64,000 nucleotides of DNA from contig NZ_QAOW01000010.1 of NCBI RefSeq assembly GCF_003051005.1, forward strand, positions 1 to 64,000, read 5' to 3'. Of the stretch, positions 1 to 64,000 are shown one piece after another; position 1 is the stretch's first letter, and each line of letters opens with the position of its first letter. This DNA comes from Rhodococcus sp. OK519 (GTDB taxonomy: Bacteria > Actinomycetota > Actinomycetes > Mycobacteriales > Mycobacteriaceae). Under the pieces are notes generated by a model, which saw only the letters and a list, made by a program, of their open reading frames with translations, did no database searches and was not told where the DNA came from. Position numbers and translations under genes: made by a program.

Positions 1-161
1 GCGAAGACCACCAGCTTGGTGCCGAAGGCGTGGATCGAGTGCGGCTTGCCGTCGCGCAGGTCGCGCGTCAGCCCGACGCAGTGCCAGCCGCGCGCAAACC
101 TGGTCGGCGCCGAACCGGCGTCGATCATCCGCACTTCGCTGTCGATCTCTGATGTCGTCAT
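1..161 (-). CDS. kshA: 3-ketosteroid 9-alpha-hydroxylase oxygenase subunit, N-terminal part (runs off the left edge)
   Basis: The first 53 codons read from an ATG at 161 towards the left edge. The residues RFARGWHC, DGKPH and AFGTKLVVF match the start of KshA, the Rieske non-haem iron oxygenase that, with reductase KshB, hydroxylates C9 of androstenedione-type steroids and so leads to ring B opening together with KstD. The Rieske Cys/His ligands and the catalytic domain lie outside the window. The N-terminus is about eight residues longer than the KshA sequences I recall. Only a weak GGGAA ribosome site precedes the ATG. Identity is based on a short but very characteristic stretch. The KstD-like gene at 52920 could be its functional partner, although it is not linked to it. 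Confidence 0.85.
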   Translation of the reverse strand, partial: MTTSEIDSEVRMIDAGSAPTRFARGWHCVGLTRDLRDGKPHSIHAFGTKLVVF

Positions 162-452
162 GCGATTCCCATACATTCCGTGGTGTTTCCGTGAGGACTT
201 ATCGGGGTCGCGGACTCTCGCGCGGCCCTCGCAGGAGTGCGCACGCCCGTCGGATACCGGTCCGGGACCGATCGAACACTGTGCGCGCCGGATTGTTTCG
301 CCGGCCCGAGACTCGAGGCGGTCGGGACGACCCGGCTGATCGTCGAGGCCTCCTGGATGTGCGCTCGCGACTTTGTGCTGCTGTCGAGTCGTAACACCCT
401 GCCTGTTTGCTGTCCGTGGCCGACGCTATCACGGGAGGAGCGCGCCATAAAT

Positions 453-465
453 AGAACAGGGTTTC
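453..465. promoter_or_regulatory. Imperfect dyad AGAACAGGGTTTC, candidate operator
   Basis: The sequence is AGAAC-AGG-GTTTC, a 5-3-5 inverted repeat with one mismatch. A second relative lies at 540-552 (AGAAC-CGG-ATTCT) and a perfect form at 7022-7034. The KstR consensus needs a 2-nt spacer between AAC and GTT, which this lacks. Binding by the neighbouring IclR protein is only a guess. Confidence 0.3.
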
Positions 466-539
466 AATCATGATGAGATATGCGACTTACTCGCCAGTAT
501 GTCTTGCATTCACGTGTCGGACTGGTGTCTCATTGCGGG

Positions 540-552
540 AGAACCGGATTCT
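540..552. promoter_or_regulatory. Imperfect dyad AGAACCGGATTCT, candidate operator
   Basis: This is the second copy of the AGAAC-N3-RTTCT motif, 87 bp after the first and 180 bp before the start of the binding-protein gene. One position breaks the symmetry. Two copies in one intergenic region argue mildly for a real regulator site. Confidence 0.3.
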
Positions 553-732
553 TAATGTTCGTCAGGTTGTGCAGTCGGCAACCCCAGTCCGGTGGTCCTC
601 GCATGTGACGGTCGAGGACCGTCAGCGTTTCGTGCGCGGGGAACCCTTCCGAAACCAGCGGCCCCATCGGCCGTCTGGAGATCAGCATCAGCTCAATGAA
701 TTTCGAAGTCCGACACGTTCGAGAGGATCGAT

Positions 733-2346
733 ATGCGGGATCGACTATGGCGTGGTTGTCGTTCGGTCGCGGTCGTGGCGATCGGTGCCGTGGCACTGAC
801 CGCGTGCGCGTCCGCCGATGGACAGGGTTCCGGCGAGTCGGCCGGGGGCGGTGAGTACTCGATCGGATACGTCGGCGAACGCGCTGTCGACGACGCCGCT
901 GTCGACGGCGGCGTCGTGACATATGGGTCCTACGGCTTCCCGGCGACGCTCGATCCGACGAAGACCTTGATGGCAGGATCGACCGGTGGCACCGAGTTGG
1001 CCGCCATCTACGACACGCTGGTTCGTTACGACTTCGAAAAGTCCGAGTACGTACCGCAGTTGGCGGCGAGTCTGAAGTCGTCAGATGGCGGGCAGACATG
1101 GACGATCACGTTGCGCGAGGGCGGTACCTTCAGCGACGGGACGCCGGTCGACTCGGTCGCCGTGAAGTGGAGCTTCGATCGATATGTTGCCGCCAAACGC
1201 GATGCCGCCCAGATGTGGACCAACACCGTCGCCGGTGTCGAGACACCCGACGCCAAGACAGTTGTCATCAAGCTCCAGCGATCGTGGGCCGATTTTCCGG
1301 TCATGCTCTCGTCCGGGCCCGGGGTGATCGTCGCGCCGAGTTCGGAGGCGAACGGCGCGTTCACGCCGATCGGTGCGGGCCCGTTCGCGGTCACCCGCTT
1401 CGCGCCGAACGAGGTGCTCGAGCTTGCGCCGCGCGCCGATTATGTCGGCGGTAAGCCGCGCTTGGCCGGGCTGCGTTTCGTTCCGACGCCGAACGCGCAG
1501 GGCATGTTCGAGTCCATGCGGAGCGGTGAGCTCAACGCCGGCTACCTCTACCGCAACACCGAGGTGATCGACAGTGCGATCGACGCCGGCTACGAGGGCT
1601 ACCTGGACACCCAGGGGCTCGGGGCGATCGGGATCATCAACCAGCGCGAGGGCCGTCCCGGTGCGGACGTGCGGGTGCGCCGGGCGATCTCGCTCGGTGT
1701 GGATCCCGACGCGCTCAACCAGCGCGTCAATTCCGGTAACAGCCCGGCGGGCTCGTCGATGTTCCCCGAGGGCTCGAAGTGGCACAACGGCGAGGCGGCG
1801 GGCGTCGCGTACGACCCCGACAAGGCCCGGGAGTTGCTGAACGAGGCGAAGGCCGACGGCTACGACGGCAAGCTCACGTACGCGGCCATCAACGAGGAGG
1901 GCGCGCGTCAGGGTGCGTTGGCGGTCCAGGCCGCACTCGACTCGATCGGCTTCGACGTGGAGATCGCGTACGCCAACAGCGTCACCGACCTGACCCGCCG
2001 GGTCTACATCGACCGCGACTTCGACGTCGCCCGCAGTGGCGCGTCCCTCATCGACGCCGCGCCGCTGCTACGTCTGTACGCCTCGCTCGGGAGTACCTCG
2101 AACAACAACGCCGCCGGCTACAACAGCCCCGAGATGGATGCGCTGCTGGTGAAGCTGCAGACCGCCGGTGACGATGGCGACAAGCAGAAGGTCATCGACG
2201 ACATCCAGATGCTGGCCAACGAAACCGTGCCGTATGCCGTGTGGGCGCCGTCCGTCGTGTTCACGGCGTGGACGCCGAAGCTGCACGGCGCCAACGTCAC
2301 CATCGACAACGTGGTCCTCTTCGACGACGCCTGGATGGAGCAGTAG
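733..2346 (+). CDS. ABC transporter substrate-binding lipoprotein, SBP_bac_5 (peptide/nickel) family
   Basis: The 537-residue product starts at an ATG behind GAGAGGAT. A basic N-terminus and hydrophobic segment lead to a lipobox (LTAC, Cys25), so it should be a membrane-anchored extracytoplasmic receptor. The rest reads as a family 5 solute-binding protein: LDPTKT near the mature start, AASLKSSDGGQTWTITLREG in the N-lobe, then the cluster-5 pattern RRAISLGVD and the late pattern DPDKARELLNEA. Members bind oligopeptides, opines, sugars or other compounds, so the ligand cannot be read from sequence. No permease or ATPase gene is adjacent, so it must use transporter parts encoded elsewhere. An IclR regulator gene follows after 26 bp and probably shares its transcript. 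Confidence 0.88.
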   Translation: MRDRLWRGCRSVAVVAIGAVALTACASADGQGSGESAGGGEYSIGYVGERAVDDAAVDGGVVTYGSYGFPATLDPTKTLMAGSTGGTELAAIYDTLVRYDFEKSEYVPQLAASLKSSDGGQTWTITLREGGTFSDGTPVDSVAVKWSFDRYVAAKRDAAQMWTNTVAGVETPDAKTVVIKLQRSWADFPVMLSSGPGVIVAPSSEANGAFTPIGAGPFAVTRFAPNEVLELAPRADYVGGKPRLAGLRFVPTPNAQGMFESMRSGELNAGYLYRNTEVIDSAIDAGYEGYLDTQGLGAIGIINQREGRPGADVRVRRAISLGVDPDALNQRVNSGNSPAGSSMFPEGSKWHNGEAAGVAYDPDKARELLNEAKADGYDGKLTYAAINEEGARQGALAVQAALDSIGFDVEIAYANSVTDLTRRVYIDRDFDVARSGASLIDAAPLLRLYASLGSTSNNNAAGYNSPEMDALLVKLQTAGDDGDKQKVIDDIQMLANETVPYAVWAPSVVFTAWTPKLHGANVTIDNVVLFDDAWMEQ

Positions 2347-2372
2347 TCGCAATCGAAAGTTCGGAGGTCTCG

Positions 2373-3272
2373 ATGACAACGGTCGACCACACTGGATCAG
2401 CAGCCGCTGGGCGGGGTCGGGGTAGCACGCCGCCATCCATGATCGAGCGAATGACGCTGATACTGGATGTGTTCGAGGACCGGTCGACCCGGCTGACTCT
2501 CGAGGAGATCGGTGTCCGGACTCAGCTGCCGCGGTCGACGGTGCATCGCATCCTCGAACAGCTCGTGCGGCTCGACTGGGTCGAGCACGCCTCGTTCGGC
2601 TACTGCCTGGGCCGGCGCGCGTCCAGCCTCGGCAGTGGCAACGGCAGTAGCAACGGCGACCTCCGGGTGGCGGCCGCGCCTCTACTGCACGAGTTGCACT
2701 TGCAGACCGGCATGGTTGTCCACCTCGCGGTTCTCGACGGCCGTGACAGTGTCTACCTCGACAAGGTCGGCGGGCGGCACTTCGCGTCGACGCTTCCGTC
2801 GCGGGTGGGCGGGCGTTGTCCGGCGTACTCGACGGCCGGAGGAAAATCGATGCTCGCGTGGCTCACGCCCGAACACGTGGACAGCCTGTACGAAACACAG
2901 CTCAGTCGCCGCACGAACCACACCATCACGGGTCTCTCGACGTTGCATCAGGAACTCAACCGGATCCGTCAGCGTCGAGGGCTGGCCTTCGAGAGCGGAG
3001 AGTCGGTACGGGGCGTCGCGTGCGTCGGTGTCGCCGTCCGGGGCCACGACGGTCCCGCCGCAGCGATCTCTCTGTGCGGTGACGCCCGCACCGCACAACT
3101 CGAGCGCGTCGCACCGCTGGTGGTCGACGCCGCCCGCGAGATCTCGCGGGCGCTGTATCCCGACCTCGGCCGGCCGCGTCGTGGACGCCGAGCCGCGGTG
3201 GCACCGGCCGAAACCTGGTCCGCCGACACCATGGACCGACTCCTCTCGATCCAGAGCGGGCAGTGGATGTGA
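2373..3272 (+). CDS. IclR-family transcriptional regulator
   Basis: The 299-residue product starts at an ATG behind GGAGG. An N-terminal winged helix-turn-helix lies at about residues 20-85 (MIERMTLILDVFED, then LTLEEIGVRTQLPRSTVHRI). It is followed by the IclR effector-binding domain, recognised by LHLQTGMVVHLAVLDG, YLDKVGG, the PAYSTAGGKSMLAW segment and a late GVACVGVAV strand. IclR proteins act as repressors or activators that sense small organic acids and similar catabolites. It lies between a solute receptor gene and a phosphotriesterase-family hydrolase, all on one strand, and probably controls them. The C-terminal 35 residues are an Arg-rich extension beyond the usual domain end. Confidence 0.9.
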   Translation: MTTVDHTGSAAAGRGRGSTPPSMIERMTLILDVFEDRSTRLTLEEIGVRTQLPRSTVHRILEQLVRLDWVEHASFGYCLGRRASSLGSGNGSSNGDLRVAAAPLLHELHLQTGMVVHLAVLDGRDSVYLDKVGGRHFASTLPSRVGGRCPAYSTAGGKSMLAWLTPEHVDSLYETQLSRRTNHTITGLSTLHQELNRIRQRRGLAFESGESVRGVACVGVAVRGHDGPAAAISLCGDARTAQLERVAPLVVDAAREISRALYPDLGRPRRGRRAAVAPAETWSADTMDRLLSIQSGQWM

Positions 3273-3343
3273 GGTAGCCCCAACCGCGAACGGCTCCTGC
3301 GGTTCGCGTCGCTCTCGACCAACCCGATACCAAGGAGATGCAG

Positions 3344-4297
3344 ATGCCGGTGCACGGTGTCCACGGCCCGATCGAACGCTCGGAGCTGGGGCAGACCCTG
3401 ATACACGAGCACATCGTCACAGCCGACTGGTCGATGCGGATGGCTTTCGGTGATCACTACTACAACCACGACGTGGTGGTGTCCAGGGCCGTCGAGCAGT
3501 TTTCGCGGGCCGCGGCGTGCGGGGTGCGAACCGTCGTGGACGCCACTCCGGTGAACATGGGTCGCGACGTGCGCCTCATCTGTGAGGTCGCGGAGCGGAC
3601 GGGGCTCAACTTCATCGTCTCCAGCGGGTTTTACCACCAGGACGAGGTCTACCTGACCTGGCGGACCGAGGACGAGATCCACGAATTGCTGAGCAGGGAG
3701 TGCCAGGAAGGTATTGCGGGGACGAATGTTCGACCGGGAATCATGAAGGCGGCGTGTGCGGATCACGGCATCACCCCGATCCTCGACAAGGTATTCCGGG
3801 CCATCGGCAGGGTCGCCGCCGAGCAGCGGCTCCCGATCTTCTGCCATCACCACACCGACGTCGGTAACGGCGATGCGATCGTGGACCTGTTCGAGTCCTG
3901 CGGGGTCGCGCCGAGTCGACTCGTTCTCGGGCACAGCGGTGACACCAACGATCTCCGCTACTTGGAGAAGATGCTCGCCCGAGGGTGTTATCTGGGGATG
4001 GACCGGTTCGGGCACTGTGCCGTGAGCAACAGCCTCGAAGACCGTGTGCGCACGATCGTGGACCTGTGCGCTCTCGGCTACGGTGACCGGCTACTGCTGT
4101 CCCACGACTTGGCGATCTACTTCGGCGTTTCCGGGTCGTGGCAGGAGTTCGAATCCGAGGACTCAGCCCCGCCCGGCGTCGACTTCACGTTCATTCACCG
4201 CCAGGTCCTCCCGGCACTCGAGGCTGCAGGGCTGGCACCCGAAGAAGTGCGCGCGATGCTCGAACGAAACCCGGTCGAGTTCCTCGCGAACGACTGA
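3344..4297 (+). CDS. Phosphotriesterase-family metal-dependent hydrolase (likely lactonase or related)
   Basis: The 317-residue product has the binuclear-metal TIM-barrel signature of the PTE family: HEH near residue 25, a Lys in the GIMKAA strand (the usual carboxylated bridging lysine), FCHHH on the next strand, LGHSGD, and a final SHD. Relatives include phosphotriesterase-like lactonases, and the true substrate is often a lactone. I chose ATG 3344 because AAGGAG at 3332-3337 is correctly spaced for it but directly abuts the ATG at 3338. It ends at a strong bidirectional terminator. With the upstream receptor and IclR genes it forms a small uptake-and-hydrolysis unit. The substrate is unknown. 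Confidence 0.85.
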   Translation: MPVHGVHGPIERSELGQTLIHEHIVTADWSMRMAFGDHYYNHDVVVSRAVEQFSRAAACGVRTVVDATPVNMGRDVRLICEVAERTGLNFIVSSGFYHQDEVYLTWRTEDEIHELLSRECQEGIAGTNVRPGIMKAACADHGITPILDKVFRAIGRVAAEQRLPIFCHHHTDVGNGDAIVDLFESCGVAPSRLVLGHSGDTNDLRYLEKMLARGCYLGMDRFGHCAVSNSLEDRVRTIVDLCALGYGDRLLLSHDLAIYFGVSGSWQEFESEDSAPPGVDFTFIHRQVLPALEAAGLAPEEVRAMLERNPVEFLAND

Positions 4298-4306
4298 CCG
4301 TGCCGT

Positions 4307-4346
4307 CGCGCCGGTGCGCGGACGAACTCGTCCGCGCACCGGCGCG
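4307..4346. terminator. Bidirectional terminator hairpin
   Basis: A perfect 19-bp inverted repeat (4307-4325 with 4328-4346) separated by AC lies between the convergent PTE-family and SDR genes. Its arms are nearly all G and C, as in actinobacterial terminators, and no U-run follows. It should stop transcription from both sides. Confidence 0.8.
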
Positions 4347-4352
4347 TAATCG

Positions 4353-5039
4353 TCAGAGACCCAGCGGAATCGCGGCACCCGAGATGGGGGCGGAGTCGTC
4401 GGAGAGCAGGAAGGCGATCACCTTGGCGATGTCTGTCGGTGCAACCCAGTTCGTCCGGTCGGAATTCGGCATCGACGCGCGGTTGGCCGGAGTGTCGATC
4501 ACACCGGGCAGCAGGGCGTTCGAGCGGATGTGGTCCTTCTTGTACTCGACAGCGATGGACTCGGCCAGTGCCAGGACGGCGGCCTTCGACGTGCTGTAGG
4601 CGGTGCCACCCGGGAAGGGCTTCAGGGCAGCCCCGGACGACATCGATACCACCGACCCGCCGCCGTTCGCGATGAGGTGCGGAAGTCCTTCGCGCAGAAC
4701 CGCATACGTGGTGAGTACGTTCAGGTGCAACTGGCGGTCGATCGCCTCGGCGTCGGCCTCGTGGGTGCGCGGACCGGACTCGAAGCCGCCGACGAGATTG
4801 ACCAGCGCAGTCAGTGGCGCGTCGGAGGCGCCGGCTGCGACCGAGACGGCCTCGGAGAGTTCGGTGGGAACGGACACGTTGCACCGGATCAGTTCGAGGC
4901 GATCGTGACTCTCCAAACGGGTCACCTCGGACGGTTCGATGAACGGCACCACGACTCGCCATCCCAGGGAAAGCAGGTGATTGGTGACGGCGACGCCGAG
5001 AGCGCCCGTCCCACCAGTGACGAAAGCTGTTCCAGTCAT
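4353..5039 (-). CDS. Short-chain dehydrogenase/reductase
   Basis: The 228-residue product has the classical SDR layout: TGGTGALG cofactor loop at about residues 7-14, NLVG at the end of strand 4, a catalytic Ser in SMSSG, and Tyr-Lys in AYSTSKAA. It is an NAD(P)-dependent oxidoreductase of unknown substrate. ATG 5039 was chosen because AAGGA lies 7 nt upstream. An open frame extends further but encodes only a low-complexity Ser/Thr/Pro stretch. It lies 79 bp after the TetR gene on the same strand and probably closes the crotonase-tetR-SDR transcript, next to the strong terminator. Confidence 0.85.
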   Translation of the reverse strand: MTGTAFVTGGTGALGVAVTNHLLSLGWRVVVPFIEPSEVTRLESHDRLELIRCNVSVPTELSEAVSVAAGASDAPLTALVNLVGGFESGPRTHEADAEAIDRQLHLNVLTTYAVLREGLPHLIANGGGSVVSMSSGAALKPFPGGTAYSTSKAAVLALAESIAVEYKKDHIRSNALLPGVIDTPANRASMPNSDRTNWVAPTDIAKVIAFLLSDDSAPISGAAIPLGL

Positions 5040-5118
5040 CTTCGGATCCTTCATGATTTCAGGGTCGGTGCCGGCCGAACACGGGCAGCGACCGGTGCGG
5101 GGGCGCCAGGCGCCCGTT

Positions 5119-5748
5119 TCAGCGATGTGCGGATGCGACCCAGCCGTTGAACAGGAAGTCGACGAACTCGTCGGCGAGTTTGATGCCGTCCACGTCGGGG
5201 TCGCCGTCACACGTGTAGTTCGAGTTCAGAACGGAGCGGAATGCGACGGCGGCGAGCGCCACGTCCATGTCCCGGAACGTGCCGTCGTCGACGCCTGCCC
5301 TGATGATCCGCTCCACCGCGTCGGCCCACCGTTGGCGCTTGACCTGGACCTCGGCGAGTTGGGCGCCGTTGAGCCGCATCCATTCCCGCTCGAACACCTT
5401 CGCGGCATCCGGGTTGGCCATGGACCAGCGCAGATGGATGCGGGCGAGCATGCGGAGCTTGTCGATCGCGCCGACGTCCGATGCCTCGACCCGCAGGAGT
5501 GCGGCCTCGCCACTCTCCGCAATCTCGCCGACGATCTGGTAGAGCAGGTCTTCCTTGCTCTTGATGTGCACGTAGAGGCTGCCGGCATGCACGCCGACGA
5601 GGGAGCCGATGTCCCGCATCGACGTCCCGTCATACCCGCTCTCGGCGAATCGTCGAACGGCCGCCTCGCGAATCTTCGTCAGAAACGCGGACTTGGCGTC
5701 GTCGGACGGTCGATCGTTCGTTGGCTTCCGATCGAGTTTCGACGGCAT
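5119..5748 (-). CDS. TetR-family repressor, candidate master regulator of the 4353-16619 catabolic cluster
   Basis: The 209-residue product has a TetR N-terminal DNA-binding domain at about residues 20-70 (IREAAVRRFAESGYDGTSMRDI, then GVHAGSLYVHIKSKEDLL). A C-terminal ligand domain resembles those of actinobacterial repressors that sense acyl-CoA-type ligands. ATG 5748 fits the AAGGG site, whereas the upstream ATGs give an Arg-rich tail. Directly upstream, at 5836-5851, is a copy of the 16-bp motif also present before the divergent gene pair at 6970/7242 and before the amidohydrolase gene at 14069. Autoregulation and control of the cluster are inferred from this pattern. The inducer is unknown, with a CoA thioester of the substrate most likely. 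Confidence 0.88.
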   Translation of the reverse strand: MPSKLDRKPTNDRPSDDAKSAFLTKIREAAVRRFAESGYDGTSMRDIGSLVGVHAGSLYVHIKSKEDLLYQIVGEIAESGEAALLRVEASDVGAIDKLRMLARIHLRWSMANPDAAKVFEREWMRLNGAQLAEVQVKRQRWADAVERIIRAGVDDGTFRDMDVALAAVAFRSVLNSNYTCDGDPDVDGIKLADEFVDFLFNGWVASAHR

Positions 5749-5835
5749 GTTCACGGCCCTTCTGCGACGCGGCAGCGCGCGAACGCCCGCTGGTTCCAAA
5801 GCTTCGGTCATCATGGCAGGAGAACCGCACTACCA

Positions 5836-5851
5836 GCAACAAGCGTTTGCT
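5836..5851. promoter_or_regulatory. Cluster operator copy 1, upstream of the tetR gene
   Basis: GCAACAAGCGTTTGCT is a near-palindrome. It shares 13 of 16 identical positions with the copies at 7131-7146 and 14028-14043. It lies 88 bp upstream of the TetR start, so it fits autorepression. Confidence 0.65.
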
Positions 5852-5872
5852 GTACCGCGTGTCCGGTTCGCG

Positions 5873-6970
5873 TCAGTGGATCGTGTCGACCGCGTCGACG
5901 AGGCCCCAGTCGAGTGCGGTGCCGACGTCGAGGCGCGCGCCGGTCACGAACAGGTGCATCGCGCGCCACCGCCCGATCCGCCGCGGAATGCTTGCCGTCC
6001 CACCTGCTCCCGGGATCAAACCCATCTCGACCTCGGGTAGTCGGAACCACGCGTCCGGGCTCGCCACCACGCGTCCCGCGAACGCCGGAATCTCGATTCC
6101 ACCACCGACACAGGCTCCGTGAACGCGAACTTCGATCCGCCCGGCCAGTGCGTGGACGAGGAGCCCCGCCCCGCCGCGGGTGCGGATCAGATGTGCCAGC
6201 GCGAGATCGGGCGTGGTGCCGAACTCGTCGAGATCGCCGCCGGCGCAAAAAGACGGTCCGGCACCGTCGAGCACGACGCGGGAGACGGACGGATCCGATG
6301 TCGCGACGATCAACGCGCTGGTGAGAGCGTCGCGTAGTCGGGCTCCGTAGGCATTCCGGCGTTCCGGGCGGTTCAGCGTCACCCAGAGCTCGTCACCGTC
6401 GCGAACTGTCAGGACCGGGTCGTCGGTGGGTGTCGGAGGCAGTGGTCGGGGTCCGCGATGCGCGAGCCAGCGCGCGAACTCGGGTCCACCGAGCAGCGTG
6501 GAGTAGGCCAGCGATTCGACGTCCATGGCTGCGGGCACGTCGAGGCCGTTACCGGCCCGGACAACCTGCCGCAGGACGACGGAGGCCTGCGGATTCGCGC
6601 CGACGCGGGCCGCGAAAGCCGTGACAGCGTCGTCCGGATCGGGGGCGTGGACGACCGAGCGGTGGGCGTTCCGGCCGAGGTCGGGGTCGTCGGTGTACGT
6701 CACGTCGAGCGACTGTGTGATTGCGGTCAGTCCGCCGCCTTCGCCGACTGGGCGAGGGCCTCGGTGAACTCCGAGGAGGATCCGGTCGGCCTGGTGCGCG
6801 CGCCGGGCCGCGGCTGCGAGTACTTCGGGGTCGTCGACTCCGTCGGAGCCCGGGGTCAGGTCGACGACCATCAGGGGCGTGTCGATCGCGGCGCCGTCGT
6901 CGAGTAACGGCGCATCGGCGATGCCGTCGGCGAGTTGGCGGGCCGTGATGTGTGGTGCGTGGGAGTCCAT
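5873..6970 (-). CDS. Enoyl-CoA hydratase/isomerase family protein with an N-terminal extension
   Basis: The 365-residue product starts at an ATG behind GAGG. The C-terminal half (about 185-365) is a normal crotonase domain: VTLNRPERRNAYG, the oxyanion-hole segment FCAGGDLDEFG, VHGACVGGGIEIPAF, and LPEVEMGLIPGAGGT with a Glu in the usual catalytic place. The first about 180 residues are unusual for the family. They contain RILLGVHRG and an Ala/Asp-rich stretch, and could be a degenerate crotonase copy or a partner-binding domain. It would hydrate or isomerise an enoyl-CoA in the pathway encoded by the divergent genes. It is divergent from the 7242 gene and upstream of tetR. Confidence 0.85.
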   Translation of the reverse strand: MDSHAPHITARQLADGIADAPLLDDGAAIDTPLMVVDLTPGSDGVDDPEVLAAAARRAHQADRILLGVHRGPRPVGEGGGLTAITQSLDVTYTDDPDLGRNAHRSVVHAPDPDDAVTAFAARVGANPQASVVLRQVVRAGNGLDVPAAMDVESLAYSTLLGGPEFARWLAHRGPRPLPPTPTDDPVLTVRDGDELWVTLNRPERRNAYGARLRDALTSALIVATSDPSVSRVVLDGAGPSFCAGGDLDEFGTTPDLALAHLIRTRGGAGLLVHALAGRIEVRVHGACVGGGIEIPAFAGRVVASPDAWFRLPEVEMGLIPGAGGTASIPRRIGRWRAMHLFVTGARLDVGTALDWGLVDAVDTIH

Positions 6971-7016
6971 CCGGTCCTCGTGGATCGAAAAGCTTTGTGC
7001 AAGTGTGAGTGTGTGG

Positions 7017-7034
7017 AGTATAGAACACGGTTCT
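7017..7034 (-). promoter_or_regulatory. Promoter -10 and overlapping perfect dyad before the crotonase gene
   Basis: On the minus strand TATACT (7022-7017) makes a good -10 hexamer about 45 bp before the start codon. Overlapping its edge is AGAACACGGTTCT (7022-7034), a perfect 5-3-5 dyad that would lie between -35 and -10. The same motif occurs imperfectly at 453-465 and 540-552. Confidence 0.45.
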
Positions 7035-7130
7035 CGACGATTGCGTGGTTGTGCCCCTGAGGCGGCGGAGGATGACGGCGAACCTCGTTCCAGTGTTTGA
7101 CGAGGCTCACACGGGCTGCCATAGTGGCGT

Positions 7131-7146
7131 GCAACAAACGTTTGCT
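7131..7146. promoter_or_regulatory. Cluster operator copy 2, in the divergent 6970/7242 promoter region
   Basis: GCAACAAACGTTTGCT contains the perfect 10-bp palindrome CAAACGTTTG. Its place between the divergent crotonase gene and the plus-strand operon, 96 bp before the 7242 start, suits control of the main operon. Confidence 0.7.
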
Positions 7147-7241
7147 CGGATTTCTGAAGCCGGGCTGTGTCGGCCGGGCACCGATGTTGTTTCCGTGTGC
7201 CCGAGAGTATCGACCTCGAATCACCTCAAGGAGTCATTCTC

Positions 7242-7538
7242 ATGCAGTTGCGTGTCGGAGCCAGATTGCGAAGCACCACGTCAGCGGCCGAACTGATCGT
7301 GATCCGGGTACCCGGTGGCGACGTCGACATCTGTTGTGACGGCGCACCGATGGTCGCCCCGGAGCAGGCCGGCGATCCCTCGGGTGGCACGAGCGGGGAA
7401 CTCCAGCTCGGCAAGCGTTACAGCAACGCAGAGGGCACCGTCGAGTTGCTCTGCACCAAGCCCGGATCCGGTGTCCTCACCGCAGACGGAGAACCGCTGG
7501 GTGTCAAGGCGCCCAAAGCGATGCCCGCATCCGACTGA
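7242..7538 (+). CDS. Small conserved-looking protein, first gene of the catabolic operon
   Basis: The 98-residue product begins at an ATG with AAGGAG 8 nt upstream. It has no signal peptide or membrane segment. It reads as a compact beta-rich protein with IVIRVPGGDVDICCDGAPM, ELQLGKRYSNAEGTVELLC and a Lys/Ala-rich end. The Cys pair and single later Cys could bind metal, but no known motif is visible. I do not recognise the family. The gene stops 8 bp before the CoA ligase start, so it is certainly cotranscribed with it, and it is the first gene after the operator at 7131. A role as an accessory or carrier subunit of the pathway is possible but unsupported. Confidence 0.8.
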   Translation: MQLRVGARLRSTTSAAELIVIRVPGGDVDICCDGAPMVAPEQAGDPSGGTSGELQLGKRYSNAEGTVELLCTKPGSGVLTADGEPLGVKAPKAMPASD

Positions 7539-7546
7539 GGAGCCAG

Positions 7547-9049
7547 ATGAACATCCTGACCCTTCTCGAGATCGCCGCCGGCGCGGACGGCGACCGAGTT
7601 GCCATCGGCGACAAGCACGACGGCCTCACCTACGCCCGCTTGCTCGAACTGGCGGGCGCGTTCGCGGCCGGCCGCACGGATGCCGCCGAGCAGACAGTCT
7701 TGTACGGATCGACGGCCTCTCCGGCTTTCCCGATCGCGCTGTTCGGTTCGGCGTGGAGCGGAGTCCCCTTCGCGCCGATCAGCTATCGACTCGCCGACGA
7801 ACCCCTGCGCCGACTCGTCGAAGGGCGGGCGCCCGCCCTCCTCGTCGCCGACGGCACCGTCGCCGACATCGGCGCGCAGGTGGACGGTGTCGAGACCGTG
7901 GGCCCGGTGGCGCTGGTCGAGAACCTCTGCGCCGCTCCCACTGTCGAGATCGCGCCCGCGGAGCAGGATCCCGAGGCGCCGGCGGTCCTGCTGCACACCA
8001 GCGGCACCACCGGCACGCCCAAGGTAGCGGTCCTGCGCCACCGGCATCTGGTCTCGTACGTCCTCGGTGGCACCGAACTGTTCAGCGCAGGACCTGACGA
8101 GGCCGCCCTCGTCAGCGTGCCCCCGTACCACATCGCGGGCGTTGCGGGACTGCTGACAGGTCTCTACAGCGGCCGTCGGATCGTGCAGATGCCGAACTTC
8201 GACGAGCGGGAGTGGGTCCGCCTCGTGCGCGAACAGGGGATCACCCACGCGATGGTCGTGCCGACGATGCTCGCCCGCATCGTGGATGTGCTGGCCGAGG
8301 ACGGGCGCGGTCTGCCCTCGCTGCGCCACCTCTCCTACGGCGGCGGCCGCATGCCGTTGCCTGTCATCGAGAGGGCTCTGGAACTGCTGCCGGAGGTCGC
8401 CTTCGTCAACGGCTACGGACTGACCGAAACTTCCTCGTCCATCGCCGTTCTCGGACCCGCGGAGCATCGTGCCGCCGTCGAGGCTGTCGATCCGGTGATC
8501 CGGCGGAGGCTGGGATCGGTGGGCCTGCCCGTTCCCGATGTCGAGATCGTCGTTCGTGACGATGATGGGCTCGCCGTCCCGGCCGGGGAACGCGGCGAAC
8601 TGTGGGTGCGCGGCGCGCAGGTGTCGGGGGAGTACGCCGGAGTCTCGATGCTCGATGCCGACGGTTGGTTCCGGACCAAGGACGGAGGCTGGATCGACGA
8701 CGAGGGCTACGTCTTCGTGGAAGGACGCCTCGACGACGTCATCGTCCGCGGCGGCGAGAACTTGTCGCCCGGCGAGATCGAAGACGTGATCGGCGAGCAC
8801 CCGCACGTCGAGGACGTCGTCGTCTACGGCGTCCCCGACGACCAGTGGGGTGAGGTCGTCGTCGCGGCCGTCGTGCCGCGGGCGGACGGAGCGGTCGACG
8901 CCGCCGAGATCCAGGCATGGGTGGGCGGCAGACTCCGGTCGTCTCGGGTACCGGCGCACGTCGAGTTCCGGACGGCCCTGCCCCGCACCGACCTCGGCAA
9001 GGTGCTGCGCCGCGTGCTGCGCGAGCAGTTCGTCCCCGTCACCGCCTGA
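7547..9049 (+). CDS. Acyl-CoA synthetase (AMP-binding family)
   Basis: The 500-residue product belongs to the ANL superfamily. The phosphate loop is LLHTSGTTGTPK at about residue 147, NGYGLTETSS forms the A5 region, and the hinge is GRLDDVIVRGGENLSPGEIE. The catalytic lysine lies in RTDLGKVLRR near the C-terminus. It should activate a carboxylic acid to its CoA thioester with ATP, most likely the entry step of this pathway. It starts behind TGAGGAG, 8 bp after the small gene. The substrate-binding region does not single out fatty, aromatic or terpenoid acids. Confidence 0.92.
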   Translation: MNILTLLEIAAGADGDRVAIGDKHDGLTYARLLELAGAFAAGRTDAAEQTVLYGSTASPAFPIALFGSAWSGVPFAPISYRLADEPLRRLVEGRAPALLVADGTVADIGAQVDGVETVGPVALVENLCAAPTVEIAPAEQDPEAPAVLLHTSGTTGTPKVAVLRHRHLVSYVLGGTELFSAGPDEAALVSVPPYHIAGVAGLLTGLYSGRRIVQMPNFDEREWVRLVREQGITHAMVVPTMLARIVDVLAEDGRGLPSLRHLSYGGGRMPLPVIERALELLPEVAFVNGYGLTETSSSIAVLGPAEHRAAVEAVDPVIRRRLGSVGLPVPDVEIVVRDDDGLAVPAGERGELWVRGAQVSGEYAGVSMLDADGWFRTKDGGWIDDEGYVFVEGRLDDVIVRGGENLSPGEIEDVIGEHPHVEDVVVYGVPDDQWGEVVVAAVVPRADGAVDAAEIQAWVGGRLRSSRVPAHVEFRTALPRTDLGKVLRRVLREQFVPVTA

Positions 9050-9078
9050 CGACCCCCCAGCGATCGAAAGGATCCACA

Positions 9079-11454
9079 GTGCAACAGCAGGATGTGCTGC
9101 TTCGGGATTTCCGCGTGGTCGACTTCTCCACGGGTATCGCAGGTTCCTACTGCACCAAGATGCTGGTGGACGCGGGCGCGGATGTCGTCAAGGTAGAGAC
9201 CGGCGCCGACGGTGACCCGTTGCGGTGCTGGCGACAGAGCGGCGACACCGGCCCCGGCGACGGTGCCCTGTTCCAGTACCTGGCGGCAGGAAAGCGATCG
9301 ATCCGCGGTTCGTTGCGCGACAGCCGCGTTCGCGAATTCGTCGCCGGCGCCGACCTCGTGGTCGAGTCCGGTGAATTGACTACGGATGACATCGAATTCG
9401 TCCGCCGGACAACCCCCGGCGTGGACATCTTGTCGGTCACCCCGTTCGGACGCACCGGACCGTGGGCCCACCTGCCGGCCACCGACTTCACTCTCCAGGC
9501 ACTCGCGGGTTCGATGGCCATTCGCGGACCGGAGGGCCGGGAACCGCTACAGGCCGGAGGACGCCTCGGCGAGTGGATCGCCGGATCGTTCGCGGCAGCC
9601 ACCGCGCTGGGCCTGCGGGTCGGGGCCGCCGGCCGCGGACGCGGCGGCGAGTGGGCGGATCTGTCGATGCTCGAATCCATGGGCGTCGCAATGGCTCTCT
9701 ATCATCCCGTGACAGCCGTGTTGTCGGGTGCGCCCGGACGGCGCACGCCTCGGACGGTGGAGATCCCGTCGATCGAGCACGGTCTCGACGGCTATGTCGG
9801 CTTCTGCACGATCACCGCGCAGATGTTCGAGGACTTCCTGATCATGATCGACCGTGCCGACCTGCTCGCGGACGACTCGATCGTCGACGTGCGCAGGCGC
9901 CAGGAACGCTACGCCGAGTTCAAGTCGACGATCGAATCCTGGACCACGTCGATGCCGGTCGAGGCGATCGACGAGATTGCCAGTGCCATGCGGATTCCCG
10001 TCGCTCCGATCGGGACACCCGAGACGGTCACGCAGAACATGCACTTCGCCGAGCGCGGGGTGTTCGTCGAAAACCCCGCGGGCTTCGTCCAGCCCCGGCG
10101 GCCGTACCTGGTCGACGGCGCACTGCCCGATCCCGTCCGCGCCGCCCCGTCGCTCGGCGAACACGACAGCGATCGGCCGTGGAATCCGCGCACGCAACCC
10201 TCACGCACGCTCGACGAGACGGACGACGCACCCCTGGCCGGGGTCCGGGTCCTCGACCTGACCGCATTCTGGGCGGGTCCTGCTGCGACCCAACTGCTCG
10301 CGGGAATGGGCGCCGAGGTCATCAAGGTCGAGTCCGTGCAGCGTCCCGACGGGATGCGCTTCACCTCGACCAGATCGCCGGGCGAACCCGATTGGTGGGA
10401 GGCAGGTGGCGTCTATCAGGGTGCCAACGCGGGCAAACTCGGTGTGACACTGGACCTGAGTAGGCCCGAGGGTGTGGATGTGTTGCTCGAGATGATTCGC
10501 AACTCCGACATCGTCATCGAGAACTTCTCGCCCCGAGTCCTCGACAACTTCGGCCTCACCTGGGAGCGGATTCACGAGGCGAACCCCGCCGCGGTGTTCG
10601 TCCGGATGCCCGCGTTCGGGCTGTCGGGCCCCTGGCGGGACCGCACCGGATTCGCGCAGACGATGGAACAGGCCACCGGGCTGTCGTGGATGACGGGCTA
10701 CCGCGACGGCAGCCCGATGGTCCTCAAGGGCCCGTGCGATCCCGTCGCCGGACTGCACGCCGTGGTCGCGACGCTCTCGGCGCTCGAACTTGCGCGATCC
10801 CGCGGCCGGGGCTGCTTCGTCGAGGTGCCCATGGTGGAAAGCGCGCTCAACGTGGCCGCCGAGATGGTGATCGAACACAGCGCCTACGGCAACGCCCTGT
10901 CCCGGGACGGAAATCGCGGCCCGATCGGAGCCCCGCAGGGTGTGTACCGGTGCGCGGGCGAGGAGAACTGGCTGGCGGTCGCGGTCACCGACGACGCCCG
11001 ATGGGAGGCCGCGTGCGACGTTCTGGGTTTTCCGGACTCCGTGCTCGAACCCGAGTTCGCTTCCGCGAACGGTCGTCGTCGCCACCACGATCGCCTCGAC
11101 GAACTGCTCACCGAGTTCTGCGCGGCCCGTGACGTCGATGAGCTCGAGGGGGCACTGACCTCGCGGGGCATCGCGGCCGCCCGCGTCGTCGACCCGAGCC
11201 GGATCCTCGACAACCCGCAGGTGCGGGCCCGCGGTTTCCCGGAGAAGCTCGACCACCCGGTCCTCGGCACATTCGAGATCCCGGGCCTCCCTGTGGTGTT
11301 CGCCTCGCACTCCGGACCGGCCTTCACCGTGCCGGCGCCCCTGCTCGGCCAGCACAACGCCGAGGTGCTCACCGCACTGGCCGGGGTGGACCCGGAGCGT
11401 CTCGTGCAGCTTTCCGATGCCGACGTGATCGGCCATCGCCCCCTTCATCTTTGA
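9079..11454 (+). CDS. Duplicated class III CoA-transferase (tandem CaiB/BaiF domains)
   Basis: The 791-residue product starts at a GTG behind AAAGGA, and the frame upstream of it overlaps the ligase. It holds two complete CaiB/BaiF copies. Copy 1 (about 1-380) starts VVDFSTGIAGSYCTKMLVDA and has DVVKVE. Copy 2 (about 390-791) starts VRVLDLTAFWAGPAATQLLA and has EVIKVES, IVIENFSPRVLDNFGL and VEVPMVESA. Family III transferases move CoA between carboxylic acids without a ping-pong free-CoA step, usually as interlocked homodimers, and a covalent tandem could replace the dimer. Single-domain members are about 400 residues. Here it may recycle CoA from a product to the incoming acid, complementing the ligase. 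Confidence 0.9.
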   Translation: MQQQDVLLRDFRVVDFSTGIAGSYCTKMLVDAGADVVKVETGADGDPLRCWRQSGDTGPGDGALFQYLAAGKRSIRGSLRDSRVREFVAGADLVVESGELTTDDIEFVRRTTPGVDILSVTPFGRTGPWAHLPATDFTLQALAGSMAIRGPEGREPLQAGGRLGEWIAGSFAAATALGLRVGAAGRGRGGEWADLSMLESMGVAMALYHPVTAVLSGAPGRRTPRTVEIPSIEHGLDGYVGFCTITAQMFEDFLIMIDRADLLADDSIVDVRRRQERYAEFKSTIESWTTSMPVEAIDEIASAMRIPVAPIGTPETVTQNMHFAERGVFVENPAGFVQPRRPYLVDGALPDPVRAAPSLGEHDSDRPWNPRTQPSRTLDETDDAPLAGVRVLDLTAFWAGPAATQLLAGMGAEVIKVESVQRPDGMRFTSTRSPGEPDWWEAGGVYQGANAGKLGVTLDLSRPEGVDVLLEMIRNSDIVIENFSPRVLDNFGLTWERIHEANPAAVFVRMPAFGLSGPWRDRTGFAQTMEQATGLSWMTGYRDGSPMVLKGPCDPVAGLHAVVATLSALELARSRGRGCFVEVPMVESALNVAAEMVIEHSAYGNALSRDGNRGPIGAPQGVYRCAGEENWLAVAVTDDARWEAACDVLGFPDSVLEPEFASANGRRRHHDRLDELLTEFCAARDVDELEGALTSRGIAAARVVDPSRILDNPQVRARGFPEKLDHPVLGTFEIPGLPVVFASHSGPAFTVPAPLLGQHNAEVLTALAGVDPERLVQLSDADVIGHRPLHL

Positions 11455-11474
11455 TCCTGACAGGAGTACTCGAT

Positions 11475-12641
11475 GTGAGCGCACATCCCTTTCGCGACGT
11501 GGTGATCGTCGCGGCCTACAACACCGAGCAGGCGCGGGTGTTGGAGGGCCACGACAGTTTCACGATCAGCCTCGATGCCGCACGCGGCGCCATTGCCGAG
11601 TCCGGTATCGACCCGACCACGATCGACGGCGTGTACAGCAAGACTGCGCCGCAGCTCATCTACTCGCTGGGCCTGGGCCCGGTCTGGAACGCGAACAACC
11701 CGGGCGGCATCACCGGCGTCCTGCACGCGGCGAGTGTCGTTGCCGCAGGACTGTGCGAGACCGTGCTCGTCGCCGACGGCGAGGCCGGCCGCTACACCGA
11801 ACGTGAATCCACCGCACCGTGGACGCGACCGTCCAACGAGTTCGTCGCCCCGTTCGGCCTCTACACGGCTTCGGAGTTCGCGCTCATCGCCCGACGACAC
11901 ATGCACCAGCACGGCACGACACCGGAACAGATGGCATCGGTGGCCGCCCGGATCCGCAACAACGGCAACATCAATCCGGACGCGATCTACTACGGGCGTG
12001 GCCCGTTCACCGTCGAGGACATCCTGGCCTCGCGCATGATCGCGGATCCGTTCCACCTGCTCGACTGCGCCATGACGTCCGAGGGCGGCTGCGCGCTCAT
12101 CATCACCACTGCCGAGCGTGCGAAGGATCTACCCGGCAAGCCCGTCTACGTTCTCGGCGGCGGACTGGACCACATGGGGCCGTCGTACCAGCACGCACCG
12201 AGCTGGGACCTCGGGAGCCGGTCCTCCGACATCCCCAACGGCTACGTCGGTCGTCGGGCGGCGCGTAAGTCGTTCGCGATGGCCGGACTGCAGCCTGCCG
12301 ATGTGGACGTGGCCGAGCTCTACGATCCGTTCTCGTTCGAGATCATCAGGCAGTTCGAGGCTTTCGAGTTCTGTGGCGACGGCGACGGCGGCGAGTGGGT
12401 TGTCGAGAACGTCGCCGGCGACGATCCGAAACTCCCGATGACCACCGATGGCGGCTTGATGTCGTACAGCCACGGCGGTGGGATCGTGCAGCTGACTCAG
12501 CGCATCGCGCGGGGTGTGCACCAACTCCAAGGCGTGTGCGAGACCAACCAGGTGAACGACGCCGAGGTGGTGCTGTGCAGCAACGGCGGCGCCGGCGCCT
12601 TCTTCACCGACGTCCTGCTACTGGGAAGTGAGCGACCATGA
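11475..12641 (+). CDS. Thiolase-fold lipid-transfer-type protein without the nucleophilic Cys (Ltp2-like retro-aldolase candidate)
   Basis: The 388-residue product has the SCP2-thiolase fold: IDGVYSK, GGITGVLHAASVVAAGL, MTSEGGCALII, DVAELYDPFSFEI and MSYSHGGGIVQL. Where thiolases carry the nucleophilic Cys (N-x-C-x-S-G), this has the stretch GVLHAAS with no Cys, so normal thiolysis looks unlikely. Known Ltp2-type proteins lack this Cys and, with a DUF35 partner, split beta-hydroxyacyl-CoA side chains by retro-aldol chemistry. The very next gene encodes a DUF35 protein with a 4-bp overlap. GTG 11475 was chosen for AGGAG 8 nt upstream; a TTG 24 bp earlier is the alternative. Confidence 0.85.
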   Translation: MSAHPFRDVVIVAAYNTEQARVLEGHDSFTISLDAARGAIAESGIDPTTIDGVYSKTAPQLIYSLGLGPVWNANNPGGITGVLHAASVVAAGLCETVLVADGEAGRYTERESTAPWTRPSNEFVAPFGLYTASEFALIARRHMHQHGTTPEQMASVAARIRNNGNINPDAIYYGRGPFTVEDILASRMIADPFHLLDCAMTSEGGCALIITTAERAKDLPGKPVYVLGGGLDHMGPSYQHAPSWDLGSRSSDIPNGYVGRRAARKSFAMAGLQPADVDVAELYDPFSFEIIRQFEAFEFCGDGDGGEWVVENVAGDDPKLPMTTDGGLMSYSHGGGIVQLTQRIARGVHQLQGVCETNQVNDAEVVLCSNGGAGAFFTDVLLLGSERP

Positions 12642-13090
12642 GCGAGCACACGATCGTCACCGTGCTGGGCCCGCAGCGGGCCGGGATCCCGCTGCCGACC
12701 CCCACCGTGCTGTCCCGGCCGTTCTGGGAGGGTTGCGCCGAGGGAGAGCTGCGCTATCAGCGCTGCACCGCCTGCGGCCGTGCCGAATTCGACCCCAACA
12801 TGCTCTGCCGCGGGTGCGGTTCGGATGACCTCGAGTGGCAGGTCAGCGCCGGCCGCGGCACCGTCTACAGCTACACCGAGGTCACGCGACCGCAGACGCC
12901 GGCGTTCACCAGTCCGTACGTCGTGGTGATCGTCGAACTGGACGAGGGCTACCACATGGTGTCCAACATCGTCGGCTGCACGACCGCCGATGTGCGGATC
13001 GGGATGCCGGTCGCCGTCGAGTTCCACGAGATCGACGGTGGCGTCGTCCTCCCGTACTTCGCCCCGACGGCCGGCGGGGTGAACCCGTGA
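12638..13090 (+). CDS. Zinc-ribbon/OB-fold DUF35 protein, partner of the thiolase-fold protein
   Basis: The 150-residue product has an N-terminal helix, then a rubredoxin-like zinc ribbon formed by CTAC and CRGC (about residues 45-67), and an OB-fold with GTVYSYTEV, YVVVIVELDEG and RIGMPVAVEF. DUF35 proteins bind acyl-CoA thioesters and pair with thiolase-fold or dehydratase enzymes, as in the ChsH2/Ltp2 complex of steroid side-chain cleavage. The ATG overlaps the end of the preceding gene (ATGA), a strong sign of stoichiometric coupling. It is very probably the second subunit of that enzyme. Confidence 0.92.
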   Translation: MSEHTIVTVLGPQRAGIPLPTPTVLSRPFWEGCAEGELRYQRCTACGRAEFDPNMLCRGCGSDDLEWQVSAGRGTVYSYTEVTRPQTPAFTSPYVVVIVELDEGYHMVSNIVGCTTADVRIGMPVAVEFHEIDGGVVLPYFAPTAGGVNP

Positions 13091-13980
13091 GCGCCGACGC
13101 GACTCCGCATGTCGCCGTGGTCACCGGCGCGAGTCGCGGCATCGGACGTGCGATCGCCCGCCGATTCGCTGCGGACGGCATCCACGTCCTGGCGGTCTCG
13201 CGTTCGCTGCGGGCCGGCGACGGACGCCTGCAGGGTTCGCTCGAGGAGACGGTCGCGCAGATCGCCGCGGACGGCGGCGCCGCTGCCCCGCTCGTGTTCG
13301 ACCTCGGTGACCCGTCCGCGGACCGTGCATCGGTGATCGCGCACGCCGAACAGACCTTCGGTGCGCCCGTGGACATCCTCGTCAACAACGCCGCGGCGAC
13401 CCGCCGATTCGATCAGTTGTACGGCGAGATGACGCGCGAGTCCTTCTACGACTCGGTGGAGACGAACGTCTGGGCCGGCTGGGATCTCGCCACCGCGGCG
13501 GTGCCCGGCATGCGCAGTCGCGGCGCCGGGTGGATCCTGAGCATCTCGTCGACTCAGGCCGGCCCGCGCAAGGGGCCGCCGTTCGCGCCGAACTCGACCT
13601 TCGGCGCCTGCCTGTACGGCGGCACGAAGGCGATGATCGACCGCATCACGACCGGCGCGGCCATGGATCTGTACGACGACAACATCGCGGTGAACACCTT
13701 GGCACCGGAGTATTCGATCGCGACCGAGAACGCGCTGACCGTGCCGGGCGTCACCACGAACAATTCCGAACCGGAGGAAACCATCGCGGAGGCCGCGTTG
13801 GCGCTGTGTACCGGGGACCCCAAGGCGCTGACCGGAAAGATCACGCGCAACCTCGGCCTGCTCGTCGAGCTGAATCGCCCGGTCCGCACGCTCGACGGTA
13901 CGTCGCTCGTTCCCGGGTGGCAGCCCGCGGACATCGACACGACGCGGATTCGGCCGGGATACCTCTCCGCCGTCATCTGA
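13087..13980 (+). CDS. Short-chain dehydrogenase/reductase
   Basis: The 297-residue product starts at a GTG overlapping the previous stop (GTGA). The cofactor loop is VTGASRGIGRAIA, with NNAA at strand 4, Ser in SISSTQ and Tyr-Lys in LYGGTKAM. It is somewhat longer than classical SDRs, with a 40-residue C-terminal tail after the Rossmann fold. It probably oxidises the hydroxy intermediate or reduces the aldehyde/ketone released by the aldolase-like pair just upstream, but that is inferred only from gene order. Confidence 0.87.
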   Translation: MSADATPHVAVVTGASRGIGRAIARRFAADGIHVLAVSRSLRAGDGRLQGSLEETVAQIAADGGAAAPLVFDLGDPSADRASVIAHAEQTFGAPVDILVNNAAATRRFDQLYGEMTRESFYDSVETNVWAGWDLATAAVPGMRSRGAGWILSISSTQAGPRKGPPFAPNSTFGACLYGGTKAMIDRITTGAAMDLYDDNIAVNTLAPEYSIATENALTVPGVTTNNSEPEETIAEAALALCTGDPKALTGKITRNLGLLVELNRPVRTLDGTSLVPGWQPADIDTTRIRPGYLSAVI

Positions 13981-14027
13981 CGTGGCGGACTCCGCGCACG
14001 ATTTCGCGGATACCCGCCCCATTCTTT

Positions 14028-14043
14028 GCAACAATCGTTTGTT
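14028..14043. promoter_or_regulatory. Cluster operator copy 3, upstream of the amidohydrolase gene
   Basis: GCAACAATCGTTTGTT matches copies 1 and 2 and ends 25 bp before the start codon at 14069. It marks a second promoter inside the long plus-strand series, so the amidohydrolase-dehydrogenase part can be regulated by the same repressor. Confidence 0.65.
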
Positions 14044-14068
14044 ACAGACTTTTACAGGAGGCACGTCA

Positions 14069-15232
14069 ATGCCACTCCAGCCGTGGATGAAGCTCGTCTC
14101 GGTCGATGACCACCTCATCGAGCACCCCACTGTGTGGGCCGACCGTCTGCCCACCAAATTCCTCGAGGCCGGCCCCCGCATCGTCGAGGAGCCTTCGCCG
14201 TCGGGTGGTGCGCCCATGCAGGTCTGGAACTACCAGGGCCGCCGTTTCCCCGCGATCGGGCTCAACGCGGTAGCGGGTAAGAATCCCGAGGACTTCGGGA
14301 TGGAACCGGTCCGCTACTCCGACATGATCCCGGGTTGCTACGACCCCAAGGCTCGACTGGCCGACATGGACCTCGACGGCGTGTGGGCACAGACCTGCTT
14401 CCCGTCGTTCCCGCGCTTCGCCGGGGCACTGTTCACCGTCGAGAGCAAGGACATGGAGCTGGCGCTGCTGAGCGTCAAGGCTTACAACGACTACGTCCTC
14501 GACGAGTGGTGCGCGGCCGCGCCCGACCGGTTCATCCCGGTGATCATCCTGCCGCTGTGGGACATCGCGGAATGCGTCGAGGAGATTCAGCGCACTGCCG
14601 CGAAGGGCGCCAAGGGCATCACCTTCCCGGAGGATCCGGTTCCGCTCGGGCTGCCGTCGTACTACACCGACCACTGGGACCCGGTCTTCGCCGCCGCCCA
14701 GGACACGGGCATGCCGCTGTGTATGCACTTCGGCTCCTCGGGTCGTCCGCCGGCGACCGCGGAGGAGGCCCCGTACGCGGTGACCATCTCGCTGTACGCG
14801 ACCAACATGATGTCCTCGACCTCGCACCTGCTGTTCTCGCCGGTGTTCCACAAGTTCCCGGGCCTCAAGGTGGCGCTGTCCGAGGGCAACATCGGTTGGG
14901 TGCCTTACATGCTCGAGCGGATCGACGCGGTTTGGGAGCGTCATCGTCACTACCAGAACGTCGTTCAGGATGTGGTGCCGTCGACGCTGTGGTTCAAGAA
15001 TATGTACGGCTGCTTCATCGACGACGACTTCGGCCTGAAGAACCGGCATGTCGTCGGCCTCGACAACATCACCTGGGAGTGCGACTACCCGCACTCGGAC
15101 TCCTACTGGCCCAACAGTCGCAAGCATGCCGAGTTCCGTTTCCAGGACGTGCCGGACGACGAGGTCGTCAAGATCGTCGAGACCAACGCCCGCCGACTGT
15201 TCAACTTCCACGACGACGGTGGGAAGGCGTGA
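14069..15232 (+). CDS. Amidohydrolase-2 family (ACMSD-like) metal-dependent hydrolase or decarboxylase
   Basis: The 387-residue product begins at an ATG behind AGGAGG. It has the amidohydrolase-2 pattern: SVDDHLIE in place of the N-terminal metal motif, LCMHFGSSG for the next His, LSEGNIGW, and ECDYPHSDS with the late Asp. Members hydrolyse or decarboxylate ring acids, or act on lactones and amides, so the reaction is open. Its own operator copy and promoter precede it, and it overlaps the next small gene by 4 bp (GTGA), showing a second coupled sub-operon. It may act on the ring-opened or core product of the pathway. Confidence 0.88.
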   Translation: MPLQPWMKLVSVDDHLIEHPTVWADRLPTKFLEAGPRIVEEPSPSGGAPMQVWNYQGRRFPAIGLNAVAGKNPEDFGMEPVRYSDMIPGCYDPKARLADMDLDGVWAQTCFPSFPRFAGALFTVESKDMELALLSVKAYNDYVLDEWCAAAPDRFIPVIILPLWDIAECVEEIQRTAAKGAKGITFPEDPVPLGLPSYYTDHWDPVFAAAQDTGMPLCMHFGSSGRPPATAEEAPYAVTISLYATNMMSSTSHLLFSPVFHKFPGLKVALSEGNIGWVPYMLERIDAVWERHRHYQNVVQDVVPSTLWFKNMYGCFIDDDFGLKNRHVVGLDNITWECDYPHSDSYWPNSRKHAEFRFQDVPDDEVVKIVETNARRLFNFHDDGGKA

Positions 15233-15498
15233 CCTCGCCCGATAAGTTCGGCTGGCAGCAACCCCCGATCACGCCGATGACGGCGGAGGAGCGGATCGAG
15301 GCCGACGACTGGGTCGAGCAGGACCTGCTCACCCGGGACCTGGCCGCCGAGCGCCTCGACGCCGTCGTCGCGCAGGCGACCGCGGAACTCGACCATCTCG
15401 AAAAGGTGGATGCCGATCCGGCGGCGATCGAGTTGGTACGCAAACGGATCACAGCGGCCGAGGCGTCCCGCCGCTACGTGGAGGAGGGCCGGAAGTGA
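15229..15498 (+). CDS. Small charged hypothetical protein between the amidohydrolase and MDR genes
   Basis: The 89-residue product starts at a GTG that overlaps the previous stop by 4 bp and ends overlapping the next start by 4 bp, so it is a real, translationally coupled gene. It begins SPDKFGWQQPPITPMTAEER and continues as a mostly helical, strongly acidic and charged chain (ADDWVEQDLLTRDLAAERLD, then LVRKRITAAEASRRYVEEG). No Cys, signal peptide or known domain is visible. Helical amphipathic spacing suggests a small subunit or chaperone for one of its neighbours. I do not recognise the family. Confidence 0.78.
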   Translation: MTSPDKFGWQQPPITPMTAEERIEADDWVEQDLLTRDLAAERLDAVVAQATAELDHLEKVDADPAAIELVRKRITAAEASRRYVEEGRK

Positions 15499-16619
15499 CG
15501 ATCACGGCAACAGCACTGGTGCAGACCGGTCCGCGCGAGGTGCGGTTCGAGGAGATTCCGATTCCGGCCCTGGAGTCCGGCGCAGCACTGCTGCGGGTGG
15601 AGGCCAACGGCCTGTGCGCCAGCGACATCGACTCCTGGGAAGGCAAGCACTCGGCGTACGCGCCGGGCGTCTCGCCGTTCCCACGGATCAACGGACACGA
15701 GATCGTCGGCATCATCGAGGACATCGGCGGGGGAGTGCGTGCGGACGGGGTTCGCGTCGGCGACCGGGTCGCCGTCAACCCGTTCCTCTCGTGCGGCCGG
15801 TGCGAGGGCTGCCGCGAGGGAGCGACGATTCGCTGCACGGGGTTCCCGTTCCGGCCGAACGCTTACGGCTACATCCAGACCGGGCACGCGCCGTCGCTCT
15901 GGGGCGGTTACTCGACGCACGTCTACATCCATCCGAATGCGATCCTGCACCCGTTCCCGGAGACGACCGACCCGCTCGACGCGACGCTGTGGAATCCCCT
16001 GGCGGCCGGCATCGAATGGGCGGTCACCACTCCCGGCACCACTATCGGGACCACGTTCGCGGTGCTCGGGTGCGGTCAGCGCGGTCTGGCAGCGGTGGTG
16101 GCGGCGAAGGCTGCCGGTGCCGACGTGGTCCTCGCGACCGGGCTGGCGCGGGATCGGCACAAGTTGGACCTGGCCACCGAGTTCGGTGCCGATGTGGTGG
16201 TGGACGTCGAGACCGAGGATCTGCGCGAGGCGGCGCGGCAAGCGACAGGTGGACGCGGCTTCGACGTCGTGCTCGATACGTCCCCGCATGCGACCGGGCC
16301 GATCCTCGATGCGCTCGACATCGTGCGCAGCGGAGGGACCGTGGTGTCCGCGGGGCTCAAGACCCGGCCGATCGAGAACTTCCCGATCGACCTGTTGACG
16401 CTCAAGAACATTCGCCTGGTCGGGTGCGCGGGCTCGAGCGTCCGGTCCTACCAGCAGGCCGCGAGTATCGTCGCGTCGGGCCGATTTCCGCTCAGTCGCA
16501 TGCGGACCCATGTGCTCGGGTTCGACCGCCTCGAGTACGGCATCGAGTTGCTCCGGGGCGACCACCCGCAGGAGCGCCCGATCAACATCGTGATCACCCC
16601 GACCCTGAGCGGAATCTGA
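15495..16619 (+). CDS. Zinc-dependent medium-chain alcohol dehydrogenase (MDR family)
   Basis: The 374-residue product starts at a GTG overlapping the previous stop. The catalytic zinc site is visible as NGLCASD and NGHEIVG. The structural-zinc loop has CGRCEGC plus a later Cys in TIRC. The Rossmann part carries VLGCGQRGLAAV and then ADVVVDVETED. Such enzymes oxidise alcohols or threonine/sorbitol-type polyols with NAD(P). As last gene of the cluster, it ends before the nested hairpin at 16634-16701. In the pathway it might oxidise a released alcohol or aldehyde. Confidence 0.9.
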   Translation: MTITATALVQTGPREVRFEEIPIPALESGAALLRVEANGLCASDIDSWEGKHSAYAPGVSPFPRINGHEIVGIIEDIGGGVRADGVRVGDRVAVNPFLSCGRCEGCREGATIRCTGFPFRPNAYGYIQTGHAPSLWGGYSTHVYIHPNAILHPFPETTDPLDATLWNPLAAGIEWAVTTPGTTIGTTFAVLGCGQRGLAAVVAAKAAGADVVLATGLARDRHKLDLATEFGADVVVDVETEDLREAARQATGGRGFDVVLDTSPHATGPILDALDIVRSGGTVVSAGLKTRPIENFPIDLLTLKNIRLVGCAGSSVRSYQQAASIVASGRFPLSRMRTHVLGFDRLEYGIELLRGDHPQERPINIVITPTLSGI

Positions 16620-16633
16620 CAGGTCGAGGTTCC

Positions 16634-16701
16634 GTCCCGCGCGCAAGTTTGTCTCCCGCGCGCGCAATCGTGCGCGCGGGAGGTCGATTCGCGCGCGGGA
16701 C
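16634..16701 (+). terminator. Nested GC-rich inverted repeats, terminator of the catabolic operon
   Basis: An inner hairpin pairs 16653-16666 with 16671-16682 around ATCG, with a 2-nt bulge. An outer pair, GTCCCGCGCGC at 16634 and GCGCGCGGGAC ending at 16701, surrounds it. All arms repeat the CCCGCGCGC theme, so alternative foldings are possible. It lies 15 bp after the MDR gene. Confidence 0.7.
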
Positions 16702-16846
16702 GAATGCGACGCACTCGCCCGTCGATATAGACCTTTCGGTCGGTTTTGTCGGGGTTTCGCATCGCGCGACCAGAACGGTGCGGTATAACTGCGGCCGTAG
16801 ATCAATCGGTGCCACCGGACGGTGGCCGTATCCGGGGGCTTTCGAA

Positions 16847-17356
16847 ATGACGACATCTGGTGATCGACGCGTGCGCGGAAACAGGCGCGTACTGGTGGCG
16901 AGCGGGCTGGGCGCGGGCCTGATGCTCGTCGCAGGATTGACCGCCTGCGGCTCGTCCGACGACACGTCCGCGGCGGCAGTGCCGGCAACGAGCACAACGG
17001 TCGTCCCCGCGCCGGCGACATCGTCTGCGGCGCCCGCATCGAGCGCCGCCGTCACCCCCTCGGCAACGGCTCCCGTCGGAGTGCCGGCCGCAGCCCCTGC
17101 TCCGGCCGCTGCCCCCGCGCCGACACTCGTGCCCATGCCGAACGTGATGTGCATGAATCTCCAGGCCGCACAGAATCTCATCCAGGACGGCGGGGTCTTC
17201 TTCTCGCGCAGCACGGATGCCACCGGCAAGGGGCGGAACCAGGTTGTCGATTCGAACTGGATCGTTGTCGGTCAGACCCCCGCGGTGGGTGCACTGATCG
17301 GTGAGGGCGATGCCGTGCTTTCCGTCGTGAAGATCGGCGAACCGAGCCCCTGCTGA
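16847..17356 (+). CDS. PASTA-domain lipoprotein
   Basis: The 169-residue product has a lipoprotein signal (VAGLTAC, Cys34). An Ala/Pro/Ser/Thr/Val-rich linker of about 65 residues follows, then one C-terminal PASTA domain (PNVMCMNLQAAQNLIQDGG, then VVGQTPAVGALIGEGDAVLS). PASTA domains bind peptidoglycan fragments or beta-lactams and occur in PknB-type kinases and in penicillin-binding proteins. A free lipoprotein form is common in Corynebacteriales. Three Cys (MCM and the last residue) could form a disulfide. It stands alone between a terminator and a convergent gene 12 bp away. ATG 16847 lacks a clear ribosome site. Confidence 0.85.
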   Translation: MTTSGDRRVRGNRRVLVASGLGAGLMLVAGLTACGSSDDTSAAAVPATSTTVVPAPATSSAAPASSAAVTPSATAPVGVPAAAPAPAAAPAPTLVPMPNVMCMNLQAAQNLIQDGGVFFSRSTDATGKGRNQVVDSNWIVVGQTPAVGALIGEGDAVLSVVKIGEPSPC

Positions 17357-17368
17357 CGGCAGACGACC

Positions 17369-18517
17369 CTACTGATCGTCGAGGTCGTCGAACAGCGACG
17401 GCTGGATGGGCTCCTGAACCGGACGGTGCTGTTCGGGCTTGTTGTCCGGCCGAGCATCCCGCAGCGGATCGGGGCTCTCAGCGGGGGACTCGGCCGCCGG
17501 GGGTGCCGGTGTTGGAGGATCGCCGACAGTGGCGGGAGGAACTTCCGAGAAGTGCAGGACGCCACCGAAGTGCGTCGCGAACTCCTCGTCGACACCGCCC
17601 AGGAACTCCCCGAGGTGCTCGACCATGTCGGCGAGGTGCTGTGGCACGTACGGGTCGGCGAGCATGTCGATCATCACTCGCAGTCTGTCCTCGTAGAGCG
17701 CGAACCGCAGGTACGGCCATCGGCGGTTGAGGTCGCCGATGAGTTCCGACGCACGGGTGCGCCCGCTGATGTCGCGGACCAGCGGTGCCCACAGCTGGAT
17801 CTCGGGAGCGGCCTCGTTGGCGATCACCAGTGCGAGCGCCGTGCCGAACCGGAGGACGATATCGCCGTCCTGATCACGCTCTGGCGCGTGGCCGAGGATG
17901 TCGTGGACGGTGTGAGCGATCACCTCGCGTAGGTGTTCGGTGTCCCGGGGGCGGATCGACACGTATCGGTCGAGCGGCGCGGGGCGCGGCACCCCGTCAG
18001 GCGCCTCCGTAGGCACGGGGTCGACGTCCGCGCCGAGGTGATGCAGGGCCAGGAAGCTCGGGTGCGGGACGTCCCACAGATCCCGGAACACCGCGACGAT
18101 CATCGCTGCGAGCTGGTCGGCCCACCGCGGCGCCTTCTCGACGAGGAGTGCGGGTTCGTCGCCGATGTCGAAGTCGTCGAACTGCAGCGGCGGTTCGACG
18201 GGGTTCGGTTCCGTCCAGCCGGCAGAGACCAGTCGGGCGCGGTCGGCGGCGGTCAGCCGTCGTCGTGGCGGCAGATTCAGGTCCGTCGGGATCTCGCAGC
18301 GAACGACTGCGCCGTCGGCGCTGTCCGTCACGCGGCACTGCACGAATGGGACACGACCGTCGGCATCGTCGGTTTCACACGTGGCTTCGAGGATCAACTG
18401 GTCGTCGACCGAGGCCGCAGCGATGCGGTCGGCGAGGCGTGACCGGTAGGAGTTCCACGCGTCGTCGACCGCACGATCGAAGTCGCTACCAACGAACCTG
18501 TTCGAGAACTCGGACAC
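17369..18517 (-). CDS. TY-Chap / YbjN-like domain protein (actinobacterial peptide-binding chaperone family)
   Basis: The 382-residue cytosolic product has an N-terminal domain ending in the phrase SAGWTEPNPVEPP, followed by LAAMIVAVFRDLWDVPHPSFL. The middle domain (about 190-320) has DIVLRFGTALALVIA, ELIGDLNRRWPYLRFALYED and VPQHLADMVEHLGEFLGG. This two-part order is that of actinobacterial proteins named after T3SS chaperones and YbjN. Their function is not established. The last 60 residues are Pro/Glu/Asp-rich and probably disordered. It is convergent with the PASTA lipoprotein gene and has no operon partner. The identity is from memory of the family pattern. Confidence 0.7.
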   Translation of the reverse strand: MSEFSNRFVGSDFDRAVDDAWNSYRSRLADRIAAASVDDQLILEATCETDDADGRVPFVQCRVTDSADGAVVRCEIPTDLNLPPRRRLTAADRARLVSAGWTEPNPVEPPLQFDDFDIGDEPALLVEKAPRWADQLAAMIVAVFRDLWDVPHPSFLALHHLGADVDPVPTEAPDGVPRPAPLDRYVSIRPRDTEHLREVIAHTVHDILGHAPERDQDGDIVLRFGTALALVIANEAAPEIQLWAPLVRDISGRTRASELIGDLNRRWPYLRFALYEDRLRVMIDMLADPYVPQHLADMVEHLGEFLGGVDEEFATHFGGVLHFSEVPPATVGDPPTPAPPAAESPAESPDPLRDARPDNKPEQHRPVQEPIQPSLFDDLDDQ

Positions 18518-18658
18518 AGTAATACGGTATCGCGCCCGTCGAATGGAAATCGAAGCGGCGGTCCGAGACGAGCAATGACGCCGGGTTGACGGCGAATATC
18601 AGGTTTGTCCGATCGTTCGCTTAATGTCACCTTCGAGTACGAGACTTGGAGGTATGTG

Positions 18659-19828
18659 ATGCGGGTCGTCCGCGATCAGGACAGAAGGAACGGTGCCCGA
18701 TGGCGGCGGGGAGGGCCGGCCGGTGCGGCCGTGGGGCTGGGGGCCGCGGCGATGGTGCTGCTCCTGTCGGCGGGTATGGCGACCGCTGCTCCGAGTGACG
18801 GCAGTCTCGGTTCCGGCAGCCTGGGCAGCCTCGGAAGCCTGGCCGGCAGCTCGGGCGCGGGCAGTGTGGGCGCGGGGTCGTCGATCCCGGAAGGATTCCA
18901 GGAGGATCCGGGACCGCCGCCGGCGCTGCGTGACGACATCACCACCGCCGAGATCGTCGGCGAGAAGTCGCTCTCGGCTCAGGGCGTCCAGCTGACCGTC
19001 GCCTCACCCGCGCTGCGCCGTGATGTGACGGTCCAGGTCCTGTTGCCCGCGGACCGGTCCGTCCCGCGGCCCACGCTCTACATGCTCGACGGTGTGAGTG
19101 CGCGCAACAACGGCAGCGGATGGATGAGCGCGAGTCTCGGTGATGCGCCGACGTTCTTCCGGGACAAGGACGTCAACGTCGTCCTGATCAACGGCGGACG
19201 CGCGAGTCTCTACACAGACTGGGACGAGATCGATCCTCGGCTCGGCCTCAACAAGTGGGAGACCTACCTCACCCAGGAGCTTCCCGGGCTGATCGACAAG
19301 AAGCTGAAGACCAACGGCATCAACGCGATTGCGGGCAACTCGATGGGAGCGCAGTCGGCTGTCATGCTCGCGCACCGCAACCCCGAGCTGTACAGCGGCG
19401 TCGCAGCGTTCAGCGGTTGCTACTCCACGAACGACGCCCTGGGGCGGCTCACCGTGCAGACCACCGTCACCTCGCAGAGCGGTGATCCCGCCAACCTGTG
19501 GTCGGATCCGCAAGGCCCCGAGTGGCTCTCGCACGACTCCGTCCGCAACGCCGAGCAGTTGCGTGGCAAGCCGATCTACCTCTCGGTGTCCAACGGATTG
19601 CCCGGGACTTTCGAAGAGGGCTCCGAGGACACGCGCCGCCTGGTGCTCGGTGGTGTGATCGAGGCGAGTGCCAACGTGTGCACGCGGATCTTCGAGTCGC
19701 GCCTGAATCAGCTCGACATCCCGGTGACGGTTGACTACGCCGGCGCGGGTGTCCATGCCTGGGACTACTGGCGCGTCCAGTTGCCCAAGGCATGGCCGAC
19801 CCTCGAAGAGGCGCTCGGCCTCTCCTGA
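18659..19828 (+). CDS. Secreted antigen-85-like mycolyltransferase / esterase
   Basis: The 389-residue product has a long signal peptide with an Arg-rich n-region and a cut near MATAAP. A Gly/Ser/Leu repeat stretch follows (GSLGSGSLGSLGSLAGSS). The alpha/beta-hydrolase domain has YMLDGVSARNNGSGW, GGRASLYTDWDE, the nucleophile elbow AGNSMGAQSA (Ser about 227) and a late His in AGVHAWDYW. This is the PF00756 pattern used by Corynebacteriales mycolyltransferases that move mycolic acids onto trehalose or arabinogalactan at the cell wall. ATG 18659 fits GGAGG. The protein alone supports a mycolate-containing host. A plain esterase is the alternative. Confidence 0.82.
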   Translation: MRVVRDQDRRNGARWRRGGPAGAAVGLGAAAMVLLLSAGMATAAPSDGSLGSGSLGSLGSLAGSSGAGSVGAGSSIPEGFQEDPGPPPALRDDITTAEIVGEKSLSAQGVQLTVASPALRRDVTVQVLLPADRSVPRPTLYMLDGVSARNNGSGWMSASLGDAPTFFRDKDVNVVLINGGRASLYTDWDEIDPRLGLNKWETYLTQELPGLIDKKLKTNGINAIAGNSMGAQSAVMLAHRNPELYSGVAAFSGCYSTNDALGRLTVQTTVTSQSGDPANLWSDPQGPEWLSHDSVRNAEQLRGKPIYLSVSNGLPGTFEEGSEDTRRLVLGGVIEASANVCTRIFESRLNQLDIPVTVDYAGAGVHAWDYWRVQLPKAWPTLEEALGLS

Positions 19829-19838
19829 CGCGACGCGA

Positions 19839-20480
19839 TCAGCCGGTGACGGCCTGGACCGACAGCTGGTTCAGGCCGTCACCTGTCTTCGAGCACCCTG
19901 TGGTCGAGTACGGCACGAAGATCGAGCCGGTGTCGTTGGGCGGGTAGACGCGCAGTCCCGAGACGGGGGTGGGCGCGCACGTGTCCTGGGGGTAGTTCCG
20001 CACCTCGACCGCGCGCACCATCGCGGTCGCCGCCGCGTTCGGCGCAAGCGTGACAGCCCCGGCCGACGATCCCGATCGCGTCGCCGCCGCACCCACCTGG
20101 GCCCCGTCCGCGCCACCCTGTACGTACGAGACGCCGGGGAATCCGTCGAGAACGCACGTGCGTCCGCTGACGTTCGTGAAGACGAGGGGGAGTTCGGCCG
20201 AGCCGGCGGCGCCCTGTCCCTGCCCGAGCGTCAGTCGGAGTTCACTTACCGCACAGCCGGACGTCTGCTGGGCAGTCGTGGTCCCGGCGGCCGCACTCGC
20301 AGCGGTCGATGCCGCGGCCGCCTTCGTCGTGGCGGCGGCCGCGGCCGCCGTGACGGACGTCGCCGTGCCGGGAACGGGTTCCGCGGTACCGCCCTCGTCG
20401 CTGCTGCACGCCGCTGTGGAGAGCGCCGCAGCGATCCCGACGGCACAGAGCGAGCGGGTCAGGGCGGGATTTCGTGGCAT
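19839..20480 (-). CDS. DUF4232 lipoprotein
   Basis: The 213-residue product has a lipobox (STAAC, Cys25), then an Ala/Thr-rich linker of about 45 residues. The DUF4232 beta-sandwich follows: CAVSELRLTLGQGQGAAGS, LVFTNVSGRTCVLDGFPGVS, and a C-terminal VRNYPQDTC with FVPYSTTGC, giving four Cys for two disulfides. These secreted proteins are common in actinobacteria and have no assigned role. It is convergent with the mycolyltransferase gene (10 bp) and divergent from atzF, so the 219-bp region before it carries its promoter. Confidence 0.88.
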   Translation of the reverse strand: MPRNPALTRSLCAVGIAAALSTAACSSDEGGTAEPVPGTATSVTAAAAAATTKAAAASTAASAAAGTTTAQQTSGCAVSELRLTLGQGQGAAGSAELPLVFTNVSGRTCVLDGFPGVSYVQGGADGAQVGAAATRSGSSAGAVTLAPNAAATAMVRAVEVRNYPQDTCAPTPVSGLRVYPPNDTGSIFVPYSTTGCSKTGDGLNQLSVQAVTG

Positions 20481-20637
20481 CGCGGAACTCCTGGAAGTCG
20501 TCGGATCACTTCCAGTGAATATCGCACGCAGGAGGAACCGCCGCAGGTCGGCTCGCCGAACGCTCGACCGGGCGCAACCTGAGCCGACACGAGATCGTCA
20601 CTCCGTGTAGCTCGGATGTAACAGCAGCTCACCTAGC

Positions 20638-20655
20638 GTATACGGCAACGTATAC
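20638..20655. promoter_or_regulatory. Paired GTATAC boxes before atzF, likely GntR/FCD operator
   Basis: GTATAC occurs at 20638-20643 and 20650-20655 with a 6-bp spacer. FCD-type GntR regulators typically recognise a GTM-KAC core. The same two-box spacing recurs at 22522-22539 before the ABC transporter genes, which end with a GntR/FCD gene. Confidence 0.6.
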
Positions 20656-20699
20656 ATGATTGGGCCGCCAGCGCGGCCCGTGTGAGAAAGCGGCCACCG

Positions 20700-22418
20700 A
20701 TGATGACATTCGACGTCTGCACCCCCACCGAACGAGCCCGAGCGGCCCTCGCGCGCATCGCCGAATGCGGTCGCCCGGAGGTGTGGATCCACGTGCGACC
20801 CGAGTCGGACGTCCTCGCCGACGCCGCCGCGGTCGAGCGGCGCCTCGTGGCGGGGGAGGCGCTGCCGCTCGCCGGAACGGTGTTCGCCGTCAAGGACAAC
20901 ATCGATGTGGCGGGGCTGCCGACGACAGCCGGCTGCCCGGAGTTCGCCTACGTTCCGCAGGTGTCGTCGCCCGCCGTGGATCGCCTCGTCGACGCCGGTG
21001 CCGTGGTCGTCGGCAAGACGAATCTCGACCAGTTCGCGACGGGACTCGTCGGCACGCGCAGCCCGTACGGCGCCGTGCGGGCCGCGCACCACCCCGACCG
21101 GGTCTCGGGCGGTTCGAGTTCCGGCTCCGGTGCCGCAGTGGGCCTCGGGCTGGTGGACTTCGCACTCGGCACCGACACCGCGGGGTCGGGCCGCGTTCCG
21201 GCCGCGTTCAACGGGGTGGTCGGAATCAAGCCCACTCTCGGGCTGGTCCCGACCCGGGGGGCCGTCCCGGCGTGCGCCGACTTCGACTGCATCACCGTCC
21301 TGGCGCCCACGGTCGACCTGGCCGGGCTCGCGATGTCGATCATGATCGGCCCCGACGCCGTCGATCCTCGCAGTCGCGTGTGGCCGTCCGACGTCGTGCT
21401 GGCCGCTCCGCAGCGTCCTCGCGTCGGTGTGCCGATCGAGGCGCAACTCGCGGTGCTCTCCGATAGCTACCGACGGAGTTTCGCGGCCACCGTGGCGCGG
21501 GCCGAAGAGGCCGGTCTCGACATCGTGCGTGTGGACATCGCCCCGCTGCTCGACGCCGCCCGGCTCCTCTACGACGGCGCCCTCGTCGCAGAGAGGTTCG
21601 CCGCGGTGGGCGACTTCGTCACCTCGAACCCGGACGCCTCGTTGGATCCGACGGTCGCCGCGATCGTGCGGCGTTCGGCTGAGCCGGCGGCGCACGAATT
21701 CGTTCGTGATGCAGGGACTCTCGTTGCAGCGGAGCATTATGCGGCAGGGCTGTTCGCCGACCTGGACGCGTTGCTGTTGCCGACGACGACCGAGCACCCG
21801 TTGATCGACGACGTGCTCGCGGATCCGGTCGAGATCAACCGCAGGCTCGGCACGTTCACCAACTTCTGCAATCTGCTGGACCTGGCCTCCGTCGCGGTGC
21901 CGATGGCGGGCGAGCCCGGTGAATCCTTCGGGGTGATGACCGTGACGCCGGCATTCGGTGACCAGGTCGCCCTCGACATCGCCGCCCGTGTCGTAGGGAG
22001 TGGCACCGCCGTCGTCGCGCCGGAATCCGGTGTGCTGCTAGCGGTGTTCGGCGCCCATCTGCGCGGACAGCCACTCCATCATCAGTTGGAGGCGCTCGGT
22101 GCCCGGTTCGAGCGGGACGTGGCGACCACGGACGACCACCTGATGGTGCGGCTGGATTCGGAGCCACCCAAGCCGGGTCTGGTCCGAGCGCCCGGCGGTG
22201 CGGGTCGCTCGCTTCCCGGGGAGCTGTACCGCCTGTCCTCCGCCGGTCTCGGCAGCTTCCTCGCCGCGCTGCCGGAGCCGATGGCACTCACCGCGATGAC
22301 GCTGGCCGACGACACCCGTGCAGTCGGGTTCACCTGTACCCCGGCGGCCGCCGCGGCCGGGGTCGACATCACGGAGTTCGGCGGCTGGCGCGCCTTCATC
22401 GCCGGAGTGCCGGCATGA
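20700..22418 (+). CDS. atzF: Allophanate hydrolase
   Basis: The 572-residue product has the amidase-signature fold. The Ser-Ser-Lys triad is visible: VKDN for the Lys region, GGSSSGSGAAV for the cis-Ser loop, and GTDTAGSGRVPAAFNG for the nucleophile. TNFCNLLDLASVAVP closes the domain. After about residue 430 comes the AtzF-type C-terminal domain ending GGWRAFIAGV. It hydrolyses allophanate to ammonia and CO2, the last step of urea-amidolyase, biuret or cyanurate use. No urea carboxylase or biuret hydrolase gene is present nearby. GTG 20682 is an alternative start. The paired GTATAC boxes upstream link it to the ABC/GntR genes that follow. Confidence 0.92.
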   Translation: MMTFDVCTPTERARAALARIAECGRPEVWIHVRPESDVLADAAAVERRLVAGEALPLAGTVFAVKDNIDVAGLPTTAGCPEFAYVPQVSSPAVDRLVDAGAVVVGKTNLDQFATGLVGTRSPYGAVRAAHHPDRVSGGSSSGSGAAVGLGLVDFALGTDTAGSGRVPAAFNGVVGIKPTLGLVPTRGAVPACADFDCITVLAPTVDLAGLAMSIMIGPDAVDPRSRVWPSDVVLAAPQRPRVGVPIEAQLAVLSDSYRRSFAATVARAEEAGLDIVRVDIAPLLDAARLLYDGALVAERFAAVGDFVTSNPDASLDPTVAAIVRRSAEPAAHEFVRDAGTLVAAEHYAAGLFADLDALLLPTTTEHPLIDDVLADPVEINRRLGTFTNFCNLLDLASVAVPMAGEPGESFGVMTVTPAFGDQVALDIAARVVGSGTAVVAPESGVLLAVFGAHLRGQPLHHQLEALGARFERDVATTDDHLMVRLDSEPPKPGLVRAPGGAGRSLPGELYRLSSAGLGSFLAALPEPMALTAMTLADDTRAVGFTCTPAAAAAGVDITEFGGWRAFIAGVPA

Positions 22419-22521
22419 CGTCGACGTAACGCGGACCGGGTCTCCTGGGCGGATTCGTTAACACTGCGAACACAACGCGGACCACGCCGCGTAACCCTGT
22501 CGGACGAGAGTATTCATCAGC

Positions 22522-22539
22522 GGATACAGCGCGGTATAC
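22522..22539. promoter_or_regulatory. Paired GGATAC/GTATAC boxes before the ABC importer genes
   Basis: GGATAC (22522-22527) and GTATAC (22534-22539) repeat the exact 12-bp period seen before atzF. It ends 48 bp before the receptor start. Together they suggest one GntR/FCD protein controls both transcription units. Confidence 0.55.
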
Positions 22540-22587
22540 CGGCTCAGTGCAGTGCATTTCGACGGTTCGATCCCCCAGGAGACCCCC

Positions 22588-23577
22588 ATGACCCTACGTC
22601 CATTGCGGTGGCTCGCCATCGTTGCAGCAGGGATCGCGATGCTGTTGACCACGGCATGTAGCAACATCGATTCGACATTCGCCGCCCGGCCTGCCGGGGA
22701 TGGTGACCGCACGAACGTCGTCAAGGTCGGAACGCTGCGGGGGCAGCCCCACCTTTTCCATCCCTTCTTCTACGAACGCTTCGCTCCGTCCGGAACCGCG
22801 GTGGACGTCGTGGTGTTCGACAGTTCGCCGGACATCAAGAATGCGCTCGTGAGCGGCGCGATCGACTTCGGTGTCGCCGGGGTTCCCGCCTTCCTCGCGG
22901 GTTCCGCTGCCGGGCAGGATGTTCGCCTCGTCGCGTCCGCTGCCGATGGGGGTACCGGCATCGTCGCTGCGCCGGAGATCGAGACGGTCGACGACCTGCG
23001 CGGGCAGAAGATCGGATTCCCGCTCGGCTCCTCGCAAGAGATCCTGTTGCGCCTGACACTGGCCCAGCAGGGCCTCGATCCCGCACGTGACGTTCAGTTG
23101 GTCAATCTGCCGTTCTCGGACATGGCGAAGGCCCTTGCCACCGGACAGATCTCGGCATTCGCCTCGGCGGAGCTCGGTCCGGCGACCGCGATCGAGGCCG
23201 GCGCCCACCGCCTGGTCTCGCCGTACGACACCCCGGTGGGCCGGGTGAACATCGGCCTGGCGACGACGCAGCGCACCATCGACGCGAAACCCGAACTGGT
23301 GCAGGCGATGGTCGACACCCATGTGCGGACCGCCGAGTTCATGGACGGCAATCGCGACGCATGGCACCAGGGTGTGGTCGAGGAGTTCGGCCTCAACCCC
23401 GCCGTCGCGCAGACCGCGATCGCGAACATCTGGCCGCGATCGGACCTGTCGGCCGACTACCGCAGTCAGGTGACCGCACTGACCCGTCAGATGGTGGGAC
23501 TGGGCCAGATTCCGGTGGAGCCCGACCTCGAGACGTTCGTCGACGACTCGTTCCTGAAGGTCTCCGACGATGCGTGA
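22588..23577 (+). CDS. ABC transporter substrate-binding lipoprotein (nitrate/sulfonate/taurine-type)
   Basis: The 329-residue product starts at an ATG behind CAGGAGA and has a lipobox (LTTAC, Cys24). The fold is the NMT1/SsuA-type binding protein: VKVGTLRGQPHLFHPFFY, the SGAIDFGVAGVPAFLAG loop, VDDLRGQKIGFPLGSSQE and KALATGQISAF. The ligand is unknown. Linkage to allophanate hydrolase suggests a urea-derived or other nitrogen-rich molecule such as biuret, a ureido acid or cyanurate. It starts a receptor-permease-ATPase-GntR series with overlapping or closely spaced genes. Confidence 0.88.
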   Translation: MTLRPLRWLAIVAAGIAMLLTTACSNIDSTFAARPAGDGDRTNVVKVGTLRGQPHLFHPFFYERFAPSGTAVDVVVFDSSPDIKNALVSGAIDFGVAGVPAFLAGSAAGQDVRLVASAADGGTGIVAAPEIETVDDLRGQKIGFPLGSSQEILLRLTLAQQGLDPARDVQLVNLPFSDMAKALATGQISAFASAELGPATAIEAGAHRLVSPYDTPVGRVNIGLATTQRTIDAKPELVQAMVDTHVRTAEFMDGNRDAWHQGVVEEFGLNPAVAQTAIANIWPRSDLSADYRSQVTALTRQMVGLGQIPVEPDLETFVDDSFLKVSDDA

Positions 23578-24466
23578 CATGTCCACCACGAACGCTGTCG
23601 CCCCACCCGTTCCACCCGCTGCCCGAGGAGTTCCCGTGGCCACCGTTACCGCTCCGATCGTCGCACTGAAGAAGAAGGCGGCCGTGCTCTACGGCCTGCC
23701 GGCACTGGCACTGCTTGCCGGATTCTGGAGTCTGGGAGTCCGCTTCGGGTGGACCCTCCCTCTCGGGATCCAGATGCAGTTCCTTCCGCCACCCGGTGAG
23801 GTGGCGGGCCGGATGTGGGACGTCGCGGTCGGCGGGGTCCACGACGACGCCTACAGCGGATCGCTGTGGCGCCACCTCGCCGCCAGCACGCTCCGGGTGC
23901 TCAACGGCTTCCTCCTCGCGGCCGTCTTCGCGATCCCGCTCGGTGTGCTGATGGGCCGATTCGCGCCGGTTCGCCGGGCTCTCGAGACGACGGTGAACCT
24001 GGTGCGTCCCATTCCCGTCACGGCGTGGGCACCGCTGACCCTGCTCATCATCGGCTACGGCGACCGGTCGACGATCTTCCTCATCTTCGTCGCCGCGTTC
24101 TTCCCCATCCTGCTCAACACGACCGTCGGCGTCGCCCAGGTACCGCCCCGGTTGCTCGAGGCCGCGGCCATGCTGGGCACTCCCAAGGCGAAGACTCTCT
24201 ACAAGATCGTGATTCCCAGCGCGATGCAGAGCATCACCAGTGGTCTGCGGATCGCGCTCGGCCTGTCCTGGGTGGTGCTGGTTGTCGGCGAGACCGTCGG
24301 CATCTCCACCGGATTGGGTGCCATGATCACCCAGGCGCGCGACATGAGCCGCACCGATCTGATCATCGCGGGCATGGTCTTCATCGGCCTCGCCGGCTTC
24401 GCCACCGACCGCTTCATGGGGTGGCTCCTGCGGGTCGCGACCCGTGGTCGTCCCGGGTTGTCCTGA
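23570..24466 (+). CDS. ABC transporter permease, binding-protein-dependent (SsuC/TauC-type)
   Basis: The 298-residue product overlaps the receptor gene by 8 bp. After a Pro/Ala-rich start it has about six membrane segments, for instance LYGLPALALLAGFWSLGV, LNGFLLAAVFAIPLGVLM and the stretch starting STIFLIFVAAFF. The EAA loop (LLEAAAMLGTPKAKTLYKIV) that docks on the ATPase lies at about residues 195-215. It would form a homodimeric channel for the receptor's ligand. An in-frame GTG further downstream is a possible alternative start. Confidence 0.9.
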   Translation: MRDMSTTNAVAPPVPPAARGVPVATVTAPIVALKKKAAVLYGLPALALLAGFWSLGVRFGWTLPLGIQMQFLPPPGEVAGRMWDVAVGGVHDDAYSGSLWRHLAASTLRVLNGFLLAAVFAIPLGVLMGRFAPVRRALETTVNLVRPIPVTAWAPLTLLIIGYGDRSTIFLIFVAAFFPILLNTTVGVAQVPPRLLEAAAMLGTPKAKTLYKIVIPSAMQSITSGLRIALGLSWVVLVVGETVGISTGLGAMITQARDMSRTDLIIAGMVFIGLAGFATDRFMGWLLRVATRGRPGLS

Positions 24467-24504
24467 CCCTCAGCATGATTCCCCACGACGAAAGGACACT
24501 CACC

Positions 24505-25320
24505 ATGTCGTACGCAGTAGCGGCACCCGGCACGAACTCCACCGCGACGAAGGCCGCCGACATCGTCATCCGTGATCTCGCCAAGCAGTACGGCGAGGGG
24601 CCCGCCGCGGTGCGGGCGCTGGCAGGCGTCGACTTGACGATCGAGTCCGGCGAGTTCGTGTGCCTGGTGGGCGCCAGCGGTTGTGGCAAGAGCACGCTGC
24701 TCCGCATGCTCGCCGGATTCGAATCGCACAGCGGGGGCGAGCTTCTGGTGGGAGGCACCCCGGTCGCCGGGCCGGGGCCCGATCGCGGTGTCGTCTTCCA
24801 GGACTACGGACTGTTCCCGTGGATGTCGGTGCGCGAGAACGTCGCCTACGGCCCGCGGCAGCGTGGACTCGGCCGCGCCGAGGCGTCGGCTCAGGCCGAC
24901 AAGTACATCCGTGCCGTGCAGCTCGAGCGGTTCGCCGATCAGTACCCGCACCAACTCTCCGGTGGCATGCAGCAGCGTGTCGCGATCGCGCGGGTCCTCG
25001 CCAACAACCCGGCCGTGATGCTCATGGACGAGCCGTTCGGCGCGCTGGATGCGCTGACCCGCACGACCCTCCAGCACGAGCTGGCGAGGATCCAGCGTGC
25101 GGAGGGCACCACCGTCATCTTCGTCACCCACAGCATCGAGGAGGCCGTGTACCTGTCGGATCGCGTGGTGGTGATGACCGGGGGTGCCTCGCACGGGGTA
25201 CCCGGCCACATCCGCGACGTCGTCGACATCGATCTGGGCGACGAACGGGACGTGACGTCGGTGGCGTTCAATGATCTCGAACGCCGCATCGCTGCGATGG
25301 TCCACGAGTCGATTCGCTGA
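24505..25320 (+). CDS. ABC transporter ATP-binding protein (SsuB/TauB-type)
   Basis: The 271-residue product has a complete nucleotide-binding domain: Walker A GASGCGKST (about 60-68), Q-loop VVFQDYGLFPW, signature LSGGMQQR, Walker B VMLMDEPFGALD and switch His VTHS. It energises the permease encoded just upstream. ATG 24505 was chosen because AAAGGA lies 9 nt before it; an in-frame ATG at 24475 adds ten residues. The C-terminus matches nitrate/taurine-type ATPases with no added regulatory domain. Confidence 0.93.
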   Translation: MSYAVAAPGTNSTATKAADIVIRDLAKQYGEGPAAVRALAGVDLTIESGEFVCLVGASGCGKSTLLRMLAGFESHSGGELLVGGTPVAGPGPDRGVVFQDYGLFPWMSVRENVAYGPRQRGLGRAEASAQADKYIRAVQLERFADQYPHQLSGGMQQRVAIARVLANNPAVMLMDEPFGALDALTRTTLQHELARIQRAEGTTVIFVTHSIEEAVYLSDRVVVMTGGASHGVPGHIRDVVDIDLGDERDVTSVAFNDLERRIAAMVHESIR

Positions 25321-25342
25321 CGGAAGAGGGAGGCCACACGAG

Positions 25343-26065
25343 ATGACCACCTCGGGACAATCCACCATCGGCCTGGGGGAGCGGGTGTACCGGGAGCTGC
25401 GCGAGCAGATCATGAGCGGGAAGGTCTCCGCGCATGACCGACTGGTCGAGGGACGTCTGTGCGAGGCACTCGGCGTGTCGCGCACGCCGCTGCGGGAGGC
25501 GCTCGTCCGGCTGCACTCGGACGGCATCGTCACGCGGCGCGACGACGGCTACTACCCGATGTTCCCGGACCTCGACAGCATTCGGGACCTGTACGAGTTG
25601 CGGGTCACGCTGGAACTGCGGGGCATCGCCCGACACTTGGAGATCTCCGGGACCGCCGGGACCGCCGCGACCGCCGAACTCCGGTTCGACAGGCCTCTCC
25701 TCGAAGCCATTCGACGCCGGTGGCTCGATTTGAGGGCCGACCCGCCGGAACCGTCACCCGACATCGTCCAACTGGATCAGCAGTTCCACCTGGACCTGTC
25801 CACCGCCGCCGGCAACCCCGCGCTCACCCGAGCGCTCGCGACGGTGAACAGTCAGATTCGGCTGGTGCGGATGTACGACTACCAGACGCGGGACCGCGTC
25901 GACGCGACGGTGAGCGAGCACCTCGACATCGTCGAACAGATCCTCGACGGGGAGTTGGCCGGTGCGCTCGCGGCGTTGCACGCGCATGTCGGGGAATCGC
26001 TGGGTGTCGTGGAGGAGCGTGCCATCCGTGCGGTCACTGCGCACGCCCTGCACGGCAGACGCTGA
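25343..26065 (+). CDS. GntR-family regulator with FCD domain
   Basis: The 240-residue product starts at an ATG behind GAGGGAGG. The N-terminal winged helix has ERVYRELREQIMSG, LVEGRLCEALGVSRTPLREA and TRRDDGYYPMF. The helical FCD domain follows, with DLYELRVTLELRG, the first metal/ligand pair in DQQFHLDL, NSQIRLVRM and SEHLDIVEQIL. FCD proteins bind a carboxylic acid or metal and fall off GTM-KAC type sites when induced. It is the last gene of the importer operon and is the best candidate for binding the paired GTATAC boxes before atzF and the receptor gene. Confidence 0.92.
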   Translation: MTTSGQSTIGLGERVYRELREQIMSGKVSAHDRLVEGRLCEALGVSRTPLREALVRLHSDGIVTRRDDGYYPMFPDLDSIRDLYELRVTLELRGIARHLEISGTAGTAATAELRFDRPLLEAIRRRWLDLRADPPEPSPDIVQLDQQFHLDLSTAAGNPALTRALATVNSQIRLVRMYDYQTRDRVDATVSEHLDIVEQILDGELAGALAALHAHVGESLGVVEERAIRAVTAHALHGRR

Positions 26066-26083
26066 CGGACGATTGACACAACT

Positions 26084-26131
26084 GAGCCGCCTGCACCGGC
26101 GTGACCGAAGTCACGGGTGTGCGGGCGGCTC
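26084..26131. terminator. Hairpin between convergent GntR and chorismate-mutase-like genes
   Basis: GAGCCGCC (26084-26091) pairs with GGCGGCTC (26124-26131). Inside, GTGAC-CGAA-GTCAC forms a second stem with a tetraloop. Its position between convergent genes fits bidirectional termination. Confidence 0.7.
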
Positions 26132-26152
26132 GGTGTGTGTTCGGGAGGTCGA

Positions 26153-26428
26153 CTACCGCGCCGTCGCGGCGAGACGCGTGAGCATGCGGTCCAACACGGG
26201 TCCGTCGGACCCGAGGTCGTCGAAGGACGACGATCCGGTGCGGGGGGCGATCACGTCCACCGGGGCGAGGCTCCGGGCGAGGTCGCTGCGGCGCCTCACG
26301 GCTGCCATGATCAGGGCGTCCAGGTCGACGATCTCCTGCTCGAGGTGGTCGACCACGGCTGCTTCGGTTTCCCCGGTCGACATCGATCCGGATGCATGGA
26401 CGGCGAACGCCTCGGTCTCAACGGACAC
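26153..26428 (-). CDS. Small AroQ-like (chorismate mutase-like) protein
   Basis: The 91-residue product starts at a GTG with AAGGAG 5 nt upstream. The middle, EQEIVDLDALIMAAVRRRSD, resembles helix 1 of actinobacterial AroQ-delta chorismate mutases, and the end, DLGSDGPVLDRMLTRLA, resembles their last helix. The connecting part is short, and the conserved Lys after helix 1 is replaced (LARSLAPVD), so activity is doubtful. Family members convert chorismate to prephenate and may need a DAHP synthase partner. It is divergent from the MarR gene and not in an aromatic-amino-acid operon. A chance resemblance of a helical hairpin cannot be excluded. Confidence 0.5.
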   Translation of the reverse strand: MSVETEAFAVHASGSMSTGETEAAVVDHLEQEIVDLDALIMAAVRRRSDLARSLAPVDVIAPRTGSSSFDDLGSDGPVLDRMLTRLAATAR

Positions 26429-26549
26429 ATTGTCTCCTTCGGTCTCGTGCGCGCAGTGCCGCCGCTGCGACGCTGTCTCGTAGTTTGTCGCGGCAGCGCG
26501 CTACACGTTACTTCCGGTACGCAACCCGTGCATGACGCGAGGAGCGGCG

Positions 26550-26568
26550 TACAGTTGCACTGTGCAAC
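26550..26568 (+). promoter_or_regulatory. Leaderless promoter with overlapping palindrome at the MarR start
   Basis: TACAGT (26550-26555) is a TANNNT -10 hexamer ending 6 nt before GTG 26562, the geometry of actinobacterial leaderless genes. The perfect palindrome GTTGCAC-T-GTGCAAC (26554-26568) overlaps both the -10 edge and the start codon. This is ideal for autorepression by the MarR product. Confidence 0.65.
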
Positions 26569-27074
26569 ACGAATCGCGAGGCGACGACGTCGCCGCCGTG
26601 CATGCCGAACTCGTCCAACTGGCGCGTGAACTGATCGCCGGCGGACGGGACGCGCAGGGCGGTCCGTCGTTCGCCCAGCATTCGGTGCTGTCCTTCGTGG
26701 CCCGCAATCCCGGGTGCCGGGCCACCGACATCTCCGATGCGTTCGGCGTCAACAGATCCACCGTGTCTCGACAGCTGCGCGGGTGTCTCGACTCGGGCTG
26801 GGTGCGCAGTGAGGTCGGCCCGCTCCGGGCCGGATATCCACTGCACCTGACCGATCAGGGCGCCGCCGTGCTCGCGGCCGCGGACCGGACGCGGCTGGAC
26901 GAGGTTCGTGCCCGGGTGGACACCTGGTTGCCCACCGAGATCGCCCAGTTCGCGGACATCCTGCGCCGGTTCCGTGTTGCGCCCGTTGCGCCCGTTGCGC
27001 CCGTTGCGGCGGAAGCACCCGCCTTCGACCGAGATGACGCCTTCGACCGAGATGGAGATGACGCACATGCGTGA
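26562..27074 (+). CDS. MarR-family regulator with a short-repeat C-terminal tail
   Basis: The 170-residue product has the winged-helix MarR core: SFAQHSVLSFVARNPGCRAT, DISDAFGVNRSTVSRQLRGC and LRAGYPLHLTDQGAAVL. GTG 26562 is preferred to ATG 26532 because it gives a leaderless transcript. After about residue 136 the chain becomes VAPVAPVAPVA, encoded by a 9-bp tandem repeat (about 26976-27005), then two near copies of AFDRD. The gene overlaps the FadD start by 8 bp, so both are cotranscribed and it probably controls the ligase. Confidence 0.85.
   Translation: MQHESRGDDVAAVHAELVQLARELIAGGRDAQGGPSFAQHSVLSFVARNPGCRATDISDAFGVNRSTVSRQLRGCLDSGWVRSEVGPLRAGYPLHLTDQGAAVLAAADRTRLDEVRARVDTWLPTEIAQFADILRRFRVAPVAPVAPVAAEAPAFDRDDAFDRDGDDAHA
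26976..27060 (+). repeat. Short tandem repeats inside the MarR gene 3' end
   Basis: About three and a half copies of the 9-mer GTTGCGCCC run from about 26976. They are followed by a pair of CCTTCGACCGAGATG repeats (about 27022-27053). Copy-number change would keep the frame in both cases, so length variation between strains is likely and would only alter the tail. Confidence 0.75.
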
Positions 27075-28860
27075 GTACGGCGCCGACGCCCGATTCACCG
27101 TCGGAGAGGACGAGTCGATCGTCCACACCGTGTTCGAGCACGCGCGGCGCAGTCCCGGGTTGGTGCTGTTCTCCCGGCCGATCGGTGACGAGTGGGTCGA
27201 TGTCACCGCGGCCGAGTTCGCCGACCTCGTCACGGGCGTCGCGAAGGGTTTGGTGGCCGCCGGTGTGCAGTCCGGAGATCGTGTCGTGCTGCTCTCGCCC
27301 ACCAGGTTCGAGTGGACGCTGTTCGACTTTGCGATCTGGGCGGCCGGCGCGGTGTCGGTGCCGATCTACGACTCGTCCTCGCCCGAGCAGATCGGTTGGA
27401 TCGTGGAGGACTCCGGGGCGGTCCTGGCGATCGTCGAGCGTGCGAGTCACGCCGCAGGCTTCGCGGATGCCGGGCCGACGCTCACACGCGTGCTGCAGAT
27501 CGAGGACCGGGCGGTCGAGAAACTGATCGCCGAGGGCGCCGGCCTCGACGACGACGTCGTCCACGGTCGGGTCGCCGCTGTGAGCGCCGACGACCTTGCG
27601 TCCCTGGTGTACACGTCCGGAACGACCGGGCGGCCCAAGGGCTGCATCCTCACGCACCGCAACTTTCTGTCCGAGGTACGCGGAATCCTCGTCGCATCGA
27701 TCGGCGAGGTGGCGCAGCCCGGCAACCGCATGCTCACCTTCCTGCCCTTGGCGCACGTACTCGCGCGCGCCGTCTCGCTCGCGATGTTCGAGGCCGGTGG
27801 CACCCAGGCGCACTGGGCGAACTTCGGAACTGTCGCCGAACAGTTCGAGCGGTTTCGTCCCAACGTGATCCTCGGCGTTCCCCGGGTCTTCGAGAAGGTG
27901 CGCGACAGCGCGGCGCACACGGCTGCGAAGGCCGGACGCATCCCGCGGGCGGTCTTCGGATTCGCGGAGGCCACGGCCGTCGAGTACAGCGAATCCCTCG
28001 ATGCCGGTGGGCCGTCCGCGCTGCTGAAGGCTCGGCACGCGGTGGCCGATCGGCTGGTGTTCCGGAAACTGCGCGCGGCGATGGGCAACGAGTGCTGGTG
28101 GGCCATCTCCGGTGGCGGGGCACTCATGCCGAGGCTCGGGCACTTCTTCCGCGGCGCGGGCATTCCGATCTTCGAGGGCTACGGCCTCACCGAGTCGACG
28201 GCCGCGCACTGCGTCAACGTGCCCGGAGCGCAGAAGATCGGAACGGTCGGCAGGCCCATGAGCGGCAACGCCGTGCGTATCGCACCGGACGGCGAGATCG
28301 AACTGGCGGGCGGCGTGGTATTCGGTGGCTACTGGCGCGACGCGCAAGCGACGGCGGACGTATTCGACGACGGCTGGATGCGGACGGGGGATCTGGGCGA
28401 ACTCGACGACGATGGCTACCTGATCCTCACCGGCCGCAAGAAGGATCTGCTCGTGACCGCGGGCGGCAAGAACGTCTCTCCGGGCCCGCTCGAGGACCGA
28501 CTCCGCTCAGATGTGCTGATCTCGCAGGCCGTGGTGGTGGGGGACGGCAGGCCGTTCATCGGGGCCCTGCTCACCCTCGATCCCGAACCGTTCGAGAACT
28601 GGAAGTCGGCGAACGGGAAGCCCGTCGCGGCCACCGTTGCCGAGATGGCCGATGACGCGGACCTGCGTGCGGCACTGCAAGCGGTTGTCGACGACGCCAA
28701 TTCGACGGTCTCGCACGCCGAGGCGATCAAGCGGTTCGAGGTTTTGCCGCGAGATCTGAGCGAGGACGCGGGCGAACTCACCGCGACGCTCAAGATCAAG
28801 AGGAACGTGGTCTCCGAGCGTTTCGCAGACCAGATCGCCTCGATCTACGAGGGGCACTGA
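27067..28860 (+). CDS. Long-chain fatty-acid CoA ligase (FadD15/FAA1-type)
   Basis: The 597-residue product belongs to the long FAA1 branch. The ATP loop is LVYTSGTTGRPKG, followed by LTFLPLAHVLARA, typical of this branch, then GVPRVFEKVRD and GYGLTEST. The hinge is LTGRKKDLLVTAGGKNVSPG, and a late catalytic Lys lies in TATLKIKRN. It activates long-chain fatty acids to acyl-CoA (with AMP). It overlaps the MarR gene and ends 196 bp before the giant NRPS gene, whose first domain is a condensation domain able to accept an acyl starter. A supply role for that NRPS is possible, but general lipid metabolism under MarR control is equally so. Confidence 0.9.
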   Translation: MREYGADARFTVGEDESIVHTVFEHARRSPGLVLFSRPIGDEWVDVTAAEFADLVTGVAKGLVAAGVQSGDRVVLLSPTRFEWTLFDFAIWAAGAVSVPIYDSSSPEQIGWIVEDSGAVLAIVERASHAAGFADAGPTLTRVLQIEDRAVEKLIAEGAGLDDDVVHGRVAAVSADDLASLVYTSGTTGRPKGCILTHRNFLSEVRGILVASIGEVAQPGNRMLTFLPLAHVLARAVSLAMFEAGGTQAHWANFGTVAEQFERFRPNVILGVPRVFEKVRDSAAHTAAKAGRIPRAVFGFAEATAVEYSESLDAGGPSALLKARHAVADRLVFRKLRAAMGNECWWAISGGGALMPRLGHFFRGAGIPIFEGYGLTESTAAHCVNVPGAQKIGTVGRPMSGNAVRIAPDGEIELAGGVVFGGYWRDAQATADVFDDGWMRTGDLGELDDDGYLILTGRKKDLLVTAGGKNVSPGPLEDRLRSDVLISQAVVVGDGRPFIGALLTLDPEPFENWKSANGKPVAATVAEMADDADLRAALQAVVDDANSTVSHAEAIKRFEVLPRDLSEDAGELTATLKIKRNVVSERFADQIASIYEGH

Positions 28861-28904
28861 GCGCCCGCCCGAACTCATCCGGAAGACGAAGTCCGAACCG
28901 GTTG

Positions 28905-28920
28905 GTATACTAAGCCATAC
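28905..28920 (+). promoter_or_regulatory. Candidate -10 element and GGTAT/ATACC dyad before the NRPS gene
   Basis: TATACT at 28906-28911 is a good -10 hexamer, leaving a leader of about 140 nt before the start at 29057. It lies in a small inverted repeat, GGTAT-N8-ATACC (28904-28921). It is not the paired GTATAC arrangement of the GntR sites. No clear -35 is seen. Confidence 0.4.
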
Positions 28921-29056
28921 CGCGCAAATCGCCCAGTACGATCAATCGCGCTGAGCACACCGCCCTGACGCGCTATCGTCACGTCCGGCATTGGAGAAGT
29001 ATCGCTCTTCGGTCGCCTGTGTCGTATCTCGAGGTGTGGCGTGAAGGGTCGTTGGG

Positions 29057-47716
<18,660 letters not shown>

Positions 47717-47724
47717 GGATCGGG

Positions 47725-48612
47725 ATGTCTGGGAGAACACCGGAACTGGTGTCGGTGATCGTGCCGGCCTACAACGCCCGGCACGTCATCGATGAGCAGC
47801 TCGAAGCTCTCGCGAATCAGGACTACGCCGGTCCGTTCGAGGTCGTCGTCGGCGACAATGGTTCCACCGACGGACTGCACGAGCACCTCGAAGCTCATCT
47901 CCTCCGCGACCGGCTGCACCTCCGGTGTGTGCCGGCACCCGAGGTGCGGGGCGCCTCGCATGCGCGCAACGCGGCCGTTGCAGCGGCGGCGGGCGACCTG
48001 CTGGCCTTCTGCGACGCCGACGACCGCGCCCATCCGGGGTGGCTGTCGGCGCTGGTGGAGGCGGCGTCGCAGTACGACATGGTCAGTGGCGCCCTGGAGA
48101 ACATGTCACTGAACAGTCAGGAGGTGGCGGACCGAATGCTCATGCAGCCACCCGAGCAGGGGTTCGCGTTTCCCGGTTTCCTCCCGTTCGCAAACGGCTG
48201 TTCGTGTGCGGTGTGGCGTGATGCCTACGATCGGGCCGGCGGTTGGGACGAGTCGTACACGTTCGCGGGCGAAGACGTCGAATTCTCCTGGCGTGTTCAG
48301 TTGGTGGGCGGAACCTTCGGTCATGCTCCGCGGGCGCTCATGGCGTACCGCGTCCGTACCGCTTACCGGGAGTTGTGGAACCACAGCGCCCGGTACGGGG
48401 AAGCGGATCCTCGCCTGTTCAAGCAGTACCGGAGCAGGGGATTCACTCGGAACGTGTTCGCCTTCCCGGTGCTGTTTACTTTGCTGCTGCTTCGAAACCC
48501 GTTGTTGCCGAGAGCATTGACACGCCTGTCGACGGGGCAGTGGCTCATCTACGCCGGTCGCATGGTCGGTCGTGTGCGCGGGAGCATCCGATATCGGGTG
48601 TACTTCCTCTGA
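47725..48612 (+). CDS. Family 2 glycosyltransferase, NRPS-linked copy 1
   Basis: The 295-residue product starts 8 bp after the NRPS stop (ATG behind GAGG), so it is cotranscribed with it. The GT-A fold is clear: VSVIVPAYNARHVID, VVVGDNGSTDGL, ARNAAVAAAAGDLLAFCDAD (DxD-type metal site) and FAGEDVEFSWRVQL with the GED motif. A hydrophobic stretch, NVFAFPVLFTLLLLRNPLLP, near the C-terminus may sit in the membrane. It transfers a sugar from a nucleotide or lipid donor to an unknown acceptor, plausibly the peptide product. The extreme C-terminus RYRVYFL recurs in the next two proteins. Confidence 0.9.
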   Translation: MSGRTPELVSVIVPAYNARHVIDEQLEALANQDYAGPFEVVVGDNGSTDGLHEHLEAHLLRDRLHLRCVPAPEVRGASHARNAAVAAAAGDLLAFCDADDRAHPGWLSALVEAASQYDMVSGALENMSLNSQEVADRMLMQPPEQGFAFPGFLPFANGCSCAVWRDAYDRAGGWDESYTFAGEDVEFSWRVQLVGGTFGHAPRALMAYRVRTAYRELWNHSARYGEADPRLFKQYRSRGFTRNVFAFPVLFTLLLLRNPLLPRALTRLSTGQWLIYAGRMVGRVRGSIRYRVYFL

Positions 48613-48618
48613 TAGAGA

Positions 48619-49518
48619 TCAGACGAAGTAGACCCGATACTTGAAGCTTCCGCGCACACGGCCTGCGGCGAACGCCGCGTAGTAGATCCAGCCGCCTGTC
48701 GACAGCCTGCTGATGAACGTAGGCACCACCGGGCACCGCGCGACCAGTGCCAGCGCGAACAGCAGCAGCGGCAGCGGTTTGGTGGGACGCAAGCCGTACG
48801 ACCGGTAGTGGCGGTACAGTTCCGGCCCCGCCATGCCGTAAGCGAACGACTGTCGCCAGAGCGCGCGGTAGTTGTCGCGGAGGCGATACGCCACCATTGC
48901 TTTCGGCTCGTGGCCGAGGGTGAGTCCGGCGAGCTGGAGGCGCCAGGTGAAGTCGACGTCCTCACCAACCGTGAGAGATTCGTCGAATCCGCCGGTCGTG
49001 TCGAATGCGGTTCGCCACAGGCCGAGGTTGCCGGACAAGGCGAAGTCGAGGAATCCCGGTGTCTCCTCACGCTTGTCCGGCGGGGTCACCGGCCGCCACG
49101 ACGCAACGTCGGGGGAGTTCAGCGTCGTCGTCTCCACAGGCCCTCCGACGGCGTCGTATTCGGCGGATGCCCGTACGAGCGCGGACAGCCAACCCGGGTG
49201 AACCCGGTCGTCGGCGTCGCAGAACGCGAGGAAGTCTCCCTTGGCGGCCGCGGCACCAGCGTTGCGGGCGTGCGGAGCACCCTTGATGAGGGACGAGTCG
49301 ATGCACCGCAAGTCGAGGACCGTGTGCAGGGGGTGGTCCGCGAGGTGCTCCTCGAGGCCGTCGGTGGAGCCGTTGTCACTGACGACGACCTCGAATGTCC
49401 CGGAGTAATCCTGCTCGGCCAGCGCCGTCAACTGGACGTCGATGAGATTGCGCGCGTTGTGGGCCGGGATGACGACCGAGACCATCGTCGGCGCCCGGCG
49501 GACAGCGGAGTCAGACAA
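48619..49518 (-). CDS. Family 2 glycosyltransferase, copy 2
   Basis: The product is 299 residues if it starts at TTG 49518, overlapping the preceding gene by 8 bp, or 288 from ATG 49485. Neither has a clear ribosome site. It has VSVVIPAHNARNLID, VVVSDNGSTDGLEEHL, FCDADDRVHPGW and VGEDVDFTWRLQLAGLTLGH. A hydrophobic segment (PLPLLLFALALVA) precedes the C-terminal KYRVYFV. It is convergent with copy 1 (6 bp apart) and clearly a paralogue of it. The acceptor is unknown. Confidence 0.88.
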   Translation of the reverse strand: MSDSAVRRAPTMVSVVIPAHNARNLIDVQLTALAEQDYSGTFEVVVSDNGSTDGLEEHLADHPLHTVLDLRCIDSSLIKGAPHARNAGAAAAKGDFLAFCDADDRVHPGWLSALVRASAEYDAVGGPVETTTLNSPDVASWRPVTPPDKREETPGFLDFALSGNLGLWRTAFDTTGGFDESLTVGEDVDFTWRLQLAGLTLGHEPKAMVAYRLRDNYRALWRQSFAYGMAGPELYRHYRSYGLRPTKPLPLLLFALALVARCPVVPTFISRLSTGGWIYYAAFAAGRVRGSFKYRVYFV

Positions 49519-50392
49519 AGAACACTCGATTCTGCCAGGATGCCTTGAGTTTTCCCGCGAGGAACGCGGTCTGCGCGACCCACATTCCGCGCGGAACGCG
49601 TGCGACGAATCTCGGAACCAGTGGGTTGAGGAGTACGACACCGAGAATTGAGAGCCCCAGGGCCTTCGTCGATGCGCGCTTCGGGGTGTGTTCACGGAAG
49701 GCTAGATGGACCTGAACGGAGGTCCGCCCGTACGCGGACATCTGCTTCCACGTCCCTCGGTAGGTGTCGCGGAAACGATACGCCACCAACGCATCCGGAG
49801 CGTGCCCGAGCGTCAGCCCGGCCAGCTGAAGCTTCCACGACATCGCGACGTCCTCCCCGCCGCCCCGGAAGGACTCGTCGAATCCGCCTACCTTCTCCAG
49901 GCTCGACCGCCAGGCTCCGAAGTTGCAGCCGATTGCGTACGGCAGGAAGTCGGAGGCGCCGAACCGCTCGTCGGGCGCCGGCATGATCCGCCACGATGCG
50001 ACCTCCGGTGTGTTGATCGATGCGGTTTCGACCGGGCCGCCGACAGCGTCGAAGCTCTCGGCCACGCATGTCAACGCCGTCAGCCAGCCTGGGTGGACAC
50101 GATCGTCCTGATCGCAGAATGCGAGGAAGTCGCCATCAGTGGCCGCGATTCCGACGTTTCGTGCGTACGCCGTGCCTTGACCGTCTGAGCTGTCGACGTA
50201 TCGCAGCTTCAATCGAGACGTCACCGGATGATCCGCGAGATGACCCGCAAGCCCGTCGGTCGACCCGTTGTCGCTGACCACAACCTCGAAGTCGCCCGTG
50301 TAGTCCTGGGCGGCCAGGGCGTCGAGCTGTTCGTCGATGAGATCGACAGCGTTGTACGCCGGGATGATCACGGAAACCAGTAGGGGAGCCAC
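49511..50392 (-). CDS. Family 2 glycosyltransferase, copy 3
   Basis: The 293-residue product starts at a GTG. Motifs are VSVIIPAYNAVDLID, VVVSDNGSTDGLAGHL, FCDQDDRVHPGWL (Gln inside the acidic metal motif, unlike copies 1 and 2) and GGGEDVAMSWKLQLAGLTLGH. It ends QNRVFFV. It is the first gene of a two-gene minus-strand unit with copy 2. The three paralogues may each add one sugar to a common scaffold, or one may be a spare. Its promoter must lie within the 55 bp before the sirtuin gene end or further upstream. Confidence 0.88.
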   Translation of the reverse strand: MAPLLVSVIIPAYNAVDLIDEQLDALAAQDYTGDFEVVVSDNGSTDGLAGHLADHPVTSRLKLRYVDSSDGQGTAYARNVGIAATDGDFLAFCDQDDRVHPGWLTALTCVAESFDAVGGPVETASINTPEVASWRIMPAPDERFGASDFLPYAIGCNFGAWRSSLEKVGGFDESFRGGGEDVAMSWKLQLAGLTLGHAPDALVAYRFRDTYRGTWKQMSAYGRTSVQVHLAFREHTPKRASTKALGLSILGVVLLNPLVPRFVARVPRGMWVAQTAFLAGKLKASWQNRVFFV

Positions 50393-50447
50393 CGCCGGAG
50401 TTTATGGCACATATGTGGTTTGTCGCTCCGGATACAACTCGACTCTG

Positions 50448-51212
50448 CTACCGGTCGCCGCCGATCGCATCGACCAGGGCGGGAAGCCCCGTAGCTGCGG
50501 TAGTGCGCCAGGTGTGCGAGATGTGCCGGCTGAGGTCTGTTGCCTCCGGGTTGATCTCGACGACGGTGGCGCCGGTGCGCGCCGCAAGGATCGGCAGTTC
50601 CGCGGCGGGGTGGACCACCGCGGAGGTGCCCACGACGACCATGAGGTCGCACGTCTCGACGGCCGCGACCGCCCGCGTCCACGCATCCTCGGGCAGCGCT
50701 TCGCCGAACCACACCACGCCGGGACGAACTGCGCCTCCGCAGCTCTCACAGGACGGTGGCGCCAGTGGGCCGGTCGGTTCGGTGTCGACACCGCCGTCGG
50801 TGGGATGCGCTGCACCGCAACGGGAGCAGCGGGGTGAGAACAGGCTGCCGTGCAGGTGTGCGACGACGTCGGAGCCCGCTCGCTCGTGCAGATCGTCGAC
50901 GTTCTGCGTGACGACGCTCAGCTGCGTCCGGCTTGCCCAGTCGGCGACGGCGCGGTGGCCGGCATGCGGCTGCACCCGCCGCACGAGTCCCGTCCGCCAC
51001 TGGTACCAGGCCCACACCAGCCCGCTGTCGCGGTCCCAGGCCTCGGGCGTGGCCAGTTCGGTCGGATCGAACTGCGCCCACAGACCGGTCTGGGCGTCCC
51101 GGAAGGTCGGCACCCCGCTCTCCGCGGACATGCCGGCACCACTGAAGACAACCACCCGGCGTGCGGCCCGCGCCACGTCCACGAGCACTGGATCGACGGG
51201 GTGCGAGTTCAT
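50448..51212 (-). CDS. Sirtuin-type NAD-dependent protein deacylase (class III, YxxR type)
   Basis: The 254-residue product has VVVFSGAGMSAESGVPTFRD, TQNVDDLHERAG, the catalytic His in VAHLHGSLF, a zinc site CSRC/CESC, RPGVVWFGEALP and VVVGTSAVVHPAAELP. The WYQWR stretch supplies the Tyr-x-x-Arg pair that in SIRT5 and CobB binds succinyl or malonyl lysine, so removal of acidic acyl groups is expected as well as deacetylation. It uses NAD and gives O-acyl-ADP-ribose and nicotinamide. It stands alone, upstream of the glycosyltransferases on the same strand and divergent from the udgB gene. Confidence 0.92.
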   Translation of the reverse strand: MNSHPVDPVLVDVARAARRVVVFSGAGMSAESGVPTFRDAQTGLWAQFDPTELATPEAWDRDSGLVWAWYQWRTGLVRRVQPHAGHRAVADWASRTQLSVVTQNVDDLHERAGSDVVAHLHGSLFSPRCSRCGAAHPTDGGVDTEPTGPLAPPSCESCGGAVRPGVVWFGEALPEDAWTRAVAAVETCDLMVVVGTSAVVHPAAELPILAARTGATVVEINPEATDLSRHISHTWRTTAATGLPALVDAIGGDR

Positions 51213-51313
51213 GCGGTCGATTGTGCAGGTCGTATTCCGCCGGTCCGCACCCGACTGACTCGTGTCGCGCTGATCGGGTTGAATTGACGTATGTCTACGA
51301 GCGCACGGATCCG

Positions 51314-52186
51314 ATGACCGGTCAGTTGCTGCCGCATCCCGGGACGGGGAAGTCTTTCCCGTCTCCGGTTCCGCCCGGCACCGGGTGGCCCGGGGACCCC
51401 GCAGACGCGCAGACGCCGGTGGCGCGGACCGCCGAGGACGTCGTCGCGGTGGCGGCCGGTGCGAAGAACCTCCTCGAAATCGATGCCCGGATCAGTGTGT
51501 GTCGGGCCTGCCCGCGGCTGGTGGACTGGCGTGAGGAGGCCGCCGAGACCAAGCGCCGTTCCTTCGCGGACCAGCCCTATTGGGGTCGCCCGCTCGTCGG
51601 CTTCGGTGCCGACTTCCCGAAGCTGCTCATCATGGGCCTCGCCCCGGCCGCGAACGGTGGCAACCGCACCGGGCGGATGTTCACCGGCGATCAGGCCGGC
51701 GACTGGCTGTTCCGCGCACTGCACCGCGCTGGACTCGCGAGCAAGGAGACCGTCGAATACGCCGGCGACGGGCAGAAGTTGTTCGGGGTGCGGATGCTCT
51801 CGGCGGTAAGGTGCGCGCCGCCCGAGAACAAGCCGAGTACCGAAGAACGGGACTGCTGCGCCGGTTGGCTCGATGCAGAGTTGTCGAAGCTGCTGCCCTT
51901 CGCGCGAGCCATCGTCGCGCTCGGCGCCTTCGGCTGGGACGCGACGCTCGGCGCAGTACGACGGGCCGGTGGCACCGTGCCCACGCCGAAGCCGAAGTTC
52001 GGGCACGGTGCGGTGGCCGTACTCCACACCGCGGACGGCAAGCCGCTCAACGTCATCGGTTGCTATCACCCCAGCCAACAGAACACCTTCACCGGCAGGC
52101 TCACCGAGAAGATGCTCGACGACGTCCTGTCTCGCGGGCAGGAACTGGCGGGGCTCGGCTGGGGATGCGGCGGATCGGGTCGCTGA
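51314..52186 (+). CDS. udgB: Family 5 (type b) uracil-DNA glycosylase
   Basis: The 290-residue product has the UdgB motifs GLAPAANGGNRTGRMFTGD and HPSQQNTFTG, with an alanine-type motif 1 that lacks the usual polar catalytic residue, as known for this family. Four Cys (ACPRLV with a preceding Cys, then VRCAPP and the DCC pair) can bind the [4Fe-4S] cluster. It removes uracil, hypoxanthine or ethenocytosine from DNA, which is useful in a GC-rich genome prone to cytosine deamination. ATG 51314 was chosen. The ribosome site is weak, and an in-frame TTG about 30 bp earlier is possible. Confidence 0.9.
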   Translation: MTGQLLPHPGTGKSFPSPVPPGTGWPGDPADAQTPVARTAEDVVAVAAGAKNLLEIDARISVCRACPRLVDWREEAAETKRRSFADQPYWGRPLVGFGADFPKLLIMGLAPAANGGNRTGRMFTGDQAGDWLFRALHRAGLASKETVEYAGDGQKLFGVRMLSAVRCAPPENKPSTEERDCCAGWLDAELSKLLPFARAIVALGAFGWDATLGAVRRAGGTVPTPKPKFGHGAVAVLHTADGKPLNVIGCYHPSQQNTFTGRLTEKMLDDVLSRGQELAGLGWGCGGSGR

Positions 52187-52308
52187 CGACGCCCGGCCGG
52201 CGAGCCCGACCGCGCTCGATCCGTCCTCTCAGTGGGACGAGCGCTTGAACCACCACCGGTAGCGGTGGCTACCATCACACACCACGTCGAATGCCGTTGG
52301 AGGTGTGC

Positions 52309-52827
52309 ATGAGTCTCGAGGTTCCCGAACCCGCAGTTCAGATGGGTTATGTGGTGGCGGATCTCGATGCCGCGATCGAGCACTGGGTCACCCACGCCGG
52401 TGTCGGACCGTGGACCGTGTTCCGTGGCGTGAGCCTCACCGGCCGCTACGCGGGACAGGACACCGTCGTGTCCATGGACGTCGCAATGGGTTACACCGGC
52501 GACCTCCAGATCGAACTCATGCAGATCACCTCGTCCACCCCGTCGCCCTACACGGACGCGGCGGGGAATCCGCTGGCCGGACCACACCACATCGCGTGGA
52601 TCACCGACGATCTCGATTCCGCTCTCGCTGCCGCACGAGACCGCGGCCTCGAGGAGCTTTTCGTCGCCGAGGGTCCCGGCACCCGGGTCGCCTACGTGCA
52701 TGCGCCTTCCCAGCCGGGTGTCGTCTTCGAATACATCCAGAGCGCCGGCATGCGCGAACTGATCGCCTACGGCATCGAACAGTCCCGTAGTTGGGACGGA
52801 ACCAACCCTGTGCGTCCGGTCGGCTGA
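52309..52827 (+). CDS. Glyoxalase/VOC-superfamily protein
   Basis: The 172-residue product starts at ATG 52309, 5 nt after GGAGG (an upstream in-frame ATG at 52291 has no site). The VOC pattern is MGYVVADLDAAIEHWV, IELMQITS, AGPHHIAWITDDLDSALAA and GVVFEYIQSAG. Metal-ligand candidates are His in PHHIAW and Glu in IELMQ and VFEYI. Such proteins include dioxygenases, isomerases and epimerases. It lies just before the kstD-like gene (93 bp), and an associated role in steroid breakdown is possible. Confidence 0.85.
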   Translation: MSLEVPEPAVQMGYVVADLDAAIEHWVTHAGVGPWTVFRGVSLTGRYAGQDTVVSMDVAMGYTGDLQIELMQITSSTPSPYTDAAGNPLAGPHHIAWITDDLDSALAAARDRGLEELFVAEGPGTRVAYVHAPSQPGVVFEYIQSAGMRELIAYGIEQSRSWDGTNPVRPVG

Positions 52828-52919
52828 CCGCGGCGCACCTCCCCAGGGGCCGCAAGGCCCCGATCTCCGCATCGACGAGGCGGAGAAACCGATCCGGCGT
52901 CGCCGGGAAAGGCTGAACG

Positions 52920-54458
52920 ATGGTCAACTGGAACGAAGAATGTGACGTATTGGTGGCCGGGTCGGGCGCCGGTGGCGTCACCGGTGCCTACACCGCTGCC
53001 CGCGAGGGCCTGGACGTGATCCTGGTCGAGGCGACGGACAAGTTCGGCGGCACCACCGCGTACTCCGGTGGCGGTGGATTCTGGTTCCCGTGCAACCCGG
53101 TGCTGCAGCGCGCCGGCGTCGACGACACGATCGAGGACGCGCTCGAGTACTACCACGCCGTCGTCGGTGACCGGACCCCGCGCGAGCTGCAGGACACCTA
53201 CGTCAAGGGTGGCGGCCCGCTGGTCGGGTACCTCGAGCAGGACGACGACCTGGAGTTCGCCACCTACCCGTGGCCGGACTACTTCGGCAAGGCACCCAAG
53301 GCCCGCAACGACGGACAGCGGCACACCATCCCGAGCCCGCTGCCGGTCTCCGAGGTCGGTGACCTGCACAAGCTGGTTCGCGGTCCCCTCGACTTCGACC
53401 GCCTCGGCGCGGAGCTGCCCGAGATGCTGATCGGTGGCCGCGCGCTGATCGGTCGCTTCCTCAAGGCGATCGGCAAGTACCCGAATGCGAAGCTGAACCT
53501 GAACACCCCGCTCGTCGAGCTGGTGGTCGAGGGCGGCGCCGTCGCCGGTGCGATCGTCGAGCGTGACGGCGAGCAGGTCGCGATCCGCGCCCGCAAGGGC
53601 GTCATCCTGGCCGCCGGCGGCTTCGAGGGCAACGACGAGCTCCGCCAGAAGTACGGCGTCCCGGGTGTCGCGCGCGACACGATGGGACCGTGGGGCAATG
53701 TCGGCAAGGCACACCAGGCCGGTATCGCCGTCGGCGCCGACACCGACCTGATGGGCGAGGCCTGGTGGTCGCCCGGCCTGACGCACCCGGACGGACGCTC
53801 GGCGTTCGCGCTGTGCTTCACCGGCGGCATCTTCGTCAACCAGGACGGCAAGCGCTTCGTCAACGAGTACGCGCCGTACGACCGCCTCGGCCGCGACGTC
53901 ATCGCCGGCATGGAAGACGGTTCGGTCACGCTGCCGTACTGGATGATCTACGACGACCGCGCGGGCGAGCGGCCTCCGGTGGGCGCTTCGAACGTCTCGA
54001 TGGTCGAGACCGAGAAGTACGTCGACGCCGGTCTGTGGCACACGGCCGACACCCTCGAGGAACTGGCCGCGAAGCTTGGTATCCCCGCCGACAACCTGGC
54101 GGCGACCGTCGAGCGCTTCAACGCGATGGCAGCCAACGACGTCGACGAGGACTTCGGTCGCGGCGAGGAGGCCTACGACCGTGCGTTCACCGGCGGCGGC
54201 CCGGCGCTCATCCCGATCGAGCAGGGCCCATTCCACGCTGCTGCGTTCGGCATCTCCGATCTCGGCACCAAGGGCGGTCTGCGCACCGACACCGCCGCGC
54301 GCGTCCTCGACACCTCGGGTAACCCGATCCCGGGCCTCTACGCGGCCGGTAACACCATGGCGGCCCCGAGCGGCACCACCTACCCCGGTGGCGGCAACCC
54401 GATCGGCACCAGCATGCTGTTCAGCCACATCGCCGCGATGAACATCGCCGGCAAGTAG
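52920..54458 (+). CDS. kstD: 3-ketosteroid delta-1-dehydrogenase (FAD-dependent)
   Basis: The 512-residue product is close in length to KstD1 (about 510). The FAD-binding loop VLVAGSGAGGVTGAYTAA is followed by FGGTTAYSGGGGFWFP, typical of the fumarate-reductase/KstD flavoprotein fold. IGGRALIGR, the RFNAMAANDVDEDFGRGE stretch, FGISDLGTKGG and the C-terminal GLYAAGNTMAAPSG with TYPGGGNPIG agree with KstD, including the conserved Tyr near the C-terminus. It introduces the C1-C2 double bond of 3-ketosteroids, which with KshA activity opens ring B. I cannot say which of the KstD paralogues it is, and a related ketone desaturase is possible. Confidence 0.82.
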   Translation: MVNWNEECDVLVAGSGAGGVTGAYTAAREGLDVILVEATDKFGGTTAYSGGGGFWFPCNPVLQRAGVDDTIEDALEYYHAVVGDRTPRELQDTYVKGGGPLVGYLEQDDDLEFATYPWPDYFGKAPKARNDGQRHTIPSPLPVSEVGDLHKLVRGPLDFDRLGAELPEMLIGGRALIGRFLKAIGKYPNAKLNLNTPLVELVVEGGAVAGAIVERDGEQVAIRARKGVILAAGGFEGNDELRQKYGVPGVARDTMGPWGNVGKAHQAGIAVGADTDLMGEAWWSPGLTHPDGRSAFALCFTGGIFVNQDGKRFVNEYAPYDRLGRDVIAGMEDGSVTLPYWMIYDDRAGERPPVGASNVSMVETEKYVDAGLWHTADTLEELAAKLGIPADNLAATVERFNAMAANDVDEDFGRGEEAYDRAFTGGGPALIPIEQGPFHAAAFGISDLGTKGGLRTDTAARVLDTSGNPIPGLYAAGNTMAAPSGTTYPGGGNPIGTSMLFSHIAAMNIAGK

Positions 54459-54471
54459 GCCGCAACACACG

Positions 54472-54511
54472 CACGCGCCCCGCTGCCGGTCTTCCGGCAG
54501 CGGGGCGCGTG
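54472..54511. terminator. Bidirectional terminator, 18-bp perfect stem
   Basis: Arms 54472-54489 and 54494-54511 are perfectly complementary around a TCTT loop. It lies between convergent kstD and the S1 protease gene. No U-run follows, as is usual in actinobacteria. Confidence 0.85.
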
Positions 54512-54530
54512 ACGTTTCGGTGCAGTCGGC

Positions 54531-55226
54531 TCAGTTGTCGGTAACCGCGAAACCCCTGCCGACCGGGTTGGCCTGCGAGGCGATGCTGTCGAGTACCGCC
54601 GAGAAGTCGATGAATTCGAACGGTCCCCGAGTCATGCCCACCAACTGGGTGTCGTTGACGAACGCGGGCCCGCCGGAGTCGCCGCCGTTCGCGGTGGCGA
54701 GCGAGTTGATCCGCAGCGCCTCCTGCCCGTAGATCGCCCCGCAGGTGCGGCCCGTCCGCACGCCGGCCTTGCACAGCATGCCGTCGGGGTGCGACGGTCC
54801 GACGCTGTCGATCCGGGCCTCGGGCCCGTTCGAGGAGAGGACCGCGTCGGGGTTCAGTTCGATGACCACATAGTCGATCAGCGGATTGCGGTACGCGATG
54901 GTTCCGATCGGACTTCCCGTCCCGGTCGACCCGAAGCGGTACACCGTTGCCCCGTCGGGGAACTCGGTTGCGCCGCCGGCAGCCGCGGACACGCAGTGCG
55001 CCGCGGAGATTGCGATCTTGTTGCCGAGGTGGTCGGTGCCGACGACGCCGAGAGTGCAGTACTCCTGGTTCGTCATGGGATTCGACGGCCCGGCGTCGGG
55101 CTTCGCCGTCCAGGCGATGCCGTTCGAGACCGTTCCGGTGGCCGCCGATGCGGCAGGAGCGATGGCCAGCGCCGGCACGAGTGCGGCGAGGGCCGCAATC
55201 GCGGCCAGGAGAACTCGTTTCGTCAT
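54531..55226 (-). CDS. Secreted S1-family (chymotrypsin-like) serine protease
   Basis: The 231-residue product has a signal peptide with cleavage near PAASA. Triad residues are visible: His in ISAAHCVSA, Asp in LIDYVVIEL and Ser in NGGDSGGPAF. YCTLGVVG and AAHC suggest one disulfide, and CKAG/RTCG a second. There is no propeptide of note and no C-terminal anchor, so it should be released. Bacterial S1 proteases of this size digest extracellular proteins. It is monocistronic and ends at the strong hairpin shared with kstD. Confidence 0.88.
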   Translation of the reverse strand: MTKRVLLAAIAALAALVPALAIAPAASAATGTVSNGIAWTAKPDAGPSNPMTNQEYCTLGVVGTDHLGNKIAISAAHCVSAAAGGATEFPDGATVYRFGSTGTGSPIGTIAYRNPLIDYVVIELNPDAVLSSNGPEARIDSVGPSHPDGMLCKAGVRTGRTCGAIYGQEALRINSLATANGGDSGGPAFVNDTQLVGMTRGPFEFIDFSAVLDSIASQANPVGRGFAVTDN

Positions 55227-55387
55227 CGTGTACTTCCTGTCGGGTGCCGAGCACCCGCGATATGGAGGGGAGAACCGGCGCGGGGGCGATGAGCCTCAAC
55301 CGACGGCCATAACGAAAGCGTAACGAGGAAGTCTCGATCCGTCGAGGCTCAGGGGACATTCATCTCGATCAGGCATGAACCGAACGG

Positions 55388-55404
55388 TTTCCCTTGAAGG
55401 GAAA
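55388..55404. promoter_or_regulatory. 17-bp palindrome upstream of the S1 protease gene
   Basis: TTTCCCTT-G-AAGGGAAA has perfect 8-bp arms with a single central base, so it suits a dimeric repressor better than an RNA hairpin. It lies 50 bp after the thiZ stop and about 160 bp before the protease start, and could serve either end. Confidence 0.4.
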
Positions 55405-55454
55405 GAACATTCGGGTATCGAAGCGACTGTCCGGTACGGCGCGTGCGGTCTCTG

Positions 55455-56216
55455 TCAGTCCGCCGATTCCTGCTCGGCGAGGGCCCGACGGGACTCCTCG
55501 TGTAGGACCTCGATGAGGTCGCGCTCGATCGCCGCGAACTCGGGCGACGTCACGATCGGCAACTCGCGGGGCCGGGGCAGGTCCACGATCACCTCGCGGC
55601 GAACCGTCGCGGGTCGCGCCGAGAGCACGACCACCCGGTCGGACAGGAACACCGCCTCGCGCACGTCATGGGTGATCATCAGGACGGTCCAGCGATATTG
55701 CTGCCACACGTCCTGCAGCCAGGTCTGCATCTCGGTGCGGGTCAGTGAATCCAACGCGCCGAACGGCTCGTCGAGCAGCAGCACCGATCGGTCCTGGACC
55801 ACGGTGCGCAGCAGGGCGGCTCGCTGACGCATCCCGCCCGACAGCTGATGCGGCCGTGCGTCCTCGAAACCGGCGAGCCCGAACCGTGCGAACAGTTCAC
55901 CGGCTCGGGCGCGGGCCTGCTTCTTCGGAACCCCCTGCACCTCGAGCCCGAGGGCGGTGTTGTCGAGCACCGATCGCCACGGGAACAGCAGGTCCTTCTG
56001 CGGCATGTGGGCGCAGGTGGGCGCGGACACGGTGCCCGAATCGGGGGCGTCGAGGCCCGCGACGATCCCGAAGACGGTGCTCTTGCCGCACCCGCTCGGT
56101 CCGATCACCGACACGAACTCGCCGGCGCGGACGTCGAGGTCGATGCGGTCGAGCACTCGTCTCGCACCGAATGACTTGGTGACGCCGGACAGTTCGACGA
56201 CGGACGTCTCAGCCAC
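55455..56216 (-). CDS. thiZ: ABC transporter ATP-binding protein, thiamin-precursor importer
   Basis: The 253-residue product has Walker A GPSGCGKST, Q-loop HMPQKDLLFPW, signature LSGGMRQRAALLRT, Walker B VLLLDEPFGALD and switch His ITHD. The short HMPQKD Q-loop (instead of VFQ) is typical for ThiZ-like ATPases. It overlaps the permease gene by 8 bp and is last in the riboswitch-controlled tenA-thiY-thiX-thiZ operon. It powers import of a thiamin pyrimidine precursor (HMP or N-formyl-aminopyrimidine). Confidence 0.88.
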   Translation of the reverse strand: MAETSVVELSGVTKSFGARRVLDRIDLDVRAGEFVSVIGPSGCGKSTVFGIVAGLDAPDSGTVSAPTCAHMPQKDLLFPWRSVLDNTALGLEVQGVPKKQARARAGELFARFGLAGFEDARPHQLSGGMRQRAALLRTVVQDRSVLLLDEPFGALDSLTRTEMQTWLQDVWQQYRWTVLMITHDVREAVFLSDRVVVLSARPATVRREVIVDLPRPRELPIVTSPEFAAIERDLIEVLHEESRRALAEQESAD

Positions 56217-57015
56217 GGTGTTCCTCCTGGCGCACCCAGGGGGCCACGACGCGCTCGATCGCGAATGTGCACAGATAGAGCGTCACGCTGATCACCGCCG
56301 TCACGGCGACGGCCGCCAGCACCAGATCGGTGCGGAACGAGTTCTTCTGGACGCTCATGTAGATGCCGAGCCCCGAACTCGCGCCGACATACTCGGCGAA
56401 CACGGCACCGACGACCGCGTAGGTCACGCCGATGCGCAGCGCGGTGAAGAACCGGGGGAGGGCCGACGGTAGTCGCACGTAGCGGAACTGCTGCCACCGC
56501 GACGCACCCATGCTGCGCAGCAGCGCACCGGCCTCGCGGTCGGCGGACGCGAATCCCTCGATCAGGCCGATCGCCATCGGAAAGAACGTCGCGAGCGCGA
56601 TCACGAGAACCTTGGGCAGCAGGCCGAATCCGAACCAGATGATCATCAGCGGTGCGATCGCGATGATCGGCAGCGTCTGGGACACCACGAACAGCGGGAC
56701 GAAAGCCCGTCGGAGCGACGGCGAGAAGTCGACGAGGACCGCGAGTGTCCACGCCACGACCAGCGACACCGCGAACCCGACGAGCGTCACCTGCAGGGTG
56801 GACCACGCGTGGACGGCGATGTCGTCGCGGTGCGCCCACCCCTGCTCGAGTACTCGCCCGGGAGAGGGCAGCACCTGCGGACGGATCCCGCTGACCGTCA
56901 CGTACACCTGCCACGCTGCCACGAGCGCGATCGCCAGGACCACGGCCGGGAGCAGACGGCGCACCGGGCCCGGGGTGGCGATCGCGTCGCGCTTACGGAG
57001 TCGCGAGGTACTCAT
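56209..57015 (-). CDS. thiX: ABC transporter permease, thiamin-precursor importer
   Basis: The 268-residue product has about six membrane segments (LLPAVVLAIALVAAWQVYV, VGFAVSLVVAWTLAVLV, PKVLVIALATFFPMAIGL and others). The EAA-type ATPase docking loop near residue 175 contains LLRSMGASRWQQFRYVRLP. It starts inside the thiY 3' end (23-bp overlap). The riboswitch and tenA upstream fix the substrate class. Confidence 0.88.
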   Translation of the reverse strand: MSTSRLRKRDAIATPGPVRRLLPAVVLAIALVAAWQVYVTVSGIRPQVLPSPGRVLEQGWAHRDDIAVHAWSTLQVTLVGFAVSLVVAWTLAVLVDFSPSLRRAFVPLFVVSQTLPIIAIAPLMIIWFGFGLLPKVLVIALATFFPMAIGLIEGFASADREAGALLRSMGASRWQQFRYVRLPSALPRFFTALRIGVTYAVVGAVFAEYVGASSGLGIYMSVQKNSFRTDLVLAAVAVTAVISVTLYLCTFAIERVVAPWVRQEEHRG

Positions 57016-58021
57016 CGGTGAAGTACGTCGACCAATCCGGTTCGGCGACCAGCGGTTTGCCGTCCGGTCCGGCGAGCAGTCCGTGCTCGTACAGGAAGCC
57101 GGAGTAGCCCGCCCACTGCTCCCGCGTCTGGGAGCCGACGCGTCCGGCGGTGTCCTTCATGTAGTCCGCGGCCAGCATTCGCTGGCTCTCGACCACCAAC
57201 TGCTCGTCGCTGAAGACGCCGGGGTTCGCAGCGATGAGAGCCTTGGCGCCGCGATCGGGATCGTCGGCGGCCGTCTGGTAGCCGCGCTGCAGGGCCTGCA
57301 CGAACTTGCGTGCCTGCTCGGGATGCTCGGCGAGCCACTTCTCGTTGCCGTTCACGACGATCGCGTAGGCGTCCGGGAAGCCGAAGTCGGTGTAGTGGAA
57401 GTAGCGCATCGGCGTGCCGCGGCGGGCCGCCTCGACGCCCTCCCACGCGAAGTACGACACCGTGAAGTCGGCCTGCCCGCCGTACACCGCCTCGTAGGCG
57501 GAGGTGCCGAGCACGACAGTCTCGAATTCGCCTGTGCCGCCGTCGTTCCGGATGACCTGGCGCAGGACCTCCCTCTCGCCGGGATCGCCGAACCCGGCGT
57601 ACGTCTTGCCGTCGAGATCCTTGGGGCTCGCGATGTCGTCGCGGTCGGCCTTGATTCCGATACCCGTCGCCCAGTGCTGCAGCGGCGCGAGGACGGACAC
57701 GGTCTGTGCGCCCGCGGCCCGGGAGAAGGTGGCTGAATCCTGGAAGCTGGTACCGAATTCGGCATTGCCCGCGTCGACGAGCGTGTCGGGCGACGTGTTG
57801 TTGTACGGCAGCACCTCGACGTCGAGTCCGGCGTCCGCGAAGAAGCCTTCCTGGAGCGCGACGTACAACCCGGTGTGGTTGGTGTTCGGCGTCCAGTCGA
57901 GGGCGAAGCGGATGGTGTCACCGGAGTCGGCGGTGCTGCCGCACCCGGTGAGGATGCTCATCGCCGACGCGACGATCGCGGAGGTGGCCAGGACGCGGCG
58001 CAGCCGCGACACCGACGTCAC
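56993..58021 (-). CDS. thiY: Thiamin-precursor binding lipoprotein (NMT1/THI5-like)
   Basis: The 342-residue product has a lipobox (ILTGC, Cys27). The mature start IRFALDWTPNTNHTGLYVAL is the hallmark of the NMT1/THI5-like family whose bacterial members bind formyl-aminopyrimidine or HMP. Further matches are SFQDSATFSRAAG and VVLGTSAYEAVYGGQADF. It starts at a GTG overlapping the tenA stop by 4 bp. It acts outside the membrane as receptor for ThiX and ThiZ. Confidence 0.9.
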   Translation of the reverse strand: MTSVSRLRRVLATSAIVASAMSILTGCGSTADSGDTIRFALDWTPNTNHTGLYVALQEGFFADAGLDVEVLPYNNTSPDTLVDAGNAEFGTSFQDSATFSRAAGAQTVSVLAPLQHWATGIGIKADRDDIASPKDLDGKTYAGFGDPGEREVLRQVIRNDGGTGEFETVVLGTSAYEAVYGGQADFTVSYFAWEGVEAARRGTPMRYFHYTDFGFPDAYAIVVNGNEKWLAEHPEQARKFVQALQRGYQTAADDPDRGAKALIAANPGVFSDEQLVVESQRMLAADYMKDTAGRVGSQTREQWAGYSGFLYEHGLLAGPDGKPLVAEPDWSTYFTDEYLATP

Positions 58022-58770
58022 GATGCGGGCCAGGGCTGCGGGTTCAGGGCGGTGTCCCAGAACTGGAATTCGTAGCGCGTCGCGACGACGAACGCCTTCT
58101 CCATCGCATCACGCTGCGTGGTGGTCGCGGCGGCTGCGGCCGCGTCGACGAGACGGCGCGCGGTCGCGACGGACTCGTGGAATGCGGGGTCGTCGTACGT
58201 GGTCACCCACTGCGCGTACGGGTGCGACGGGTCGGTGGCGAGCACGTCGTGCGCGTCCGCGGCCAGCCGGCGGCCCACCTCGGCGTAGATCCAGAAACAC
58301 GGCAGCACTGCCGCCGCGGCGACCGGGTACGGCTCGGTCGCGGCGGTGGCGGTCAGGTACGACACGTACCCGAGGCACGCCGGCGAATGCTCGGGCGTGC
58401 CCGCGCTCTCCGGCAGCGCACCGCTGCTCATCAGGCCCTCGTGCAGTTCGGTCTCGACCACCGCGGCGGTGGCGGCCGACGTCGCCCAGAAGGCCGCGGT
58501 CTGCGGATCCGGTGATCTCACCGCCAGCAGTGCGAGCGCCTTGGCGTATTCGGCCAGGTACAGCGCGTCCTGCTCGATGTACGTGCGGAACACGTCGAGC
58601 GGCAGCGTGCCGTCACCGAGACGGCGTAGGAACTCCATGTCGTCGATCGCGGCGCGCAGGACGGCCGTGCGCTCCCACAGTCGATCGGTGAAACGCGGCG
58701 CCCCGTCGGAGGCGGAGTTGACAGAGGCGGAGTGGACAGATGTGTCGTGGACAGGCGTGGTCATCGCCAT
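58018..58770 (-). CDS. tenA: TenA-family thiaminase II / aminopyrimidine aminohydrolase
   Basis: The 250-residue product (248 from the second ATG at 58764) has the TenA helical fold: DMEFLRRLGDGTLPLDVFRT, YIEQDALYLAEYAKALALL, LPCFWIYAEVGRRLA, WVTTYDDPAFHE and the C-terminal ATRYEFQFWD with the usual active-site Glu. TenA hydrolyses degraded thiamin pyrimidines to HMP, a salvage role. The unusually Ser/Thr/His-rich first 25 residues are not part of the fold. The TPP riboswitch ends right at its start codon. As first gene of a salvage and import operon its job is clear. Confidence 0.92.
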   Translation of the reverse strand: MAMTTPVHDTSVHSASVNSASDGAPRFTDRLWERTAVLRAAIDDMEFLRRLGDGTLPLDVFRTYIEQDALYLAEYAKALALLAVRSPDPQTAAFWATSAATAAVVETELHEGLMSSGALPESAGTPEHSPACLGYVSYLTATAATEPYPVAAAAVLPCFWIYAEVGRRLAADAHDVLATDPSHPYAQWVTTYDDPAFHESVATARRLVDAAAAAATTTQRDAMEKAFVVATRYEFQFWDTALNPQPWPAS

Positions 58771-58848
58771 GACATCCCTTCGTCAGCATTACCTGATGCA
58801 GGTTCCCGGGTGTGATCTCAGCCCCGCCTGTGCGGAGCACCCCGTGTC
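58771..58848 (-). ncRNA. TPP riboswitch (THI element)
   Basis: On the minus strand the leader carries the conserved GGGGTGC, GGCTGAGAT, ACCTG and the 3' GAAGGGA. These are the pyrimidine- and pyrophosphate-sensor arms of the thi-box. P1 pairs GACA (58848-58845) with TGTC (58774-58771). The terminal AAGGGA (58780-58775) is also the ribosome site of tenA, and its neighbours pair into P1, so thiamin diphosphate binding should block translation directly. The tenA start follows immediately. Confidence 0.93.
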
Positions 58849-58943
58849 GTGAACGAGCCGACCTTAGCACCGCAGGATTGGTACCTTGGCAGTCGGCTGT
58901 CACCCTCGGTCGGCGGCCGCTCGGAGGTGAGGAGGGCCGCGCG

Positions 58944-60512
58944 ATGGAAGCTGTGGAGATCGCCTCGGCGCAGGCGCCTGGAACCCTGGTGGTCGAGACG
59001 CCCAGCGGCCCCGTTCGCGGATATGCCGACGGTTCGGTTTACGCCTGGAAGGGGATTCCTTACGCGGCGCCGCCGATCGGGGACCTGCGCTTCCGCAGTC
59101 CGGCCCCGCCCGCACCGTGGGACGACGTGCTCGACGCGAACGCTTTCGGGGCGATGGCGCCGCAGGGACATGACACGTCCGTCCCCCTCGATCCGTCGAT
59201 GCGGATCGACGAGGACTGCCTGACGATCAATGTGTGGGCCCCGCGACCGGACGGCACCCCCCGCCCGGTGATGGTGTGGATCCACGGCGGCGCGTACTGC
59301 CTGGGCTCGTCGGCCCAGCCGATCTACGACGGCCGCCTTCTGGCCGAACGCGGCGACGTCGTGCTGGTCAGCTTCAACTACCGCCTCGGGACCCTCGGCT
59401 TCCTCGATCTGTCGTCGTTCTCGACGGCGGATCGGACGTTCGAGTCGAATATCGGGCTGCGGGATCAGATCGCGGCCCTCGAGTGGGTGCGCGACAACAT
59501 CGCGGCGTTCGGCGGTGACCCCGAGGACGTGACGGTGTTCGGCGAATCGTCCGGCGGCGGCGCGATCACGACGTTGATGACGGTGCCGCGGGCGGAGGGG
59601 CTGTTCCACCGGGCCATTGCGCAGAGTCCGCCGTCGACGTCGGTGTACGGCGCCGAGCGGGCGGCATCGGTCGCGGCCCGCTTCCTCGAGATCCTCGATC
59701 TTCCCGTCGACCGGATCGGCGAACTCGGCGAGATGCCGGTCGAACACTTGGTCAAGGCGGGCGACATGCTCGTCGACGAGGTGCCGACGAAGGTTCCGGG
59801 CACGCTCGCGATGGCGCCGGTGGTCGATCGTGACCTCGTTCCGCACTATCCGGTCGCCGCCTTCCAGAAGGGGTACTCGCACCGGATCCCGCTCATCATC
59901 GGATCCAACAAGGACGAGGCGTCGATCTTCAAGTTCATGCGCTCGCCGCTGCTGCCGGTGAGCGCCGAGGCGGTGCAGCAGATGTTCGTCGGGCTCGCCC
60001 AGGACAACCCGGGACTCTCGCCGCTGCGCCTGGCAGAGATCGTCGCTGCGTACCCGGATAGCGCGAAAGCGCGAGGGGTGCTTGCAATTTCGCGTGACGC
60101 GGCCTTTCGGATGCCCGCGCTGTGGGTGGCCGACGCGCACAGTCGGCACTCACCCACCTGGGTGTACCGGTTCGACCACGCCACCCCGCTGCTCAAGGCG
60201 GCCCGCGTCGGGGCCGGGCATGCCACCGAATTGCCGTACGTGTTCGGCAATTTCGGAACGCTCAGTCCCGACCCCACCTTCTGGCTGGGGGGCCGCAAGA
60301 CTGCGATCGAGGTGTCCGGCCGCGTGCAGCGCCGGTGGCTGGCCTTCGCGCGGCACGGTGTCCCCGCCGCCCTCGACGGCTCCAAGCACTGGGCGCCGTA
60401 TACCGAGGAGACCCGGTCGACGCTCCTGATCGACAGCCACGACAGTCTCGTGCCGGATCCCGACCACGCGATGCGGGTGGCGTGGGGCGACGAGGTAATG
60501 GGTTTCAGCTAG
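58944..60512 (+). CDS. Type B carboxylesterase
   Basis: The 522-residue product starts at an ATG behind GAGGAGGG. It has the carboxylesterase/lipase pattern: VYAWKGIPYAAPP, DEDCLTINVW, the oxyanion segment VMVWIHGGAYCLGSS, nucleophile FGESSGGG, acid in IIGSNKDEASIF and His in GAGHATELPYVFG. There is no signal peptide, so it is cytosolic. Substrates are carboxylic esters of many kinds, and p-nitrobenzyl esterase is a typical relative. It is divergent from tenA and convergent with the nitroreductase gene, overlapping it by 4 bp. Confidence 0.92.
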   Translation: MEAVEIASAQAPGTLVVETPSGPVRGYADGSVYAWKGIPYAAPPIGDLRFRSPAPPAPWDDVLDANAFGAMAPQGHDTSVPLDPSMRIDEDCLTINVWAPRPDGTPRPVMVWIHGGAYCLGSSAQPIYDGRLLAERGDVVLVSFNYRLGTLGFLDLSSFSTADRTFESNIGLRDQIAALEWVRDNIAAFGGDPEDVTVFGESSGGGAITTLMTVPRAEGLFHRAIAQSPPSTSVYGAERAASVAARFLEILDLPVDRIGELGEMPVEHLVKAGDMLVDEVPTKVPGTLAMAPVVDRDLVPHYPVAAFQKGYSHRIPLIIGSNKDEASIFKFMRSPLLPVSAEAVQQMFVGLAQDNPGLSPLRLAEIVAAYPDSAKARGVLAISRDAAFRMPALWVADAHSRHSPTWVYRFDHATPLLKAARVGAGHATELPYVFGNFGTLSPDPTFWLGGRKTAIEVSGRVQRRWLAFARHGVPAALDGSKHWAPYTEETRSTLLIDSHDSLVPDPDHAMRVAWGDEVMGFS

Positions 60513-61141
60513 CCGTTCGGCACCTCGACGAAGCGGTTCCAGCTGCGCACCTCCTCGACGGGGCGGCGCGACGCGGGCTTGAAGTCCGTGCCGAGCGTGT
60601 ACGCGATGGGGAAGAGGCCGACCTGGGTGTAGCCGTCCGGGATGCCGAGGACCTCGGCGATCTGGCGCTCCCGCAGCAGGTGGACCGTCGTCCATGCCGA
60701 TCCCAGGCCCCGGGCCCGCAGTGCGAGCATGAAGCTCCACACCGCGGGAATGACCGACCCCCACCGGCTGGCCTGCATGAACACCTCCATGCCGCGCGCG
60801 TCGTCCTTCAGCACCGGAATCGCGAGGGCCGGGACCTCGTGCAGATGCTCGCCGAGATACTCGACGGACGGCCGGATTCGGCCGGACTGGGCAGGGTCGG
60901 GGTTGCGCATGTTCGTCCGCGCCATCGCCTCGGCCAGGCCCTCGCGGTACAGCTCGGCGACCTGCGCGCGCACGGCGGGATCGTCGACGATCACCCAGTG
61001 CCACAGTTGACGATTCGAGCCGTTGGGTGCCTGCAGCGCCAGCCGCAGGCACTCGTCGATCAGCTCGCGCGGAACGGGGCGGGAGAAGTCGAGGCGCTTG
61101 CGTACGGTCCGAGTGGTTGTCAGTGCAGTTTCGAGATCCAC
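60509..61141 (-). CDS. Nitroreductase-family flavoprotein
   Basis: The 210-residue product starts at a GTG with AAAGGA upstream. The FMN-binding motif TRTVRKRLDF with APNGSNRQLWHWVIV is clear, and SVIPAVWSFMLALRARGLGS plus the late VGLFPIAYTLG strand complete the nitro-FMN-reductase fold. Such enzymes reduce nitro groups, quinones or enones with NAD(P)H. A long perfect dyad lies directly before the ribosome site, pointing to tight repression. The regulator is not in the window. Confidence 0.88.
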   Translation of the reverse strand: MDLETALTTTRTVRKRLDFSRPVPRELIDECLRLALQAPNGSNRQLWHWVIVDDPAVRAQVAELYREGLAEAMARTNMRNPDPAQSGRIRPSVEYLGEHLHEVPALAIPVLKDDARGMEVFMQASRWGSVIPAVWSFMLALRARGLGSAWTTVHLLRERQIAEVLGIPDGYTQVGLFPIAYTLGTDFKPASRRPVEEVRSWNRFVEVPNG

Positions 61142-61155
61142 GGGTCCGGATCCTT

Positions 61156-61199
61156 TCGTCCGTGCCGTTTGCAACGATCGTTGCATTCGGCACGGACGA
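61156..61199. promoter_or_regulatory. 44-bp DNA dyad directly upstream of the nitroreductase ribosome site
   Basis: A perfect 16-bp core, TGCAACGATCGTTGCA (61170-61185), is flanked by TT on both sides and then by perfect 12-bp arms (61156-61167 and 61188-61199). Only the two 2-bp steps break symmetry. The core resembles the TetR-type operators earlier in the window (GCAACAAN...). It could be an operator read by a TetR repressor or a leader hairpin that masks the start. Confidence 0.6.
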
Positions 61200-61215
61200 T
61201 ACCGCCGGCGCCCTG

Positions 61216-61512
61216 TCAGTGCTCGTTCGGCGCGACCCCGAGCTTGTCGCATGCCGCGCGGTACAGCGCGACCACCTCCGTGCGAATCGACGCCCGGTCG
61301 GTGACCGGTCCCAGCCACGGCACGTGCACGGTCCGCTCGGCGCCGTCGACGTCGGCGACCCATTCGCCGGCGTCGCCGTCGAGTCCGGTCATACGGGCGG
61401 CACTGGCGTTCGGCTGGGCGAAGGCGCGCACGATGAGCAGGTTGTCTTCGGTGTGGTCGCCATTCATGTGGCCGGTCACCGCGGTGATAACGGCGGCATC
61501 GAAGGTAGTCAT
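61216..61512 (-). CDS. DUF2470 protein (HugZ C-terminal-domain-like)
   Basis: The 98-residue product is a stand-alone DUF2470 domain: TAVTGHMNGDHTEDNLLIVR with the HMN-DH pattern, MTGLDGDAGEWVA and RTEVVALYRAACDKLG. In HugZ-type haem oxygenases and in plant chloroplast relatives this domain accompanies haem handling. Its ATG overlaps the MFS stop (ATGA), so both proteins are made together. An IdeR/DtxR-like box lies just before its start inside the MFS gene. Haem or iron metabolism is therefore the best guess. Confidence 0.85.
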   Translation of the reverse strand: MTTFDAAVITAVTGHMNGDHTEDNLLIVRAFAQPNASAARMTGLDGDAGEWVADVDGAERTVHVPWLGPVTDRASIRTEVVALYRAACDKLGVAPNEH

Positions 61513-62774
61513 GACGGTGAGCCTAACCTCACCGTCGGGGGCTTCCGGTCGGCGTCCAGTTCGCGCAGCACCGGCAGGGAGAAGCACACCGCGGCGACCG
61601 CGACCACCGGGATCGCGAGCACGAAGAACGTGGTGCGGATGCCGAGTTGATCGATGAGGGGTCCGGCCAGCAGGTAGCCGAGCGGCCCGGCCGCGTACGC
61701 GGTGGACGTCATCACGCCGACGACACGTCCGCGCATGTGCTCGGGACTGCGGGTCTGCATGGCCCAGTTGGCGATCGGGCCCACAGGCCCGTATACGAGG
61801 CCGATCACGACGGACAGGCCGAGCAGCACCCAGAGGGGTGGCAGGAACGCCATGCCGATCATCGCGAGGCCCAGTCCGGTGACCGCGACGAGCATCAGAT
61901 TCCGGCGTTTGAGATAGGGCGCGAGGGCCCCGTAGGACAGCGCGCCCACGAGTCCGCCGATGCTCATCGCCATCAGTACCCAGCCGAGTTGGGCAGGCTC
62001 GCCGCGGTCGGTGAAGTACTTGGGGAACAACACCGATTCGATCGGCATGTACAGCGCGACGATGACCATGTCGACCAGTGCCAGGGTGCGCAGCAGGCGG
62101 TCCCGCCACACGAACTTCAGCCCCTCGAGCGTGCCCGTCCACATCGATGCCGGGCGGGTCGCATGGTCGGGCCGGCCCGCATTTTCGAGGCGCAGGAATG
62201 CGATCGTCACGAGCGACAGCACGAAGCAGATTGCGGTGACCCACAGCGTGCTCTCCGGTCCGATCAGTGCGATCAGCACGCCACCGACACCCGGACCGAT
62301 CAGGTACGCCACGTTGTAGTTGGCCTCGTACAGGCTGTTGACGCGGTCGAGTCGCCACCCCGCTGCCTTGGTCGCGGCCGGCAGCATCGATTCGCGGGCC
62401 GAGATCCCGGCCGGGTCGAACGTCGCACCGAGCGCCGCGAGTGCCGCGAGGATCGGCACCGACAATCCCACCGTCCCCGCGACGACGGGAATCGCGGCCA
62501 CCGACAATGCGGACAACGCGTCCGACACCAGTGACGTGGGTCGGCGGCCGAACCGGTCGACGACGGTGCCCGAGAACAGGCTCGCGAGCAGTAGCGGGAG
62601 GGTGGCCGCGCCCGCGACGATCGCGGCGTCGGTGGCGCGTCCGGTCTGTTCGAGAACCAGCCACGGCAGCGCGACGATCACGATGCCGTTGCCGGTGGCC
62701 GACAACAGCGTCGCGACGTTGAGCAGGATCAACGGTGCGAGACTGCGGGATGCGGTCACGTCGGGGGTGGTCAC
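61509..62774 (-). CDS. MFS transporter, EntS-like (MFS_3) type
   Basis: The 421-residue product has about 12 membrane segments, for example LLNVATLLSATGNGIVIVAL, AAIVAGAATLPLLLASLF, the motif VVDRFGRRPTSL (loop 2-3), LVDMVIVALYMPIES, GLAMIGMAFLPPLWVLLGL and VLAIPVVAVAAVCF. The loop between helices 6 and 7 and the motif spacing recall the enterobactin-exporter EntS branch, whose members export siderophores or macrolides. GTG 62774 fits AGAAGG, and the upstream frame is Arg/Ser-rich. Coupled to the DUF2470 gene. Confidence 0.87.
   Translation of the reverse strand: MTTPDVTASRSLAPLILLNVATLLSATGNGIVIVALPWLVLEQTGRATDAAIVAGAATLPLLLASLFSGTVVDRFGRRPTSLVSDALSALSVAAIPVVAGTVGLSVPILAALAALGATFDPAGISARESMLPAATKAAGWRLDRVNSLYEANYNVAYLIGPGVGGVLIALIGPESTLWVTAICFVLSLVTIAFLRLENAGRPDHATRPASMWTGTLEGLKFVWRDRLLRTLALVDMVIVALYMPIESVLFPKYFTDRGEPAQLGWVLMAMSIGGLVGALSYGALAPYLKRRNLMLVAVTGLGLAMIGMAFLPPLWVLLGLSVVIGLVYGPVGPIANWAMQTRSPEHMRGRVVGVMTSTAYAAGPLGYLLAGPLIDQLGIRTTFFVLAIPVVAVAAVCFSLPVLRELDADRKPPTVRLGSPS
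61513..61531. promoter_or_regulatory. IdeR/DtxR-like box in the 3' end of the MFS gene
   Basis: On the minus strand TGAGGTTAGGCTCACCGTC matches 15 of 19 positions of the iron-box consensus TWAGGTTAGSCTAACCTWA. It ends at the DUF2470 start. An 8-bp inverted repeat (ACGGTGAG...CTCACCGT) covers the same place. Its position inside coding sequence lowers confidence. Confidence 0.4.
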
Positions 62775-62912
62775 GGCACGGGCCTTCTGTCGAGCGGGCG
62801 TCGTTCCGAAGCTAACAGCGCGACAGGAAGCCGTGCGAGTGGTTTTCGCGGAGCGACCGTTGCGCGCAGATTCTGGAGGATCCCGCGCAAGCACCGAAGG
62901 CGTCGTCGCGGG

Positions 62913-63431
62913 CTATTGTTCCCCGCGCCGAGAGGCGGCGAAGGTGCCGTCAGCGTGTTGTGATGCGGGATCGTTCACGGATGCCGTCAGGGCGGTCGCA
63001 AACAGGCTCCATCCGAGGTAGGCGCTCAGGATGGCGCCGTTGACCCGGTCCCGGCGGGCCACATCGACGACTTCGGTGGCGAGAGCCACGTCGAGAGCCG
63101 CGATCACCGCCAGCGACAGTCGCTTGCTTCGGACTCCGAAGAAGGTATGCGGCCACACGGCATTCAAAGCAAGTTGAGTCCCGTGCAACGCCCACGTCCG
63201 ACGCGGCGTCCCGGCGCCGACCATCCGCCAGCCCACGACACCGATGCCGGTGTAGAGCCCGGTCCAGACCGGACCGAACACGCTGGCAGGAGGCGCCCAC
63301 GCCGGCTTCTCCAACTGCGCGTACACGTCCGGGGCTCGCCGGCTACCGAATGCTCCGATCGCGGCCGCTGCCGCCGGCGCTCCCACCGCGACCACGGACG
63401 CAAGCAAGGGCTTACGAGTTGTGAACGTCAT
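62913..63431 (-). CDS. TspO/MBR-family membrane protein
   Basis: The 172-residue product has five predicted membrane segments and family signatures KPAWAPPASVFGPVWTGLYT and VVGWRMVG near residues 45-75, with ALNAVWPHTFFGVRSKRLSL after them. TspO proteins bind porphyrins and cholesterol-like ligands and regulate tetrapyrrole export or stress responses. ATG 63431 fits GAGGAG. It lies upstream of, and on the same strand as, the MFS-DUF2470 pair, 138 bp away. That pair also fits a haem theme, but no shared operon is proven. Confidence 0.87.
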   Translation of the reverse strand: MTFTTRKPLLASVVAVGAPAAAAAIGAFGSRRAPDVYAQLEKPAWAPPASVFGPVWTGLYTGIGVVGWRMVGAGTPRRTWALHGTQLALNAVWPHTFFGVRSKRLSLAVIAALDVALATEVVDVARRDRVNGAILSAYLGWSLFATALTASVNDPASQHADGTFAASRRGEQ

Positions 63432-63593
63432 GTACTCGCTCCTCTCCCGCAAGGTAGGAAAGCAATCACGCACCGGGTTTTCCGTTCATCATGACGCTAC
63501 GCCTCGGGACGGCGGCCGGTTGCCGCGGCGGCAATCGTGAGTCCGACAGTGACTCTGTGCTTGTGCACGATTCGGGTCTGGGATGATCTCGGC

Positions 63594-64000
63594 GTGCCCC
63601 AGAACTGGATCCGAGGGATGACTGCGACTCTGTGGGGTCGAATCCGCGCGATCATGCGCCGATTGTCGTCGGCGTTCGGCCGCTCCAGCCTGGCCCTGAC
63701 GGGACGCCGTGAGCAGTTCGATCCGGCCCATCCGTGGTTTCTCAGTGCTACTGAACGAGACAACAGCGACACCCGGATTCGGGAGTGGACCGACAGCAAC
63801 GACGTCATCCCGCTGATTCATGGAAGGGTCTACTTCGCGGCGCTGGCGAAGGCGTTGGCCCGCGCCGGTTCCAACGACCTGGTGCTGTTCACGGATTGGC
63901 GCGGCGACGCCGACCAACAGCTCGTCGACGGCGTGACGGTGGCCGATGCATTTGCGGGCGCCGCGCGCAGGGGCGCGACGGTCCGGGGAATGATGTGGCG
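63594..64000 (+). CDS. Phospholipase D-family protein, N-terminal part (runs off the right edge)
   Basis: An open frame of 135 codons continues to the window end. It encodes HPWFLSATERDNSDTRIREW, VIPLIHGRVYFAALAKALAR and LVLFTDWRGDADQQLVDGVT, the pattern at the start of actinobacterial phospholipase D-like proteins before the first HKD motif. HKD motifs lie outside the window. GTG 63594 or ATG 63618 are the likely starts; the first lies in a weak context. Function (phosphatidyl transfer or nuclease-like) cannot be judged. Confidence 0.7.
   Translation, partial: MPQNWIRGMTATLWGRIRAIMRRLSSAFGRSSLALTGRREQFDPAHPWFLSATERDNSDTRIREWTDSNDVIPLIHGRVYFAALAKALARAGSNDLVLFTDWRGDADQQLVDGVTVADAFAGAARRGATVRGMMW

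Follow-up and report, generated by a model that had tools for sequence, protein, structure and literature searches.

Two proteins of the thiolase fold, Ltp2 (6ok1) and the bile acid aldolase Sal (9myr), are proven aldolases, and each works with a DUF35 protein, ChsH2 for Ltp2 and Shy for Sal. Base and acid are Tyr294 and Tyr344 in Ltp2 and Tyr302 and Cys304 in Sal, Ltp2 Tyr344 corresponding to Sal Gln352; the DUF35 protein of Sal is fused to a hydratase and carries a Cys3His zinc site (PMC12329534, in excerpt). In both systems the β-hydroxyacyl-CoA is made by MaoC-type hydratases that associate via DUF35 (PMC11321319, in excerpt). In ibuprofen degradation a CoA ligase and a dioxygenase act before a retro-aldolase releases propionyl-CoA (PMC9195938, in excerpt).

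The locus studied in this work lies in a window of 64,000 nucleotides (the whole stretch of DNA analysed) from a relative of Rhodococcus equi; the nearest named homologues of the thiolase-fold protein are found in Prescottella (95-96% identity, one of them under the name Rhodococcus hoagii). Between 7547 and 16619 the plus strand encodes, in this order, a ligase, a CoA-transferase, the thiolase-fold protein, a DUF35 protein, a short-chain dehydrogenase (SDR), a PF04909 protein, a protein of 89 amino acids and an alcohol dehydrogenase (Table 1). The first-pass annotation had described the thiolase-fold and DUF35 genes as a pair overlapping by 4 bp, which was confirmed by the open reading frames, by the Pfam families zf-ChsH2 and OB_ChsH2_C and by the C4 zinc ribbon. 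The ribbon reads Cys43-x2-Cys46-x10-Cys57-x2-Cys60, a spacing that matches the one given for TcChsH2 (PMC12329534, in excerpt), and according to Pfam the protein stands alone, with no link to a hydratase domain. The CoA-transferase, whose start at 9079 was set by eye and was taken as 9064 in the searches, resembles chain A of benzylsuccinate CoA-transferase (9fn0) in its N-terminal and chain B in its C-terminal half. The scan of neighbouring proteins revealed no recognisable ferredoxin, and a Pfam search with the 89-aa protein gave no family.

Table 1. Genes, active-site codons and putative operators of the cluster, in positions of the window
Feature	Position	Strand	Basis or remark
TetR-family regulator, likely regulator of the cluster	5119..5814	-	
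Putative operator GCAACAAGCGTTTGCT	5836..5851	+	in front of tetR gene
Crotonase-family gene with N-terminal extension	5873-6970	opposite to operon	
Putative operator GCAACAAACGTTTGCT	7131..7146	+	in front of ligase/CoA-transferase/aldolase operon
AMP-forming acyl-CoA ligase	7547..9049	+	
Fused double family III CoA-transferase	9079..11454	+	halves match two chains of 9fn0
Cys-less thiolase-fold protein, proposed retro-aldolase, 388 aa	11475..12641	+	ORF with GTG start at 11475, 388 codons, stop ending at 12641; Pfam Thiolase_C_1
Asn75, place of lost nucleophile	11697-11699	+	hhalign, MAFFT, HMMER
Tyr283, proposed base	12321-12323	+	hhalign, MAFFT
His333, proposed oxyanion hole/acid	12471-12473	+	MAFFT
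Cys368, possible acid	12576-12578	+	MAFFT
DUF35 partner, C4 zinc ribbon and OB fold	12638..13090	+	ORF with ATG start at 12638, sharing ATGA with end of thiolase-fold gene; Pfam zf-ChsH2 and OB_ChsH2_C
Short-chain dehydrogenase (SDR)	13087..13980	+	4-bp overlap with DUF35 gene
Putative operator GCAACAATCGTTTGTT, 1 mismatch	14028..14043	+	in front of oxygenase gene
PF04909 'amidohydrolase', proposed dinuclear-metal acyl-CoA β-hydroxylase of PtmU3/DitZ kind	14069..15232	+	ligand set
89-aa small protein with motif DW..DLLTR, possible oxygenase partner	15229..15498	+	directly 3' of oxygenase gene
Zinc-dependent alcohol dehydrogenase family protein	15495..16619	+	

With Ltp2-ChsH2 the pair shares a thiolase fold without the nucleophilic Cys, a tyrosine in a YDxF motif and a DUF35 partner with a C4 zinc site, the two thiolase-fold proteins being 31% identical over 390 columns of the compared stretch. 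In hhalign and MAFFT alignments and in a HMMER alignment to SCP2 thiolase, the nucleophilic cysteine of classical and SCP2 thiolases pairs with Asn75, so that the Cys of the CxS loop is replaced by Asn, and the thiolase-type loops NEAF/HDxF are replaced by YDPF. Against the classical thiolases of the genome and SCP2 thiolases, the NEAF asparagine corresponds to Tyr283, the GHP histidine to His333 and the CxG cysteine to Cys368. Both hhalign and MAFFT gave the pairings of Asn75 and Tyr283, and MAFFT alone gave those of His333 and Cys368 jointly: the local hhalign run ended at residue 286, and of the two runs on the C-terminal part the global one matched His333 to the GHP histidine and missed the CxG strand, the realigned one matched Cys368 to the CxG cysteine and missed the GHP loop. 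The heptapeptide GVLHAAS (residues 81-87), in which the first-pass annotation had wrongly placed the lost cysteine, lies just downstream of Asn75 and is excluded as the nucleophile site by three alignments. The broader claim of that annotation, a thiolase fold devoid of this cysteine, was borne out, as Cys occurs at the nucleophile position in 0/81, 0/26 and 0/10 members of the three sets of relatives described below. As for the catalytic tyrosines of Ltp2, the base Tyr294 is kept as Tyr283 and the acid Tyr344 is not, its place being taken by His333; this check covered Ltp2 and the genome's own three YDHF homologues. His333, Ltp2 Tyr344 and Sal Gln352 share a gap-free column, and Pro285 stands where Ltp2 has His296 and where Sal has, in its YDCY motif, the acid Cys304. 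These alignments set the active site apart from both the Tyr/Tyr type of Ltp2 and the Tyr/Cys type of Sal.

Conservation was followed in 26 unique proteins including the query (set A, at least 48% identity, collected by whole-genome searches without patterns) and in 81 sequences comprising the query and the best 80 of 170 homologues (set B), the latter being biased for Tyr283 because one of its two search patterns contained YDP. Tyr283 and His333 are invariant in both sets (26/26 and 81/81), as are Asp284 and Asp325, and Cys368 is present in 25/26 and 72/81 sequences, respectively. Its absence from 9/81 means that it cannot serve as general acid across the whole family. Position 75 is occupied in set A by Ala, Asn, Leu, Thr, Ser or Arg. 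Cysteines in the vicinity, at position 70, five residues before position 75, in 8/81 members of set B and three residues before the nucleophile position in L047, are not conserved. Ten more distant relatives (38-47% identity) retain Tyr283 throughout (10/10), His333 in 3/10 (Trp in 7/10) and Cys368 in 0/10; the tyrosine is therefore a feature of a wider group, and the histidine and cysteine are features of the query's subfamily.

In a maximum-likelihood tree of 61 hand-selected rows, which carries a long-branch warning and in which the PDB rows of Sal and BbsB are partial, the query family and the relatives at 38-47% identity form a clade of 32 rows (support 100/100). This clade joins Sal and 4u4e at 87/83, and Ltp2 branches outside this union. 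All of these belong to a group of 49 rows (100/98) that holds both Ltp2 and Sal and excludes classical and SCP2 thiolases, BbsB and two further proteins of the genome, L042 and L045. The best sequence match in the PDB is 4u4e itself, a 'putative thiolase' from Sphaerobacter thermophilus (33% identity over 335 columns), which has a YDSF motif, a GHP-type histidine and no Cys at the nucleophile position. Fold, tyrosine base and DUF35 partner are also shared with Sal-Shy. The system of the benzoylsuccinyl-CoA thiolase BbsAB resembles the locus in its thiolase-fold/DUF35 pair and, through benzylsuccinate CoA-transferase, in a two-part family III CoA-transferase; BbsB differs in having HDAF in place of YDPF and in falling, as a partial row, outside the aldolase group, and the NCBIfam BbsB profile scored the thiolase-fold protein at 107 bits vs a cut-off of 750.

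An AlphaFold2 model of the thiolase-fold protein (mean pLDDT 84.7, about 65 at residues 321-340, the loop of His333) was compared with known structures by VIA-align, in which Z values less than 1 apart count as ties. Ltp2 (Z 43.5, rmsd 2.7, 354 aligned), Sal (Z 42.5, rmsd 2.6, 360 aligned) and 4u4e (Z 42.4, rmsd 2.4, 348 aligned) were followed by the Pyrococcus thiolase 7yvy (Z 41.5, rmsd 2.4, 346 aligned), an archaeal acetoacetyl-CoA thiolase (Z 41.2, rmsd 2.6, 354 aligned) and classical thiolases (Z about 32-33). Since thiolases reach Z values of 41.5 and 41.2, the fold alone cannot tell an aldolase from a thiolase.

The retention of the GHP histidine (His333) and the CxG cysteine (Cys368) of thiolases, and the fact that DUF35 proteins also partner the BbsAB thiolase, the archaeal acetoacetyl-CoA thiolase and the acyltransferase PhlABC (PMC12329534, in excerpt), would suit an enzyme of thiolase, acyltransferase or Claisen type operating without the usual cysteine, for example by direct transfer or hydrolysis. 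We regard such an activity as improbable: the nucleophile position is free to vary yet is never Cys, the NEAF/HDCF position carries the Tyr seen in both proven aldolases, and in the tree the thiolases fall outside the clade. Less credible still is a catalytically dead subunit that serves for scaffolding or binding, to which the loss of the classical nucleophile might also point; drift would be expected in a dead pocket, and that of the query family keeps Tyr283, Asp284, Asp325 and His333 without exception, nor is there a second thiolase-family protein among the neighbouring proteins scanned. The thiolase-fold/DUF35 pair is thus likely a retro-aldolase, the class best supported for it. In this respect the first-pass annotation, which had proposed a retro-aldolase, can be followed as probably correct, given the Cys-less fold, the conserved base tyrosine and the grouping with both proven aldolases.

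The proposed source of the β-hydroxyl group would set the locus apart from those of Ltp2. Three Ltp2-type homologues with YDHF are encoded in the same genome (on C3, C7 and C17), each with an adjoining DUF35 gene and with a MaoC match within a few kb, the one on C3 being just under the curated cut-off. In contrast, none of the genome's 15 MaoC matches lies on the contig of the 11475-13090 cluster, where an oxygenase homologue is found nearby instead. The cluster does therefore differ from the canonical steroid genes, as had been noted, and the label of an Ltp2/ChsH2 arrangement is not supported: the contig has no MaoC match, the thiolase-fold protein falls outside the Ltp2 clade and a homologue of PtmU3 is a close neighbour.

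This neighbour is the PF04909 protein, for which DitZ (8uyr, E 2e-75) was the best match in the PDB, followed by PtmU3 (6omp, 1.4e-33). Its model (pLDDT 87.3) superimposes on DitZ with Z 45.9 (rmsd 2.6, 373 aligned, 34% identity) and on PtmU3 with Z 36.5 (rmsd 3.2, 349 aligned). It shares the metal-ligand letters of both, the N-terminal pair of PtmU3 lying outside the compared stretch, and differs from both in that its gene stands beside a thiolase-fold/DUF35 pair. The PtmU3-like neighbour had gone unmentioned in the first-pass annotation. In the literature searched no function was found for DitZ. In the substrate of PtmU3, C-5 is β to the C-19 thioester, and hydroxylation at C-5 prepares cleavage of the A-ring. 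The hydroxylation of diterpenoid-CoA intermediates at this carbon by PtmU3 is described in PMC10127204 (in excerpt); the excerpted text of PMC10391625, on platensimycin, has no mention of PtmU3 and presents the A-ring cleavage as chemical.

Every ligand listed for AibH2 and LynB7 (PMC7782822, PMC10127204, both in excerpt) is present in the alignment of the PF04909 protein, namely Asp-x-His (Asp13, His15), His220, Glu272 and Asp-x2-His (Asp339, His342), together with the acidic Asp344; an acidic residue two positions after the last histidine is said to be kept only in dinuclear members (same sources, in excerpt). The set is complete in 66 of 71 oxygenase homologues, which were found at 64 of 80 aldolase loci; of the five incomplete ones, three are without the last acidic residue and two were extracted without their N-terminus, in one case at the end of a contig. 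Hydrolases, hydratases and carboxylases also occur among PF04909 enzymes (PMC10811679), and LynB7, though PtmU3-like, is described as an oxidative decarboxylase (PMC10127204, in excerpt). Given the complete dinuclear ligand set, hydrolase or decarboxylase is not favoured as a default label for the neighbour. A protein of 109 amino acids from 21 related loci was considered as a Rieske or ferredoxin partner and dismissed, no such motif being seen in the 21 copies.

Co-localisation was assessed at 60 of the 80 loci, those with 7 kb of DNA on both sides. Within 7 kb of the aldolase homologue a DUF35 gene occurs in 59/60 loci, more often than by chance, a CoA-transferase homologue in 53/60 and an oxygenase homologue in 52/60. 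As controls, among 40 evenly spaced stretches of 15.2 kb from two genomes, beginning beyond each genome's aldolase locus, none contains an oxygenase homologue, and one of 16 other thiolase regions of the genome studied does. As this one is a YDHF Ltp2-type locus with MaoC genes (oxygenase homologue about 6 kb away), oxygenase homologues also occur outside the query type. Kinship among the 60 loci, many of them from Mycobacterium, means that they do not count as independent. Eight have no oxygenase homologue within 7 kb (L084, L086, L093, L095, L100, L128, L143 and L155), and in L100 and L155 one is present farther away. The loss of Cys368 tracks the absence of the oxygenase (5/6 vs 3/54, Fisher p 6e-5), a post hoc comparison that comprises about three tree lineages. 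An apparent fusion of oxygenase and CoA-transferase genes in the ORF maps of L129 and L137 was discarded, the long frame differing from the oxygenase frame.

A further pairing is seen on plasmids. Eight plasmids of Rhodococcus and Streptomyces carry oxygenase homologues of 63-67% identity. A natural DUF35-thiolase fusion is the next gene but one from the oxygenase gene in R. rhodochrous pGD02.2.1 and in strain BH4, and Streptomyces NBC_00080 encodes such a fusion about 11 kb from the oxygenase homologue; two of the three fusions were scanned with Pfam and both have YDGF. In all three cases a gene for a short protein follows 3' of the oxygenase gene, and the DW..DLLTR motif of the 89-aa protein is common to the two of these short proteins that were aligned. 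Relatives of the fusion thiolase were found within 11 kb of an oxygenase homologue in 10 of the best 25 of 33 plasmid records, and in Massilia a thiolase-family gene starts 11 bp after the oxygenase gene, with MaoC genes present too.

The Massilia locus, the eight loci without a nearby oxygenase homologue, the decarboxylase description of LynB7 and the crotonase-family gene close to the cluster, which recurs in three Prescottella relatives, leave some room for a retro-aldolase that is fed by an acyl-CoA dehydrogenase and a crotonase, the PF04909 protein carrying out some other step of the pathway, such as hydrolysis, decarboxylation or hydroxylation at another place on the molecule. This arrangement appears unlikely, if less so than a missing-cysteine thiolase, since a crotonase-like gene lies within 7 kb in only 1/60 loci (just beyond 7 kb in the three Prescottella relatives), the contig is without a MaoC match and the dinuclear ligand set is complete in nearly all of the oxygenase homologues.

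The cluster contains three operator-like sites. The pattern GCAACAAnCGnTTGCT was drawn by eye from the sites in front of the tetR gene and the operon, with one position loosened and a third site already suspected; the third, before the oxygenase gene, was recovered with one mismatch. In the window the pattern has five matches with at most two mismatches vs 0.18 expected, two of the five being one site read on both strands and one (63113) lying elsewhere. Genome-wide, three of the four matches with at most one mismatch are the cluster sites; as a reversed control pattern also gives three matches, it is the positions of the sites that matter and not their number. The three sites recur, with at most one mismatch, in the Prescottella relatives L078-L080 and were not found in Nocardia L081 or Trebonia L082. 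Putative operators are thus apparently shared by the tetR gene, the operon and the oxygenase gene.

Gene order, metal ligands, the apparent shared regulation and two precedents, PtmU3 and the ibuprofen route, give good grounds for predicting that oxygenase and aldolase are coupled. The ibuprofen route indicates that an oxygenase can feed such a retro-aldolase (PMC9195938, in excerpt): there a CoA ester is oxygenated and then cut by a thiolase-annotated retro-aldolase (IpfD/IpfE), the difference being that the oxygenase is a dioxygenase system that yields a dihydrodiol. The likeness of IpfD is one of description; by name it was not recognised in the rows covered out of 344 matching plasmid records, the best 40 and a spread of 60. 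The literature searched, which left most subscription journals outside, contained no paper that brings thiolase, DUF35, CoA transferase and amidohydrolase together.

The reactions proposed below are inferred, as are the placing of the hydroxyl at the β carbon, the parts played by His333 and Cys368, and the nature of the substrate. The ligase or the fused CoA-transferase would load a carboxylic acid onto CoA, and the PF04909 protein, with a dinuclear metal site and O2, would hydroxylate the carbon β to the thioester. In the thiolase-fold/DUF35 complex, Tyr283 would then remove the proton of the β-hydroxyl, whereupon the α-β bond would break to give a ketone or aldehyde and a CoA enolate; His333 would stabilise and/or protonate the enolate, and Cys368 is a possible proton donor. 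This step would amount to ring opening if the α-β bond sits in a ring. The carbonyl product could finally be reduced or oxidised by the SDR and the zinc dehydrogenase. As a whole, this scheme of CoA activation, O2-dependent β-hydroxylation and retro-aldol cleavage is our best reading and is, on balance, probable.

More tentatively, and with the arguments for and against nearly in balance, the dinuclear oxygenase and the Tyr/His aldolase with its DUF35 partner may form a widespread O2-dependent module for cutting carbon chains that is distinct from β-oxidation. Such a module would cut at branched and ring carbons where no ketone forms, including the opening of saturated rings; its aldolase would position the proton donor of the thiolase fold in a third manner and would be a candidate for the partner that cleaves the A-ring in diterpenoid pathways of the PtmU3 type. 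Should the pairing be real, two large families with vague labels would gain one testable function, and a route would be at hand for the breakdown of branched and alicyclic acids. Many entries named 'acetyl-CoA acetyltransferase' or 'thiolase family protein' may be retro-aldolases, and some 'amidohydrolases' adjoining such thiolase-annotated genes may be oxygenases. As a rule for recognising the former we suggest a CxS loop without Cys in combination with YDxF in place of NEAF/HDxF. Both halves are needed, since the tyrosine alone is not diagnostic: L042 combines YDLA with a Cys at the nucleophile position, L045 has YVPF, and both fall outside the aldolase group.

In the mycobacterial loci, a Sal-like thiolase-fold protein carrying YDCY, in the copies examined, at the loop with the catalytic-base tyrosine is encoded a few kb from the aldolase of the query type, and often a separate DUF35 gene accompanies it. 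One mycobacterial neighbourhood may therefore hold two aldolase active sites, one Sal-like and one of the query type. In the natural fusions from R. rhodochrous (L182) and locus L183, DUF35 is N-terminal to a thiolase-fold domain with YDGF; the proposed oxygenase of the window (14069-15232) has close relatives encoded next to these fusions or in their vicinity.

Features of the window and of homologous loci
Feature	Location	Strand	Remarks
Sal-like thiolase-fold protein	L098:1240-2448		19 other loci; one protein cluster
DUF35-thiolase fusion	L182:8101-9762
DUF35-thiolase fusion	L183:2658-4343
Small protein	window 7242-7538	+	upstream of CoA ligase gene; no Pfam family
Conserved protein, about 109 aa	L103:9601-9930		20 other loci
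Crotonase, N-terminal extension	window 5873-6970	-	Pfam profile match
KshA-like Rieske oxygenase	L081:6154-7578		Nocardia
Second PF04909 gene	G000 C7:137851-138714

Homologues of the small protein, which matched no family in the Pfam scan, adjoin the ligase in three loci (L099, L122, L125). The conserved protein of about 109 residues (motif LCVPPR.GELCAPVRF...GTYLGVV..EN) is encoded between the CoA-transferase and aldolase genes in mycobacterial loci.

The crotonase bears an extension of about 180 residues and stops early within the crotonase domain (profile positions 9-174 of 251 covered). Three Prescottella relatives share this short end, as does R. rhodochrous (L182:20862-21920), so that the protein looks like a member of a real family and not the product of a frameshift.

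In Nocardia, a few kb separate the KshA-like gene from the homologue of the query-type aldolase. One YDHF Ltp2-type locus of the source genome has the second PF04909 gene at a distance of about 6 kb.
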